This document shows, in pieces, positions 1 to 42,031 of a stretch of DNA of 42,031 nt. The notes under the pieces were generated by a model. That model made no database searches, was not told the origin of the DNA, and saw nothing but the letters and a program-made list of their open reading frames with translations. The stretch is from a candidate division WOR-3 bacterium (GTDB lineage Bacteria; Hydrothermota; Tepidihabitantia; Tepidihabitantales; Tepidihabitantaceae). The position numbers were made by a program, and so were the translations under genes. Every line of letters begins with the position of its first letter. Position 1 is the stretch's first letter. Location of the stretch: positions 1 to 42,031 of the forward strand of contig VGIR01000017.1 of assembly GCA_016867815.1 (NCBI GenBank), written 5' to 3'.

Positions 1-2
1 AG

Positions 3-602
3 GCCGATTCCTGGGGCAGTCCCGTAGCAGTTACTAGTCTCGACTTTCTTCATGAATTGTACTACAGCGGAACACTTGCCATCTCCGGCGACGGTCGCGT
101 CCACACCGCGCTGATGGTCAAAGATACGGCACATGGCCACAACATATGTTACGCGTCTTCGTCGGACCACGGCGTCACCTGGTCCAACCTTGAGGTCGTC
201 AACGTCGATACAGCCAGACTCGGACGTTGGTACCCGGAGATCGTCGCCGACTCGGCCGGGCACGTCTACGTGGTCTGGACGGCCGACGGCAAGATCTGGT
301 TCTCGACCAACAGCCTTCCGCCTGGCGTCGCTGAGGAAATGTCGAACGCCGAACTGCGAGCGACGAACAACAGCCCAACCGTCGTCCGCAACGTCCTGTT
401 CCTGCCGAAAATGGGGACTGTACCTTCAGGGACTGTACCCATTTTCGAGCCTTCGCTGCTGGACATCAGCGGTCGGAAGGTGCTTGACCTCAACCCCGGC
501 GCGAACGACGTCCGGGCGCTGGCGCCGGGAGTCTACTTCGTGAGAGAAACACAGGCGCAAGCTCAAGCACAAGCCGTGCGGAAGATTGTCCTGACCGAAT
601 AG
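3..602 (+). CDS. 3' part of secreted Asp-box (sialidase-like) protein with C-terminal sorting domain
   Basis: The frame is open from the left edge, so the gene starts outside the window. The visible part carries a sialidase-type Asp-box (SSDHGVTW, near base 160) followed by beta-strand-rich sequence of the kind found in BNR/sialidase propellers. The last 65 or so residues are a sorting-like domain (LLDISGRKVLDLNPGAN, then LAPGVYFVRE) ending in a short Gln/Ala run and KIVLTE. Such tails are known in Bacteroidetes type IX secretion and are common in WOR-3 secreted proteins, so an extracellular or surface location is inferred. The linker just before the sorting domain is encoded by a palindromic repeat (406-447), reported separately. 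Enzymatic activity cannot be judged from this fragment. Confidence 0.8.
   Translation, partial: ADSWGSPVAVTSLDFLHELYYSGTLAISGDGRVHTALMVKDTAHGHNICYASSSDHGVTWSNLEVVNVDTARLGRWYPEIVADSAGHVYVVWTADGKIWFSTNSLPPGVAEEMSNAELRATNNSPTVVRNVLFLPKMGTVPSGTVPIFEPSLLDISGRKVLDLNPGANDVRALAPGVYFVRETQAQAQAQAVRKIVLTE
406..447. repeat. 42-bp palindromic element inside a coding region
   Basis: CGAAAATGGG (406-415) and CCCATTTTCG (438-447) are perfect 10-bp inverted arms. Inside lie two direct copies of GGGACTGTACC (414-424 and 429-439) offset by 15 bp. The element is 42 bp, exactly 14 codons, and stays in frame. Confidence 0.85.
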
Positions 603-619
603 GCCAAGCGTCCTTCGGG

Positions 620-655
620 CCAAAGGCTGCCCGCGTTGCTGCGGGCGGCCATTGG
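620..655. terminator. Strong hairpin between convergent genes
   Basis: GGCTGCCCGC (625-634) pairs with GCGGGCGGCC (641-650), with one U.G wobble and a 6-nt loop; flanking CCAA/TTGG extends the stem after one mismatch. There is no T run. It lies between the ends of convergent genes at 602 and 692, so it may serve both. Confidence 0.55.
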
Positions 656-691
656 CTCAGCTACCACGCGGCCGACATCAGCGCGCCGCGG

Positions 692-1063
692 CTACGGCGT
701 CGGCGCGGGGACGCTGAAGACGTCGGTGCGGATCGCGGCGAGGACCTCGGGTCTGAGACCGCGATTCTGCCACTTCTCAAGCAGCACCTGGGCCTCCCGC
801 GCGAGGGTCGGGCCGGAGATAGCCCGGCCGTGCGAGAGGCGGAAGAGCTGCCGGGCGAAGTCGAGGTAGAAGACGATGAACATCGTGTCGATGCCGCTGG
901 CGGAAAGCACCTGCTTCGTCTCAGTTTCCATCGAGCACAATGCGACCAGCGAAGCCTGGTAGCGGTCGCTCATGTCGGCATAGATACGGGCGGTTGTTTG
1001 CGCAGCGATCTCGGGCGAGTACTTCGCCTGCCAGCGCGAGAGTCTGCGAGTTACATCTGACAT
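692..1063 (-). CDS. Conserved-looking hypothetical protein, 123 aa
   Basis: No family recognised. The predicted protein (MSDVTRRLSRWQAKYSPEIA...) is mostly alpha-helical by composition, with many Ala, Leu, Arg and Glu residues, no signal peptide and no membrane segment, so it is probably cytoplasmic. The start at 1063 is chosen because AAAGGAGAG lies 6-8 nt upstream; an upstream in-frame start at 1111 would have to read through that site. A short GC hairpin (CCGGCC/GGCCGG, around 1078-1093) lies immediately upstream of the ribosome-binding site. It is convergent with the Asp-box gene and borders the 1.2-kb non-coding stretch holding arrays A and B. Confidence 0.65.
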   Translation of the reverse strand: MSDVTRRLSRWQAKYSPEIAAQTTARIYADMSDRYQASLVALCSMETETKQVLSASGIDTMFIVFYLDFARQLFRLSHGRAISGPTLAREAQVLLEKWQNRGLRPEVLAAIRTDVFSVPAPTP

Positions 1064-1262
1064 GGATACTCTCCTTTCCGGCCTTCCGGCCGGGGTTGCG
1101 GAACATACCATCTACTGGACTAGAGACTTGGAGGCGTCTCAACGTAACCTCCTATTCTGTTATCTGCCAAAGAAGGCGAAAATCACGGATCGACGTTGCA
1201 GGTCCTGACTTGGTTTCAGCGCCAAACGCGCCGATCTACCCAGGACTCGAGTCGGCAATAGG

Positions 1263-1598
1263 GGGGTCAATCCGGGAGTGACCTCGGGATTCAAGGCCGC
1301 GCTCACTGCTACTATCAAAGTGGCAGTCAATCAAGGACTTAACCCGGATTTCAGTTCCGGGCAGATCGCTGCGGCCAACGCGGGGTAGAACGCCGGAGTC
1401 AGCGCGGCAACCAAGGCCGCAGTTGACCGCGCCATCAGCGCCGCAGTCAGTCTGGGGTCGAGTTCGGTAGTCAGTTGCGCCATGATCTGTACTTTCACTC
1501 GCGCTTTCAGTCGCGAGATGAGTAGCGTAGTCAGTCGCCGGCCGAATTCGCGGTTAAGTGCTGAAGTCAGGGCCGAAGTGAACGCCGCGGTTCCGGTG
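1263..1598. repeat. Array A: degenerate 12-bp tandem repeat, 28 units
   Basis: Cutting the sequence every 12 bp from 1263 gives 28 consecutive units with no insertion or deletion. Counted by eye, position 7 is A in 26 of 28 units, position 5 is T in 22 of 28, and position 1 is G in 24 of 28. A typical unit is GCAGTCAGTCGC. Individual units are otherwise highly diverged. Confidence 0.85.
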
Positions 1599-1668
1599 CG
1601 GGTGCTTTGACCGGCAGCCGGTCTCGCGCGTAGGTCCTGTCCCTGCGGAGTCGCCAGTTCGCTGGACT

Positions 1669-1702
1669 CCTCACCCCGACCCTCTCCCCGGCGAGGAGAG
1701 GG
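1669..1702 (+). repeat. REP-like hairpin element, copy 1
   Basis: The word CCTCACCCCGACCCTCTCC leads into CCCTCTCC (1680-1687) facing GGAGAGGG (1695-1702) across a 7-nt loop. A near-identical word occurs in inverse orientation at 17041-17061, so this is a dispersed repeat. It sits between arrays A and B. Confidence 0.6.
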
Positions 1703-1797
1703 GGAAGGAAGGCATCTGGCGGTCATCTATATGTAGCGGTAGACCGTTCTTCGACCACAATTCTGCCGCCCACTCCACGGCCCACAGGCCGCCTCCC

Positions 1798-2109
1798 CAG
1801 TTGCTTCCGCCGACACGGCGCGAGACACAACTGAACCCACAACCAGAGGTACTTCGCAACGAACATCGAGCCGAACAACGCCGCGAACAACTGCTGGAAC
1901 AGCAGTTGGTACGACTTCTCGAACAACGCGCGGTACAGCGACGGATTCAGGTCGAGATTCAGCTTGAGATACAGCTCGCTGTTCAGCTACGGACACATCT
2001 GCCAACGCAAGCGAACACCCAGCTAACGATACGTCTGCCGTTACTTCGTAAGGAACAACGTGGCGTGCTTCGCGAGACGCAACCGTGGCTTCGGCGCGAG
2101 GTCGTTTGA
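1798..2109. repeat. Array B: degenerate 12-bp tandem repeat, 26 units
   Basis: Cutting every 12 bp from 1798 gives 26 units in one phase. Position 7 is C in 25 of 26 units, usually followed by A, and position 4 is usually G or A. Typical units are GCCGAACAACGC and GAGATACAGCTC. The consensus differs from array A although the period is the same. Confidence 0.85.
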
Positions 2110-2207
2110 GCCTGCAATCGGACGACACGTCGGTGCTCGGGCTCGCGGAGCGGGCTTGGGGTCAGGCAGGCGCGGGCATGGGTCAGCGACGGTTGACCTC
2201 AGAGAGT

Positions 2208-2231
2208 CGGGGCAGGGGTGAGCCTGCCCCG
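2208..2231 (-). terminator. Hairpin after outer-membrane receptor gene
   Basis: CGGGGCAGG (2208-2216) pairs with CCTGCCCCG (2223-2231), 9 bp with a 6-nt loop, 21 bp past the stop of the minus-strand receptor gene. No T run follows on either strand. Confidence 0.5.
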
Positions 2232-2252
2232 GTTGCCAACAATGCCGAGCGG

Positions 2253-4847
2253 CTATGGCCCGAACTCGCCGCCGTTCTGGGTTTCCTCGATACCTTCGTC
2301 GCGCTGGCGGCGGTCAGGCTTGTAGTTGTTGAAGTTCCAGGTCAGGCCCGCGGTGATGACGGGCGATTTGCGCTGGAAGCTGAAGTGGCTGTAGAATCCC
2401 TCGCCCCGCGAAGTCATGTTGTGACCCGAGGTAGTGAAAAGGTCACGCACCGAGAGCGTCAGCACCAGTGCCCGGCTGAACAGCGCCTGTCGGGCCGAGA
2501 TGCCGGTAGAGAAGTTGGCCCCTTCTTTTCCCTGTGCCTCGACCGACGGCCCTTCGTACTGGGCCCGAAGCTGGATACGCGTGCCGGTCGGGAAGGTGAA
2601 GTCGCTCGAGATGTTCGCGTTCCAGTTGAAGCTGGTCTTCACCTCCACGGTGTCGCGGATAGTCGCTTCCAGACGGTAGTCGTAGACATCTCCGCCGAGG
2701 GAGAGACTCCACCAGCGGAACGGCGAGTAGTCGAGCGACAGCTCGCTGCCGAGCGCGTAGTCGGTGCCAACGTTCTCGGAAGTGCGGAGCATCACGCCGG
2801 GCTTGCCCGGATAGAGGGACACTAGGTCCTCGCTCACGTTGTGAGTTGCTCTGTAGTAGCCGTCGAGCGAGACCCGGTTCTCTCCGAACGGAAAGAGCAG
2901 GCCGGCTTCGTAGGAGTCAATGTACTCGGGTTTCAGGGCCGGATTGCCGCGCCGTACGTTGTAGGCGTCCATCCAGTGTTCGGACGGGTCCAGATCCCAG
3001 CCGTGCGGCCGGTCAATTCTCCGCGTGTAGCTGGCCATCAGTTGCAGGTCGGCCGGCAGGTTGTACGAAAGGTGCAGCGAAGGGAACAGGTCCCAGGCAG
3101 TCAGTTTGAAAGCGGACTCGCGGACGCCGATGGCCCGGTCCGTGTACTCGCCGCGCAGGCCGAGTTGGTACCCGAGTTTCTTCATGCTGCCCGAAAAGGT
3201 GGAGTAGAGCGCCTGCACGTTATCCCGCTGGTCCGAGCCGTAGCTGTACTCGGGTCGCAGCAGGTAGCCTGAATCAGTGACGTACTCGTAGGTGCTGACA
3301 TTCTCTTGCGACCAGTTGAATCTCCCCTGGTATCCGGCCTCAAGCATCGGCTCGGTCGTGCTCCGGCTGCTCGTCCCCGCTCCCTGTCCTCCCGACATCG
3401 GCCCGCCATGTCCCGGTCCGTGTCCGCCCGGTCCCGGACCAGACTGGCCTGAGACGCCGGCCCGGGCCCCGCCGCGCGTCCCGTTCTTGCCCAGCGGCAG
3501 CGTGTAGTCGAGCCGGATGCCCAGCCGCTGTTCAGGCCCGGCGTCGGTAGTGTGCCGGCCGGAGGTGATGGTACCCGCACTGTCGCGCATCTCGGTGGTG
3601 TCATCCGTGCTTCGGTCGTTGAGACCGTAGTCAGCACGCAAGGCGATTTCGTGCCCGGGCTTGCCGAAAGTGTGGGTCTCGTCCAAGTTGGCGGAAAGGT
3701 TGGTGCCGCCGCGTCCCGAGACCGAGCTGCCCTGATAGTAGGTGGTGTCGGTTCCCGGTTCGGACCAGCGCAGGTAGTCTGCCAGTTGGCTTCGTCCACC
3801 GCCACGCACGCCCCAGCGTGCGCCCAGGCTCATCCTGTCATTCCGGCCCAGTGCGAAGTCAGTACCGGCGCGCAGGCCATAGTTCCTGAACCCGAACTTG
3901 CCCGTCCCGACTGAGTTCAGGTGGGTCACAGTGTCTCCCGATCGGGTCCAGCTTTCCACCGTCCGCGTGCCGGGAAAGTTCATGTTGTTGTAGTTCGCAC
4001 CGAAGAAGGCCGAGGTCGTGCCTCCCCGCCAGTTCATGAGCAGGTCTCCGCCGTACTTGTCGTCGAGCCCGCCCGTGACGGTGGTCATCCCGGAGAGCCC
4101 GCTCTGTCGCTGCTTCTTCAGGATCACGTTGACGATGCCCGACACGCCTTCCGGGTCGTACTTGGCCGAGGGGTTGGTGATGATCTCAATCCGGTCAATG
4201 GTCGCGGCCGGAAGCTGCTGCAGCGCCTCGCTCGACTCGAGCAGCGAGGGCCTGCCGTCCACCAGTACCGTAAAGCTCCCACTGCCCCGCAGGGTCACAT
4301 TGTTTTCCACGTCTACCTTGACGCCCGGCGCGTTCTCCAGCGCGTCCACGGCGGTGCCGTTCTGCGCCGAGGGGTTGGAGGCAACGTTCACGACCTTCTT
4401 GTCGATGCGGTATTCCAGCCTCGGCCGTTCGGCGGTGGCTTCCACGCCTTGCACGGCGACAGCGGTCTGCCGGAGGTCGGTCCGTCCCAGGTCGCGGGTC
4501 GCGGACGGACCCACGGCGATGTCGCTCACGGTCTTCGTGCGGTAGCCGATGAACGATATCTCCACGAAGTAGCGGCCCGGGCGAATGCCGGGCAGAGTGA
4601 AACGGCCGGACTTGTCGGTAATGGTCCCGTTGACTTGCGAGCTGTCGGGCAGGCTGCGCAGTACGATGTTCGCATACTCGATGGGCACGTTCAAGTCGGC
4701 GTCATACACCTGGCCGCTTATCGAACCCGCGGCCAGGGGGCTGCCGGTGCCGGGCCCGGGTTGTGCGAAGAGACTGCCGACCACAAAGAGGGCCGGAATG
4801 ACTACGGCTGCCAGAGGCAGCCGGTATCTGTAATGCTCCATTCTCAT
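2253..4847 (-). CDS. Outer-membrane beta-barrel receptor (TonB-dependent receptor-like), 864 aa
   Basis: Order of parts: signal peptide (RLPLAAVVIPALFVVGSLFAQ); a carboxypeptidase-regulatory-like domain at about residues 41-110 (SGQVYDADLNVPIEYANI...GRYFVEISFIGYR); a plug domain at about 160-250 (VDALENAPGVKVD, RIEIITNPSAKYDPEGVSG); then a long barrel region ending near WNFNNYKPD. This is the layout of the outer-membrane protein beta-barrel family related to SusC/TonB receptors. No TonB box is obvious. A Gly/Pro/His-rich loop lies near residues 470-500, and the last 20 residues are charged and lie beyond the final strand. The start at 4847 follows a possible -10 TATGCT by 5 nt; ATG 4841 is an alternative. 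It is divergent from and paralogous to the gene at 5077. Substrate unknown. Confidence 0.88.
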   Translation of the reverse strand: MRMEHYRYRLPLAAVVIPALFVVGSLFAQPGPGTGSPLAAGSISGQVYDADLNVPIEYANIVLRSLPDSSQVNGTITDKSGRFTLPGIRPGRYFVEISFIGYRTKTVSDIAVGPSATRDLGRTDLRQTAVAVQGVEATAERPRLEYRIDKKVVNVASNPSAQNGTAVDALENAPGVKVDVENNVTLRGSGSFTVLVDGRPSLLESSEALQQLPAATIDRIEIITNPSAKYDPEGVSGIVNVILKKQRQSGLSGMTTVTGGLDDKYGGDLLMNWRGGTTSAFFGANYNNMNFPGTRTVESWTRSGDTVTHLNSVGTGKFGFRNYGLRAGTDFALGRNDRMSLGARWGVRGGGRSQLADYLRWSEPGTDTTYYQGSSVSGRGGTNLSANLDETHTFGKPGHEIALRADYGLNDRSTDDTTEMRDSAGTITSGRHTTDAGPEQRLGIRLDYTLPLGKNGTRGGARAGVSGQSGPGPGGHGPGHGGPMSGGQGAGTSSRSTTEPMLEAGYQGRFNWSQENVSTYEYVTDSGYLLRPEYSYGSDQRDNVQALYSTFSGSMKKLGYQLGLRGEYTDRAIGVRESAFKLTAWDLFPSLHLSYNLPADLQLMASYTRRIDRPHGWDLDPSEHWMDAYNVRRGNPALKPEYIDSYEAGLLFPFGENRVSLDGYYRATHNVSEDLVSLYPGKPGVMLRTSENVGTDYALGSELSLDYSPFRWWSLSLGGDVYDYRLEATIRDTVEVKTSFNWNANISSDFTFPTGTRIQLRAQYEGPSVEAQGKEGANFSTGISARQALFSRALVLTLSVRDLFTTSGHNMTSRGEGFYSHFSFQRKSPVITAGLTWNFNNYKPDRRQRDEGIEETQNGGEFGP

Positions 4848-4924
4848 ATGATAGCATAGACACGGCGGCGGGGAAAACTCTGCGGAGGACGGGCGAAGAT
4901 GACCTGGTCCCTGAATCCGATACA

Positions 4925-4957
4925 AGAGATCACCACGAAGAGACAGAAGCACGAAGA
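4925..4957. repeat. CACGAAG-type word repeat
   Basis: Degenerate CACCACGAAGAGACAGAAGCACGAAGAGG sequence, built on a 9-bp-like CACGAAGAG word, lies between the divergent receptor genes. Related words occur near 15108, 16992, 30692, 31347 and 37712. Confidence 0.5.
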
Positions 4958-5041
4958 GGATCCGGCGCTTGATTGCCTCCGGCTACTAGTGTTCCCGGCA
5001 TCTCTGTGGTTCAGCACCGGGTGCGGGGCCGGCTTGCCGGT

Positions 5042-5069
5042 TTGACAGCACCGGGAAAGCGGGTACGAT
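5042..5069 (+). promoter_or_regulatory. Sigma70-type promoter, leaderless
   Basis: TTGACA (5042-5047), 16-nt spacer, TACGAT (5064-5069). The ATG at 5077 begins 7 nt after the -10 box, so transcription should start at or next to the start codon. Confidence 0.7.
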
Positions 5070-5076
5070 TGCGTCC

Positions 5077-7524
5077 ATGAAGAGGCGCAATATGTACGCG
5101 GTCGTTTTGCTCTGCCTGGCCGGCGTCTTAAAGGCGCAGCCGGGCGCGGACCAGGGGGCCGGCACAATCAGGGGCCGCGCGTTCGACGCATCCCAGGGAG
5201 AACCGGTGGAGTACGCCAACGTCGTCCTCTACTCTCTGCCGGAGAGCACGCAGGTAAGCGGCACCGTTACGGACAAGGCCGGCGGATTCCGGCTCGACGG
5301 AGTGAGGCCGGGGCGCTACTACGTCGAGCTCTCGTTTATCGGATACCGCGACCGAACCGTGAAGGAAATCGAGGTCACGAGTGGGGCACAGGTAGACCTG
5401 GGCCAAATCGGGCTGGAGCTGAAGCCCATTTCGGTCCCGGGTGTCGAGGCGACGGCGGAGAAGCCGGCAGTCAGCTACCAGGTTGACAAGAAGGTCGTTG
5501 ACGTCAGCCGACTTCCCAACGCGTCGTCGGGCACAGCCGTTGACGCCTTGCGCGACGTGCCGTCGGTGAAGGTGGACATCGAGGACAACGTTACCCTGCG
5601 CGGCAGTTCGAACTTCAAGGTGCTGATTGACGGCAAGCCGACGTTGCTCGACCCCAACGAGGTGTTGAAGCAGACTCCGGCCCAGACCATCGACAAGATA
5701 GAGATCATCACCAACCCCTCGGCCAAGTACGAGCCGGACGGCGCTGCCGGCATAGTCAACATCCTGCTCAAGAAGCAGAAGGGCCGGGGAACCAGCGCGC
5801 TGGTCAATGCGAACGCGGGCCTGAAGGGCCGCTACGGCGTCGACGCCCTGCTCAGCTACAAGCGGGGAATAGCCAACGTGTACGCCGGCGGGAATGTCCG
5901 CCGCTACACCTCTGACTGGAACTCAGGGGATTCGACGTGGATGTTCGGTGCGGCCGACACATATGTCAGAACCAGCGTCGGCGCGGGCGGCTGGTCCGGC
6001 ATTACCGGCGCGGGCCGGGCCGGGATTGACCTGACGTTCAGTCCCCGTGACAAGTCGAGCATCTCCGGACGGTTCGGCAGCTTCGACGGCCTCACCGTAT
6101 CCGGCTCGGACCGATTCGAGTCTCTGCCCAGCGATTCCTCGCGACGCTACCGCGTCGCCAGCAACTGGAGCTACTCCCGGCTCTTCTACTTCCTCACTGC
6201 CGACCACGAGCATCTCTTCGACACGAGCGGGCACAAGCTGACGGCGAGCGCATACGTTGTGAACAACACCGGCGGCAGCTACTCGGCGAATGCCGACATG
6301 GACTCGGTTGGGGGAGACACCACGGGCGGGCGCAGCAGCGACGAGCTGGGCCCGATGACCCGCGCCAGCCTCGACCTGGGCTACACGCTGCCCTTGCGGC
6401 AGAAGGAAAAGCTCGAGGCCGGGTTCCAGAGCCGGCTGGATGGTACGGACCAGGACCTGAAGGTCAGCCTCTACGATACGGCGACGCGTGCCTGGGTCCG
6501 GGATGCGCGTTCCAGCCACAAGTATGGCGGCGGCCAGAGCATCCAGTCGTTATATGCGACGTACTCGTGGAGCTGGCGCGAGCTGGGCCTGCAGCCCGGG
6601 CTGAGGGGCGAGTACGGAACCCGGGTCGTCAGAGTAACGGACATGGACACGACGTGGCCGGTGACGCGCTGGGACTATTTCCCGAGCCTGCACGCGAGCT
6701 ACGGGCTGGGCGCGGGCAAGCAGGTCACGGCCAGCTACTCGCGTCGCATAGACCGTCCCGACGCCTGGTACCTGCGCCCGGTCGAGCTGTGGTACGACAA
6801 GAACTGGGTGAGTATCGGCAATCCACTGCTGCGGCCTTCGTTCACCAATTCCTGGGAGGCGGGGTGCGAACTTCCGTTCGGAGCCAACTTCCTGTCGGCT
6901 GAGGCATACTACCGGACTACAACCGACATAGTCGAGTGGGTGAACCGGCGGGACACGACGAACCCGACAGTGTTGCGCCAGACGGCAGAGAACGTCGGGC
7001 GCGACCGCTCAGTCGGCGTGGAGGTGACGGCGAACGTGTCTCCATTCAAGTGGTTCACCGCGTACGTGACCGGGGACTTCTACGACTACCGGGAGATTGC
7101 GGCGCTGCTCGGTGATGATTCCATTCGCAGCACATTCACGTGGAGCAGCTCGGCCAACCTGACATTTCGTCCGGCAACGAACACGCAGGTCCAGCTCAAC
7201 GGCTACTACTCGGGTCCGAGTATCACCGCCACGAGCAGGTCCGATGGATGGCTCGGCGCCAACCTGGCGGTGAAACAGAGTCTGTTCAACCGCGCGCTTT
7301 CGATCACCCTGCGCCTCAGCAACCTGCTCGGTTCTCGGATTCAGAACTGGAAGACAGACGGTGCGGGGTTTCGTACGGTCACGTCCTACGGTACAGAGGG
7401 TTTGACTGTTTCGCTGGCGCTCAGCTACAACTTCAACAACTTCAAGCTCGACCCGAAGATGCGGGCGGGCGAGGGAATCGAGCAGGAAGGTACGGGCGGC
7501 GGGGCCGGCGGTCCGCAGCGCTAG
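5077..7524 (+). CDS. Outer-membrane beta-barrel receptor, paralogue of the divergent neighbour, 815 aa
   Basis: Same architecture as the 2253-4847 gene: signal peptide (MKRRNMYAVVLLCLAGVLKAQ), regulatory domain at about 27-110 (GRAFDASQGEPVEYANV, YYVELSFIGYRD), plug at about 140-240 (DVPSVKVDIEDNVTLRG, KIEIITNPSAKYEPDGA), then the barrel to about residue 790 with the closing NFNNFKLDPK and a Gly-rich tail. The two proteins align motif by motif, so they arose by an inverted duplication or by duplication and inversion. The start at 5077 gives the basic n-region and fits the promoter; ATG 5092 has an AAGAGG in front but would lose the KRR. It lacks the Gly/His-rich loop of its paralogue. Transported ligand unknown. 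Confidence 0.88.
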   Translation: MKRRNMYAVVLLCLAGVLKAQPGADQGAGTIRGRAFDASQGEPVEYANVVLYSLPESTQVSGTVTDKAGGFRLDGVRPGRYYVELSFIGYRDRTVKEIEVTSGAQVDLGQIGLELKPISVPGVEATAEKPAVSYQVDKKVVDVSRLPNASSGTAVDALRDVPSVKVDIEDNVTLRGSSNFKVLIDGKPTLLDPNEVLKQTPAQTIDKIEIITNPSAKYEPDGAAGIVNILLKKQKGRGTSALVNANAGLKGRYGVDALLSYKRGIANVYAGGNVRRYTSDWNSGDSTWMFGAADTYVRTSVGAGGWSGITGAGRAGIDLTFSPRDKSSISGRFGSFDGLTVSGSDRFESLPSDSSRRYRVASNWSYSRLFYFLTADHEHLFDTSGHKLTASAYVVNNTGGSYSANADMDSVGGDTTGGRSSDELGPMTRASLDLGYTLPLRQKEKLEAGFQSRLDGTDQDLKVSLYDTATRAWVRDARSSHKYGGGQSIQSLYATYSWSWRELGLQPGLRGEYGTRVVRVTDMDTTWPVTRWDYFPSLHASYGLGAGKQVTASYSRRIDRPDAWYLRPVELWYDKNWVSIGNPLLRPSFTNSWEAGCELPFGANFLSAEAYYRTTTDIVEWVNRRDTTNPTVLRQTAENVGRDRSVGVEVTANVSPFKWFTAYVTGDFYDYREIAALLGDDSIRSTFTWSSSANLTFRPATNTQVQLNGYYSGPSITATSRSDGWLGANLAVKQSLFNRALSITLRLSNLLGSRIQNWKTDGAGFRTVTSYGTEGLTVSLALSYNFNNFKLDPKMRAGEGIEQEGTGGGAGGPQR

Positions 7525-7549
7525 CGGGCGACGGCCGGCGTTGGGCGTC

Positions 7550-9688
7550 CTATCGCGCGAGCAGGAACTTGACCGGCCTGCGCTGGGATTGGCCGCGCAC
7601 TTCGGCGAAGTAGACGCCGGCAGGCAGTCGGGAGACATCGAGCGTGACTCTGCCCTGTCCGACCTCGGCCGCCGTGAAGTTCCGTGTGCACCTGGCTCTG
7701 CCACTTACGTCCAGAATGGCGACCTGACACTGCGCGTGGGCGGGACCCAAGTCAAGCAGCAGAATGTCGGCGGCAACCGTGCCGAGCACTCTCAGGTCGG
7801 ACGGCATCTTGCTCGAGATTCCGCCTTCCTCAACTCCTTGTCCGTAGTACTGAATTATGCAGAAACCGGCGAGATCGGCTACGTAGGCGATGTTGTCCCG
7901 CACGGAGACGTGATAGGCCCAGCGCGGCGTGTTGTAGTATCCGGTCAGCATAGGATGTGCCGGGTCTGTAGCATCGTAGACGCCGAGGCCGTCGTCGCCG
8001 AGTGCCACGAAGACCATCGTGGACATCGCGTCGATGCCCCAACTCACGGCTGGCAGAGGCAGTGATTCGTATGCAACCGGATTCGGCTTGCGCGGATCGC
8101 TCACGTCCAGGATGCCGAATCCTTGAACATCCGAATAGTAGACGTAATCACCGCGCACAACGAGATCGACGGCCGCAGCGTATGGAGTCGGACAGGAGGC
8201 GGCGATCACCGGGTTCGTCGGATCCGAGACGTCAACAACCTGGATTCCTCCGTACCAGTCGGCTACGTAGCAGTAGTTACCGGATAGGTCCAGACCAAAC
8301 GCGCTGTTGGGAAGCTTGAGCTTGGCGACCTGCGTCGGCTGAGCTGGCGCGGAGACATCGATGATGCGCAGATACTCTCCTACCGAGACGTAGGCAAGAC
8401 CAGACCGAACCGCAACGTCGTGCCCATAGCCCAGACTGTCAATCAGACCGATGATCACCGGATTTCGCGGGTCCGAGACGTCGATGACCTGGAAGAAGTT
8501 ACTGTTGTAGATTGCAGCGTAGACATATGGCCACTCGACGAATAGACGCCCTATTCGAGAAGTGTCGCCAGTTTCACCCAGCAGATAGATGTTGGACGGA
8601 TCGGCAATGCTATAGACCTCGACTCCGCCGCCCTTCACGCCCGCGAATGCGAACGTGTCGACCGTTACCACCACCTCGGTGTTGAGCGGCAACGAGAATG
8701 AGCCGGCCAGCGCCGGACTTGCGGGGTCGGACACGTCAATGACCCGAAACCCTCCTTTGGGATCCGACCGTTCCAGGACTGTGTACAACAGACTCGCTTT
8801 GGCAGCGATCCCGTAGAACGCCATGTTACGCGGCGGCCGGTATGTGGATACAAGGTAGGGGTGCGCCGGGTCGCTGACATCGACTACCTTGATCTGGGGA
8901 GGATTCGCAATCGTTGCATAGGCAAAGTCCCCGGAGATGGCAAGTCCGTCCATCCACCACCCGGCTCCAAATGACGACGACAATCTGGCCGGGTTGGTCG
9001 GGTCCGCAACACTCAACACAACGAGACCGCTTTCGGCGAACGCAACGTACAACAGAGAGTCACGGACCCTGAAGCTCTGAGCATAGCTACCGTTAAGCTC
9101 GTACGCGCCGATTTCGCAGGGATTCAGCGGGTCGGAGACGTCAGCAACTCTGACGCCGCCTGTTCTGGCAGACACGTAGAGAAGACCCCCGCGCAACTCC
9201 ACGCAGACCGCCCCACTGGGAACGGGCAGCATGGCGACCTCGCCCGGACTCCCCGGGTCTACAAAGTCCACCACCCGCACTCCGCCGTCGGAACAGGCGA
9301 CATATGCATACCTGCCGTCAAAGGCAGTACCGAAGGAGCGGCCCGGTATTCGGCAACGCCCGAGAAACCAGGGCCGCGACAGGTCGGATATGCTGTACAG
9401 CGCGACGCCTGCCTCGTCCTCGCCCACGCACAACACCGTGTCGTGGACGGAGAAGAAGAGCGGTAGACCGGGGGTCTGAAGCTCACCGACCTCGGCAATG
9501 TTGCCAGGGTCCTTCACGTTCAAGATAATCAGGCCACCGCCGGCGTTGACATACGCGAGTGTATCGTTCACCAGGTCCCGTGGCATCTCACCTGCGCCGA
9601 AGGGCCACCGGCCAATCATCCGGCAGGCGCTGGAATCAGGAGCTAGGCTTACTACGGCAGTCAGTACCAGAGTGAGTGTTGTGATCAT
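7550..9688 (-). CDS. Secreted LVIVD-repeat beta-propeller protein with C-terminal sorting domain, 712 aa
   Basis: A signal peptide (MITTLTLVLTAVVSLAPDSSA) precedes about 13 tandem repeats of roughly 42-48 residues, each closing in a VVDVSDPxNPxxxG-type motif (for example VADVSDPLNP, VIDVSDPRNP, VYDATDPAHP). These are LVIVD repeats, which fold as beta-propeller blades and are usually surface-exposed. The last 80 residues form a sorting-like domain (VAILDVSGRAR..., LPAGVYFAEVRGQ). The start has only a weak AGGA upstream. A strong hairpin (9698-9727) lies 10 nt upstream of the start, between this gene and its co-directional upstream neighbour. It ends 25 bp from the stop of the convergent receptor gene. 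Binding partner unknown. Confidence 0.85.
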   Translation of the reverse strand: MITTLTLVLTAVVSLAPDSSACRMIGRWPFGAGEMPRDLVNDTLAYVNAGGGLIILNVKDPGNIAEVGELQTPGLPLFFSVHDTVLCVGEDEAGVALYSISDLSRPWFLGRCRIPGRSFGTAFDGRYAYVACSDGGVRVVDFVDPGSPGEVAMLPVPSGAVCVELRGGLLYVSARTGGVRVADVSDPLNPCEIGAYELNGSYAQSFRVRDSLLYVAFAESGLVVLSVADPTNPARLSSSFGAGWWMDGLAISGDFAYATIANPPQIKVVDVSDPAHPYLVSTYRPPRNMAFYGIAAKASLLYTVLERSDPKGGFRVIDVSDPASPALAGSFSLPLNTEVVVTVDTFAFAGVKGGGVEVYSIADPSNIYLLGETGDTSRIGRLFVEWPYVYAAIYNSNFFQVIDVSDPRNPVIIGLIDSLGYGHDVAVRSGLAYVSVGEYLRIIDVSAPAQPTQVAKLKLPNSAFGLDLSGNYCYVADWYGGIQVVDVSDPTNPVIAASCPTPYAAAVDLVVRGDYVYYSDVQGFGILDVSDPRKPNPVAYESLPLPAVSWGIDAMSTMVFVALGDDGLGVYDATDPAHPMLTGYYNTPRWAYHVSVRDNIAYVADLAGFCIIQYYGQGVEEGGISSKMPSDLRVLGTVAADILLLDLGPAHAQCQVAILDVSGRARCTRNFTAAEVGQGRVTLDVSRLPAGVYFAEVRGQSQRRPVKFLLAR

Positions 9689-9697
9689 GGTCCTGTC

Positions 9698-9727
9698 GGG
9701 AGGGCACGGACGAATCCGCGCCCTCCC
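9698..9727 (-). terminator. Long hairpin between two secreted-protein genes
   Basis: GGGAGGGC (9698-9705), mismatch, CGGA (707-710 of the 9-kb block), CGAA loop, TCCG, mismatch, GCCCTCCC (9720-9727): 12 paired bases around one A/C mismatch. It follows the gene ending at 9748 and precedes the start at 9688, so it may terminate the first gene or shape the leader of the second. Confidence 0.6.
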
Positions 9728-9747
9728 ATCCAGACTAGCCCATCACG

Positions 9748-10341
9748 CTACCAGGCGAGCCCGTACAGAAGCCATATGTTGACTTCCATCGCGAGCGTCT
9801 GCCCCGGCCCGCGGCCGTATTCCTTTGGAGTCAAGTAGACTGGCGAGACCGTGGCGGCCCCTGCGCCTTCAGGTACGGGTGGTTCATCGTACGGTTGAGA
9901 CGGGAAGTGCTCTATAACCGGCGGACTCCAGCACATGCCGGACATGTAGTACTTGTGGTCTTCAGGAATGTAGATGTAGTCGTAGTTCTTGTTCATGACG
10001 TACCAGTTGCTGTAGTAGGGATGTATGTGATTCGACCACCAGGCAGTATGAACCCATCGTTTGATATCCGGGTCGTCCTCGGCTCTGCCCCTTACCCATG
10101 ACCAGTGTGCCGGTGACCAGTCCTCATACCGCACGCCGCCCCGGATTCCCTCCGGGACTTGAGGGGGTTGGCTGACCAAGTCCCCAGTCGCGGCCACGTA
10201 GTTCTCTGCCGCGATGCTATCTTCCCACACCTCCTCGACGGCCTCGACGCCCTCCAGTGCAAAGGCGTTCGTCGCCAGAGGCAGAAGACACCCGGCGCAC
10301 AGCAGAACCAGCGCCAGTGTCGCTTGGCTATGTCTTGACAT
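9748..10341 (-). CDS. Trp/Tyr/His-rich secreted hypothetical protein, 197 aa
   Basis: The start at 10341 has a clear AAGGAG 8 nt upstream. A signal peptide (LALVLLCAGCLLPLATNAFA) is followed by a mature protein with an acidic N-terminal part and an unusually aromatic centre (WSPAHWSWVRGRAEDD, HTAWWSNHIHPYYSNWYV, NKNYDYIYIPEDHKYY). The signal peptide contains a Cys in a lipobox-like position (LLCAGC), so a lipoprotein is possible. No family recognised. The promoter upstream is strong and has a GA-dinucleotide spacer. The downstream LVIVD gene may be co-transcribed past the intervening hairpin. Function unknown; a carbohydrate- or surface-binding role would be a guess. Confidence 0.7.
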   Translation of the reverse strand: MSRHSQATLALVLLCAGCLLPLATNAFALEGVEAVEEVWEDSIAAENYVAATGDLVSQPPQVPEGIRGGVRYEDWSPAHWSWVRGRAEDDPDIKRWVHTAWWSNHIHPYYSNWYVMNKNYDYIYIPEDHKYYMSGMCWSPPVIEHFPSQPYDEPPVPEGAGAATVSPVYLTPKEYGRGPGQTLAMEVNIWLLYGLAW

Positions 10342-10386
10342 CCTTATCTCCTTACAGCCGGGTCTTGTTTGTCCGACTGCAGGCCT

Positions 10387-10415
10387 AATATACTCTCTCT
10401 CTCTCTGTGTGTCAA
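10387..10415 (-). promoter_or_regulatory. Strong sigma70-type promoter with (GA)n spacer
   Basis: On the minus strand TTGACA (10415-10410), 17-nt spacer made of CACAGAGAGAGAGAGAG, and TATATT (10392-10387). Predicted transcription start near 10380, giving a leader of about 40 nt with an AAGGAG site for the gene at 10341. The dinucleotide spacer could vary in length by slippage. Confidence 0.75.
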
Positions 10416-10624
10416 GGAAGACAGCGCAAGACCAACACAGCGCGTAAGTATCCTATTCTAACTAATTTAGCGACTAGTGCGAGCGCGGATTGCGCCCGCC
10501 ACGAGATGAACTTCGGAGGGGTAACGTCATCTGCTCGTCCCGGGATTTCGGGGGATCTCGAGGGCACAGTGTCTGGTTGGTATTGACGCGTGCGAGCGGA
10601 TAGTTAAACACAGGTTTCTACACG

Positions 10625-10738
10625 GTGAGCTGGGATGCGAGAGACAGCCATGGCAGGTAGGTGCCGCGCGGGGTCTACTTCTATCGCCTCGACACGCCGG
10701 GATTCCGGGCGGTGAAGAAGGCGGTGGTGGCGAGGTGA
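10625..10738 (+). pseudogene. Remnant of a FlgD-like C-terminal sorting domain
   Basis: In one frame the bases read VSWDARDSHGR, a TAG stop, then VPRGVYFYRLDTPGFRAV and KKAVVAR followed by a TGA stop. This is the typical end of FlgD-Ig-like C-terminal domains of secreted proteins in this kind of genome (WDGRDSxGRxVPxGVYFYRL). The TAG interrupts it, and upstream sequence contains more stops and no gene body. It is therefore the decayed 3' end of a lost secreted-protein gene. Confidence 0.7.
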
Positions 10739-10776
10739 GCGGCAAGTAGACAGAATGCAGTAGACAGGATACAGGG

Positions 10777-10802
10777 AGGGGCGGGCGAAAGCCCGCCCCT
10801 TT
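10777..10802. terminator. Rho-independent-type terminator
   Basis: AGGGGCGGGC (10777-10786), GAAA tetraloop, GCCCGCCCCT (10791-10800), then TT. It lies after the plus-strand remnant and beyond the 3' end of the minus-strand regulator gene (10842), so it may act on both strands. Confidence 0.7.
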
Positions 10803-10841
10803 GCATCCACCAAACGTTGCGGGCGGCGGGGGTAGTTCTGG

Positions 10842-11546
10842 CTAGGTCCGAGCTATACTCTCGTCGACCAGCGCGGTGATTCGTTCGCGGAGTGTGGCCC
10901 GAACCGGCAGGGCTTCGATCCCGATGTCTGCCGTCCAGCGTTCCAGTTCCTCAAGCTTGGGCTTGAGCTTGTGCTCGTCCTTGCTGCGAGTGAGTAACCG
11001 CCAGAGCTTCCTCGCGTAGACTCGCGTCCAGGCCGCCTCGACTGAGGCCGGCTTGATGCCGGCGGACGAGAGCTCAGTCTCCACCAGCCGATTCAGCTGG
11101 CGTTGCGCTTCCTGGCCTCGCGCGTACGCCCGGACGCGGGCAAGTCGCTTGCGTACCGGCTCTGTTGTCAGTTTGGCCCGCAGGACGTGATGGTCGTACT
11201 TCTCGACCGCTCCGGCCACGCGCCACGACAGCTTCTTGGCGAGGCTCCGCACCCGCTTGTACCCGCGCTGCTCCAGCACGGTGGGCTGAAAGGTATAGGC
11301 ATTGAGCAGGTCGGCGATGTCGGCGAACGAGGCCCGGCACGCCCGCAGATAGTCGGCCACAAAGCCGAGAGAAGGATAGGGGGCCTTGCCAAGCTCCACC
11401 TTGCCGATGAGTTGGTGATTGCCTTTGCCTTGCCTCCCCATCAGTACCACTAGCTCCTGCTGGGTCATGCCTTCTCGGAACCGGAGTTCGCGCAGCCTCA
11501 ATCCCATTTCGGGCGTGAACCTGAACATCTCTTTCGACCTGCTCAT
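10842..11546 (-). CDS. XRE-family helix-turn-helix regulator, 234 aa
   Basis: Residues about 10-70 form a Cro/cI-type helix-turn-helix (GLRLRELRFREGMTQQELV, then GKVELGKAPYPSLGFVADYL). The remaining 160 residues are helical and rich in Arg, Lys and Leu; no family recognised there. It presumably binds DNA in the cytoplasm. The promoter and a long inverted repeat overlap directly upstream, with arms flanking the -10 box and touching the -35 box, which suggests autorepression. The -10 box ends 9 nt before ATG 11546, so the transcript would have almost no leader. A longer reading frame in another register is a shadow. It borders array C. Confidence 0.8.
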   Translation of the reverse strand: MSRSKEMFRFTPEMGLRLRELRFREGMTQQELVVLMGRQGKGNHQLIGKVELGKAPYPSLGFVADYLRACRASFADIADLLNAYTFQPTVLEQRGYKRVRSLAKKLSWRVAGAVEKYDHHVLRAKLTTEPVRKRLARVRAYARGQEAQRQLNRLVETELSSAGIKPASVEAAWTRVYARKLWRLLTRSKDEHKLKPKLEELERWTADIGIEALPVRATLRERITALVDESIART

Positions 11547-11547
11547 A

Positions 11548-11584
11548 TTGACCGCATGATACCAATAGGACTCATGCGGGTCAA
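11548..11584 (-). promoter_or_regulatory. Promoter overlapped by inverted-repeat operator
   Basis: On the minus strand TTGACC (11584-11579), 17-nt spacer, TATCAT (11561-11556). The plus strand shows TTGACCGCATGA (11548-11559) and, after 12 nt, TCATGCGGGTCAA (11572-11584), an inverted repeat with one extra G. The likely ligand is the adjacent XRE regulator. Confidence 0.7.
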
Positions 11585-11627
11585 TGGCATGAATGGGGGA
11601 TAAGACGCGGTATCAGAGGAGGTTGGG

Positions 11628-12011
11628 GTCGCTATGCGAGTCGGCCTGGGGGTCGCTCCGGGGACGGCCCGGAGGGCGGTCTGCGGTGTTGTCTGGGAGT
11701 GAGTCCCGAAAGCCATTCAGACGGCTATTCTTGGGGTGATTGAGAAAGCGAAATGCAGGCCAGTTCGGAACGCGCTTCGGGACGCAACGCCCTGCGCTAC
11801 CCCGATTTCTGCTCTATCCGCTATCTGTTCAGCAGCCCCGAGTGTCGCCTAGCGGGTCACTTGTACGACAACCTGCGAGACTGCTTGGAGGGCGATTCGT
11901 TCGACTATCTACAGGGCAATTCGCGGAGCTGCGTGGCGGCTAGCAGTCGGGACTGGGGTGAGAGACGGAGGATTGGCTGTCCGGGCGACTATCCGTCCAT
12001 CCGTAGTTGCC
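11628..12011. repeat. Array C: degenerate 12-bp tandem repeat, 32 units
   Basis: Cutting every 12 bp from 11628 gives 32 units in one phase. Position 4 is a purine in 31 of 32 units, and position 5 is a pyrimidine in 28 of 32; position 1 is mostly G. Typical units are GCGATTCGTTCG and ACTGCTTGGAGG. It shares the period, but not the consensus, with arrays A and B. Confidence 0.8.
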
Positions 12012-12017
12012 GTCCGT

Positions 12018-12070
12018 ATCTCTGGATTCTGATCTCTGGATTCTGGTTTCTGGACTCTGAGCTCTGGACT
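12018..12070. repeat. CTGGATTCTG-type word repeat
   Basis: CTCTGGATTCTGATCTCTGG and variants follow array C without a gap. The same word family appears reversed at 16923 and again at 30812. Confidence 0.55.
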
Positions 12071-12087
12071 ATCCGAACCCGAAAGCG

Positions 12088-12690
12088 CTACGGCAGGTCG
12101 GCGGACTTGAGCTCGAACCTCCACGTCGGCGACGTGAAGCCCTCACCCTTCACCGCGCCTATTCCTTTCGCATAGCACACCCGATAGTACAACTGCCCGA
12201 GCAGTCCGTAGTAGTTCACCTCGTAGCAGTTCTTGAATGTGCCGGCCGGCAGGATAACGTCCGTCTTCCCAGCCACTACTGCCGAGTCGGTCCAGAGCGC
12301 GTAGGTCCAACGCCATACCGCTACCGAATCCAAGGGCTGCACCACTACCGCAAGGGGCGTCAGTCCGCCCCTGGACCCGAGCCAGGTGGTATCTCCGCTC
12401 ACCGTGTAGAAACAGGAAGTATCGCCGTCGAGATTGTTGAAGGGGAAGACGTTCGCAAGCGTTACCCCGCTGTCGGTGACCGCCTTCGCGTAGTGCTTCA
12501 CCTCGCCGACCTCCGTCACAGTCACGCTGAAGTCCCAGGTATCGCCAGCGCTCGTGAGTCTGTACGTCCACTTGCTACCGAGTTCCAGCGGAAACCAGCC
12601 CTGTGACAGCTTCTTGCGGCAGCCGAAAGACAGCAACGCCAGCGGGATGATGAACAGGAACGTGAGAAGCCTGATGCGTCCGGTCGTCAT
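12088..12690 (-). CDS. Lipoprotein, 200 aa, unknown function
   Basis: The start at 12690 is chosen because TAGAAT ends 7 nt upstream with a TTGACA at the right distance; an in-frame ATG at 12708 would lie inside that promoter. The N-terminus MTTGRIRLLTFLFIIPLALL followed by SFGC is a lipoprotein signal with Cys as the lipidated residue. The mature part is beta-rich (GWFPLELGSKWTYRL, KHYAKAVTDSGVTLANVF) and resembles secreted proteins that begin with a 'YFPLxxGNxWxY' motif. It ends with sequence that reads FELKSADLP. Anchoring in an envelope membrane is inferred; no function assigned. Confidence 0.72.
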   Translation of the reverse strand: MTTGRIRLLTFLFIIPLALLSFGCRKKLSQGWFPLELGSKWTYRLTSAGDTWDFSVTVTEVGEVKHYAKAVTDSGVTLANVFPFNNLDGDTSCFYTVSGDTTWLGSRGGLTPLAVVVQPLDSVAVWRWTYALWTDSAVVAGKTDVILPAGTFKNCYEVNYYGLLGQLYYRVCYAKGIGAVKGEGFTSPTWRFELKSADLP

Positions 12691-12697
12691 CGTGCGA

Positions 12698-12726
12698 ATT
12701 CTAGACATCCCAACCGCTGATGTCAA
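12698..12726 (-). promoter_or_regulatory. Sigma70-type promoter, leaderless
   Basis: Minus strand TTGACA (12726-12721), 17-nt spacer, TAGAAT (12703-12698), then 7 nt to ATG at 12690. Confidence 0.7.
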
Positions 12727-12781
12727 TGACGCTGCTTGATGAAGGCATGCCTGTTCGTTCGGGCGTGAGCACATAAATGTC

Positions 12782-13711
12782 CTACTTCCTCTGCTCAATC
12801 TCACGGAGCGCGCACCCTGCGGCTACTCTCACGCTTTCCTCGCTGTCTTGGGCGAGACCCTTTAGCAGCAGCCTTGAGCGGTCATCGCCGATCGCCCTAA
12901 GTACGCTCACGGCTTTCCGTCGAGCATCCGACACGTAGTACCACCGGAGGACATCATCTTCACTCTTCGGCTGCCGGAGCCCTAGGACTTCTTGTGCGAC
13001 TTCGAACGCCAACTCCGTGTCCGTGCCAACCAGACGCAAAGCTGCGCCCGCGCGTAGCTCAGGGTTCCGAGATTGCGTCGCCTTTCGGAAGTATCGATAG
13101 ATAGTGTCGAGGTCCTCGGGGCGGTCACGGTAGGCGTCGATGGACGTGCCGACGGCCCGGAAGGCGTTCGATGGAATCGCTCCGGGATCGCTATCTCCCA
13201 GCGCGAGCACTGATCTGAACACGGGCAGTGCTGCATGCAAATCACCGAGCTGGAACAGCGCAGCCGCCGCGCCCAACTGGACAGCTCTGTTCATCACCAG
13301 TGTGTTTCCGGCGCCTGTTGCCCGGGCCGCAAAACGGCGCTCCAGAGTGAGATTCTGCTTCAAGACGGGAATAGCGCTCCTTGCTCCCATGCTGCCGAGG
13401 AAGTCCGCAGCGATCAGCAGAGCATCGCGCGTCTGCCGCGCCCCGGTGTCCGACAGCATCTCAATCATCGTCGGTATTGCCCGCGGGTCCCGGGAGCTGG
13501 CAATCCACTGCATCAGTTGCTCATACCTGAATGTCGAGTTCTGCGCTGCTGGCTGATGAAGCTGTTTGATGTAGCTGGGGAGATTGCGTCGATGAGATTC
13601 CCGCATCTTCTTGGTGAGGTCCGGCTCTTGGTCCGCTGCCAGCGCCGTGACGACTGTCATGGAGGATAGCAGCGCAGCTGTTATTGAAAGCCACGTCGTG
13701 CGCATCCGCAT
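12782..13711 (-). CDS. Secreted HEAT-repeat protein, 309 aa
   Basis: A signal peptide (MRMRTTWLSITAALLSSMTVVTALA) precedes helical repeats of the HEAT/PBS-lyase type: SSRDPRAIPTMIEMLSD, GARSAIPVLKQNL, and C-terminal SVLRAIGDD..., SVRVAAGCALREIEQR. HEAT repeats form curved helical scaffolds for protein binding; the partner is unknown. The start at 13711 is the first of two nearby ATGs (13705 is the other), and neither has a good ribosome-binding site. It lies 63 nt downstream of HicB on the same strand and 91 nt upstream of the lipoprotein gene, which has its own promoter. Confidence 0.72.
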   Translation of the reverse strand: MRMRTTWLSITAALLSSMTVVTALAADQEPDLTKKMRESHRRNLPSYIKQLHQPAAQNSTFRYEQLMQWIASSRDPRAIPTMIEMLSDTGARQTRDALLIAADFLGSMGARSAIPVLKQNLTLERRFAARATGAGNTLVMNRAVQLGAAAALFQLGDLHAALPVFRSVLALGDSDPGAIPSNAFRAVGTSIDAYRDRPEDLDTIYRYFRKATQSRNPELRAGAALRLVGTDTELAFEVAQEVLGLRQPKSEDDVLRWYYVSDARRKAVSVLRAIGDDRSRLLLKGLAQDSEESVRVAAGCALREIEQRK

Positions 13712-13774
13712 CGGACCGACCAGCTTACTCAGTCCGGCCGGGTGATGTTGAGAAGCGGTATCTGAGTCGTGCGT

Positions 13775-14014
13775 CTATCTCGACACGCCAACCGGGGCGA
13801 CTTGGTAGATGGCTGGCCGATAGCGCGGCTTTGGAACCGGTTTGCGCAGGCGCTTGGCAGCCGACAGCCAAGCAGCCTTGGCCTTCTCGACCTCGGCTAG
13901 CGCCTCCTCAGGCGTGCTGCCGAACGCCGAGCAGGAATCAAGGTCCGGGATATCGGCTATGTATCCGCCATCTTCTTCGCTGTAGAAGATGTTTATGTGA
14001 TAATCCTTCATCAT
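13775..14014 (-). CDS. hicB: HicB-like antitoxin, 79 aa
   Basis: The protein has the HicB partial-RNase-H-like fold signature: YHINIFYSEEDGGYIADIPD, then CSAFGSTPEEALAEVEKA and a basic C-terminus. HicB antitoxins bind and block HicA. Its ATG overlaps the stop of hicA (ATGA, 4 nt), which indicates translational coupling in the usual hicA-hicB order. It is short, about the size of minimal HicB proteins, and lacks an obvious C-terminal DNA-binding helix-turn-helix, so autoregulation by HicB itself is not evident. Confidence 0.85.
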   Translation of the reverse strand: MMKDYHINIFYSEEDGGYIADIPDLDSCSAFGSTPEEALAEVEKAKAAWLSAAKRLRKPVPKPRYRPAIYQVAPVGVSR

Positions 14015-14265
14015 TGTTCCTCAAGCTTCAGATTGTGCCTCTCCACCAACCGCAGGAACTGTCGTATCTGATACGGTTTCGCCTGACCTCGCGCATCTTG
14101 GAGGTTAATGAGCTCGGGGATGCCTTCGCGCGCGAAGATATGATGGCTGCCGCTGGTTCTTCGGAGCCTGAACCCGAATCCCTCGATCAGCTTGACCATG
14201 TCTGCAAACGGGACATTGTTCAGCGAGCCATCGACCAAGCGGATCAGGAGTTGTCTGCGATTCAC
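14011..14265 (-). CDS. hicA: HicA-like mRNA interferase toxin, 84 aa
   Basis: HicA family: a small double-stranded-RNA-binding-like fold with the catalytic His in GFGFRLRRTSGSHHIF and a C-terminal helix (YQIRQFLRLVERHNL). HicA proteins cleave mRNA when not bound by HicB. The GTG at 14265 is chosen over TTG 14271 because AGGAGG lies 8 nt before the GTG but only 2 nt before the TTG. A promoter (TTGACA-16-TATCCT) lies just upstream. All key residues are present, so the pair looks functional. Confidence 0.85.
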   Translation of the reverse strand: MNRRQLLIRLVDGSLNNVPFADMVKLIEGFGFRLRRTSGSHHIFAREGIPELINLQDARGQAKPYQIRQFLRLVERHNLKLEEQ

Positions 14266-14283
14266 TGGCAATTCCTCCTCAAG

Positions 14284-14311
14284 AGGATAGGCTGCACTTC
14301 CTGCGTGTCAA
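14284..14311 (-). promoter_or_regulatory. hicAB promoter
   Basis: Minus strand TTGACA (14311-14306), 16-nt spacer, TATCCT (14289-14284), giving a short leader that contains AGGAGG before GTG 14265. Confidence 0.75.
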
Positions 14312-14448
14312 ACCACAGCGCGTCGCGTGATCACCTCAATCTCACAGAAGATGTCGTGATTTCTCTGACGTTCCGAGGAACCGAAGACGGGCGGATTACT
14401 TGCGTTTGAGGAGGAGCCGACTAGAATGGCGCGAGGAAATCACGCAAC

Positions 14449-14955
14449 ATGCAATACGCTAAATGCTCGACGCCAGACAACGGATATAGGACCTCGACGC
14501 TGTGGCTAGTTTCCGTTGCTCTTGCTTTGGTGGCAATCGCTGGGTGCGGGACGGCGTGCAGGTGCTGCCGTTCCAACACCGCCTCAGTCGCCTCCGCGCC
14601 GGAGCGGGTGGAGATCGACGGCCGTAAGTACACGCTGACCGCAAACGCATGGCGCGACTTCCAGCCAATCGCGCCGCCCGATGGGCAACCGCTCGTGGTG
14701 GTCGCCCGTGTGGTTCGTCCGCTACTCCAAGCTGAGCCGAACCTCGACGCCGCCTCGATTGATCGTATCTGGGTGCTTAGCGGCAAGAAGCAGTGGTCGG
14801 CGAAGCCTGAGAATCCCTCGATGTTCGAGGCCGCAGTCCGAGGCGGGCCGAAGTGGGGACCGGGAATCAAGGTGGATGTTGTCGCGCGGCTGAAGCAGGG
14901 GAAACAGACGTGGCTTGTCCGCGCCGCCGGAGTAGAGATAAAGCGGACGGACTAG
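14449..14955 (+). CDS. Lipoprotein, 168 aa, unknown function
   Basis: The N-terminal hydrophobic stretch LWLVSVALALVAIAGC ends in a lipobox Cys, and the next residues include four further Cys (CGTACRCC). The mature region (VEIDGRKYTLTANAWRDFQP, then a run ending in QPLVVVARVVRPL and DRIWVLSGKKQWSA) is beta-rich; no family recognised. The long, polar n-region before the hydrophobic core is unusual, so the start may be further downstream. A weak GAGGAAAT lies 12 nt before the ATG. It is divergent from hicAB. Confidence 0.65.
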   Translation: MQYAKCSTPDNGYRTSTLWLVSVALALVAIAGCGTACRCCRSNTASVASAPERVEIDGRKYTLTANAWRDFQPIAPPDGQPLVVVARVVRPLLQAEPNLDAASIDRIWVLSGKKQWSAKPENPSMFEAAVRGGPKWGPGIKVDVVARLKQGKQTWLVRAAGVEIKRTD

Positions 14956-14962
14956 GCGCGGA

Positions 14963-15058
14963 GAAGTCAAAAGGCAAAAGCCAAAGGCCAAAAGTCAAAG
15001 GTGCGGGCGGGGCGAAGCTAGAAGTCAGAAGCTAGATGCTAGAAGCTCGAAGTTCGGA
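14963..15058. repeat. AGTCAAAAG / AGAAGCTAGA word repeat
   Basis: Tandem near-repeats of AAGTCAAAAGGCAAAAGCC and then of AGAAGTCAGAAGCTAGATGC fill the gap after the lipoprotein gene. It holds no open frame of interest. Confidence 0.55.
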
Positions 15059-15106
15059 GGTGGGAAAAGCGGCAGCTTTGCTGCCGCACTCCAAGACCGA
15101 AGTTTC

Positions 15107-15137
15107 CGTTTCGTGTGTTTCGTGCTTTCGTGGCTAG
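15107..15137. repeat. TTTCGTG-type word repeat
   Basis: GTTTCGTGTGTTTCGTGC followed by TTTCGTGG is the reverse-complement form of the CACGAAG word family. It precedes parA but does not match the parS consensus. Confidence 0.5.
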
Positions 15138-15147
15138 TCCCGGCTTC

Positions 15148-15175
15148 TTGACCTTTGAGTCCTAGCCTGTAGATT
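15148..15175 (+). promoter_or_regulatory. parA promoter, leaderless
   Basis: TTGACC (15148-15153), 16-nt spacer, TAGATT (15170-15175), then 5 nt to ATG 15181. Confidence 0.65.
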
Positions 15176-15180
15176 TCCGC

Positions 15181-15963
15181 ATGGCGCAGCGTATCGCAAT
15201 CTGCAACCAGAAAGGCGGGGTCGGGAAGACAACGACCTCGGTCAGCCTTGCTGCTGCACTGGCTCTACGCGGGGGACGGGCGCTGCTGGTGGATATGGAC
15301 CCGCAGGCGCACGCCACGCTCGGGCTGGGAGTGGACCGGACCAAGCTTGAGATATCGGTCTACGAGGCGATGTGTGAGGCGCAGCGGGTCACCGACGCGG
15401 TGCTGAAGGACCGGGCGGAGAATCTGGACCTGCTGCCGGCGTCGGTGAGTCTGGCTGGCGGTGAGGTGGAGTTGATAGACGCGGATGAGCGCGAGTTCCG
15501 GCTGAACAAGGCGCTGGGGCTAATCGACCCCGACTACCAGTTCATCATCATCGATTGCCCGCCGTCGCTGGGCATTCTCACAGTTAACTGCCTGGTGGCG
15601 GCACAGAGTGTGTTGATTCCGGTCCAGGCCGAGTATCTGGCAATGGAAGGAATGTCGCGGCTGCTTGATACCGTCAGTCTCGTGCGGCAGGGACTGAATC
15701 TGACCCTGGCGATTGAGGGAGTGCTGATTACGATGTACTCGTCGCGGTTGAGCCTTGCCCAGCAGGTTGCCGAAGAGGTGCGGAGCTATTTCAAAGAGCA
15801 GGTGTTCGATACCGTGATCCCGAGGAGCGTGCGGCTGGCGGAAGCCCCAAGCTTCGGGAAGACGATATTCGGCTACGACGGTCATTCGGCCGGGGCGCAG
15901 GCGTACATGGCGCTGGCGGATGAGGTGATGGCGAGGCACAAGTCTGCGGAAAGGACAAAGTGA
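15181..15963 (+). CDS. parA: ParA/Soj chromosome-partition ATPase, 260 aa
   Basis: A deviant Walker A box (KGGVGKTT, residues 11-18) with the signature Lys, a Walker A' region (LLVDMDPQAHATLGLG) and Walker B (FIIIDCPPSLG) identify a Soj-type ParA, close to the usual length of 250-260. ParA dimers bind DNA non-specifically and, with ParB, move origin regions; the protein acts at the nucleoid. It is followed by parB at a 111-bp gap filled with repeat words, and an M23 peptidase comes next, a grouping common in bacteria. The start is fixed by its leaderless promoter. No parS site was seen in the window. Confidence 0.95.
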   Translation: MAQRIAICNQKGGVGKTTTSVSLAAALALRGGRALLVDMDPQAHATLGLGVDRTKLEISVYEAMCEAQRVTDAVLKDRAENLDLLPASVSLAGGEVELIDADEREFRLNKALGLIDPDYQFIIIDCPPSLGILTVNCLVAAQSVLIPVQAEYLAMEGMSRLLDTVSLVRQGLNLTLAIEGVLITMYSSRLSLAQQVAEEVRSYFKEQVFDTVIPRSVRLAEAPSFGKTIFGYDGHSAGAQAYMALADEVMARHKSAERTK

Positions 15964-16066
15964 CAAGTCGTAAGGACAAAGCAATGACGCAAGGACAAAG
16001 TGACAAGGAGGGAGTTCGGCTCCAGCCTTTGTCATTTCTCCTTTCCACTTTGTCATTACCTCCAGG
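15964..16066. repeat. ACAAAGTGACAA word repeat between parA and parB
   Basis: AGGACAAAGTGACAAG occurs with variants up to about 16012, and its reverse-complement words (CTTTGTCATTTCTCC, CACTTTGTCATTACC) follow, so the region can fold back on itself. Confidence 0.55.
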
Positions 16067-16074
16067 GAGGTCCA

Positions 16075-16914
16075 ATGCGTAAAGCGCTGGGTAAGGGCAT
16101 CAGGGCGATAATCCCGGAAGAGACCCGGGCCGCGATGGCCGCAGAAGCGCGGCCCATCCGGATTGACGAGATCCGACCCAACCCGTTTCAGCCCCGGACC
16201 AAGACCGAAGAGAACCTCGATGAGCTGGTAGCGTCGATCAAGACGCACGGTGTGCTGCAGCCGATCATGGTGCGGCGCCGGCGGGATGGTTACGAAGTGG
16301 TGATGGGCGAGCGCCGGCTGCGCGCGTCCAAGCTCGCCGGGCTCGAGCAAGTGCCGGCCGTCATCCGCTCCGTCGACGAGCTGGAGATGCTCGAGTTTGC
16401 CTTGATTGAGAACCTGCAGCGCCAGAACCTGAACCCGATTGACGAGGCGATGGGATACAAGCGTCTCAACGATGAGTTCAAGCAGACGCACGAAGTAATC
16501 GCCCAGCGTGTGGGCAAGGACCGGTCGACCGTCGCAAACGCTTTGCGGCTGCTCGATCTACCTTTCAAAGTCCGTGACTGCCTGGCTGCGGGTTTGATAA
16601 CCGCGGGCCACGGGCGGGCACTGCTGATGAGCAAGAACCGGAGATTGCAGGTCGAGGTGTGCGAACGGATAGTGAAGGAAGGGCTTTCGGTCAGGTCCGT
16701 CGAGAAGCTCTGCGGCGAGCCCAGGCCGAAAGAGCCGCATATGCCCAAGCCGGAGAAGGACATACACCTGCGCGAAGTTGAGGAGGGGCTGGCCGGATAC
16801 CTCGGTACGCGGGTTGTCATCAACCCGGGCAAGGCCGGAGCCGGTGATATCGTCGTCCGCTACTTCTCGGCCGAGGACCTGGAGCGGGTGGTCGAGAAGA
16901 TGAAAAGGCATTAG
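16075..16914 (+). CDS. parB: ParB/Spo0J chromosome-partition protein, 279 aa
   Basis: The protein opens with the typical RKALGKGIRAIIPEE, then the ParB N-terminal domain (DEIRPNPFQPR, GVLQPIMVRR, VMGERRLRASKLAGL), then a helix-turn-helix region (TVANALRLLDLPF), and a C-terminal dimerisation segment. The GERR motif is the CTP-binding and clamp signature of ParB. ParB binds parS, spreads on DNA and stimulates ParA. The ATG at 16075 is chosen because GGGAGG lies 5 nt upstream; the frame extends further but into repeat words. Length is normal for the family. Confidence 0.95.
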   Translation: MRKALGKGIRAIIPEETRAAMAAEARPIRIDEIRPNPFQPRTKTEENLDELVASIKTHGVLQPIMVRRRRDGYEVVMGERRLRASKLAGLEQVPAVIRSVDELEMLEFALIENLQRQNLNPIDEAMGYKRLNDEFKQTHEVIAQRVGKDRSTVANALRLLDLPFKVRDCLAAGLITAGHGRALLMSKNRRLQVEVCERIVKEGLSVRSVEKLCGEPRPKEPHMPKPEKDIHLREVEEGLAGYLGTRVVINPGKAGAGDIVVRYFSAEDLERVVEKMKRH

Positions 16915-16922
16915 AGCTCGGC

Positions 16923-16967
16923 CGAAGTCAGAAATCAGAAGGCAGAAGGCAGGATGCAGAAGTCGGA
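16923..16967. repeat. AGTCAGAA/GGCAGAA word repeat
   Basis: GAAGTCAGAAATCAGAAGGC and variants immediately follow parB. Related words lie at 14990, 25330, 30812 and 35380. Confidence 0.5.
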
Positions 16968-16989
16968 CAGGCGGGCGCGGACTGGATTC

Positions 16990-17012
16990 TCACCACCAAG
17001 ACACAAAGCGGT
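16990..17012. repeat. CACCAAGACACAAAG word
   Basis: CACCACCAAGACACAAAGCG matches words at 30692, 31347 and, within a coding region, 37710. Confidence 0.5.
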
Positions 17013-17040
17013 CAAGGCAGGTCACGTCCCTCGCCCTCCT

Positions 17041-17061
17041 GGGGAGAGGGGTCGGGTGAGG
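17041..17061 (-). repeat. REP-like element, copy 2
   Basis: The minus strand reads CCTCACCCGACCCCTCTCCC, matching the element at 1669-1689 in the other orientation. Confidence 0.55.
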
Positions 17062-17111
17062 GGTGAAGCGTCGTGCGTCGGGCGTTGAGCATGAAACTTA
17101 GAGCATAGCGC

Positions 17112-17864
17112 ATGCCTCGCAAAGAGCTTTCGTTCTTCGTTGCCAGCAACTACAGCACGAATTCGTTGCGATTCAGCCTGCCGTTGTGGATGGTCAGGTT
17201 GCTGGCAGTGGTCGCCGGCTTTCTGGCGCTGCTCGTGGTCGCGTCGCTGGTGATGGCGCTGGCCGGTGCCTACCGGCTCAGCCGGCTCTCGTATCTCGAG
17301 CGCCGGAACCGGACGCTTGAGGCCGAGTTTACCAAGGTCGTGGCACTGCGCAGGCAGCTTGAGCAGGTCGAGGCGCAGAGCCGGAAGATGGCGACGATGC
17401 TCGGGGTCGAACAGACACCGGCCCCGGTGAACTGGGACTCATTCCCACTCGATTCCCAGGCGCTGCCCGAGTGGGTCAAGGGCAAAGCGTGGGGGAGTCA
17501 GCTCGTGCCGAAGCTGGTGCCGGTGGAGGATTACGCGGTATCGCAGCGGGCCAAGGACGGCCACATCGGCATCGACCTGGCAGCGGCGGACGGCGCGCCG
17601 GTGCGGGCGACGGCGGACGGCGTCGTGGAGCAACGCGGGGACGACAGGCAGTATGGTCGATTCCTGCTGCTCAAGCATGGCCAGGGCTACGAGAGCTACC
17701 ACGGCCACCTCAAGGACTGGAACGTGGCCAAGGGGGATTCAGTTCAGGCGGGGCAGACCATTGGCTGGGTTGGAACTACGGGCAAGACAACCGCGCCACA
17801 TCTCCACTTCGAAATCCGCAAGGACGGGCAGCGGATTGACCCGACGAGCGTCCTGAAGTTCTGA
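17112..17864 (+). CDS. M23-family peptidoglycan endopeptidase, membrane-anchored, 250 aa
   Basis: A basic cytoplasmic tail precedes one transmembrane segment (about residues 28-53, VRLLAVVAGFLALLVVASLV), a coiled-coil (about 58-100, LERRNRTLEAEFTKV...) and a C-terminal LytM domain. The zinc ligands fit M23: His151 and Asp155 in HIGIDL, and the HxH pair 230/232 in APHLHFEI; SYHGHL lies between them. Such proteins cut peptide cross-links in the cell wall, or regulate enzymes that do, and face the periplasm. It lies 197 bp after parB. No clear ribosome-binding site precedes ATG 17112. The complete ligand set suggests it is active. Confidence 0.9.
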   Translation: MPRKELSFFVASNYSTNSLRFSLPLWMVRLLAVVAGFLALLVVASLVMALAGAYRLSRLSYLERRNRTLEAEFTKVVALRRQLEQVEAQSRKMATMLGVEQTPAPVNWDSFPLDSQALPEWVKGKAWGSQLVPKLVPVEDYAVSQRAKDGHIGIDLAAADGAPVRATADGVVEQRGDDRQYGRFLLLKHGQGYESYHGHLKDWNVAKGDSVQAGQTIGWVGTTGKTTAPHLHFEIRKDGQRIDPTSVLKF

Positions 17865-17927
17865 CGAAGGAGGATTCCAGCGATCGGACTGCCAGCTTCT
17901 TCGCCTGACACTCGAATCGCAGAATCC

Positions 17928-17956
17928 TTGATCCCTTGACCCCTGCTTCCTAGCAT
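17928..17956 (+). promoter_or_regulatory. Nitroreductase promoter, leaderless
   Basis: TTGATC (17928-17933), 17-nt spacer, TAGCAT (17951-17956), then 5 nt to ATG 17962. Confidence 0.6.
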
Positions 17957-17961
17957 TGGCC

Positions 17962-18804
17962 ATGGAAAGCGTATACGACGTCATCATGCGCCGCAGGACG
18001 GTGCGGTCGTTCACCGACCAGCCGGTTGAGGAGGAGAAGGTTCTAAAGCTACTGGACGCGGCTATGCAGTCGCCGTCCGGCGGCAACATCCAGCCAATCT
18101 CCATCATCCGAATCGAGAAGCAGGAGGGCCGGGAGAAAATGGCCAGGCTGGCCGTGAACCAGCCGTGGGTGGCGAAGTCGCCGCTCTGCCTGCTCTTCTG
18201 CGTCGACTTCCACCGGACCGGTAAGTGGGCGGAGGCCGAGGGCGCGAGCTATGGTGGCGAGAAAGCGCTGATGAGTTTCCTGCTGGCATACGCCGACGTC
18301 TTCTGCTCGGCTGAGAACGCGGTCCTGTGCGCAACCAGCCTTGGCCTCGGCACGGTCTACATCGGCATGGTGCTGGCCGCGATGACTGAGATCCGCAAGG
18401 AGTTCGGCCTGCCAGACAGGGTCGTGCCGGTGGTGGCGTTGTGTGTGGGGTATCCGAAGAAGGTGCCGGCAGGCATCACCAAGTTGCCCCTGGCGGCGAT
18501 GGTCCACTCGGAACGGTACGAAGAGAAGTCGCCCGAGGAACTCAAGTACCTGTACCGTGAGAAGTATGGCGACCTGACGTCCGACGTGAAGTCGTACTTC
18601 AAGCGGACGTACCAGGAAGCGCTGGAAATGGACGAGCAGGCGCGACCGGACTTCACCGATAAGGTTGCGCGAATCATGGCGCGGATGGAAGTCGGCAACG
18701 CGGCGCAGCTTCTGTTCAAGATGCGCTACCCGGAAGACGCAATGAAACGCATGGGCGAGAAGATCATCGCCTCCTTGCGCGAAGCCGGCATCGACTGTCT
18801 GTAG
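17962..18804 (+). CDS. Nitroreductase-family flavoprotein, 280 aa
   Basis: The N-terminal 190 residues show the FMN-dependent nitroreductase fold: RRRTVRSFTDQPVEEEKVLK (FMN phosphate-binding Arg cluster), DAAMQSPSGGNIQPISIIRI, and ENAVLCATSLGLGTVYIG with VALCVGYPKK near the end of the domain. About 90 further residues form a helical tail (YLYREKYGDLTSDVKSYFKR...) seen in some nitroreductases; its role is unknown. The family reduces nitro- or quinone-type compounds, or carries out dehydrogenation, in the cytoplasm. The start follows the leaderless rule. It lies upstream of porCDAB on the same strand, but the por genes have their own promoter. Substrate not predictable. Confidence 0.88.
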   Translation: MESVYDVIMRRRTVRSFTDQPVEEEKVLKLLDAAMQSPSGGNIQPISIIRIEKQEGREKMARLAVNQPWVAKSPLCLLFCVDFHRTGKWAEAEGASYGGEKALMSFLLAYADVFCSAENAVLCATSLGLGTVYIGMVLAAMTEIRKEFGLPDRVVPVVALCVGYPKKVPAGITKLPLAAMVHSERYEEKSPEELKYLYREKYGDLTSDVKSYFKRTYQEALEMDEQARPDFTDKVARIMARMEVGNAAQLLFKMRYPEDAMKRMGEKIIASLREAGIDCL

Positions 18805-18833
18805 GCTTCAGCCGGCTTGCGGGCTCTGCCGGG

Positions 18834-18861
18834 TTGACTTTCGGCGGCAGGAAGGTAACAT
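18834..18861 (+). promoter_or_regulatory. por operon promoter
   Basis: TTGACT (18834-18839), 16-nt spacer, TAACAT (18856-18861). Predicted start near 18868 gives a 107-nt leader before ATG 18976, which has its own Shine-Dalgarno site. An AAGCCGGC/GCCGGCTT inverted repeat at 18782-18818 just upstream could end the nitroreductase transcript. Confidence 0.6.
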
Positions 18862-18885
18862 CTGAGTCCGCAAAGACAACCATAG

Positions 18886-18967
18886 AAATGACGATTGACG
18901 ATTGCCGAACGATGAATCGCAGCGAGACTCGGCGATCGGTGACTGATGAATGGTAGTGAATGATGGG
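18886..18967. repeat. AATGACGATTGACGA word repeat in por leader
   Basis: AATGACGATTGACGATTGCC and later GACTGATGAATGGTAGTGAA fill the leader of the por operon. The same AATGACGA word recurs between porA and porB. Confidence 0.5.
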
Positions 18968-18975
18968 AGGTATTG

Positions 18976-19581
18976 ATGGCTGAATCCTGCAGCTTCCTGG
19001 GCGGCCAGCCGCTGGAGATACGCTGGCACGGGCGCGGAGGGCAGGGCGCAAAGACCGCGGCGCTCTTGTTCGGTGAGTCCGCGCTTGACACCGGGCTCTA
19101 CATCCAGGCGTTCCCGGAGTACGGACCGGAGCGGATGGGTGCACCGGTGGCCGCTTTCAACCGGCTTTCAGACAAGCCGATACGTTCCCACGCCGGCGTG
19201 AAGACGCCGCGCGTCGTGGTCGTGCTCGATGCCTCGCTGATCGAGCCGGCGCGGGTAACCGAGGGCCTGATGGACGACGGAATCCTGCTCGTGAATTCGA
19301 ACGTCGAGCCGGCCGAATTGCGCAAGCGGCTGCAGCTGCCGTCCGGCATCAAGCTCTACGTGGTGGACGCCTCGAAGATAGCGATGGAGACCGTGGGCAA
19401 GAACGTTCCCAACACGCCCATGCTCGGCGCGCTGGTGAAGGTCACGGGCGTGCTGGAGTTCGAGCCGATGATGGAAGCGATCAAGCATAAGCTGGCGGAG
19501 AAGTTCCGGGGCGGCAAGGAGAAGTTCGTGGAGCCGAACCTGGTGAGCATCCGCCGGGCCTACGAGGAAGTGAGGTGTTAG
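18976..19581 (+). CDS. porC: Pyruvate:ferredoxin oxidoreductase, gamma subunit, 201 aa
   Basis: This is the gamma domain of 2-oxoacid:acceptor oxidoreductases: EIRWHGRGGQGAKTAALLFG near the N-terminus, PEYGPERMGAPVAAF, and a C-terminal segment ending NLVSIRRAYEEVR. In the four-subunit Thermotoga-type enzyme it assembles with PorD, PorA and PorB and oxidises pyruvate to acetyl-CoA and CO2 with ferredoxin as acceptor, or runs in reverse. GGGAGG lies 5 nt before ATG 18976. The gene order gamma-delta-alpha-beta matches the Thermotoga porCDAB cluster. Pyruvate as substrate is inferred from family and order. Confidence 0.93.
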   Translation: MAESCSFLGGQPLEIRWHGRGGQGAKTAALLFGESALDTGLYIQAFPEYGPERMGAPVAAFNRLSDKPIRSHAGVKTPRVVVVLDASLIEPARVTEGLMDDGILLVNSNVEPAELRKRLQLPSGIKLYVVDASKIAMETVGKNVPNTPMLGALVKVTGVLEFEPMMEAIKHKLAEKFRGGKEKFVEPNLVSIRRAYEEVRC

Positions 19582-19582
19582 G

Positions 19583-19873
19583 ATGGCCAAGCTGAAGAGC
19601 TGGAAAGAGCTTCCCTGCGGGGCGATCATCGACGACCCGAAGGCTGTGCTGGAGAACAAGACCGGTGCTTGGCGGTCGCAACGTCCGTGCTGGAACGCGG
19701 AGAAGTGCATCAACTGCCTGACGTGCTGGATCTACTGTCCTGACGCCGCCATCATTGTCAAAGCCGGCAAGATGGCGGGCATCAACTACGACTACTGCAA
19801 GGGCTGCGGCATCTGCGCTAACGTCTGCCCGACCAAGGTGCAGGCTATCACCATGGAAGAGGAGAGGAAGTGA
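19583..19873 (+). CDS. porD: Pyruvate:ferredoxin oxidoreductase, delta (ferredoxin) subunit, 96 aa
   Basis: A small ferredoxin-like subunit with two 4Fe-4S binding motifs: CINCLTCWIYCP and CKGCGICANVCP, each CxxCxxCxxxCP. It carries electrons from the PorAB active site to soluble ferredoxin. The N-terminal half (KSWKELPCGAII...) is the usual PorD leader. It starts 1 nt after the porC stop, so translation is probably coupled. Length is normal. Confidence 0.95.
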   Translation: MAKLKSWKELPCGAIIDDPKAVLENKTGAWRSQRPCWNAEKCINCLTCWIYCPDAAIIVKAGKMAGINYDYCKGCGICANVCPTKVQAITMEEERK

Positions 19874-19874
19874 G

Positions 19875-19912
19875 GCAAGTCAAGGTGCAAAGTGCAAAGT
19901 GCAAAATGGCGG
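19875..19912. repeat. GTGCAAAGTGCAAA word repeat
   Basis: AGGTGCAAAGTGCAAAGTGC occupies the spacer between porD and porA. GTCAGAGTGCAGAGTGC at 35384 is similar. Confidence 0.5.
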
Positions 19913-19925
19913 GCAGGAGGGGGAC

Positions 19926-21080
19926 ATGATACTTGCCAAGACCGGGAACGAGGCGCTGGCGTACGCGATGCGGCAGATAAACCCGGATGTGGTTGCCGCG
20001 TACCCAATAACGCCCTCGACCGAGATCGTGCAGATTTTCGCCCAGTACGTGAGCGACGGCAAGGTCAATTCCGAGTTCGTGGCGGTGGAGAGCGAGCACT
20101 CGGCCATGGCTGCCTGCATCGGCGCGGCCGCATCCGGCTGCCGGACGATGACCGCGACCGCATCGCAGGGGTTGATGCTGATGCACGAGATGCTCTTCAT
20201 TGCCGGCGGCCTCCGGCTGCCGATAGTCATGCCTATCGCCTCCCGCTCGGTTTCGTCGCCGCTGAACATCCACGGCGACCATTCGGACTCGCTTGCCTCC
20301 CGCGACTCGGGCTGGCTGCAGTTCTTCTGCGAGACGGTGCAGGAGGGCTACGATACGCTCATCCAGTGCGTGAAGATAGCCGAACGCGCGTCCCTGCCCG
20401 CCATCTGCGCGGTGGACGGTTTCATCCTGTCGCACTGCATGGAACGGATCGAGACGTTTGAAGACCAGCCGGTGCGCGAGTTCATCGGCGCGTACAAGCC
20501 GAACTGGAACCTGCTCGACTACAAGAAGCCGATCCTGGTCGGGCCGGCGACGATGCAGGACTACTTCTTCGAGTTCAAGCGTTCGCAGATCGAGGGCATG
20601 AACAAGGCGCTGCCGATAGTCCAGGAAGTACAGGCCGAGTTCAGGCAGAAGTTCGGGCGGGGCTACGGCGTGGTTGAGGAGTACCGTACCGATGACGCCG
20701 ATGCGGTCGTGCTCCTGATGGGTTCGGCCTGCGGTACGATGCGCGAGGCCGTGGACACGATGCGCAACCAGGGGAAGAAGGTCGGGATGGTCAAGCTGCG
20801 CCTGTTCCGACCCCTGCCGCACCAGGTGTTGAGGGAGACGCTGGCGAAGTTCAAGACGGTCGCGATCATGGACCGTGCCGATACGGTCAACTCATGGGGC
20901 GGCGCGCTCTTCACCGAGATAGGCTCGGCGCTCTATGACCTGCCGCAGCGGCCCAAGCTGCTCTCGTACGTCTACGGACTCGGCGGCAAGGAGTTCTCGC
21001 TTGGCGATGCCGCGACGGTGCTCGAGCAGGCGCACGCAGGCAAGAAGGAAGACCTCGTGACCTACATCGGAGTGAGGTAG
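19926..21080 (+). CDS. porA: Pyruvate:ferredoxin oxidoreductase, alpha subunit, 384 aa
   Basis: The alpha subunit contains the pyrimidine-binding domain of the thiamine diphosphate site: VVAAYPITPSTEIVQIF at the N-terminus, FVAVESEHSAMAACIGAAASG (with the conserved Glu), TATASQGLMLMHEML, and SPLNIHGDHSD...RDSGW typical of the pyruvate branch. The C-terminal part is the transketolase-C-like domain (GMVKLRLFRPLP). The ATG at 19926 has GGAGGGGG just upstream; the open frame reaches back into porD but those codons are a shadow. Length agrees with other four-subunit enzymes. Confidence 0.95.
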   Translation: MILAKTGNEALAYAMRQINPDVVAAYPITPSTEIVQIFAQYVSDGKVNSEFVAVESEHSAMAACIGAAASGCRTMTATASQGLMLMHEMLFIAGGLRLPIVMPIASRSVSSPLNIHGDHSDSLASRDSGWLQFFCETVQEGYDTLIQCVKIAERASLPAICAVDGFILSHCMERIETFEDQPVREFIGAYKPNWNLLDYKKPILVGPATMQDYFFEFKRSQIEGMNKALPIVQEVQAEFRQKFGRGYGVVEEYRTDDADAVVLLMGSACGTMREAVDTMRNQGKKVGMVKLRLFRPLPHQVLRETLAKFKTVAIMDRADTVNSWGGALFTEIGSALYDLPQRPKLLSYVYGLGGKEFSLGDAATVLEQAHAGKKEDLVTYIGVR

Positions 21081-21087
21081 ACATGGC

Positions 21088-21128
21088 GATCCCAATGACG
21101 AATGACGATTGTCGAATGACGAATTGCG
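21088..21128. repeat. AATGACGAATGACGA word repeat
   Basis: AATGACGAATGACGATTGTC and continuation sit between porA and porB, matching the word in the por leader. Confidence 0.5.
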
Positions 21129-21172
21129 GAGTCGGAACGGCGGACCTCACGAACCGGAGAGGGGAGTAGGAG

Positions 21173-22108
21173 ATGGCAAGACTCAAGGACCTTTGTCAGA
21201 ATCCCGAGCTCTTTTCGAGCGGTCACCGCGCCTGCGCCGGATGCGGCGAGGCCCTGGCAGTGCGCCAGATACTCCTGGCCGCGCCCCAGCCGGTGGTAGG
21301 CATCATGCCGACCGGCTGTACCGAGATCTTCTCGTCCATCTACCCGCATGCCGCGTGGCAAATACCGATGATCCACACCGCGTTTGAGACGGCGGCTTCC
21401 ACCGCGTCCGGCGTCGTTGCTGCCTACAACTTCCACAAGAAGATGGGCAACATCAAGGAGGACGTGAAGTTCATCGCCTTCGGAGGGGACGGCGGTACCT
21501 ATGACATCGGGTTCCAGGCGATTTCCGGTGCCTTCGAACGCCGGCACAAGTTCCTCTACGTCTGTACCGACAACGAAGGCTACATGAACACCGGGATCCA
21601 GCGCAGCTCGGCTACGCCGTACGGTGCGCACACGACTACGTCGCCGGCCGGTGCGGTGATACCAGGTAAGACGATGCCGCGCAAGGATATCATGGAGATC
21701 ATGATTGCCCATAACGCGGCGTACGCAGCGCAGACCACCATCGCGCATTGGAACGATCTCGTCACCAAGGTCGGCAAGGCGCTGGCCGCGGACGGGCCCT
21801 CGTTCCTCAATGTGCTGGTACCGTGCCCGCTGGGCTGGCAGCACGCCGGCAACCTGACGGTCGAGATGGCAAGGCTTGCGGCCGACACCGGTTTCTGGCC
21901 GATTTACGAGTGGGAGAATGGTAGGTACAAGATCAACTACCAGCCCAAGGAGAAGAAACCGGTCGAGGAGTTCATGAAGCCGCAAGGCCGGTTCAGCCAC
22001 CTCTTCAAAGATGAGGCGGGCAAGGCGGTCATCGCCGAGGCGCAACGTCAGATTGACGCGCAGTGGGCGTTGCTTCGCAAGCGGCAGGAGGCGTTCGGGG
22101 CGTCCTGA
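21173..22108 (+). CDS. porB: Pyruvate:ferredoxin oxidoreductase, beta subunit, 311 aa
   Basis: The beta subunit holds the thiamine-diphosphate pyrophosphate site: HRACAGCGEALAVRQIL with the Cys pair that helps bind a 4Fe-4S cluster, MPTGCTEIFSSIYP, and FGGDGGTYDIGFQAISGAFE (GDG...) followed by CTDNEGYMNTGIQRS for the Mg-diphosphate. The fourth Cys lies in VPCPLGWQH. GGAGTAGGAG directly precedes ATG 21173. It closes the operon; a strong hairpin follows at 22134. With porA it forms the catalytic core. Confidence 0.95.
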   Translation: MARLKDLCQNPELFSSGHRACAGCGEALAVRQILLAAPQPVVGIMPTGCTEIFSSIYPHAAWQIPMIHTAFETAASTASGVVAAYNFHKKMGNIKEDVKFIAFGGDGGTYDIGFQAISGAFERRHKFLYVCTDNEGYMNTGIQRSSATPYGAHTTTSPAGAVIPGKTMPRKDIMEIMIAHNAAYAAQTTIAHWNDLVTKVGKALAADGPSFLNVLVPCPLGWQHAGNLTVEMARLAADTGFWPIYEWENGRYKINYQPKEKKPVEEFMKPQGRFSHLFKDEAGKAVIAEAQRQIDAQWALLRKRQEAFGAS

Positions 22109-22133
22109 AGTAGCAGGCCCAGGTTTCGAGCAA

Positions 22134-22157
22134 ACGGGCCGGCTGATGCCGGCCCGT
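22134..22157 (+). terminator. por operon terminator hairpin
   Basis: ACGGGCCGGC (22134-22143), TGAT loop, GCCGGCCCGT (22148-22157), 26 nt after the porB stop. A short T-rich stretch (TGGCTTCTG) follows. Confidence 0.7.
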
Positions 22158-22441
22158 GGCTTCTGAACTGGGTCGCTGCCGCGGGATTGGTACGGAGGCT
22201 GACGCGGACAGGATGGCAGTCCTGTCCACGTTCCTTCCGTTTCTGCCTGGCCGCTGACACCGGGGCATGCGGCCGCCGGCAGGCAGCGCCTGGTCTGGTG
22301 GATGGACGTGAACCGGGCGACAGGCGCCGGAAGCGGGGATAACCAAGGTCGGCCCGATGTCGCCTGCAATTTGCCCAAGGTCTAACTCAGAGCAGACACC
22401 AAGGCTCCAGCTGTTCCATGCCCGGCGGCCACAAATCGTGC

Positions 22442-22470
22442 TTGACACAGGTGGCCTGTTCGGCTAATAT
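22442..22470 (+). promoter_or_regulatory. Promoter, leaderless with GTG start
   Basis: TTGACA (22442-22447), 17-nt spacer, TAATAT (22465-22470), then 6 nt to GTG 22477. Near-consensus. Confidence 0.78.
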
Positions 22471-22476
22471 CACTTC

Positions 22477-23628
22477 GTGAGTCCGGAGACTCCGGCGGGA
22501 TCTGCTGCGCAGATAGGGCAATCCGGGGCTGCCTTCTGTTTCCGTGTAAGACAGGAGAGATCCGGCTGGAGCCTCCTGCAGCCAAGACCTCTGAAGACAA
22601 CCGTCGATCTGGCCGCACTTGTGTGCAGTGCGCCCGAGTTCCTGAGCATGGAGAGCGGCGAATCCTCCTGCCAGGCAGCGGTTGTGCTCTCCGAGCGGGG
22701 CGACACGCGGGTGGTGGCTGCGGTTGACGACGTCGGTGCAATCACGCTGATCGGTTGTCCGGCCCAGTTGACGCGCGATGCGTTGACCACTGTATGCCAG
22801 GAGGTGCTGGTTTTCACCGGCAGGCTCTGGCGCATGGCACCCCAGGAATTCTCTTCGGTCATCGAGAAACGACTGGGGCAGAGCCTGGACGACTATTTCT
22901 CCAGTCGGATCCCCATCGGCTGGTCAGAGAAGGGGTTCCTCTCCGGGCTGGGCCGGAGCCTGGAACACGGCCGGTTCCCGGTTGTACTCCTGGTGACGGA
23001 CTCGAGTCCGGAAGTCGAGCAGGCGGTTGCTCACCTGCGGACGTTCAACCTCGCGGTCAAGCCGCTAGGTGTGGAGTTGTACGAGAGTTCGGGTGTCGAG
23101 ATCATGATGCCGAGAGTCCTGGAACTCCTCGAGTCTGGCCCCCAAGAGGAAAGGGAGCCAGTGAGGCCGGCGTCGCGCCCGGTGCCGTCCCAGCCCCGGA
23201 CGCCACCGCGGCCACAGCCTTCGACGGCCGGCCCCGAGGTGACCGAATCCGAGCCGCAGGCTGGGCCGGCCCAGGACACGCCGCCGTGGTCGGAAGAGCC
23301 GGTGCTGTCAGACAAGGAGGCCGAGCCGGCGTATGTCGACCAGGAAGTCGAAGCCGGCGAACCGGCTTTGACCCCTCTGTCCGAGCCGGCCGTGGTCAGG
23401 AAGCCGCCCTGGGCGAACGAACCGCCTTCGGCGCGTGATGTCATCCCGCCACCGGTTCAGTCAAGGCCGGTTAGCGCAGCTCCGCCGCCGGCCCCCAAAC
23501 CTGCAGCCACGAGGCCCGGTTGGGATGGAGCTATGCCGGGTGTGATGGCAGGGAGGCGCCCGACGCGAAGACCGCCGGAGGGTTCCGGGACGCCAAAGGG
23601 TCACGAACAGGCCAGCGGGAGGCGCTAG
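22477..23628 (+). CDS. Unknown protein with nuclease-like N-terminal domain and Pro-rich tail, 383 aa
   Basis: The first 220 residues share a layout with the next gene: a beta-rich part with a hydrophobic core strand (TRVVAAVDDVGAITLIGCPA), a helix with FTGRLWRMAPQEFSSVIEKR, GQSLDDYF, a second helix (WSEKGFLSGLGRSLEHGRFP) and a strand-helix unit (VVLLVTDSSPEVEQAVAHLR...GVELYE). This order resembles the back half of NucS-like PD-(D/E)XK proteins, but the expected catalytic Glu-x-Lys position reads LIGCPA, so catalysis is unlikely. The tail (about 225-383) is low-complexity Pro/Glu/Ala and basic at the end. Start GTG fixed by the promoter. Function unknown; the fold assignment is tentative. Confidence 0.6.
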   Translation: MSPETPAGSAAQIGQSGAAFCFRVRQERSGWSLLQPRPLKTTVDLAALVCSAPEFLSMESGESSCQAAVVLSERGDTRVVAAVDDVGAITLIGCPAQLTRDALTTVCQEVLVFTGRLWRMAPQEFSSVIEKRLGQSLDDYFSSRIPIGWSEKGFLSGLGRSLEHGRFPVVLLVTDSSPEVEQAVAHLRTFNLAVKPLGVELYESSGVEIMMPRVLELLESGPQEEREPVRPASRPVPSQPRTPPRPQPSTAGPEVTESEPQAGPAQDTPPWSEEPVLSDKEAEPAYVDQEVEAGEPALTPLSEPAVVRKPPWANEPPSARDVIPPPVQSRPVSAAPPPAPKPAATRPGWDGAMPGVMAGRRPTRRPPEGSGTPKGHEQASGRR

Positions 23629-23630
23629 CG

Positions 23631-24362
23631 ATGATTCAGGGTCCATGTTGGGCTCGCTTCAAGCGAGCCGGAGACCGATGGTTCGCTTTCAACGGCCGCG
23701 ATGGAACGAGCACGGTTGATGCGCTCCAGTTAGTAGTCGATGCCCCGGAGTTTCTTGGTCAAGGCACAAGCCAGTCCCTGCCGCGGGCGGCCATGGCTCC
23801 GCCGCAGTCTCACTCCAACCGCGTGTTGGTAGTCGTCGATGACGCCGGCGGCGTTCAGCTCGCGGTCTGCCCGGAGCCGGGCGGGGATTCGGCCGTGGTC
23901 GTCGGGGACGTGGTGGCCACCGGCCACCGTTTCTGGCGCAAGAAGTATGACGTGCTGGCCATGCCCTTCCAGGAATTCCTCGGAACGTCGCTGACCGACT
24001 GGATTGCCGGCCGCGCGGGTGAGAGCTGGTCGGCTGAGAAGTTCCGGGCGGGGCTGGAGCGGAGTATGAGCGAGGGGAAGTTCCCAATAACGATTGTCGT
24101 CAATGAACTCGACTCAGCGGTCAAAGAAACGCTCGACTATCTCAGGGAAGTCAACCAGCAGGTGCGAGTGCTGGGCTACAAGTGTCTGACAAGCGGCGGC
24201 GATGAGTTGGTGTGGCCCAGGGAATTGAGCGAAGAGCGGGTCGTTCCGGCTTCACAGGCCGCAATGCCGCAAGCGCGTTCGAACCCGCCGCAGTCCGGCA
24301 TGAGGGCCGCGTCGCGTCCCCAGAAGACGCGCTTCGAGAATGATTCGCCTCGGTCCGACTGA
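23631..24362 (+). CDS. Paralogue of the preceding gene, 243 aa
   Basis: Starts 2 nt after the previous stop, with GGGAGG 9 nt upstream, so the two form an operon. The same landmarks recur: WFAFNGRDGTSTVDALQLVV, DAPEFL (APEFL in the neighbour), NRVLVVVDDAGGVQLAVCPE, FWRKKYDVLAMPFQEFLGTS, SLTDWIAG, WSAEKFRAGLERSMSEGKFP, and VVNELDSAVKETLDYLREVN. The presumed catalytic site again lacks Glu-x-Lys (LAVCPEP). A shorter polar tail ends in Pro, Arg and Ser-rich sequence. A tandem duplication is evident; a heterodimer is possible but not shown. Confidence 0.6.
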   Translation: MIQGPCWARFKRAGDRWFAFNGRDGTSTVDALQLVVDAPEFLGQGTSQSLPRAAMAPPQSHSNRVLVVVDDAGGVQLAVCPEPGGDSAVVVGDVVATGHRFWRKKYDVLAMPFQEFLGTSLTDWIAGRAGESWSAEKFRAGLERSMSEGKFPITIVVNELDSAVKETLDYLREVNQQVRVLGYKCLTSGGDELVWPRELSEERVVPASQAAMPQARSNPPQSGMRAASRPQKTRFENDSPRSD

Positions 24363-24374
24363 TTCCTGACGACC

Positions 24375-24409
24375 CCGGCCTGACTGCGCAGCCCCTTGGG
24401 CGAGGCCGG
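24375..24409. terminator. Inverted repeat between convergent genes
   Basis: CCGGCCT (24375-24381) faces AGGCCGG (24403-24409) with a 21-nt loop that can fold further. It lies after the paralogue pair and before the convergent GNAT gene. Confidence 0.4.
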
Positions 24410-24518
24410 AACGCCGTCGGGATCCGCTACCACAACCAGGCCGGAGATCCTCAGCCGGCAGGCCGAGAGAGGTGGTGGTCGGAGATTGCCCGTCCGGCGA
24501 GCTCGGACCGACTGCCCG

Positions 24519-25265
24519 TCAGGTAGTCCCGAACCAGGAGTATCGTCCGGCGCGAGAGAAGCCCATACCCGAGGTCAAGCGCAGCGACGCCCTGTTGTTC
24601 GTGACGATGTGCATGAATGGCTGAACGCCGAGCCGCAGCAGCCGTTCTGCCAATGCGGTTGTCAGTGTTCTCCCCATGCCCTGGTGTCGGTAGCTCTCGA
24701 CCACATGCAGGAAGCCCATTGAGCCGTCATCGTGGGTCAAACTCCAAGCCACCGGCGCGCCCTTGCGGCGAATGCAGTAGCCCGGCCCGCTGCGAATGCG
24801 GCGAAGAATGCGGTCGGCACTTCGGCCAAATGGCCACGCTTGGGCAATAGGCCGCGCGTCCTCCGGCCGCAGCCGGCTCACTCTATGTGTCCGGTCGATG
24901 ACGAGTCGGCCCGGCCGGAGAACGTACAGGTAGCAGTGGTTGTACCACAGCCGCCGGCCGGCATCCGGGCCGCGCCAGTGGGTCCTTATCAAGCGACAGA
25001 AGCGGGTCGGGGTAGCGCTGAATACCAGCCGCAGGTTCCGGGGCACTTCGGCGAGCACACGGCTCGCGGCCTGCCCGGAATCGGCGAACAGTGTGAGCCG
25101 ATGCGTGCGGCAGAGCAGTGCGTGCGGGTTGTCGAGGTCATCGGCCCGGACCCACCGCAGCGCGGAACTGAAGGTGCCGTTGACGAGGTTGAACAAGGAA
25201 CTGGTCGCGGGAAGGTTTCCAGTGATGAAAGGTCGGATCAGGTCGAGGTCATGGCAAAAGGGCAT
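24519..25265 (-). CDS. GNAT-family N-acetyltransferase, 248 aa
   Basis: The C-terminal 100 residues form a GNAT domain of the FR47-like kind: YCIRRKGAPVAWSLTHDDGS, then GFLHVVESYRHQGMGRTLTT (acetyl-CoA loop, RxxGxG), and IVTNNRASLRLTSGMGF, the usual 'N..S..l....GF' end. The N-terminal 130 residues resemble the companion domain of FR47-type proteins. The acceptor is unknown; it acts in the cytoplasm. The start at 25265 follows a TTGACC-16-TATCTT promoter with 7 nt between. Confidence 0.83.
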   Translation of the reverse strand: MPFCHDLDLIRPFITGNLPATSSLFNLVNGTFSSALRWVRADDLDNPHALLCRTHRLTLFADSGQAASRVLAEVPRNLRLVFSATPTRFCRLIRTHWRGPDAGRRLWYNHCYLYVLRPGRLVIDRTHRVSRLRPEDARPIAQAWPFGRSADRILRRIRSGPGYCIRRKGAPVAWSLTHDDGSMGFLHVVESYRHQGMGRTLTTALAERLLRLGVQPFMHIVTNNRASLRLTSGMGFSRAGRYSWFGTT

Positions 25266-25272
25266 GGGGGAG

Positions 25273-25300
25273 AAGATAGAATGCGAAGCGCCGAGGTCAA
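25273..25300 (-). promoter_or_regulatory. GNAT gene promoter, leaderless
   Basis: Minus strand TTGACC (25300-25295), 16-nt spacer, TATCTT (25278-25273), then 7 nt to ATG 25265. Confidence 0.65.
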
Positions 25301-25384
25301 GGGAGACCCGTCCTGAAGCCGGACGAAGGCAGAAGTCAGGATGCCCGGAGACATCGGCAGTGCTGGAGCAGTGCAGCTTCAGTA

Positions 25385-25413
25385 TTGACTTGCGACCGAC
25401 GTGCCTCTAGTCT
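25385..25413 (+). promoter_or_regulatory. queH promoter, leaderless with GTG start
   Basis: TTGACT (25385-25390), 17-nt spacer, TAGTCT (25408-25413), then 6 nt to GTG 25420. Confidence 0.68.
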
Positions 25414-25419
25414 GATCCG

Positions 25420-25953
25420 GTGAAGCCGAAGTTGCTGCTCCATATCTGCTGCGGGCCTTGTTCGACCGAGGTCATACGCCGCCTGAAGGACGACTACGAG
25501 GTGGTCGGGTTCTTCTACAACCCCAACGTTCATCCCGAGGCGGAGTACAACAAGCGGCTGATGGGGGTGCAGCGGATCTCAGCCTTGTGGCGAGTGCTGG
25601 TTGACGTCGGTCACTATGATCGCGGCCGGTTCATCGAGGCCGTGCGCGGCCTGGAGGCGGAACCGGAGGGCGGACGCCGATGCTCTGCCTGCTATCGGCT
25701 GAGGCTCGAGGAGACTGCCAGACGAGCAGCCGAGAACGGGTGCACGCATCTGGCTACGACGTTGACCATCGCGCCCATGAAAAAGGCGGCAGTCATCAAT
25801 CCCATCGGGAAAGAGGTGGCGACTCGCCACGGCCTCACATTTGTGGATGAGGACTGGAAGAAGCGGGACGGGTTCAGGCAGAGTATCGAGCTGTCCCGCG
25901 ACCTGGGTTTGTACCGCCAGAACTACTGCGGTTGCGGATTCTCGCGCCGCTGA
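25420..25953 (+). CDS. queH: Epoxyqueuosine reductase QueH, 177 aa
   Basis: QueH (formerly DUF208) catalyses the last step of queuosine synthesis in tRNA, reducing epoxyqueuosine to queuosine. The family's cysteines are present: CCGPC (residues 10-14), CSAC (88-91, followed by YRLRLEETA) and CGC (170-172) near the C-terminus. Conserved stretches FFYNPNVHPEAEYNKR and DEDWKKRDGF also fit. It carries Fe-S and other metal sites in known members. The GTG start agrees with the promoter; a Shine-Dalgarno site is absent. No other queuosine gene is visible nearby. Length is typical of the short QueH form. Confidence 0.93.
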   Translation: MKPKLLLHICCGPCSTEVIRRLKDDYEVVGFFYNPNVHPEAEYNKRLMGVQRISALWRVLVDVGHYDRGRFIEAVRGLEAEPEGGRRCSACYRLRLEETARRAAENGCTHLATTLTIAPMKKAAVINPIGKEVATRHGLTFVDEDWKKRDGFRQSIELSRDLGLYRQNYCGCGFSRR

Positions 25954-26032
25954 CTCCAGCCGGAGCGACCGGCACTTCCGAGGTTCAGTCCGGATCGTCC
26001 CGGCGTGGTTTCGATGGGCAGCCGCACTCTTC

Positions 26033-26061
26033 TTGACTCCTGCCGTGTCTCGGAATATCCT
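26033..26061 (+). promoter_or_regulatory. Promoter upstream of HdeD-like gene
   Basis: TTGACT (26033-26038), 17-nt spacer, TATCCT (26056-26061). The first ATG after it, at 26070, opens a 17-codon leader frame rather than the HdeD frame. Confidence 0.65.
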
Positions 26062-26069
26062 GTTGCTCG

Positions 26070-26123
26070 ATGGCCGAGTTTGCAGCCGACGCGAATGGCC
26101 GGAGCATGCACTATGACGAATAG
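26070..26123 (+). CDS. Possible 17-codon leader peptide overlapping HdeD-like start
   Basis: ATG 26070 lies 8 nt after the -10 box, where the leaderless rule of this window predicts initiation. The frame reads MAEFAADANGRSMHYDE and stops at TAG 26121-26123, overlapping the downstream ATG (26113) by 11 nt. Termination there could feed ribosomes to the next start. Coding status is inferred from position only; a chance frame is possible. Confidence 0.4.
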   Translation: MAEFAADANGRSMHYDE

Positions 26124-26697
26124 GACCGGCCAGCGCCTCGCGGGACTGCAGCTGGCCGACATCCTCTGTCGCAACTGGGTCGTCCTGCTCTTGCGCGGCC
26201 TCATAGCGATGGTTTTCGGCGTCCTGGCCCTGTTGCTCCCCAAGCCTTGGATCAGTGTCCTGATCATGCCCTTCGGTACCTATGTCCTCGCCGACGGCGC
26301 CCTCGGCGTCGGGATGACCATGGGCGAGTACGCGGGGCGCAGGCACTTGTGGGCGCTGGTGCTGTGGGGGCTGTCCGGCGTTGGGGTAGGTCTCCTGACT
26401 CTCCTCCAGCAACCTCGCAGCGGACCGGAGTTCATGAGCTACATCGGGCTCTGGACGGTTTCCACCGGTGCCATGGAGCTGGCGACGGCATACCTGCTGC
26501 GCAGAAAGCTGGGGGCAGAGTGGCTGCTAGCTCTGCTCGGTCTGACGTCAATCGCGGTAGGCGTGATCCTCTTGGCGATACCGGCTGCTACCCCTGTGTT
26601 CCGCTCACGTTTGCTCGCGGGCTACGCATTCGCTCTTGGTGTCCATTTTGTGATTCTCAGCATCAGGGCGCGATGGGCGCCGATGCCCCCGGCATAG
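26113..26697 (+). CDS. HdeD-like multi-spanning membrane protein (DUF308), 194 aa
   Basis: A short cytoplasmic head is followed by six hydrophobic segments, among them WVVLLLRGLIAMVFGVLALL (the HdeD signature after 'nW...l.rGi'), LWALVLWGLSGVGVGLLTLL, IGLWTVSTGAMELATAYLL and LLALLGLTSIAVGVILLAI. HdeD of E. coli belongs to this family and is linked to acid resistance; the biochemical role is unknown. ATG 26113 has GGAG about 9 nt upstream; 26095 is an alternative. It sits between queH and the symporter unit, each with its own promoter. Confidence 0.82.
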   Translation: MTNRTGQRLAGLQLADILCRNWVVLLLRGLIAMVFGVLALLLPKPWISVLIMPFGTYVLADGALGVGMTMGEYAGRRHLWALVLWGLSGVGVGLLTLLQQPRSGPEFMSYIGLWTVSTGAMELATAYLLRRKLGAEWLLALLGLTSIAVGVILLAIPAATPVFRSRLLAGYAFALGVHFVILSIRARWAPMPPA

Positions 26698-26854
26698 CCA
26701 AAGTTAGTTGGCGGGAGCGGCTGCCAAGCCAGGGAAGCCGCAAGCCGCGCGGCTCGGATCGTTGACCGAGAATCTCGCAGTCGCGCGCCAGACCGCCGCA
26801 GCAGTGCTGACGGTCTGTCCGTTTCTGACCAATCGGACCTGTGATAGGGCCGAG

Positions 26855-26882
26855 TTGACACCAGGCAGTGACCGGATAAGAT
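26855..26882 (+). promoter_or_regulatory. Symporter operon promoter, leaderless with GTG start
   Basis: TTGACA (26855-26860), 16-nt spacer, TAAGAT (26877-26882), then 6 nt to GTG 26889. Confidence 0.7.
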
Positions 26883-26888
26883 TCACGC

Positions 26889-26999
26889 GTGGCTGGACCC
26901 TTCGGCTGCCCCTGGCTGACATTTGCTGCTGTGCTGGTGACGATTGGCGCCGGTGTTACCGCGGTCGTCTGGGCCGTGCTGGTTCGGTTCAAGGACTAG
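26889..26999 (+). CDS. 36-residue single-span membrane protein upstream of symporter
   Basis: A 36-codon frame opens with GTG at the predicted leaderless position and ends at TAG 26997-26999, one base before the symporter's GTG. It encodes a polar head (MAGPFGCPW), one transmembrane helix (LTFAAVLVTIGAGVTAVVWA) and a basic end (VLVRFKD). Small membrane proteins are known partners of several sodium:solute symporters (for example YhdT with PanF and YjcH with ActP), so a regulatory or assembly subunit is inferred. It is far shorter than those examples. Confidence 0.65.
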   Translation: MAGPFGCPWLTFAAVLVTIGAGVTAVVWAVLVRFKD

Positions 27000-27000
27000 A

Positions 27001-28479
27001 GTGAGCTCAGTCGCGGTTCACGTCCTCGTCCTTGCCGCGTACCTTCTGCTGTTGTTCATACTCGGACTGGTCGCTCGCAGCCGGGCCCGTTCGGCCGAAG
27101 GGTTCTACCTCGGCTCACGCTCCGTCGGCCCCTGGGTCACCGCGTTCTCCTTCGTGGCCGCGTACTACAGCTCGGTCGTGATCATCGGCGGGGGCGGTTT
27201 TGGGTACAAGTACGGGATGGCCACCCTCTGGGTGGGAGCCACGAATGTGCTGGTCGGCACTCTGTTAGCCTGGGTCGTGCTGGGAGCGCGCACGCGGGCG
27301 ATGACCGGGCGGCTGAACACCATCACCATGCCGGATTTCTTTGCCCGGCGCTTCGACGCACCGGCGGCCCGGTTCATCACGGCAGCCGTCGTGACCGTCT
27401 TCCTTGTGGTCTACAGTGTATCGGTAATCCAGGGCATGGGGCATGCCTTTGAGGTACTCGTCGGGGTCCCCTACGTCTACGGCGTGTTGATTTCGGCACT
27501 GGTAATCGTGGTCTATGTGAGCATCGGCGGATACATGGCGGTGGTTTGGACCGGGTTTGTGCAGGGGATAATAATGATCGTCGCGCTGCTCCTCCTCGCC
27601 GTGCTGGCGGTCGCCAAGGTCGGCGGACTGAGCGAGGGGTTCCGTCAACTTGGCGCCATCGAGGGGGGCAAGTACGTCGCGACGCCCGGAATCTGGGGCT
27701 GGCCGGGAATCATCTCTTATTCGATGATAGTCAGTTTCGGGGTCTGGGGGATGCCGCAGCTTGTGACGCGGTTCTACTCGATCAAGAACACGCAGGTGCT
27801 GCGGTTCGGTACGGTACTGGCCACGCTGGGCGGCTCGATCGCCCTGCTGCCTTACTTCGGCGGCGCGCTGGCGCGGGTGCTGTTTCCCGACCTCCCGGCC
27901 GCGGACAAGGCGATTCCCATGCTGGTCAAGGCGGCGATGCCGGCCTGGGCCTCGGCGATTTTCCTGGCCGGGGTCCTGGCTGCGGGCATGTCCACTTTCG
28001 CCGCCGTGCTCATCGTGTCGGTGAGTTCGCTGGTCAAGGACCTGCTCCGGGACAGCTTCCGTGCGCAGTTCACATCCAAGACCGAGGTCGTGCTCTCGCG
28101 TGTCTCCTCCGCGGTCATCGGGCTGGCCGCGGTGCTCGTGGCGCTCAAGCCGCCGGCAATGATACTGGTTATCACCGGGTTTGCCTGGGCGGCGATTGCC
28201 TCGACCACACTCTGGCCCTACCTGTTCGGCCTCTACTGGCGCGGAACGAGCCGGACCGGCGTGCTCGCCGCGATGATTGGCGGGTGCGCAACCGCGCTCG
28301 TCTGGCTTGCGCTCAGAAACCCGTTCGGGTTGCACGGCTTCATACCCGGCATGGTGGTCAGCTTCGTGCTCCTGCTGCTCGTGAGCCTGCTCACTTCTCG
28401 ACCGCGGACTGACACGCTCCGCCTCGCGTTCGGCGACGGGACGAACGATTCGGAACGACAGCCGCCAAGTCGGTCATAG
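27001..28479 (+). CDS. Sodium:solute symporter (SSS family), 492 aa
   Basis: A typical SSS protein with about 13 transmembrane segments: an N-terminal VLVLAAYLLLLFILGLVARS, GFYLGSRSVGPWVTAFSFVA with AAYYSSVVIIGGGG, the family signature region (YVSIGGYMAVVWTGFVQGII), and KAAMPAWASAIFLAGVLAAG plus MSTFAAVLIVSVSSLVKDL further on. It imports a small organic solute with Na+ at the inner membrane; similarity to PanF/ActP-like members suggests a carboxylate or related compound, but the substrate is uncertain. The GTG at 27001 starts 1 nt after the small membrane protein, so the two are translationally coupled. No ribosome-binding site of its own is seen. Confidence 0.92.
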   Translation: MSSVAVHVLVLAAYLLLLFILGLVARSRARSAEGFYLGSRSVGPWVTAFSFVAAYYSSVVIIGGGGFGYKYGMATLWVGATNVLVGTLLAWVVLGARTRAMTGRLNTITMPDFFARRFDAPAARFITAAVVTVFLVVYSVSVIQGMGHAFEVLVGVPYVYGVLISALVIVVYVSIGGYMAVVWTGFVQGIIMIVALLLLAVLAVAKVGGLSEGFRQLGAIEGGKYVATPGIWGWPGIISYSMIVSFGVWGMPQLVTRFYSIKNTQVLRFGTVLATLGGSIALLPYFGGALARVLFPDLPAADKAIPMLVKAAMPAWASAIFLAGVLAAGMSTFAAVLIVSVSSLVKDLLRDSFRAQFTSKTEVVLSRVSSAVIGLAAVLVALKPPAMILVITGFAWAAIASTTLWPYLFGLYWRGTSRTGVLAAMIGGCATALVWLALRNPFGLHGFIPGMVVSFVLLLLVSLLTSRPRTDTLRLAFGDGTNDSERQPPSRS

Positions 28480-28561
28480 CCGCCTAGTCCGTTCGTCGCC
28501 GTACACAGCCCTGCTGTCTCCAGGCCCGCCTTGGTCTGGGCGTAGGGTCCTTCCCAGCTGT

Positions 28562-28590
28562 TTGACACTGGCTGCCGGCCGGACTAGACT
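28562..28590 (+). promoter_or_regulatory. Promoter of M1 aminopeptidase gene
   Basis: TTGACA (28562-28567), 17-nt spacer, TAGACT (28585-28590), giving a leader of about 22 nt with AAGGAG (28605-28610) 8 nt before ATG 28619. Confidence 0.75.
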
Positions 28591-28618
28591 TTCATACTGA
28601 CCACAAGGAGATAGACAC

Positions 28619-30616
28619 ATGAAAAACCTGGTCCTCATCGTTGTTTCACTTCTCGCCCTGACGGCTGTTGCCCAGCCGTTCCACGAGGGCAAGTACGTGA
28701 CCGCGCCCTACCCGGAGTTGATGCCCGGCGATTCGGCCCACCACTTCGACGTCCGGTTCTATCGTGTCGACCTTAGCCTGCCGATGACGTCGGGAGCGAT
28801 GACCGCGCGCGTGCGCATTGAGCTGACGCCCCGCCACGACGACTTCGATACATTCAGTCTGCATATGGTGAACCTGGTCTGCGACTCGATTCGCCGGGCC
28901 GGCAACGCCTGCACGTTCACGACCGGGAGCGGCCGGCTGAATATAGACCTGGACCGGTCCTTTGCGAACGGTGAGTCGCTAGCCGTCGACATCTACTACC
29001 ACCGCAACTCGGGCGTACAGAACCGCGGGTTCTACTACCATTCCCGGGGTACGCAGGGCATTCCCCACGCCATCTGCTACACGACCACCGAGCCGGCGGA
29101 CGCGCGGTACTGGATGCCGTGCTTCGACGAACCGTGGGACAAGGCCGAGCGCGGGTGCGCGGTCAACGTGACTACTCCGGACTCGATGAGCGCCTGCTCG
29201 AACGGGCTCCGCGACAGCGTCACCACGTCGGGAGGCACCAGGACCTGCTGGTGGAAGACGAGCTACCCGATCCCGACCTACCTGATGGTGTTCTCCGCGT
29301 CGAGGTGGGCGAACTTCAGACAGTGGTTCCACTATTCGCCGACCGAGTCGTCCTACGTAGACAACTACATCTGGCCAGAGGACTCGGCCGATGCGGTGAG
29401 CTCGTTCAGCAACGTAGTCGACATGATGGACTTCTTCTCGGACTCGGCCCGGTACGGTCGTTACCCCTTCGAGAAGTATGGTCACGTTGAGGCCTACCCG
29501 TTTCCGTGGGGCGGGATGGAGAACCAGACCATGACGATGGTGCACCAGGCTTGGATTGTCTATGGCTCAGACAATGGCATCGCCCACGAGCTGGCGCACC
29601 AGTGGTGGGGAGACATGGTTACCTGCCAGGACTGGCGCAACATCTGGCTGAACGAGGGGTTCGCCACCTACTCGGACGAGCTGTACGACTTTCACCAGAA
29701 CGGTCGGAGTTCCTTTCTCAACATCATCGCGTCACGTGCCCAGGACTACTTCGAGGAGGAGGCAATCGACCCGCATGCCATCTACGACCCGCCCTACCCG
29801 GACCACCTCTTCGACTGGGGCCACTCCTACTGCAAAGGAGCCTGGGTGCAGCACATGCTCAGGTATGTGGAAGCCGACACCAACTGGGCACAACCCGGCA
29901 TCTTCTTCCGTGCCCTGCGGGCGTACGGCGACAGCTTCAAGTACGGCAATGCCAACACCGAGGACTACAAGCGCATCCACGAACAGGAAACCGGACTGGA
30001 TCTCGACTGGTTCTTCATGGAGTGGGTCTACAGTGTCGGCTACCCGGTGTACAGCCTCGGGTGGCACGGTCGGCAGAATGGCAGCAACTGGGAGGTCGTG
30101 CTTGAGCTCTCGCAGGACAACGGCGCCGTCGCGCCGCCGCTCTTCCACATGCCGGTGGAAGTCAAAGTGAACTGGACCGGCGGGAGCGCCACCTTCCGCT
30201 ATGACGTGACATCGAATCAGCAGCAGAACGTCTTCCCGGTCGGCGGGCAACCTACGAGCGTCGTGTTCGATCCGAATGACTGGATTCTTGAACAGCACGA
30301 CACGCACGTGGGAGTAACACAGGGGCCGTCGGTGCCATACCGCACAGCGCTCAGGCTGGCCGGGTCGAACCCGACAGCGGGCCCGGCGCGGCTCAGCTAC
30401 GAGCTGGCTTCTGCCGGGCGGCCGCGGATTGACATCTACGACGGCAGCGGCCGGCTCATACGGACGCTGCTCGAAGGACAGAGGCCGGCCGGCAGCTACA
30501 CGGCGAACTGGAATCGGAGAGGAAACGACGGACGTTCCGCAGCGGCCGGTGCCTACTTCTGCCGCCTGATAGCGGGCAGCGAAAGCCGCACCGTTCGCAT
30601 CGTGCTTGCCGACTGA
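28619..30616 (+). CDS. Secreted M1-family aminopeptidase with sorting domain, 665 aa
   Basis: A signal peptide (MKNLVLIVVSLLALTAVAQ) is followed by the M1 N-terminal beta domain, the substrate motif GGMEN (298-302), and the zinc site HELAH (323-327) with the third ligand Glu346 in WLNEGFATY, that is HExxH-18-E. A distal helical part follows, including WVYSVGYPVYSL. The last 90 residues form a FlgD-like sorting domain (RIDIYDGSGRLIRTLLEG, AGAYFCRLIAGS). The enzyme should remove N-terminal residues from peptides outside the cell or at its surface. The zinc site is complete. A strong terminator lies 22 nt after the stop. It starts a single-gene unit. Confidence 0.93.
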   Translation: MKNLVLIVVSLLALTAVAQPFHEGKYVTAPYPELMPGDSAHHFDVRFYRVDLSLPMTSGAMTARVRIELTPRHDDFDTFSLHMVNLVCDSIRRAGNACTFTTGSGRLNIDLDRSFANGESLAVDIYYHRNSGVQNRGFYYHSRGTQGIPHAICYTTTEPADARYWMPCFDEPWDKAERGCAVNVTTPDSMSACSNGLRDSVTTSGGTRTCWWKTSYPIPTYLMVFSASRWANFRQWFHYSPTESSYVDNYIWPEDSADAVSSFSNVVDMMDFFSDSARYGRYPFEKYGHVEAYPFPWGGMENQTMTMVHQAWIVYGSDNGIAHELAHQWWGDMVTCQDWRNIWLNEGFATYSDELYDFHQNGRSSFLNIIASRAQDYFEEEAIDPHAIYDPPYPDHLFDWGHSYCKGAWVQHMLRYVEADTNWAQPGIFFRALRAYGDSFKYGNANTEDYKRIHEQETGLDLDWFFMEWVYSVGYPVYSLGWHGRQNGSNWEVVLELSQDNGAVAPPLFHMPVEVKVNWTGGSATFRYDVTSNQQQNVFPVGGQPTSVVFDPNDWILEQHDTHVGVTQGPSVPYRTALRLAGSNPTAGPARLSYELASAGRPRIDIYDGSGRLIRTLLEGQRPAGSYTANWNRRGNDGRSAAAGAYFCRLIAGSESRTVRIVLAD

Positions 30617-30637
30617 CAGCCAGTCAGGAGTATCCAC

Positions 30638-30668
30638 CGCGGCCACTCTGTGGCCGCGTTGCTTTCAG
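30638..30668 (+). terminator. Terminator of M1 aminopeptidase gene
   Basis: CGCGGCCAC (30638-30646), TCT loop, GTGGCCGCG (30650-30658), followed by TTGCTTTC. A 9-bp GC-rich stem with a T-rich tail. Confidence 0.75.
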
Positions 30669-30688
30669 GCGCGGGTCAGGCTCATACC

Positions 30689-30835
30689 ACAAAGACACCA
30701 AATCCTGGGAGGGACAGAGACAGACATCGAGTCTGCCACTGCTGCCCAGACTCTCTCTATGTCTCTGCGTCTTGGTGGTGGAAGTCCGTTCCGAACTTCT
30801 GCCGTCTGATTTCTGGATTCTGACTTCTGAACTCG
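30689..30835. repeat. CACAAAGACACC words in inverted pair, then CTGATTTCTGG words
   Basis: CCACAAAGACACCAAATCC (from 30692) faces the reverse-complement word GTCTCTGCGTCTTGGTGGTG (from 30760). TCTGATTTCTGGATTCTGAC follows near 30808. The whole 30660-30849 gap is made of such words. Confidence 0.5.
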
Positions 30836-30849
30836 GTAGAACTGCCCGC

Positions 30850-31281
30850 TCAGTCGTTGTCGGGGACCAGCTCGATGGCGATGCCGTCGGCTTCGAGCCG
30901 CTTGCGCAGGTGGCCGGCTACCTTCTCGCCGCGGAACTGCTGCCAGCGTTTGAACTCGCGCGGTTCCTCCCTGAGTGCCGTGCGGAACCGCCGATACACG
31001 CCGGGACCGCTGATCGCAGCTTCCAGCACCGCGCGGAGTTCCGGCCGGCTGACCGTGCGAGCAAACTCCACCATGGCAGTGTAACCGGAGCGCCCGGCCT
31101 GCGGCGCCAAACGCAGATAGCGCTTGGGATACTGCCGGATTTCGGCCAGGATCTGGTCGCGATTAAATCCGAACGCCGGTACGACCTCGCCGGTTTCGGT
31201 ATTCAGATACTGAGTCGTGCCTGGCACGCGGTTCTCCATAGCGAAGAGCAGGTCCCGGGTCGAGACTCGAAGCGTGCGCAC
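30850..31281 (-). CDS. UPF0158-family protein, 143 aa
   Basis: Matches the UPF0158 family pattern: an N-terminal half with YLNTETGEVVPAF, FNRDQILAEIRQYPKRYLRL, a middle helix and a C-terminal segment with RFRTALREEPREFKRWQQF and LRKRLEADGIAIELV. The family has no established function; it is small, cytoplasmic and scattered among bacteria. The GTG start at 31281 follows a TTGACT-16-TAGAAT promoter by 5 nt. It is convergent with the aminopeptidase gene, with the word-repeat gap between them. Confidence 0.82.
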   Translation of the reverse strand: MRTLRVSTRDLLFAMENRVPGTTQYLNTETGEVVPAFGFNRDQILAEIRQYPKRYLRLAPQAGRSGYTAMVEFARTVSRPELRAVLEAAISGPGVYRRFRTALREEPREFKRWQQFRGEKVAGHLRKRLEADGIAIELVPDND

Positions 31282-31286
31282 TCGCT

Positions 31287-31314
31287 ATTCTATTCCGGCG
31301 GGCGGTTCAGTCAA
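31287..31314 (-). promoter_or_regulatory. UPF0158 gene promoter, leaderless with GTG start
   Basis: Minus strand TTGACT (31314-31309), 16-nt spacer, TAGAAT (31292-31287), then 5 nt to GTG 31281. Confidence 0.7.
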
Positions 31315-31342
31315 ATGCCGAACCGGAACCAATGAGGATTTC

Positions 31343-31375
31343 GCCACCAAGACTCAAAGACACCAAGGCAGCAGA
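31343..31375. repeat. CACCAAGACTCAAAG word
   Basis: CCACCAAGACTCAAAGACACC and AAGG follow, another member of the CACAAAGACACCAAG family. Confidence 0.5.
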
Positions 31376-31422
31376 CAAGGGCGAAGGGCCAAGGACAAGT
31401 CGACTAGGATATGGACTGCGGC

Positions 31423-32502
31423 CTACGGCCGCCAGCGGAAAATCTCGCCGGGGTAGAAGTAGAACAGGTTGTCGCGCACTTCGAGCCAGCCGCCAACTCC
31501 GTTCCGCGAAAACCGGCAGATCGGACCGGAGACGCGCCGCGCGCTCTCGAGCAGCGTCAGCAACCGCCACTCGCCGTCCTCGAGTGCGGCAAAGCTCGCA
31601 GATGGCCCGGACGGCCGTGAGCCCGGTACATAGTAGCCATATGCGACCAGCGTGTCGCCCACGTCGAAAAGCCTCAAATCGCCGGCCGGCAGAACGCGGT
31701 CCTTCGAGAACCACTCCTGCCAGGGAAACGGTCTGTCGGTGAGCACGAGCGAGTCGGGCTTGGGGCGGTAGAGGATTTCGTACATGCTCGGCTTCAGGGT
31801 AGGGTAGATGCTGGCTACTATCGGCAGCTCGCCGGGGTAGTCCTCGAGCCTGGCCGAGCCGAGCAGCGCGACCCGCACGTCTGCTCCTCGTTCGATACCG
31901 CATGAGTAAGGCAGGCAGGGCACGAGGCCGGTGGCGGTCATCCGGTAGAGCCGCAGCAGCCGGGCGGTCTTGACCGAGTCGAGTCCAGATAACTCGAGGG
32001 TCGCGACGTCGGCAAGACCATCGCCGTCGGCATCGCAGACGGTCGCCGCCTCGACCCAGGCGCCGGCCAGACCGTACGCGCTGCTCGTGACCGAGTCACT
32101 CACGAAATGCATGACATTGCAGCTGTCGGCGGTGAAGATCAGCAGTTCCTGCAGACCATCGGCGTCAACGTCACCCGAAGTCCAACATGTCCCGGCGATG
32201 TCCGAACCGGCTGCGGTCGTGCTGTTGAACGGCTCGCTCTGCCACACGGTCTTGAAGCCCGCCCCGGCGAGTCGGAGCAGGGCCAGGCGTCGGAGGTCTA
32301 CTATCGTCCTGTCCCTTCCGGGCCCACGCGACAGTTCCATCCGGCCGATGTCCTGAACCACGAGGACATCGTCAGAGGTACCGGCAAAATGGCCACTCGA
32401 AATGGCGACCACCCGGTCCAGCGGGCTGCGGCCCAGCACCGCTAGCGGCTCGGACTCGGCGGCGGACAGCGACACTGCGACCAGGACAAACAGCGTTCTT
32501 AT
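31423..32502 (-). CDS. Secreted VCBS/FG-GAP-like protein, 359 aa, possible AUA start
   Basis: The protein has calcium-binding-like repeats of the VCBS/integrin alpha type (SGDVDADGLQELLIFTA, VCDADGDGLADVATLE) and a beta-rich remainder (PFPWQEWFSKDRVLPAGDL, DNLFYFYPGEIFRWRP). The sequence from 32502 reads (M)RTLFVLVAVSLSAAESEPL, an excellent signal peptide, but the codon at the expected start is ATA. A promoter (TTGAAA-16-TATCCT) ends 5 nt before that ATA. Canonical in-frame starts occur only upstream of or inside this promoter. Either AUA initiates, or an ATG was lost by mutation or base-call error. Secreted; function unknown. Confidence 0.72.
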   Translation of the reverse strand: MRTLFVLVAVSLSAAESEPLAVLGRSPLDRVVAISSGHFAGTSDDVLVVQDIGRMELSRGPGRDRTIVDLRRLALLRLAGAGFKTVWQSEPFNSTTAAGSDIAGTCWTSGDVDADGLQELLIFTADSCNVMHFVSDSVTSSAYGLAGAWVEAATVCDADGDGLADVATLELSGLDSVKTARLLRLYRMTATGLVPCLPYSCGIERGADVRVALLGSARLEDYPGELPIVASIYPTLKPSMYEILYRPKPDSLVLTDRPFPWQEWFSKDRVLPAGDLRLFDVGDTLVAYGYYVPGSRPSGPSASFAALEDGEWRLLTLLESARRVSGPICRFSRNGVGGWLEVRDNLFYFYPGEIFRWRP

Positions 32503-32507
32503 GACAA

Positions 32508-32535
32508 AGGATACACCCGGCAGGGGACGTTTCAA
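32508..32535 (-). promoter_or_regulatory. Promoter upstream of the ATA start
   Basis: Minus strand TTGAAA (32535-32530), 16-nt spacer, TATCCT (32513-32508), then 5 nt to ATA 32502. Confidence 0.6.
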
Positions 32536-33029
32536 CTTACACCTCTGGGTCCCGATCCGGAGATTGAGCCACAGAGCGCCTGGCGCGGCCTGGGAGGCCG
32601 CAACCAAACCCAGGCGAACCACGGGTGAACAGAGATGGACACAGATCCAGCCCAGTGCCGAACTCAAACGCTGTGTCGCCGGAGGGGCACTTTGCGGTGG
32701 TCTTCAGGACCCCGATCGCCTTGGCGGGCGCGCAAGTGTCGGTTCCAGAATTCGGCGCGGGCTAGGTCAACCGTCCGTCAGGAGTCGCCCGCCACAATGC
32801 CGGAACCGGGCTCCGCCATTTTGCAGTCTTACGCCTGCAATCTGCAGTCTGGATAGGCGGGCGAAACCCGCGGCTACGCCTTGACATCGTCTGGAAACAT
32901 GGGAAGTATCCATCATCTTGCCCACTTCACCGTTCGAGGTTTGGCTCATTCCCCCATCTTCTTGTTGCCGGCCCAGGGCAACCGTCTCGCTTCCCCCTTC
33001 TCTACTAGAAATCGTACTCGCAAAGCTAT

Positions 33030-33233
33030 ACATGGGACCTGGCAGCTGATTTGCAGGACGAATGGTAGAGCCTCAGCCGAGGGGACTTGGAAGGTCTGTT
33101 GCAGGGTGTCTCGCGGTTTGTCCTGCAGGCCGGTTTCTGCCGTGGTATGCGCGGTGAATTCGGAAGTGAGACGTACGGCCTGCTCAAGGGCGGGAAATCT
33201 GGTACTCGCACGGCCCCTGCTCCAGGTTGCCAC
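33030..33233 (-). repeat. Array D: weak 12-bp tandem repeat, 17 units
   Basis: Read on the minus strand in 12-bp units (typical CAGGACAAACCG, CGAGACACCCTG), position 8 is C in 12 of 17 units and position 9 is a pyrimidine in 14 of 17. This is the most diverged of the four arrays. Confidence 0.5.
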
Positions 33234-33377
33234 CGCCAGACCGCGGATAGGGCTGATTCTCGGGGCAAGCCGGGAGTCGTCTACGGCCAGTTTCTCGGAC
33301 CAGACCTGGAGTGAGGTTGCTGCCTTGGATTTCAGCCATTTGCGGCCGACAGCGTCCATAAGTAGCTGACAAAGCAC

Positions 33378-33511
33378 ATCATAGGAACATAACCCACACG
33401 CGCACGCGTGGTGCCATGTATTAACATTAGGCGTGGTATGGACGTGTGCACATTCACTTTATCAATATGTGCATTAAGTATTTTAATATTTAGTGAATCT
33501 TTTCCTTGACA
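33378..33511. promoter_or_regulatory. AT-rich region with inverted repeats before the envelope operon
   Basis: This 130-bp segment is much more AT-rich than its surroundings. ATTCACT (33452-33458) faces AGTGAAT (33492-33498). GTGTGCACATT and ATGTGCATTA are near-direct repeats. Binding sites for a regulator, perhaps the DUF2089 protein of the operon, are plausible but unproven. Confidence 0.45.
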
Positions 33512-33533
33512 TTCAGCGTCAAAAGGGTATGAT
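33506..33533 (+). promoter_or_regulatory. Promoter of the DUF2089/DUF4097 operon
   Basis: TTGACA (33506-33511), 16-nt spacer, TATGAT (33528-33533). An ATG lies 7 nt further (33541), in frame with the first gene. Confidence 0.72.
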
Positions 33534-33642
33534 GACAGGCATGAGTGTAAGTCAGGTGACTGAATCCACCGGTTCCGGAGCGGCGGTAACCGGTCTATGC
33601 CTGGGGAATTCTGTGGGGCTCAGATATGATATGGAGGTAGCG

Positions 33643-33891
33643 ATGAAGAACGTACTGACAGGTCTGCTGGCCGTGGCAGTGGTCGCGGCCGTGGTGGTCG
33701 GCGGCGCGTTTGCGGCTGAGGGCCGGCTTGGGACACGATCCGTGCAGGGCCAGGTCCCTTCGTCCCCAGCCCAGGGTTTGATGCCTGAAGTGGTTTCGAC
33801 GGCTGAGATGCCGAGACTCGTCATGCCGACCGTGGAAGTGCGCGCGTTCCAGACCGTGGCGATGAGCGAGCAGAGCCTGCTTGTGAACTAG
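33643..33891 (+). CDS. Small secreted protein at head of envelope operon, 82 aa
   Basis: ATG 33643 has GGAGG 5 nt upstream. It starts a classic signal peptide (MKNVLTGLLAVAVVAAVVV then GGAFA), leaving a mature peptide of about 58 residues (EGRLGTRSVQGQVPSSPAQG..., MPRLVMPTVEVRAF). No family recognised. An in-frame ATG at 33541 sits exactly where the leaderless rule would predict a start and would add 34 residues (MSVSQVTESTGSGAAV...), burying the signal peptide; both starts may be used. The gene ends 10 nt before the DUF2089 gene. Confidence 0.7.
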   Translation: MKNVLTGLLAVAVVAAVVVGGAFAAEGRLGTRSVQGQVPSSPAQGLMPEVVSTAEMPRLVMPTVEVRAFQTVAMSEQSLLVN

Positions 33892-33901
33892 GAGGAAGAG
33901 G

Positions 33902-34285
33902 ATGGCACGCAAAGGGCTGGTTTCCCGCTGCCCGGTCTGCGAGTCGGGCATGGCGGTGTCGGAGTTGACCTGCGAGGCGTGCGGCACATCGGTCCGCGGC
34001 CGGTTTCAGGTTCCGGACCTGTGCCGGCTGCCCGATGAGCTGTACCAGTTCCTGCTGGTCTTCGTCAAGAACCGGGGCGTGATCCGCGACGTGGAGAAGG
34101 AGCTGGGGATCTCGTACCCGACCGTGCGCTCGCGCCTCGACGCGGTGCTCGCTGCCCTCGGGTTCGGAGAGCAGGTTGGCCGCTCTGGTTCGAACGAAGT
34201 AATCGAGATGCTGGAACGCGGAGAGATAACGCCGGAAGAGGCGGAGAAGATGCTCCGCGGCGAGAGTGACAGCAAGCAGGAGTGA
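33902..34285 (+). CDS. DUF2089-family regulator with zinc ribbon, HTH and SHOCT-like tail, 127 aa
   Basis: Residues about 9-31 form a zinc ribbon (CPVCESGMAVSELTCEAC). Residues about 40-80 hold a conserved helix-turn-helix (LPDELYQFLLVFVKNRG, DVEKELGISYPTVRSRLDAV). The end (VIEMLERGEITPEEAEKMLR) is a SHOCT-like helical hairpin. This is the usual DUF2089 layout, and members probably control neighbouring envelope genes; DNA binding is inferred from the HTH. GGAGG precedes the ATG. Its tail motif recurs in three downstream proteins of the same operon. Confidence 0.88.
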   Translation: MARKGLVSRCPVCESGMAVSELTCEACGTSVRGRFQVPDLCRLPDELYQFLLVFVKNRGVIRDVEKELGISYPTVRSRLDAVLAALGFGEQVGRSGSNEVIEMLERGEITPEEAEKMLRGESDSKQE

Positions 34286-34397
34286 AGATGATACTACCAT
34301 TTGTGGCATGGCCGGAGCAGGAAGCTCCGGCTGAGAAGGAACCGGGCCGCGGCAAGAGAGCCGCGACCAGGCGGAATGGATCGGGAGCAGGCGTGAG

Positions 34398-34447
34398 GAC
34401 GAAGTCAAAATGCAGAATTCAAGAGGCAAATTGCACAATGCCGGAAC
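34398..34447. repeat. AAGTCAAAATGCAGAATTC word repeat
   Basis: AAGTCAAAATGCAGAATTC and GGCAAATTGCACAATGCC fill the spacer before the DUF4097 gene. The open frame across 34282-34479 is not supported as a gene. Confidence 0.45.
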
Positions 34448-34459
34448 GAGGACACGGAC

Positions 34460-35365
34460 ATGAGCAACGAGAGAGATAGGATTCTGAGATTGCTGGAAGA
34501 CGGCAAGATCACTGCCGACCAGGCCACGCGCCTGATCGAGGCGCTGGGTTCAGAGAGGCCGGAGACCGATTTCTGTGTACCGCCCAGCCCACCGTTCGGC
34601 CCGAGGCACTTCCGCGTCCGCGGCGTCGGCCGGGGACTGGACCGGATTCCCGACGTCGTGGCGACCGCGGTGGCGTCGGCGATGAAGAACGGATATGAGC
34701 CGGGCGAGGAGCGGAGCACCGATTTCCCGGGCAAGCGTTACTTGTTGGTCAAGAGCGTGAGCGGGGATCTGGAAGTGACCCGCAGCGCTGAGGAGCGGAT
34801 CGGGCTCAGCTACTCGGGCGGAGCGGTGAAGGTGCGTTCGAGCGGGGACCAGGTGGTTGTCCGGACCATGGCCGGCGACGTGTCGGCAACCGTCCCGGCC
34901 GAGGGGCGGCTTGAGCTCGAAGTCGTGTCCGGCGACGTGTCGATCATCGAAGTCGGGTCGCGCATCGAGGTGAAGACCGTATCGGGCGACGTGGACATCA
35001 GCCAGACCACCGGCGACGCCCAGGTCAGGACCGTTTCCGGCGACGTCAACCTGGATCGAGTCAGCGGGAGCTTTGTGGTCCAGACTCGGGCAGGGGACGT
35101 GGACCTGGTCACGTCCGGCCCGGTTTCGGGCAGCGTTTCGACCAAGTCCGGGGACGTAACCGTCGCGCTGGGCAGCGATCCCAACCTGGTGCTCGAGATG
35201 GCAATCGAAGAAGACGGCGACATCAGCGTCGAAGAGTCCCTCCCGCACGAAGTGCTGGAAGAGCGTGAGCGCTACATGAAGGTGAAGTTCGGCGCGGGCA
35301 GCCGGACGTTGGTTGTGAAGACCTGCGACGGCGACATCGACGTCCGGGAGGCAACGGAGAAGTAG
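34460..35365 (+). CDS. DUF4097-family protein with N-terminal SHOCT-like motif, 301 aa
   Basis: The N-terminal 30 residues carry RILRLLEDGKITADQATRLI, a SHOCT-like hairpin. After a linker, residues about 95-300 are a run of beta-strand repeats with a repeated SGDV motif (SVSGDLEV, TMAGDVSATV, VVSGDVSIIE, KTVSGDVDIS, RTVSGDVNLD, STKSGDVTVA, KTCDGDIDV), the hallmark of DUF4097, predicted to fold as a beta-helix or adhesin-like stack. No signal peptide or membrane segment is visible. Family members often sit beside LiaF- or PspC-type envelope-stress genes, as here. GAGGA lies 9 nt upstream of the ATG. Confidence 0.85.
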   Translation: MSNERDRILRLLEDGKITADQATRLIEALGSERPETDFCVPPSPPFGPRHFRVRGVGRGLDRIPDVVATAVASAMKNGYEPGEERSTDFPGKRYLLVKSVSGDLEVTRSAEERIGLSYSGGAVKVRSSGDQVVVRTMAGDVSATVPAEGRLELEVVSGDVSIIEVGSRIEVKTVSGDVDISQTTGDAQVRTVSGDVNLDRVSGSFVVQTRAGDVDLVTSGPVSGSVSTKSGDVTVALGSDPNLVLEMAIEEDGDISVEESLPHEVLEERERYMKVKFGAGSRTLVVKTCDGDIDVREATEK

Positions 35366-35373
35366 GTCGAGGA

Positions 35374-35425
35374 CAATGCAAGAGTCAGAGTGCAGAGTGC
35401 AAAACGCAGAAGTCACAAAGAACGG
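35374..35425. repeat. AGAGTCAGAGTGCAGAGTGC word repeat
   Basis: Word-repeat spacer between the DUF4097 gene and the first LiaI-like gene, related to 19875 and 16923. Confidence 0.45.
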
Positions 35426-35440
35426 ACACAGGAGGAGAGC

Positions 35441-35638
35441 GTGATACGGACGATAATCTGGGGACTGGTCATCATCGCCATCGGGACGTGGATATGGCTG
35501 GCCAAGCTCGGCATCATCACTTCGGGCATAGTGTTCAGCCGGGACTGGCCCGTCATCATCATCATCGTCGGGTTGCTGACCGTGGGCGAGGGGATATCGT
35601 GGATCTTCCGGCGCGGGAGGAAAAGATGCGGCGGATGA
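35441..35638 (+). CDS. LiaI/LiaF-like transmembrane protein (DUF5668-type), 65 aa
   Basis: GTG 35441 follows GGAGG by 5 nt. Two transmembrane segments (TIIWGLVIIAIGTWIWLAKL and WPVIIIIVGLLTVGEGISWI) are joined by a short loop, and the tail is basic (FRRGRKRCGG). This is the LiaI-LiaF-like N-terminal region, found in membrane proteins that sense or modulate envelope stress. It overlaps the next gene by 13 nt, so the two are translationally coupled. Confidence 0.8.
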   Translation: MIRTIIWGLVIIAIGTWIWLAKLGIITSGIVFSRDWPVIIIIVGLLTVGEGISWIFRRGRKRCGG

Positions 35639-35883
35639 TCGGCTGGGGCATCTTTCTTGTCATCCTGGGTGCGTGGATTTGGCTCTCGGCGCTCGGCGTG
35701 CCCTACATCTCGTTTGCGCAGAACTGGCCGCTGCTGGTCGTGGCGTTCGGCGTCTGGCTGATAGTACACCGGCTCGCACGCCACTCGCGCCGCCGGCGTT
35801 CCAGTGTACAGGTGCTTTCGGATCTGGAGCAGGGACGGATTGACGTTGAGAAGGCGATAACGGAGATCAGGAGGAGCAGATGA
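35626..35883 (+). CDS. LiaI/LiaF-like transmembrane protein with SHOCT-like tail, 85 aa
   Basis: The N-terminal two-span region (MIGWGIFLVILGAWIWLSAL, NWPLLVVAFGVWLIVHRLA) is a paralogue of the previous protein. A basic stretch follows and then SVQVLSDLEQGRIDVEKAIT, a SHOCT-like helix. GGAGG lies 5 nt before ATG 35626. The stop overlaps the ATG of the next gene by 4 nt. Orientation would place the SHOCT-like tail in the cytoplasm. Confidence 0.8.
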   Translation: MRRMIGWGIFLVILGAWIWLSALGVPYISFAQNWPLLVVAFGVWLIVHRLARHSRRRRSSVQVLSDLEQGRIDVEKAITEIRRSR

Positions 35884-36242
35884 ACGACGAGCAAGACCGG
35901 GTACTGAAACTGATCGAGGAGAAGAAGATAACCGCAGAAGAGGCGGCGAAGCTGCTGGATGCGATCAAGGGCAGCGCGGGCGGCGGGAACGCGCGCAACC
36001 GCTTTATGAAGGTCCGGGTGTATGACCGTGGCGCGGATCGTCCCAAGGTGAACGTGACCCTGCCCATCGGCCTGGTGAAGTGGGGAATGAACTTCATCCC
36101 GAACGAGGCCAAGGCCAAGATCGAGGAGCAGGAGATCGACATGAAGATGATCATGGAGGCCCTGGAAAAGGGGATCACCGGGAAGATCGTCGACGTGGAC
36201 GAGGAGGAGAAGGGCCAGCACATCGAGGTCTGGCTGGAGTAG
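35880..36242 (+). CDS. SHOCT-like domain protein, 120 aa
   Basis: The N-terminus is the same module (RVLKLIEEKKITAEEAAKLL). The remainder contains FMKVRVYDRGADRPKVNVTL, PIGLVKWGMNFIPNEAKAKI, and a C-terminal segment with KIVDVDEEEKGQHIEVWLE. Proteins of this form commonly accompany DUF4097 and LiaI-like genes and have no assigned biochemical function. GGAGGAGC precedes the ATG. A GC-rich hairpin follows. Confidence 0.82.
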   Translation: MNDEQDRVLKLIEEKKITAEEAAKLLDAIKGSAGGGNARNRFMKVRVYDRGADRPKVNVTLPIGLVKWGMNFIPNEAKAKIEEQEIDMKMIMEALEKGITGKIVDVDEEEKGQHIEVWLE

Positions 36243-36263
36243 CCGAGAGCCTGATTGCGGATC

Positions 36264-36288
36264 GTGCGGGCGCAACTCGCGCCCGCAC
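36264..36288 (+). terminator. Operon terminator hairpin
   Basis: GTGCGGGCGC (36264-36273), AACTC loop, GCGCCCGCAC (36279-36288): a perfect 10-bp stem 22 nt after the last stop of the envelope operon. No T run. Confidence 0.65.
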
Positions 36289-36351
36289 TGCGTCTAGTCG
36301 GTCAGCGTGCCGATCGAGCTGCTGAGCAAGGGCACGTCTGCACCCACACCC

Positions 36352-36377
36352 TTCCCTCCCCCTCAAGGGGGAGGGAA
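36352..36377. repeat. TTCCCTCCCCC palindrome
   Basis: TTCCCTCCCCC (36352-36362), TCAA, GGGGGAGGGAA (36367-36377), followed by a run of nine G. It lies between convergent genes and resembles dispersed REP-like hairpins. Confidence 0.6.
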
Positions 36378-36414
36378 TAGAAGGGGGGGGGCGTGGAGCT
36401 ACCTACTCGAGAGC

Positions 36415-38109
36415 TTAGTGGACTTTGACTACGCGGCGAGAGAGACCCGGGTCAGCCCCGCGGATAAAGTAGACGCCCGGGGCGAGGCTTCCCACGTTGT
36501 TCGCGCCGGGCTTCAGGTCGAGGACCTTTCGTCCGGAGACGTCGAGCAGAATGATCTCAGATTTCAGATTGCAGATTGTGGATTGCAGACTTAGCACTCC
36601 GCGGACGATCGTTGCCGAGTTCGTCGTTCGCACCTCGGCGGTCGTCGTTTCCTCAACGCCCACGGAGTCGATCGGCGCGGCGAGTGTTGCCAGGCAGGCC
36701 GCAGCCATCATCGTCGTACGGGTCACGAGTGACATGGTCAGGTTGCCGAGTGTGTCGTGCTCTGTGTGGTAGTGCGGGTTGGACCCGTTCCAGATGCCCC
36801 ACTCCGAGTCTTCCAGCGCGAATACACTCGCGTATCCGGCCTCCCAGAACGGGGTGTTGTCCCCGTAGACGTCTTCATCGAGGTAGTTCATCACCCGGAG
36901 GCCGATTGAGTACCAGTCGTTCGTCGAGTCGCAGAGGTTGGCGAGCGGGCGCGAGGCGGTGTTGGTGTTGATGAAGACCAGGTTGGTGTCGTAGGCGGCG
37001 TACCCGAACATGTCGAGGTTGTACGCGCCGGCGATCTTCAGGCTTTCCGGGACGGCCGTGGAATCGACCCAGTGGTAGGAGCCTTTCATCCACTGCTCTT
37101 CGCCGGAGAAGCAGAGGAACTTCACGCTCCAGCGGAACCCGGCCTGCCTGAGTACGCGCGCCAGTTCGATGACTGCGGCGGTGCCGGTGGCGTTGTCGTC
37201 GGCGCCGGGCGCGTCGTTCTGGTTGTTGCCGTTGTAGGAATCGAAGTGACCACAGGCGACCAGCATGCTCTCCGGGACGACAAGCCCCGGCAGTGTGGCT
37301 TCCACGTTGAAGGCACGAGTGGTCGGCGAGGTCAGGTAGTACGTGTCGAGTCGGACGTCGTAGCCAAGGTCGGTAAGGCGGGTGCGCAGATAGAGCGCGG
37401 CCGATTCGCACTTGAGGTTGTAGGAGTAGCGCGTACCGAAGTCCTCGAGGTCCTGAATCGTCCGTATCAGGCTGTCCTGCGATACGAGGGAAACAAGGCG
37501 CGCGACTGTCGTGTCGGCCGAGAATCGGCGAGGGGGAAGGGGGGCGGGGGACGAGGGGAGCGGACGCGGGACGAGACGGAGTTGGGTGATGGGCAAGCCC
37601 GCGGCTTTGGCCGCGCGGGCGTCGAGTTCAGGCAGGCGGACCAGCCGCAAGCGGTCGTTCTCCCAGAGCACGCAGCCCGGGATCCGAGGACCAGGATGGG
37701 AGTCCACCACCAAGTCACCAAGACACAAAGAGGACGAGGCTGGGCCGCGAGTCGGCAGTGTGCAGTCTGCAGGTTGCAGTGGCGGAACCGGGCCTTGGCG
37801 TCCTTGGCGGCTGCATTCCGGTTCCGGGTTCGGGGCCGAGTTCGCGCCGAGGCCGACTTTGGGGACGAAGAAGTAGTCGCCCGGAGACAGCTCAGCGTCC
37901 AGTACTTCCACCTGCCAGCCTTGGGATTGAAGGGAGGCGAGCTGGTCTTCGGAGAGCGGCAGGATGATGCAGGTGCCGAGGTCCTTGTACACAGGCAGTT
38001 TCTCAGCGAGGAACGCGGTCCGTTCAACCGGCTGGAGATCGAGCCTTGCCAGGTACGACGCGGGCAAAAGCGCTTTGAGCAGCAGCAGGATGGCGGCAGT
38101 TTTGACCAT
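36415..38109 (-). CDS. Secreted M28-family zinc peptidase with sorting domain, 564 aa
   Basis: After a signal peptide (VKTAAILLLLKALLPASYLA), the M28 domain (about residues 210-480) shows the two-zinc ligands: His in ACGHFDSY, Asp in APGADDNATGTAAV, the Glu pair in CFSGEEQWMKGS, Asp in YNLDMFGY and His in NPHYHTEHDTLG. The C-terminus is a sorting-like domain (LLDVSGRKVLDLKPGAN, LAPGVYFIRG). A catalytically competent exported aminopeptidase is expected. Two stretches are made of genome-wide repeat words: the linker LQSTICNLKSEI (36553-36590) and residues near 105-130 (37711-37783). ATG 38109 starts 6 nt after the SIMPL stop, an operon arrangement. Confidence 0.9.
   Translation of the reverse strand: MVKTAAILLLLKALLPASYLARLDLQPVERTAFLAEKLPVYKDLGTCIILPLSEDQLASLQSQGWQVEVLDAELSPGDYFFVPKVGLGANSAPNPEPECSRQGRQGPVPPLQPADCTLPTRGPASSSLCLGDLVVDSHPGPRIPGCVLWENDRLRLVRLPELDARAAKAAGLPITQLRLVPRPLPSSPAPLPPRRFSADTTVARLVSLVSQDSLIRTIQDLEDFGTRYSYNLKCESAALYLRTRLTDLGYDVRLDTYYLTSPTTRAFNVEATLPGLVVPESMLVACGHFDSYNGNNQNDAPGADDNATGTAAVIELARVLRQAGFRWSVKFLCFSGEEQWMKGSYHWVDSTAVPESLKIAGAYNLDMFGYAAYDTNLVFINTNTASRPLANLCDSTNDWYSIGLRVMNYLDEDVYGDNTPFWEAGYASVFALEDSEWGIWNGSNPHYHTEHDTLGNLTMSLVTRTTMMAAACLATLAAPIDSVGVEETTTAEVRTTNSATIVRGVLSLQSTICNLKSEIILLDVSGRKVLDLKPGANNVGSLAPGVYFIRGADPGLSRRVVKVH
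36553..36590. repeat. CTGCAATCTGAAATC words inside the M28 gene
   Basis: The minus strand reads CTGCAATCCACAATCTGC then AATCTGAAATCTGAG, the non-coding word family, here translated in frame just before the sorting domain. Confidence 0.7.
37711..37783. repeat. CACCAAGACACAAAG and GCAGTCTGCAGG words inside the M28 gene
   Basis: CACCAAGTCACCAAGACAC with AAAGAGG, then GTGCAGTCTGCAGGTTGCAG, occur in the plus strand of the coding region, 5' to the peptidase domain. Both words are otherwise found in gaps between genes. Confidence 0.65.
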
Positions 38110-38115
38110 TCCCGG

Positions 38116-38820
38116 CTACCTTACACCGAACTCGGCCGTGACGGTAACCGTAACGTCTTTCTGGCGAGTCGAGGTATTGTAGATGCCGTAGTCCGAGACC
38201 TCGGTTGAGTAGGGCTCGGTAATCTGGAAGATGCCGGCCCTGGCCGAGCGCATCGCGCCGATACCAGAGCCGGAGTTCTTCGCGATCTCGACCGCCCGCT
38301 CCCTGGCATCGCGGGTCGCCTCGGCCAGGAGTTCCTTCTTGATGTCGGGCAGCTTCGAGAAGTAGTATTCAAGCGTGGACGACTGGAGCGCGACACCCTT
38401 CTGGAACATCTCGTTCGGATTGAGCGCCAGCTTCTCGACTGCTCCGACGTCCGAAGAGATGACGTAGACGCTCTGGTTGAAGCTGTACCCGGTATTGTTG
38501 CCGTTGTTGTCGAACGTCGGGTTCCGGTTGATTGGTTGTACCGAGATTTCCTTCTCGTTGATGCCGGCCGCCTTCAATTCAGCCATCAGGCCATCGAAGG
38601 TCCGGCGCGTGTCGGCATAGCCGGCACTCACGTCTCCGAGTCCGGTGTTCCGCCCGACCGATATCCGCCACTTGACGATGTCGGACTCGTACCGTTTGGT
38701 GGCCGCGCCGACCACGCGGATGGTGTTGTCCTGAGATCGGCTGCGGTAGAAGTAGTTTCCGAATACTGCGGCACCAACGACGAAGCTGATGCCGAGGATG
38801 ATGGCAATCATGGTACGCAT
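38116..38820 (-). CDS. SIMPL-domain protein (DUF541), 234 aa
   Basis: An N-terminal membrane anchor or signal (MIAIILGISFVVGAAVFGNY) is followed by a SIMPL/DUF541 domain: TIRVVGAATKRYESDIVKWR, DGLMAELKAAGINEKEISVQ, then SFNQSVYVISSDVGAVEKLA and DARERAVEIAKNSG, ending VTVTVTAEFGV. Members are periplasmic or membrane-attached; some bind lipid or form rings, with no general function. The start at 38820 follows TTTACT-17-TATATT by 5 nt. It is divergent from the TPR gene and co-transcribed with the M28 peptidase. Confidence 0.88.
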   Translation of the reverse strand: MRTMIAIILGISFVVGAAVFGNYFYRSRSQDNTIRVVGAATKRYESDIVKWRISVGRNTGLGDVSAGYADTRRTFDGLMAELKAAGINEKEISVQPINRNPTFDNNGNNTGYSFNQSVYVISSDVGAVEKLALNPNEMFQKGVALQSSTLEYYFSKLPDIKKELLAEATRDARERAVEIAKNSGSGIGAMRSARAGIFQITEPYSTEVSDYGIYNTSTRQKDVTVTVTAEFGVR

Positions 38821-38825
38821 GGGAG

Positions 38826-38854
38826 AATATACCGACTGGGAAAGAGAGAGTAAA
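38826..38854 (-). promoter_or_regulatory. SIMPL-M28 operon promoter, leaderless
   Basis: Minus strand TTTACT (38854-38849), 17-nt spacer, TATATT (38831-38826), then 5 nt to ATG 38820. Confidence 0.65.
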
Positions 38855-38922
38855 GGCCGCGAGTGCCCGGAGGCGAGAGCGCCAGGTCAGGAGCAGTCTT
38901 TCCTCACCGGGACGTACAACGA

Positions 38923-38950
38923 TTGACGAGAAGCCGGAACTGACTATAAT
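38923..38950 (+). promoter_or_regulatory. TPR gene promoter, leaderless
   Basis: TTGACG (38923-38928), 16-nt spacer, TATAAT (38945-38950), then 7 nt to ATG 38958. Near-consensus -10. Confidence 0.78.
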
Positions 38951-38957
38951 CCCGCGA

Positions 38958-40217
38958 ATGGGTGGAACTACCGCCGCCGGCAACGATCCTCTAGCCCTGC
39001 TGTTGATTGTCGTAGTTGTGGTTCTGGCCGCCGTCGTTATCGGCCTGGCCATCCGTCGGCAGCGCCCCGGACTCAAGCGGTGGATGAGGAGGGCGCTGAT
39101 CAGCAAGAGGCTGGACGTGGTAGTGCGCGACCTTGACCGGATGGCTGAGCACCTCTACGGTCTCACTGAGGGTGGTCCCGGGGCCTGGCAGAGGTTCGAC
39201 CACGGCATGGCGGCTATGGCAGCGTGCCAATGGGGTGAGGCGGTCGAGCACCTCCAGAAGGCGCAGGAGCATGCAGGCGAGGCGCAACTCGTCTCCGTCC
39301 TCAATCAGGTGGGAGTGTGTCATTTCACCGAGGGACGTTTCAGCGATGCGCTGAGGTACTTCCAGGAGTCTGTCCGCCTTGCCGAACACCAGCAGGACCG
39401 GTCTGGACAGGCCGCGGCCTTGAATAACATGGCAGTTATCCACCACGTGCGTGGGGAGTTCGACCTGGCGCTGAGGCACCTGAAGCAGGCGCGGGTCCTG
39501 TACCACGAACCGGGCAGGGAGGCGGCTGAGGCGCTCATACTCAACAACACCGGGAACGTCCTGCGCGAGAAGGGCAAATTCAGCGCCGCGCTGAGTACGC
39601 AGGAAGAGGCGTTGGCGATGGCCCGCCACGCCCGGGACGAGCAGGGCGTGGCATGTGCCCTGGGCGGCCTTGGCAGCGTCCTGCGGGATCGAGGCGAGTT
39701 TGAGATGTCTCTGGAACGCTATGCGGAAGCGATTGAGACGGCCCGCAGCAGTAACTTCAGGCTGGGCATGGCGGCCTGGCTCGCGGATACAGGCTGCCTC
39801 TACCGCAACAAGGGCGAACTCGACCGGGCCCTCAAGTCCCACGAATCTGCGCTGGCGCTGGCGCAGGAGACAGGCTATCGACTGGGCGTGGTGACGGAAT
39901 TCTGCAACATCGGGCTCATTCTGGCGAGCAAGGGGACGTACGAGCGCGCTGTGCCGTATCTGGCCGAGTCATTGAGGTTCTTCGTGACTGCCGGGGTGGC
40001 GAACGGTCCGCGCCAGGCGCTCTACGGACTATCCAGGAGCGAGGATTCGCTGGGTCGAGAGCGGATGCAGGCGCTACTCAGCAGAGCCGGGCTGGCGGCT
40101 GAGGCAGTTGCCGATACGCTGGCCCGGATAGACAAGATTCGCTCCCGACGCCCATGGAAGCTCGGGAAGTACAGACACCCATTTGCTCCGGCGCGCCGAG
40201 AAGCGCATCCCGAGTAG
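38958..40217 (+). CDS. Membrane-anchored TPR-repeat protein, 419 aa
   Basis: One N-terminal transmembrane segment (PLALLLIVVVVVLAAVVIGL) precedes a basic stretch and about seven tetratricopeptide repeats: GEAVEHLQKAQEH, LNQVGVCHFTEGRFSDALRY, LNNMAVIHHVRGEFDLALRH, LNNTGNVLREKGKFSAALST, LGGLGSVLRDRGEFEMSLER, ADTGCLYRNKGELDRALKSH and CNIGLILASKGTYERAVPYL. The spacing of about 40 residues fits the kinesin-light-chain-like TPR_12 type. The TPR part is probably cytoplasmic. TPRs bind partner proteins; none can be named. The start is set by its promoter. Confidence 0.85.
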   Translation: MGGTTAAGNDPLALLLIVVVVVLAAVVIGLAIRRQRPGLKRWMRRALISKRLDVVVRDLDRMAEHLYGLTEGGPGAWQRFDHGMAAMAACQWGEAVEHLQKAQEHAGEAQLVSVLNQVGVCHFTEGRFSDALRYFQESVRLAEHQQDRSGQAAALNNMAVIHHVRGEFDLALRHLKQARVLYHEPGREAAEALILNNTGNVLREKGKFSAALSTQEEALAMARHARDEQGVACALGGLGSVLRDRGEFEMSLERYAEAIETARSSNFRLGMAAWLADTGCLYRNKGELDRALKSHESALALAQETGYRLGVVTEFCNIGLILASKGTYERAVPYLAESLRFFVTAGVANGPRQALYGLSRSEDSLGRERMQALLSRAGLAAEAVADTLARIDKIRSRRPWKLGKYRHPFAPARREAHPE

Positions 40218-40752
40218 GCCCTCCCAGAAGACGCGGCGGCCACCTCCGACCTCGAACTTCCAGTCCCTGCGTGATGCTCTCCCCGCGGGGCAAGGTGGCA
40301 GTCAAGCGTCGCTTGACAGCCGGGAGGCGGGGGGTAACATACGAGTAGCGTAAGCACCCCCACTGACGTGGCATTGCGGCCGCGCGGTGAGATACCCGAC
40401 CATTTGTCCAGCGTGCGACGGCGCGGTGCCAACAAGGCTGGGTCGGGTCAACACACATCTACCACCTGACAACAGAGAGGCAGTAGTGCCGCGGTCGTCG
40501 TGGCCGGCTTTGTGCTTAGGCGAGCCCGTCTGAGATGCCGGCAATCAGCAAGGACGATGGCCGTCGAGAGTCGGGCACAGGCAGGAAGCGTGGAAGGTGC
40601 CCGGCGGCTGTTGATACGCTTCGGGTCCGCTCTCTTGGGTGGAAGGCGGATTCCTCTGAAATACCCCGAGTCCGAAAGGCAGAGATGCACCTGCCCGGGC
40701 AGAGGCAGCGGCGAGAGCCGCGCCCGTGACAGGAAGAAAAGGAGACAGCAAC
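40218..40752. other. Long leader of the last lipoprotein gene
   Basis: A promoter (TTGACA 40313-40318, 16 nt, TAACAT 40335-40340) would give a leader of about 405 nt. ACCCGACC (40394-40401) faces GGTCGGGT (40441-40448). CTGCCCGGGCAG (40691-40702) is palindromic, and GCGGC-GAGA-GCCGC (40708-40721) lies just before the ribosome-binding site. No credible gene is present; no known riboswitch was recognised. Confidence 0.5.
40313..40340 (+). promoter_or_regulatory. Promoter far upstream of lipoprotein gene
   Basis: TTGACA (40313-40318), 16-nt spacer, TAACAT (40335-40340). No start codon lies at the leaderless distance, so a long leader or an unseen RNA gene is implied. Confidence 0.6.
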
Positions 40753-41859
40753 ATGAAGCAAGCCAAGTGGTTGCTGCTTGCGGTGCTGGGAATCCTCATG
40801 GTTCTCCCTGGATGCAGGTCCACGGATCCGGTGACGAATCCGGACGTCCGTGTCGCAACCTATACCCAGACAATCGGGACGTGGCCGCTGATGACAGGTG
40901 GCAAGCAGCCACAAACACAAATCGGCGATGTCACCATGTACTGGCAGTATGACTACTTCGACCCCAACCTTGACCCGGGCTCAAACGGCAACGGTCAGTT
41001 CGTCAACCTGGAGCTGGGTGTCAAGTATGAAACCTACAGTCCTACATATCCGATTACCGAGGCCCATCTGAATATCAGTACGGTACAGCCTACGGGAAGG
41101 GGATCACCAGGTAAGTACAACTTCAACGGCTATCTGCAGACTCCTTATCCTGATGCCTACACGCGCATCTTCCTGATTCCGGAAGCGGCACTGAAGGCAG
41201 TTCCGGATACCGGCTGGGATTGCGGGGACTACCTGTGGTTTCTCTGTCATGTCGCGGCCGGAGGCGTGACCGGGATGGCAGGCAATTTCCATGCTCCTCG
41301 CGGGCAGGCTTGGTGGAACGACCTCTACGCGAAGATCTCCAATCCGACTCCTCCGGATGATCCGCAGGAGCCCAGTTATCGCGAAGAAACGGCCTGGGGC
41401 TACAACATCCTTGACCCGACGCACTGGTTCCGGGCCCTTGGTCCCACCTACAAGTGGGGCGGAGTGATTCCGTACACGCTTGGTTCGCAGACGCAGGTCC
41501 TGCTGTGGGCCGGCGCCGGCCAGAATGACCCCTCGAAGGGCACAGTTGTCGGCACGGTGACGGTAACCGACGATGTTGTCAATGACGAAGGGAACGTGTA
41601 CGTGCACTATCTGCTGAGCGGTGGTTGCCTGGCAGGGGAGGCACATGCCGGTGCGGACAGAACACTGCAGCTTCTGTCTGACAAGAGCAAGAAGTTCGCC
41701 CCGGGAAAGCTCGGAGTAAACGGCTCCTACTATCCCTGGGAGGATGACTTCACCTTGACCATACCCTACGAAACCGGCTGGACGACGAGTTTCGTTGTCG
41801 CAGCCCACGCTGTGGTCTACATACCGGAGACGACCACGCTGGAGACAACGGCGGAGTAG
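40753..41859 (+). CDS. Lipoprotein, 368 aa, unknown function
   Basis: ATG 40753 has AAAAGGAG 9 nt upstream. The signal (AKWLLLAVLGILMVLPGC) ends in a lipobox Cys. The mature protein is beta-rich and aromatic (MYWQYDYFDPNLDPGSNG, GYLQTPYPDAYTRIFLIP, YNILDPTHWFRALGPTYKWG) with no recognised family; an in-frame earlier ATG at 40726 would break the signal peptide. The C-terminal part repeats Thr/Val-rich strand-like segments (TVTVTDDVVNDEGNVYVHYL). It should be anchored to an envelope membrane. A hairpin follows the stop. Long leader upstream suggests post-transcriptional control. Confidence 0.72.
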   Translation: MKQAKWLLLAVLGILMVLPGCRSTDPVTNPDVRVATYTQTIGTWPLMTGGKQPQTQIGDVTMYWQYDYFDPNLDPGSNGNGQFVNLELGVKYETYSPTYPITEAHLNISTVQPTGRGSPGKYNFNGYLQTPYPDAYTRIFLIPEAALKAVPDTGWDCGDYLWFLCHVAAGGVTGMAGNFHAPRGQAWWNDLYAKISNPTPPDDPQEPSYREETAWGYNILDPTHWFRALGPTYKWGGVIPYTLGSQTQVLLWAGAGQNDPSKGTVVGTVTVTDDVVNDEGNVYVHYLLSGGCLAGEAHAGADRTLQLLSDKSKKFAPGKLGVNGSYYPWEDDFTLTIPYETGWTTSFVVAAHAVVYIPETTTLETTAE

Positions 41860-41867
41860 ACTGCGAA

Positions 41868-41884
41868 CGGCCGCATGGCGGCCG
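41868..41884 (+). terminator. Hairpin after the lipoprotein gene
   Basis: CGGCCGC (41868-41874), ATG loop, GCGGCCG (41878-41884), 9 nt after the stop. Confidence 0.55.
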
Positions 41885-41926
41885 CGATTGCCCGGAGGCG
41901 GACGTACTAATCAGAGCATAAAATGT

Positions 41927-41955
41927 TTGACATGGGAGTCGGTTTGGTGTATACT
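41927..41955 (+). promoter_or_regulatory. Promoter at right edge, leaderless
   Basis: TTGACA (41927-41932), 17-nt spacer, TATACT (41950-41955), then 7 nt to ATG 41963. Confidence 0.75.
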
Positions 41956-41962
41956 GTGAGTA

Positions 41963-42031
41963 ATGAGAGAAGACGATACTCGGCGTCTATCGCCGGCGGC
42001 TTTGGATGTGCTGCGTGTGCGGGTGATGAAA
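41963..42031 (+). CDS. 5' end of a gene, possibly IS630-type transposase
   Basis: Only 23 codons are visible (MREDDTRRLSPAALDVLRVR then VMK) before the window ends. The 'RxLSPxAxxxLRxRVxKAV' shape resembles the start of helix-turn-helix domains in IS630-family transposases, but this is too short to be sure. The frame is preferred over the overlapping GTG at 41956, whose product is less protein-like. The strong promoter directly upstream favours real coding. Confidence 0.45.
   Translation, partial: MREDDTRRLSPAALDVLRVRVMK

Follow-up and report, generated by a model that had tools for sequence, protein, structure and literature searches.

Arrays of 12-bp units beside chromosomal homologues of Adnaviria coat proteins in a WOR-3 bacterial order: candidate DNA seats for coat-fold assembly

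The coat proteins of the Adnaviria are known from archaeal viruses, and to our knowledge the coats of the known virions have not been reported to read sequence. Each coat dimer of SIRV2 and AFV1 takes up 12 bp of A-form DNA (PMC5517147), in PFV2 there are likewise 12 bp per coat heterodimer (PMC7189273), and 12-bp indels are common in the genomes of rudiviruses and lipothrixviruses (PMC4390879). The SIRV2 genome has no 12-bp period in our analysis, so viral coats do not need one.

The WOR-3 proteins that we describe here resemble the Adnaviria coats (Rudiviridae SIRV2/SSRV1, Lipothrixviridae AFV1, Tristromaviridae PFV2) in their profile, their predicted fold and an expected 12 bp per dimer. 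Unlike these archaeal virion proteins, they are encoded on the chromosome, in multiple copies, by every sampled member of a bacterial order, with no recognised virus genes, and, unlike in SIRV2, their genes are paired with 12-bp arrays. The indels of rudiviruses and lipothrixviruses (PMC4390879) share with these arrays a 12-bp unit of DNA variation and the same coat fold, but they are single and lie mostly inside ORFs, whereas the WOR-3 arrays have about 26 units and lie outside genes. Short-period repetition is also a feature of CRISPR arrays and minisatellites, but the WOR-3 arrays have no division into repeat and spacer and no cas link that we could see, their length is fixed across copies, and they are under a register-dependent constraint. 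Iteron and partition-site arrays, i.e., tandem units at a fixed period bound by replication or ParB-like proteins, offer a further parallel, with protein binding in WOR-3 being putative; their units are well conserved and their proteins are different ones, whereas the units in WOR-3 show high degeneracy and are associated with a protein of the viral coat fold.

We scanned the whole window (the stretch of 42,031 nucleotides from contig VGIR01000017.1 of a candidate division WOR-3 bacterium that was analysed here) in 240-base segments at periods 4-30, and the two top signals were period 12 at 1831 (array B, z ~22) and period 12 at 1261 (array A, z ~21). This bears out the strong 12-bp period that an earlier note, made from the sequence, had claimed for array B, and self-identity within this array has maxima solely at lags 12, 24 and 36. 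In the register starting at 1798, column 7 is C in 25 of the 26 units, a count that we repeated with the same result, and column 10 is C in 23 of 26; example units are GAGATACAGCTC at 1966 and GCCGAACAACGC at 1870. Column information is far from that of a random phase choice, the motif is indeed unlike that of array A, and the distance of about 200 bp between the two arrays is right when taken from refined bounds, which place array B at ~1794-2133, with the alignment among its copies reaching only ~2106. Neither array was reported by Tandem Repeats Finder, since their units are too diverged. A weak 12-bp signal is also present at 32987-33192 of the window, without symmetry and with open frames, and is possibly coding.

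Table 1. Features of the window, in window coordinates
Feature	Coordinates	Strand	Description or basis
Coat-like gene	692..1063	-	Product of 123 aa, homologous to the major coat proteins of Adnaviria (rudivirus/lipothrixvirus); profile, fold, dN/dS
Array A	1256..1591	no strand	~28 units of 12 bp, ~200 bp upstream of the coat-like gene
Head of the B element	1736..1800	+	Conserved, non-repeated (CTATATGTAG ... CCACAATTCTGCCG ... CGGCCCACAGGCCGCC); alignment, 27 copies
Array B	1798..2109	no strand	~26 units of 12 bp, distal, without measurable dyad symmetry
Helix-turn-helix/coat gene	10842..11546	-	XRE-type helix-turn-helix protein with C-terminal coat-like domain; profile matches, hhalign
Third 12-bp array	11623..12004	no strand	~32 units, directly upstream of the helix-turn-helix/coat gene

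The coat-like gene beside array A, whose ORF spans 695-1063 on the minus strand and faces the array, is under purifying selection (dN/dS 0.13-0.20 against four relatives). A profile built from 29 members of its family returned only Adnaviria coats among its six best matches in the PDB (6wq0, E=7.7e-7; 3j9x, E=1.6e-6), the viruses concerned being SSRV1, SIRV2, AFV1 and SFV1. Pfam Sulf_coat_C is matched by 22 of the 29 members, with a best E-value of 1.1e-6, and the window's protein alone scores 21.6-21.9 bits, under the cut-off of 25.2. The AlphaFold model of this protein has a pLDDT of 91, and its top Foldseek matches are 3j9x, 6wq0, 3fbz and 5w7g (probability 0.97-1.00); the match to 3j9x has probability 1.00 and TM 0.66, but an E-value of only 3.3e-3. 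By sequence, the product is thus a homologue of Adnaviria-type coats, and the model predicts for it the four-helix coat fold.

Every one of the 28 genomes of one WOR-3 order has the family, in copy numbers from 3 to at least 30 per genome (up to 42 matches in another search), and so does 1 of 119 other genomes searched in the phylum. No recurrent virus gene was found among the neighbours of the coat genes, and the viral contigs of IMG/VR contained no coat relative at the sensitivity used; these two results and the presence of the family throughout the order led us to reject an Adnaviria virus or provirus. A search for recurrent operon partners found none apart from surface proteins of a host-like kind and, for a sister clade, a gene that we named sigma-factor-like from its sequence. 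This gene lies upstream of the coat gene in the sister-clade loci (L120, L122, L148, L155, L198, L199, L202, L203 and others), and most of these have no array.

The window also encodes a helix-turn-helix protein with a coat-like domain. Its relatives contain one or two coat-like domains, with E-values to the coat profile reaching 3e-15 in some members, and hhalign of the window's helix-turn-helix subfamily against the coat family gave a probability of 84 (E=8e-6). Among the best 50 Foldseek matches listed for the model of this protein, only the N-terminal domain is matched, so the coat part of the fusion rests on the profile matches and hhalign. By our own count, 23 of 36 helix-turn-helix/coat loci have an array directly upstream of the gene, including most loci of the g1 genus and several in other genera; B elements are absent from the helix-turn-helix loci examined. 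At one locus (L224, 2206-2951), a very long 12-bp stretch of ~62 units, which may be two arrays, lies upstream of a helix-turn-helix protein of ~400 residues.

Arrays lie within 650 bp of 40 of the 100 coat genes that were long enough to be used, upstream in 31 cases and downstream in 9, compared with 4 arrays in control DNA totalling 180 kb; the coat loci were drawn from lists ranked by similarity to the window's coat-like protein, and nearly all of the genomes compared are draft assemblies. The array-bearing genes cluster in the coat tree, together with the window's own coat gene, and at the threshold used no array accompanies the coat genes of several genera (G006, G007, G009, G012, G013 and G017). 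When periods of 5-30 were compared upstream of coat genes, the mean excess peaked, alone or in a tie, at 12 and at the related periods 8 and 24, which are aliases of 12 through the factor 4; several genera showed no such excess. In other families, arrays downstream of the coat gene occur at L173, L175, L176 and L177 (G021) and at L192 (G018), and several loci of G021 contain two tandem coat paralogues.

The 32 coat-proximal upstream arrays have a uniform layout, with 26.4 +/- 2.6 units and an end ~230 bp from the coat domain. Column-permutation tests at p<0.05 pick out 15 of these 32 as dyad-symmetric (Fisher p=5e-15 for the set), and the axis runs through a base pair in 30 of the 32; such symmetry is as expected of a two-fold dimer. 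Array A belongs to the symmetric kind (permutation p about 0.03), and the dyad symmetry of array B is not significant either in the window (p=0.58) or in its pooled copies (p=0.17). Motif similarity between arrays rises with the identity of the adjacent coats (rho 0.47, Mantel p=0.001), and this correlation persists among pairs of arrays that are not alignable as DNA (rho 0.44, p=0.001), the arrays being partly homologous and not independent samples. For example, the coats at L113 and L114 are identical over the compared domain and their arrays are unaligned by BLAST, and their motifs correlate at 0.90; cognate recognition predicts this pattern, which could also come from an undetected common descent of the arrays.

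Based on these observations, we propose, with a probability of about 0.6, that the arrays are DNA seats for the in-register assembly of chromosomal coat-fold proteins that wrap A-form DNA. Each coat-fold dimer would occupy 12 bp of the array, and some 24-30 dimers would sit side by side along it in a common register, wrapping its DNA into a short, probably A-form nucleoprotein filament beside the protein's own gene. Each coat paralogue, or clade of paralogues, would recognise its own weak 12-bp motif, which would be why period and length are common to the arrays and their motifs differ. We infer the binding of the coats to the arrays, the A-form, the in-register assembly and the purpose alike, and the likeliest purpose would be autoregulation or the nucleation of a larger filament or of packaging. 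The earlier note had argued from the same period with a different motif for a shared generating or constraining mechanism; the constraining mechanism is supported, and the coat-fold dimer that we propose as this mechanism was not visible from a reading of the sequence. Because array B lies distally, is not clearly symmetric and in many copies has no coat gene beside it, its putative partner may act in trans or may be another kind of coat pair, an asymmetric one. A motif search for its partner gave as best match a helix-turn-helix locus, L235 (0.71-0.75, ~95th percentile of random pairs), a match that is not significant after correction for multiple testing.

The observations on promoter-like positions, symmetry and fusion proteins would also suit iteron-like operator arrays read by another protein, such as a regulator or sigma factor, in which case the match to the 12-bp coat footprint would be a coincidence. 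Dyad symmetry fits any two-fold binder, and helix-turn-helix domains are fused to coat-like domains, but the motifs of the arrays track the sequence of the adjacent coat even where the arrays show no homology, and the solo coat genes that bear arrays have no recurrent neighbouring regulator. In addition, the sigma-like gene marks sister-clade loci that are mostly without arrays, and a spacing of exactly 12 bp over several hundred bases is left unexplained, so we regard such operators as an unlikely account of the arrays.

A and B had been seen as local curiosities, a view that did not hold, as both belong to a class of arrays that extends through the genome and the order and is linked to a protein family. 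The suggested search for B-type units elsewhere in the genome located them in about 26 further places: array B and its head of ~65 bp form an element with about 27 copies in this WOR-3 genome (27 collinear matches, 65-100% identity). In the alignment of the 27 copies, these are nearly ungapped over ~390 bp, head included, and a single copy is short of exactly one 12-bp unit. The element is found in 6 of 6 genomes of the genus and in 0 of 55 other genomes. Almost all copies have a second 12-bp array, of A type and with another motif, ~100 bp away, and many have no coat gene nearby. Further arrays adjoin A/B copies at L028 (1-182) and L030 (513-861), with an apparent 24-bp period (AGAGCTGGGGGAGGAACTTGCCAG). 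Within the head, at ~1765-1785, most copies have GGGGAGTGG and others CCCACTCC, as expected of a 9-bp inversion between CCG/CGG arms, and a second switch, G to C, follows at GCCTGGGGGG/GCCTCCCC.

The conservation of these copies bears on whether the arrays could be neutral or nearly neutral minisatellites, i.e., products of 12-bp slippage like that behind the indels of rudiviruses and lipothrixviruses, with a pattern that is merely repetition not yet decayed. Some clean whole-unit indels do occur, e.g., one of 12 bp in L035 and, between L210 and L211, two of 24 and 12 bp, but the B copies differ mostly by substitutions at a fixed length, and these avoid the informative phases, which are less variable than the other phases across the 27 copies (p=0.0002). 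Slippage does not predict dyad symmetry or the tracking of coat sequence either, and we consider this origin improbable. Array B could instead be part of a dispersed mobile repeat, composed of head and array with or without a coat gene, whose spread serves only itself. The B copies are mosaic, many lie near contig ends and several are without a coat gene, as such a repeat might be, but neither a transposase nor terminal repeats were recognised, and in other genera without B the period and the array class recur as unrelated sequences beside coat genes. As an explanation of array B this has, in our judgement, a small chance of being right, and it is compatible with array B being a seat for coat-fold proteins.

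That array B encodes a protein with a four-residue repeat is very improbable and we ruled it out, since the frame at 1801-2109 (+), which is open for 102 codons and within the array kept open in most copies, can be put down to unit composition, all six frames have pN/pS values of 0.70-1.15 with no codon-level selection in any of them, stops interrupt every frame in 23 of 53 arrays, and Pfam, PHROG and NCBIfam gave no match. A structured RNA was ruled out as well: the B alignment folds with a modest alifold energy (-8.3, against -0.8 +/- 1.7 for shuffled columns) and only 9 base pairs, and Rfam searches with eight copies of the B element found nothing at the gathering score, with weak sub-threshold matches in the window only. 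One such match, to Acido-1 RNA, lies at 2166-2231 of the window (E=0.04; 25 bits, where the gathering score is 50).

In the open-access literature we found no report of bacterial or cellular relatives of Adnaviria coats, or of a precedent for the arrays; precedent elsewhere is possible. The presence of dozens of coat genes per genome in a bacterial order bears on the origin of the Adnaviria realm. If the coats do assemble on them, the paired 12-bp arrays would show that the coat fold can address DNA by sequence, would provide a naturally occurring filament of A-form DNA with a defined length, and might account for the 12-bp indels seen in rudiviruses and lipothrixviruses. At roughly even odds, this is a bacterial lineage with diversified chromosomal filament proteins that wrap A-form DNA, some of them of the helix-turn-helix type, and with cognate arrays of ~26 in-register 12-bp seats for each paralogue. 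Such a lineage would represent a sequence-addressed A-form chromatin, or a non-viral side of the Adnaviria.

Follow-up and report, generated by a model that had tools for sequence, protein, structure and literature searches.

The window, a stretch of 42,031 nucleotides, is contig C17 of a 3.37-Mb candidate division WOR-3 assembly in 215 contigs. Two of its genes encode proteins with a helical domain resembling the coat proteins of Adnaviria, filamentous viruses of archaea: P0001, in which this domain follows an XRE-type helix-turn-helix, and P0002, which stands alone (Table 1). Upstream of each gene lies an array of 12-bp units, array C before P0001 and array A before P0002, the latter followed by a spacer and array B. 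A ParA-type ATPase gene occupies 15181–15963.

Table 1. Features of the window (forward-strand coordinates).
Feature	Coordinates	Strand	Basis or remark
Stand-alone capsid-like gene, 123-aa form (P0002)	692–1063, ORF extends to 1111	-	Sulf_coat_C; BLASTP
Array A, 12-bp period, upstream of P0002 gene	1256–1591	none	Period scan; HMM
Spacer between arrays A and B	1592–1793	none	Conserved in dispersed copies
Array B, 12-bp period	1794–2133	none	Period scan; HMM
XRE/capsid-like fusion protein P0001, 234 aa	10842–11546	-	Pfam HTH_31 above cut-off; 11 matches in own genome
Capsid-like helical domain of P0001, residues 107–231	10854–11228	-	VIA-align to AFV1 coats; hhalign to stand-alone proteins
HTH_31 domain of P0001, residues 13–79	11310–11510	-	Pfam; VIA-align to XRE/C-protein structures
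Palindromic operator (predicted), overlaps XRE promoter	11548–11584	none	Sequence inspection; conserved among homologous loci
XRE promoter: -35 TTGACC, -10 TATCAT, 17-bp spacer	overlaps 11548–11584	-	By eye
G-run at gene-proximal end of array C	11595–11599	none	Present in other arrays too
Array C, 12-bp-periodic, phase-locked, non-coding	11625–12004	none	~30 units; cyclic HMM

The first-pass annotation had read 11628–12011 as 32 units with purines as the fourth base and pyrimidines as the fifth, and an exact recount agrees (31/32 and 28/32, respectively). This step proves too narrow a description of the pattern, since positions 1 (purine in 27/32), 2 (pyrimidine in 30/32), 6 (pyrimidine in 25/32) and 7 (pyrimidine in 26/32) are also class-biased. 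The best purine–pyrimidine step score at period 12 is 0.92, exceeding every one of 2,000 dinucleotide shuffles (mean 0.60, maximum 0.73). Phase 4, picked on either half of the array, holds on the other (16/16 purines with 14/16 pyrimidines, and 15/16 with 14/16), so the periodicity survives a split-half test, and a cyclic HMM passes through array C with zero phase shifts. The array begins about 80 bp upstream of the XRE start codon at 11546, past the palindromic operator, as had been claimed. A G-test scan of the window, run with the codon period removed, places period-12 arrays at 1213–1632 (A), 1765–2172 (B), 11617–12012 (C) and 32989–33228; the last overlaps two possible reading frames, with no coat-like gene found nearby. 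The same scan gives a period-7 signal at 11965–12192 (core 12018–12068), a degenerate array of CTGRNYT adjoining array C. The stretch has matches at many genomic sites. Because it is common to the syntenic locus L042, the 7-bp array seems to lie outside the array C cassette.

The conservation was also described at first pass as structural, not coding. The second half of that statement stands: stops occur in all six frames of array C and of several other arrays, 13/31 open runs on the XRE-divergent strand lack a start codon ahead of the array, and synonymous fractions in the three array alignments peak at 0.46, in a frame interrupted by stops, compared with 0.70 for an XRE-gene control. On these grounds (stops, missing start codons, no synonymous excess) we rejected a coding array; the structural half is what we infer from the proteins described below. 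RNA folding of array C is no better than shuffles on both strands (z 0.36 and -0.68) and Rfam has no match in the window or at two further array loci (L050 and L063), and an RNA reading was likewise set aside. Stop codons are somewhat depleted on the XRE-divergent strand (263 versus 309, s.d. 11, in column shuffles), as would suit arrays that work as RNA or are translated into a tetrapeptide-repeat protein, but given the in-frame stops, missing start codons, lack of a synonymous excess and absence of Rfam and folding signals we think this highly improbable.

Arrays of this kind recur across WOR-3. In the named collection, P0001 itself has matches in candidate division WOR-3 records only (3 loci). 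Our genome search yielded 39 XRE loci, 36 of them with enough upstream DNA (L012, L030 and L037 were not testable), and a 12-bp array lies upstream in 30 of these 36, counting L017, where the segment is weak and 24 bp long; L018, L034, L036, L038, L039 and L040 have none. The array-bearing loci cover seven genera of the family, g5 being counted on the weak array L033, with L035 adding another family of the order. In stretches chosen without bias, the window's own genome has 11 arrays (399 kb), G007 has 7 (200 kb) and G012 has 2 (200 kb); 200 kb from each of G031 and G043, both of which are without the XRE family, yielded none. Stretches of G003, G015 and G008 hold 8, 4 and 0, figures that are not unbiased because these contigs were picked for carrying XRE matches; arrays are thus present in samples of G000, G003, G007, G012 and G015. 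Among 168-bp windows with z ≥ 7.5 in six sampled genomes, 60 have period 12, one has period 14 and none has period 10, 11 or 13.

Array size and register are tightly held, with a median of 25 units per array (interquartile range 24–28; 61 arrays, related copies included) and six phase shifts in 15.8 kb (49 arrays, cyclic HMM), although identity between the units of one array is only about 45%. Among seven homologous arrays from four genomes, alignment needs no gap over about 300 bp, and same-place units are 58% identical against 39–47% for other units. Copies of the 850-bp element formed by array A, spacer and array B differ within their arrays by indels of 12 or 24 bases, save one 1-base deletion (L160). 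The A–B spacer, which gains 2+10 or 12 bases in dispersed copies, is also nearly indel-free, and a low indel rate is therefore not unique to the arrays. Ordinary minisatellites, born of 12-bp slippage and now drifting, would account for the slightly greater likeness of neighbouring units over distant ones (0.49 versus about 0.43) and for block duplications in some arrays. They would not be expected to show strict phase despite strong divergence, position-wise homology between species, a narrow unit number, an upstream placement and an absence of windows of period 10, 11 or 13 from the six sampled genomes, and we give this origin very little credence.

What the units share is largely base class. 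Of 360 columns, 72 are conserved at the purine/pyrimidine level, 29 as strong/weak and 8 as keto/amino, and a purine/pyrimidine consensus drawn from other genomes scores 0.705 on held-out own-genome arrays, where permuted columns score 0.581 (s.d. 0.024). The proposal that array C preserves a base class rather than a base is thus borne out and extends to other loci, in the sense that class is held at certain unit positions; it does not extend to a general excess of transitions. Our transition measure is 1.12 in array A, 0.81 in array B and 1.26 in the non-array spacer between them, and this spacer control rules out a general transition bias; an initial contrast (array 1.54 versus 0.54 at four-fold sites) was discarded, as it compared saturated sites. 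Units are mildly self-complementary when all four letters are used (mean z 0.95, s.e. 0.15; 11/47 arrays at p < 0.05), a dyad signal that is weak with purine/pyrimidine classes alone (mean z 0.34, s.e. 0.16). Arrays vary in orientation relative to the XRE gene and typically stop about 100 bp from its start codon; the interval in between also contains a block of conserved sequence (alignment A4). Unit sequences differ from locus to locus, so one sequence-specific reader cannot serve all arrays. At L044, two arrays with unrelated units (254–553 and 1040–1375, reverse-complement coordinates) lie upstream of one XRE gene, and one of the two shows a 36-bp higher-order repeat.

The coat-like proteins take two forms in WOR-3, stand-alone (about 123 residues) or fused to an N-terminal XRE helix-turn-helix. 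The fusions combine HTH_31 (29.4 bits for P0001 against a curated cut-off of 27; matches at E ≤ 1 in 16/17 members of alignment A3) with a helical C-terminal part. Pfam PF12193 Sulf_coat_C scores above its curated cut-off in 10/61 relatives, including 31.7 bits at contigs C13 and C28 of the window's own genome (G000), in 0/14 control genomes and in 6/120 genomes of a phylum sample. P0002 itself falls below the cut-off (E 2.5e-4, 21.6 bits against 25.2), and Pfam does not assign P0001 to this family. Searched with a profile built from 11 stand-alone WOR-3 proteins, the whole set of PDB sequences gives as its best matches the coats of SIRV2 (E 5e-7) and SSRV1 (E 7.8e-7), and BLASTP of P0002 against the SIRV2 coat gives E 1e-7 as a single comparison. 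By hhalign, the XRE-type C-domain matches the stand-alone proteins at E 4.9e-7 (probability 92.5), and the last domain of long XRE proteins matches them weakly (E 0.0026, probability 11). The score of P0002 against the C-domain model was circular, P0002 being in its seed, and was replaced by the hhalign and BLASTP values, which tie P0001 and P0002 to the Sulf_coat_C family.

Structural comparison points the same way, to the four-helix-bundle fold of these coats. The six best VIA-align rows for a model of L026 residues 266–373 are all adnavirus coats, above every helix-turn-helix row, with Z of 12.4 (3fbz), 12.2 (6wq0), 10.9 (3fbl), 10.8 (3j9x), 10.7 (3f2e) and 10.3 (5w7g), 78–103 aligned residues and RMSD 1.9–4.4, and P0001 gives Z 10.2 (residues 123–229 on 3fbz_A) and 9.9 (residues 107–231 on 5w7g_A) against AFV1 coats; these models were built on shallow alignments of 17–22 sequences, and Z below about 13 can reflect an arrangement common among helical bundles, without kinship. 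Helical bundles can reach such values by chance, so the sequence evidence weighs more. Every Foldseek E-value is above 0.01, the matches listed for the P0001 model in BFVD are helix-turn-helix or unnamed proteins, PHROGs and PADLOC return weak or helix-turn-helix matches, and NCBIfam has no match. Taken together, homology of the WOR-3 helical domain to the Adnaviria major capsid protein is well supported. Coat-like genes occur in 18/18 genomes of the family, with 3 to 44 in each. At G000:C1 51406–53769, in L050, three consecutive coat-like genes lie downstream of one array; positions 12199–12636 of L050 also match Pfam Suppressor_P21 weakly (E 2e-4).

Stand-alone coat-like genes are linked to arrays as well. 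We took the best 30 of 34 own-genome matches, 27 of which have at least 350 bp of upstream DNA; a 12-bp array lies within 700 bp upstream in 17/27, and downstream in 1/30. The other 10/27, one whole subfamily among them, lack an array within 700 bp upstream. Coat-like genes at L221–L226, mostly of one subfamily beginning M(P)IDPTKRIANW or similar, have no upstream array, nor do coat-like genes of several other genera. Most arrays of the 399-kb unbiased sample are without an intact coat-like gene alongside; of its 11 arrays, two (L050 and L056) are upstream of coat-like genes and two (L058 and L059) come from a family that has intact or truncated XRE genes in its other copies. One such copy has the same position in two species (L058 and L186). 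In viral DNA, the 7-kb pieces that surround the coat genes of SIRV2 and AFV1 contain no 12-bp array. Rudivirus genomes reportedly vary by 12-bp indels, a report that our literature search did not find.

The array period coincides with a known protein footprint. In the published structures of AFV1 (PMC5517147), PFV2 (PMC7189273) and SFV1 (PMC6105669), a capsid dimer spans exactly 12 bp of DNA in A form, equal to the period of the WOR-3 arrays. The agreement is the more telling because the 12-bp period was seen in the DNA before the identity of the protein was known. The telling partner of the arrays would then be the capsid-like C-terminal domain, a feature undetectable to a reader given sequence only, whereas the first-pass annotation had pointed to the XRE regulator. 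That link holds for the neighbouring gene (30/36 loci), but the helix-turn-helix is probably not the array reader: by eye, the palindromic operators of L026 and L044 resemble each other but their array units are unrelated, and arrays also precede genes without a helix-turn-helix. For the same reasons we doubt that the arrays are iteron-like multi-site operators of the XRE helix-turn-helix, the capsid-like domain serving only to oligomerise. The position of the array just upstream of the start in those 30 loci and the common unit pattern of related XREs would fit such operators; a 12-bp step matches the capsid footprint and is not expected of a helix-turn-helix. Overall we consider the idea quite improbable.

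We favour reading array C as a non-coding DNA track in the register of a capsid-like DNA-binding protein, with a probability of roughly 0.6; both the binding and its function are inferred. The base-class pattern would then be structural conservation, of DNA read in register by a coat-like filament. One dimer of the capsid-like domain would cover 12 bp, as in the archaeal viruses, and successive dimers would accordingly meet identical unit positions, which might constrain mainly base class and leave an approximate dyad. In the fusion protein, the helix-turn-helix may hold the palindromic operator at the promoter as the capsid-like domain coats the adjacent array, possibly turning its DNA A-form. 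As a rule, arrays end about 100 bp from a start codon beside a palindromic operator, and our first guess at the outcome is therefore local silencing or autoregulation of the array-adjacent promoter, the least certain step of this scheme. On a wider scale, it is possible, and at present tentative, that WOR-3 bacteria coat stretches of their own chromosome into filaments of 12 bp per dimer by means of capsid relatives, with dozens of phase-locked tracks, a virus-like form of chromatin or packaging that would tie the archaea-only Adnaviria to bacteria.

The main rival to silencing or autoregulation is that the arrays are packaging or mobility signals of an element, be it virus-derived, selfish or for transfer, that encodes a coat-like protein to wrap DNA bearing a phase-matched array; gene-less arrays would be non-autonomous copies that it serves in trans. 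Arrays do form dispersed families. The copies L176 and L178 keep, by eye, the 5′ and 3′ ends of an XRE gene with its middle missing; a hairpin near the start shows, again by eye, compensatory changes. Cassettes of different subtypes are also found at the C17 locus and at L042, apparently its syntenic counterpart. Against this, inspection of the edges by eye established no terminal repeats or target duplications, IMG/VR and phage records gave no match, and the presence of coat-like genes in all 18 family genomes looks more like that of a resident cellular family. We judge packaging or mobility unlikely, and retain the filament track as the preferred reading.

Several known systems share part of this arrangement. 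Degenerate sites of the p53 or Fis type are recognized by purine/pyrimidine class with a dyad, as the WOR-3 units may be, but they are single sites, whereas the arrays comprise about 25 contiguous units in fixed register. MetJ boxes, Omega heptads and the iterons of ParR or TubR are likewise arranged head to tail close to a gene for a DNA-binding protein; they involve other folds, mostly other periods and few, more similar units, and the near-identical units typical of iterons or parS sites are not found in the WOR-3 arrays, with their identity of about 45%. Dispersed repeats of the MITE or REP type likewise include copies with internally deleted genes, but in WOR-3 the body of the element is the phase-locked array, with no terminal repeats or transposase established. 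The closest relatives by profile and structure remain the coats of SIRV2, SSRV1, AFV1, SFV1 and PFV2 (Adnaviria, Tokiviricetes), from which the WOR-3 genes differ in lying on bacterial contigs, in many copies per genome, partly fused to XRE and with dedicated 12-bp arrays. A literature search that covered few subscription papers returned no report of bacterial adnavirus coat homologues or of such arrays, and one paper states that adnavirians do not appear connected to viruses of bacteria (PMC10848233). WOR-3 genomes thus offer many bacterial homologues of the Adnaviria capsid protein beside DNA with the same period as the footprint seen by cryo-EM. If this link is real, a genome sequence by itself preserves the step of a nucleoprotein filament, bacteria become a place to test how the A-DNA-wrapping fold arose, and base classes conserved at fixed spacing serve as a signature for detecting such tracks.

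Two further repeats came to light in the sampled loci. At 13080–13775 of L063, a 12-bp array adjoins clustered DnaA-box-like sequences (TTATCCACA) that probably mark a replication origin, and L057 holds a strong period-8 array at 5329–5736 (z 14.5).
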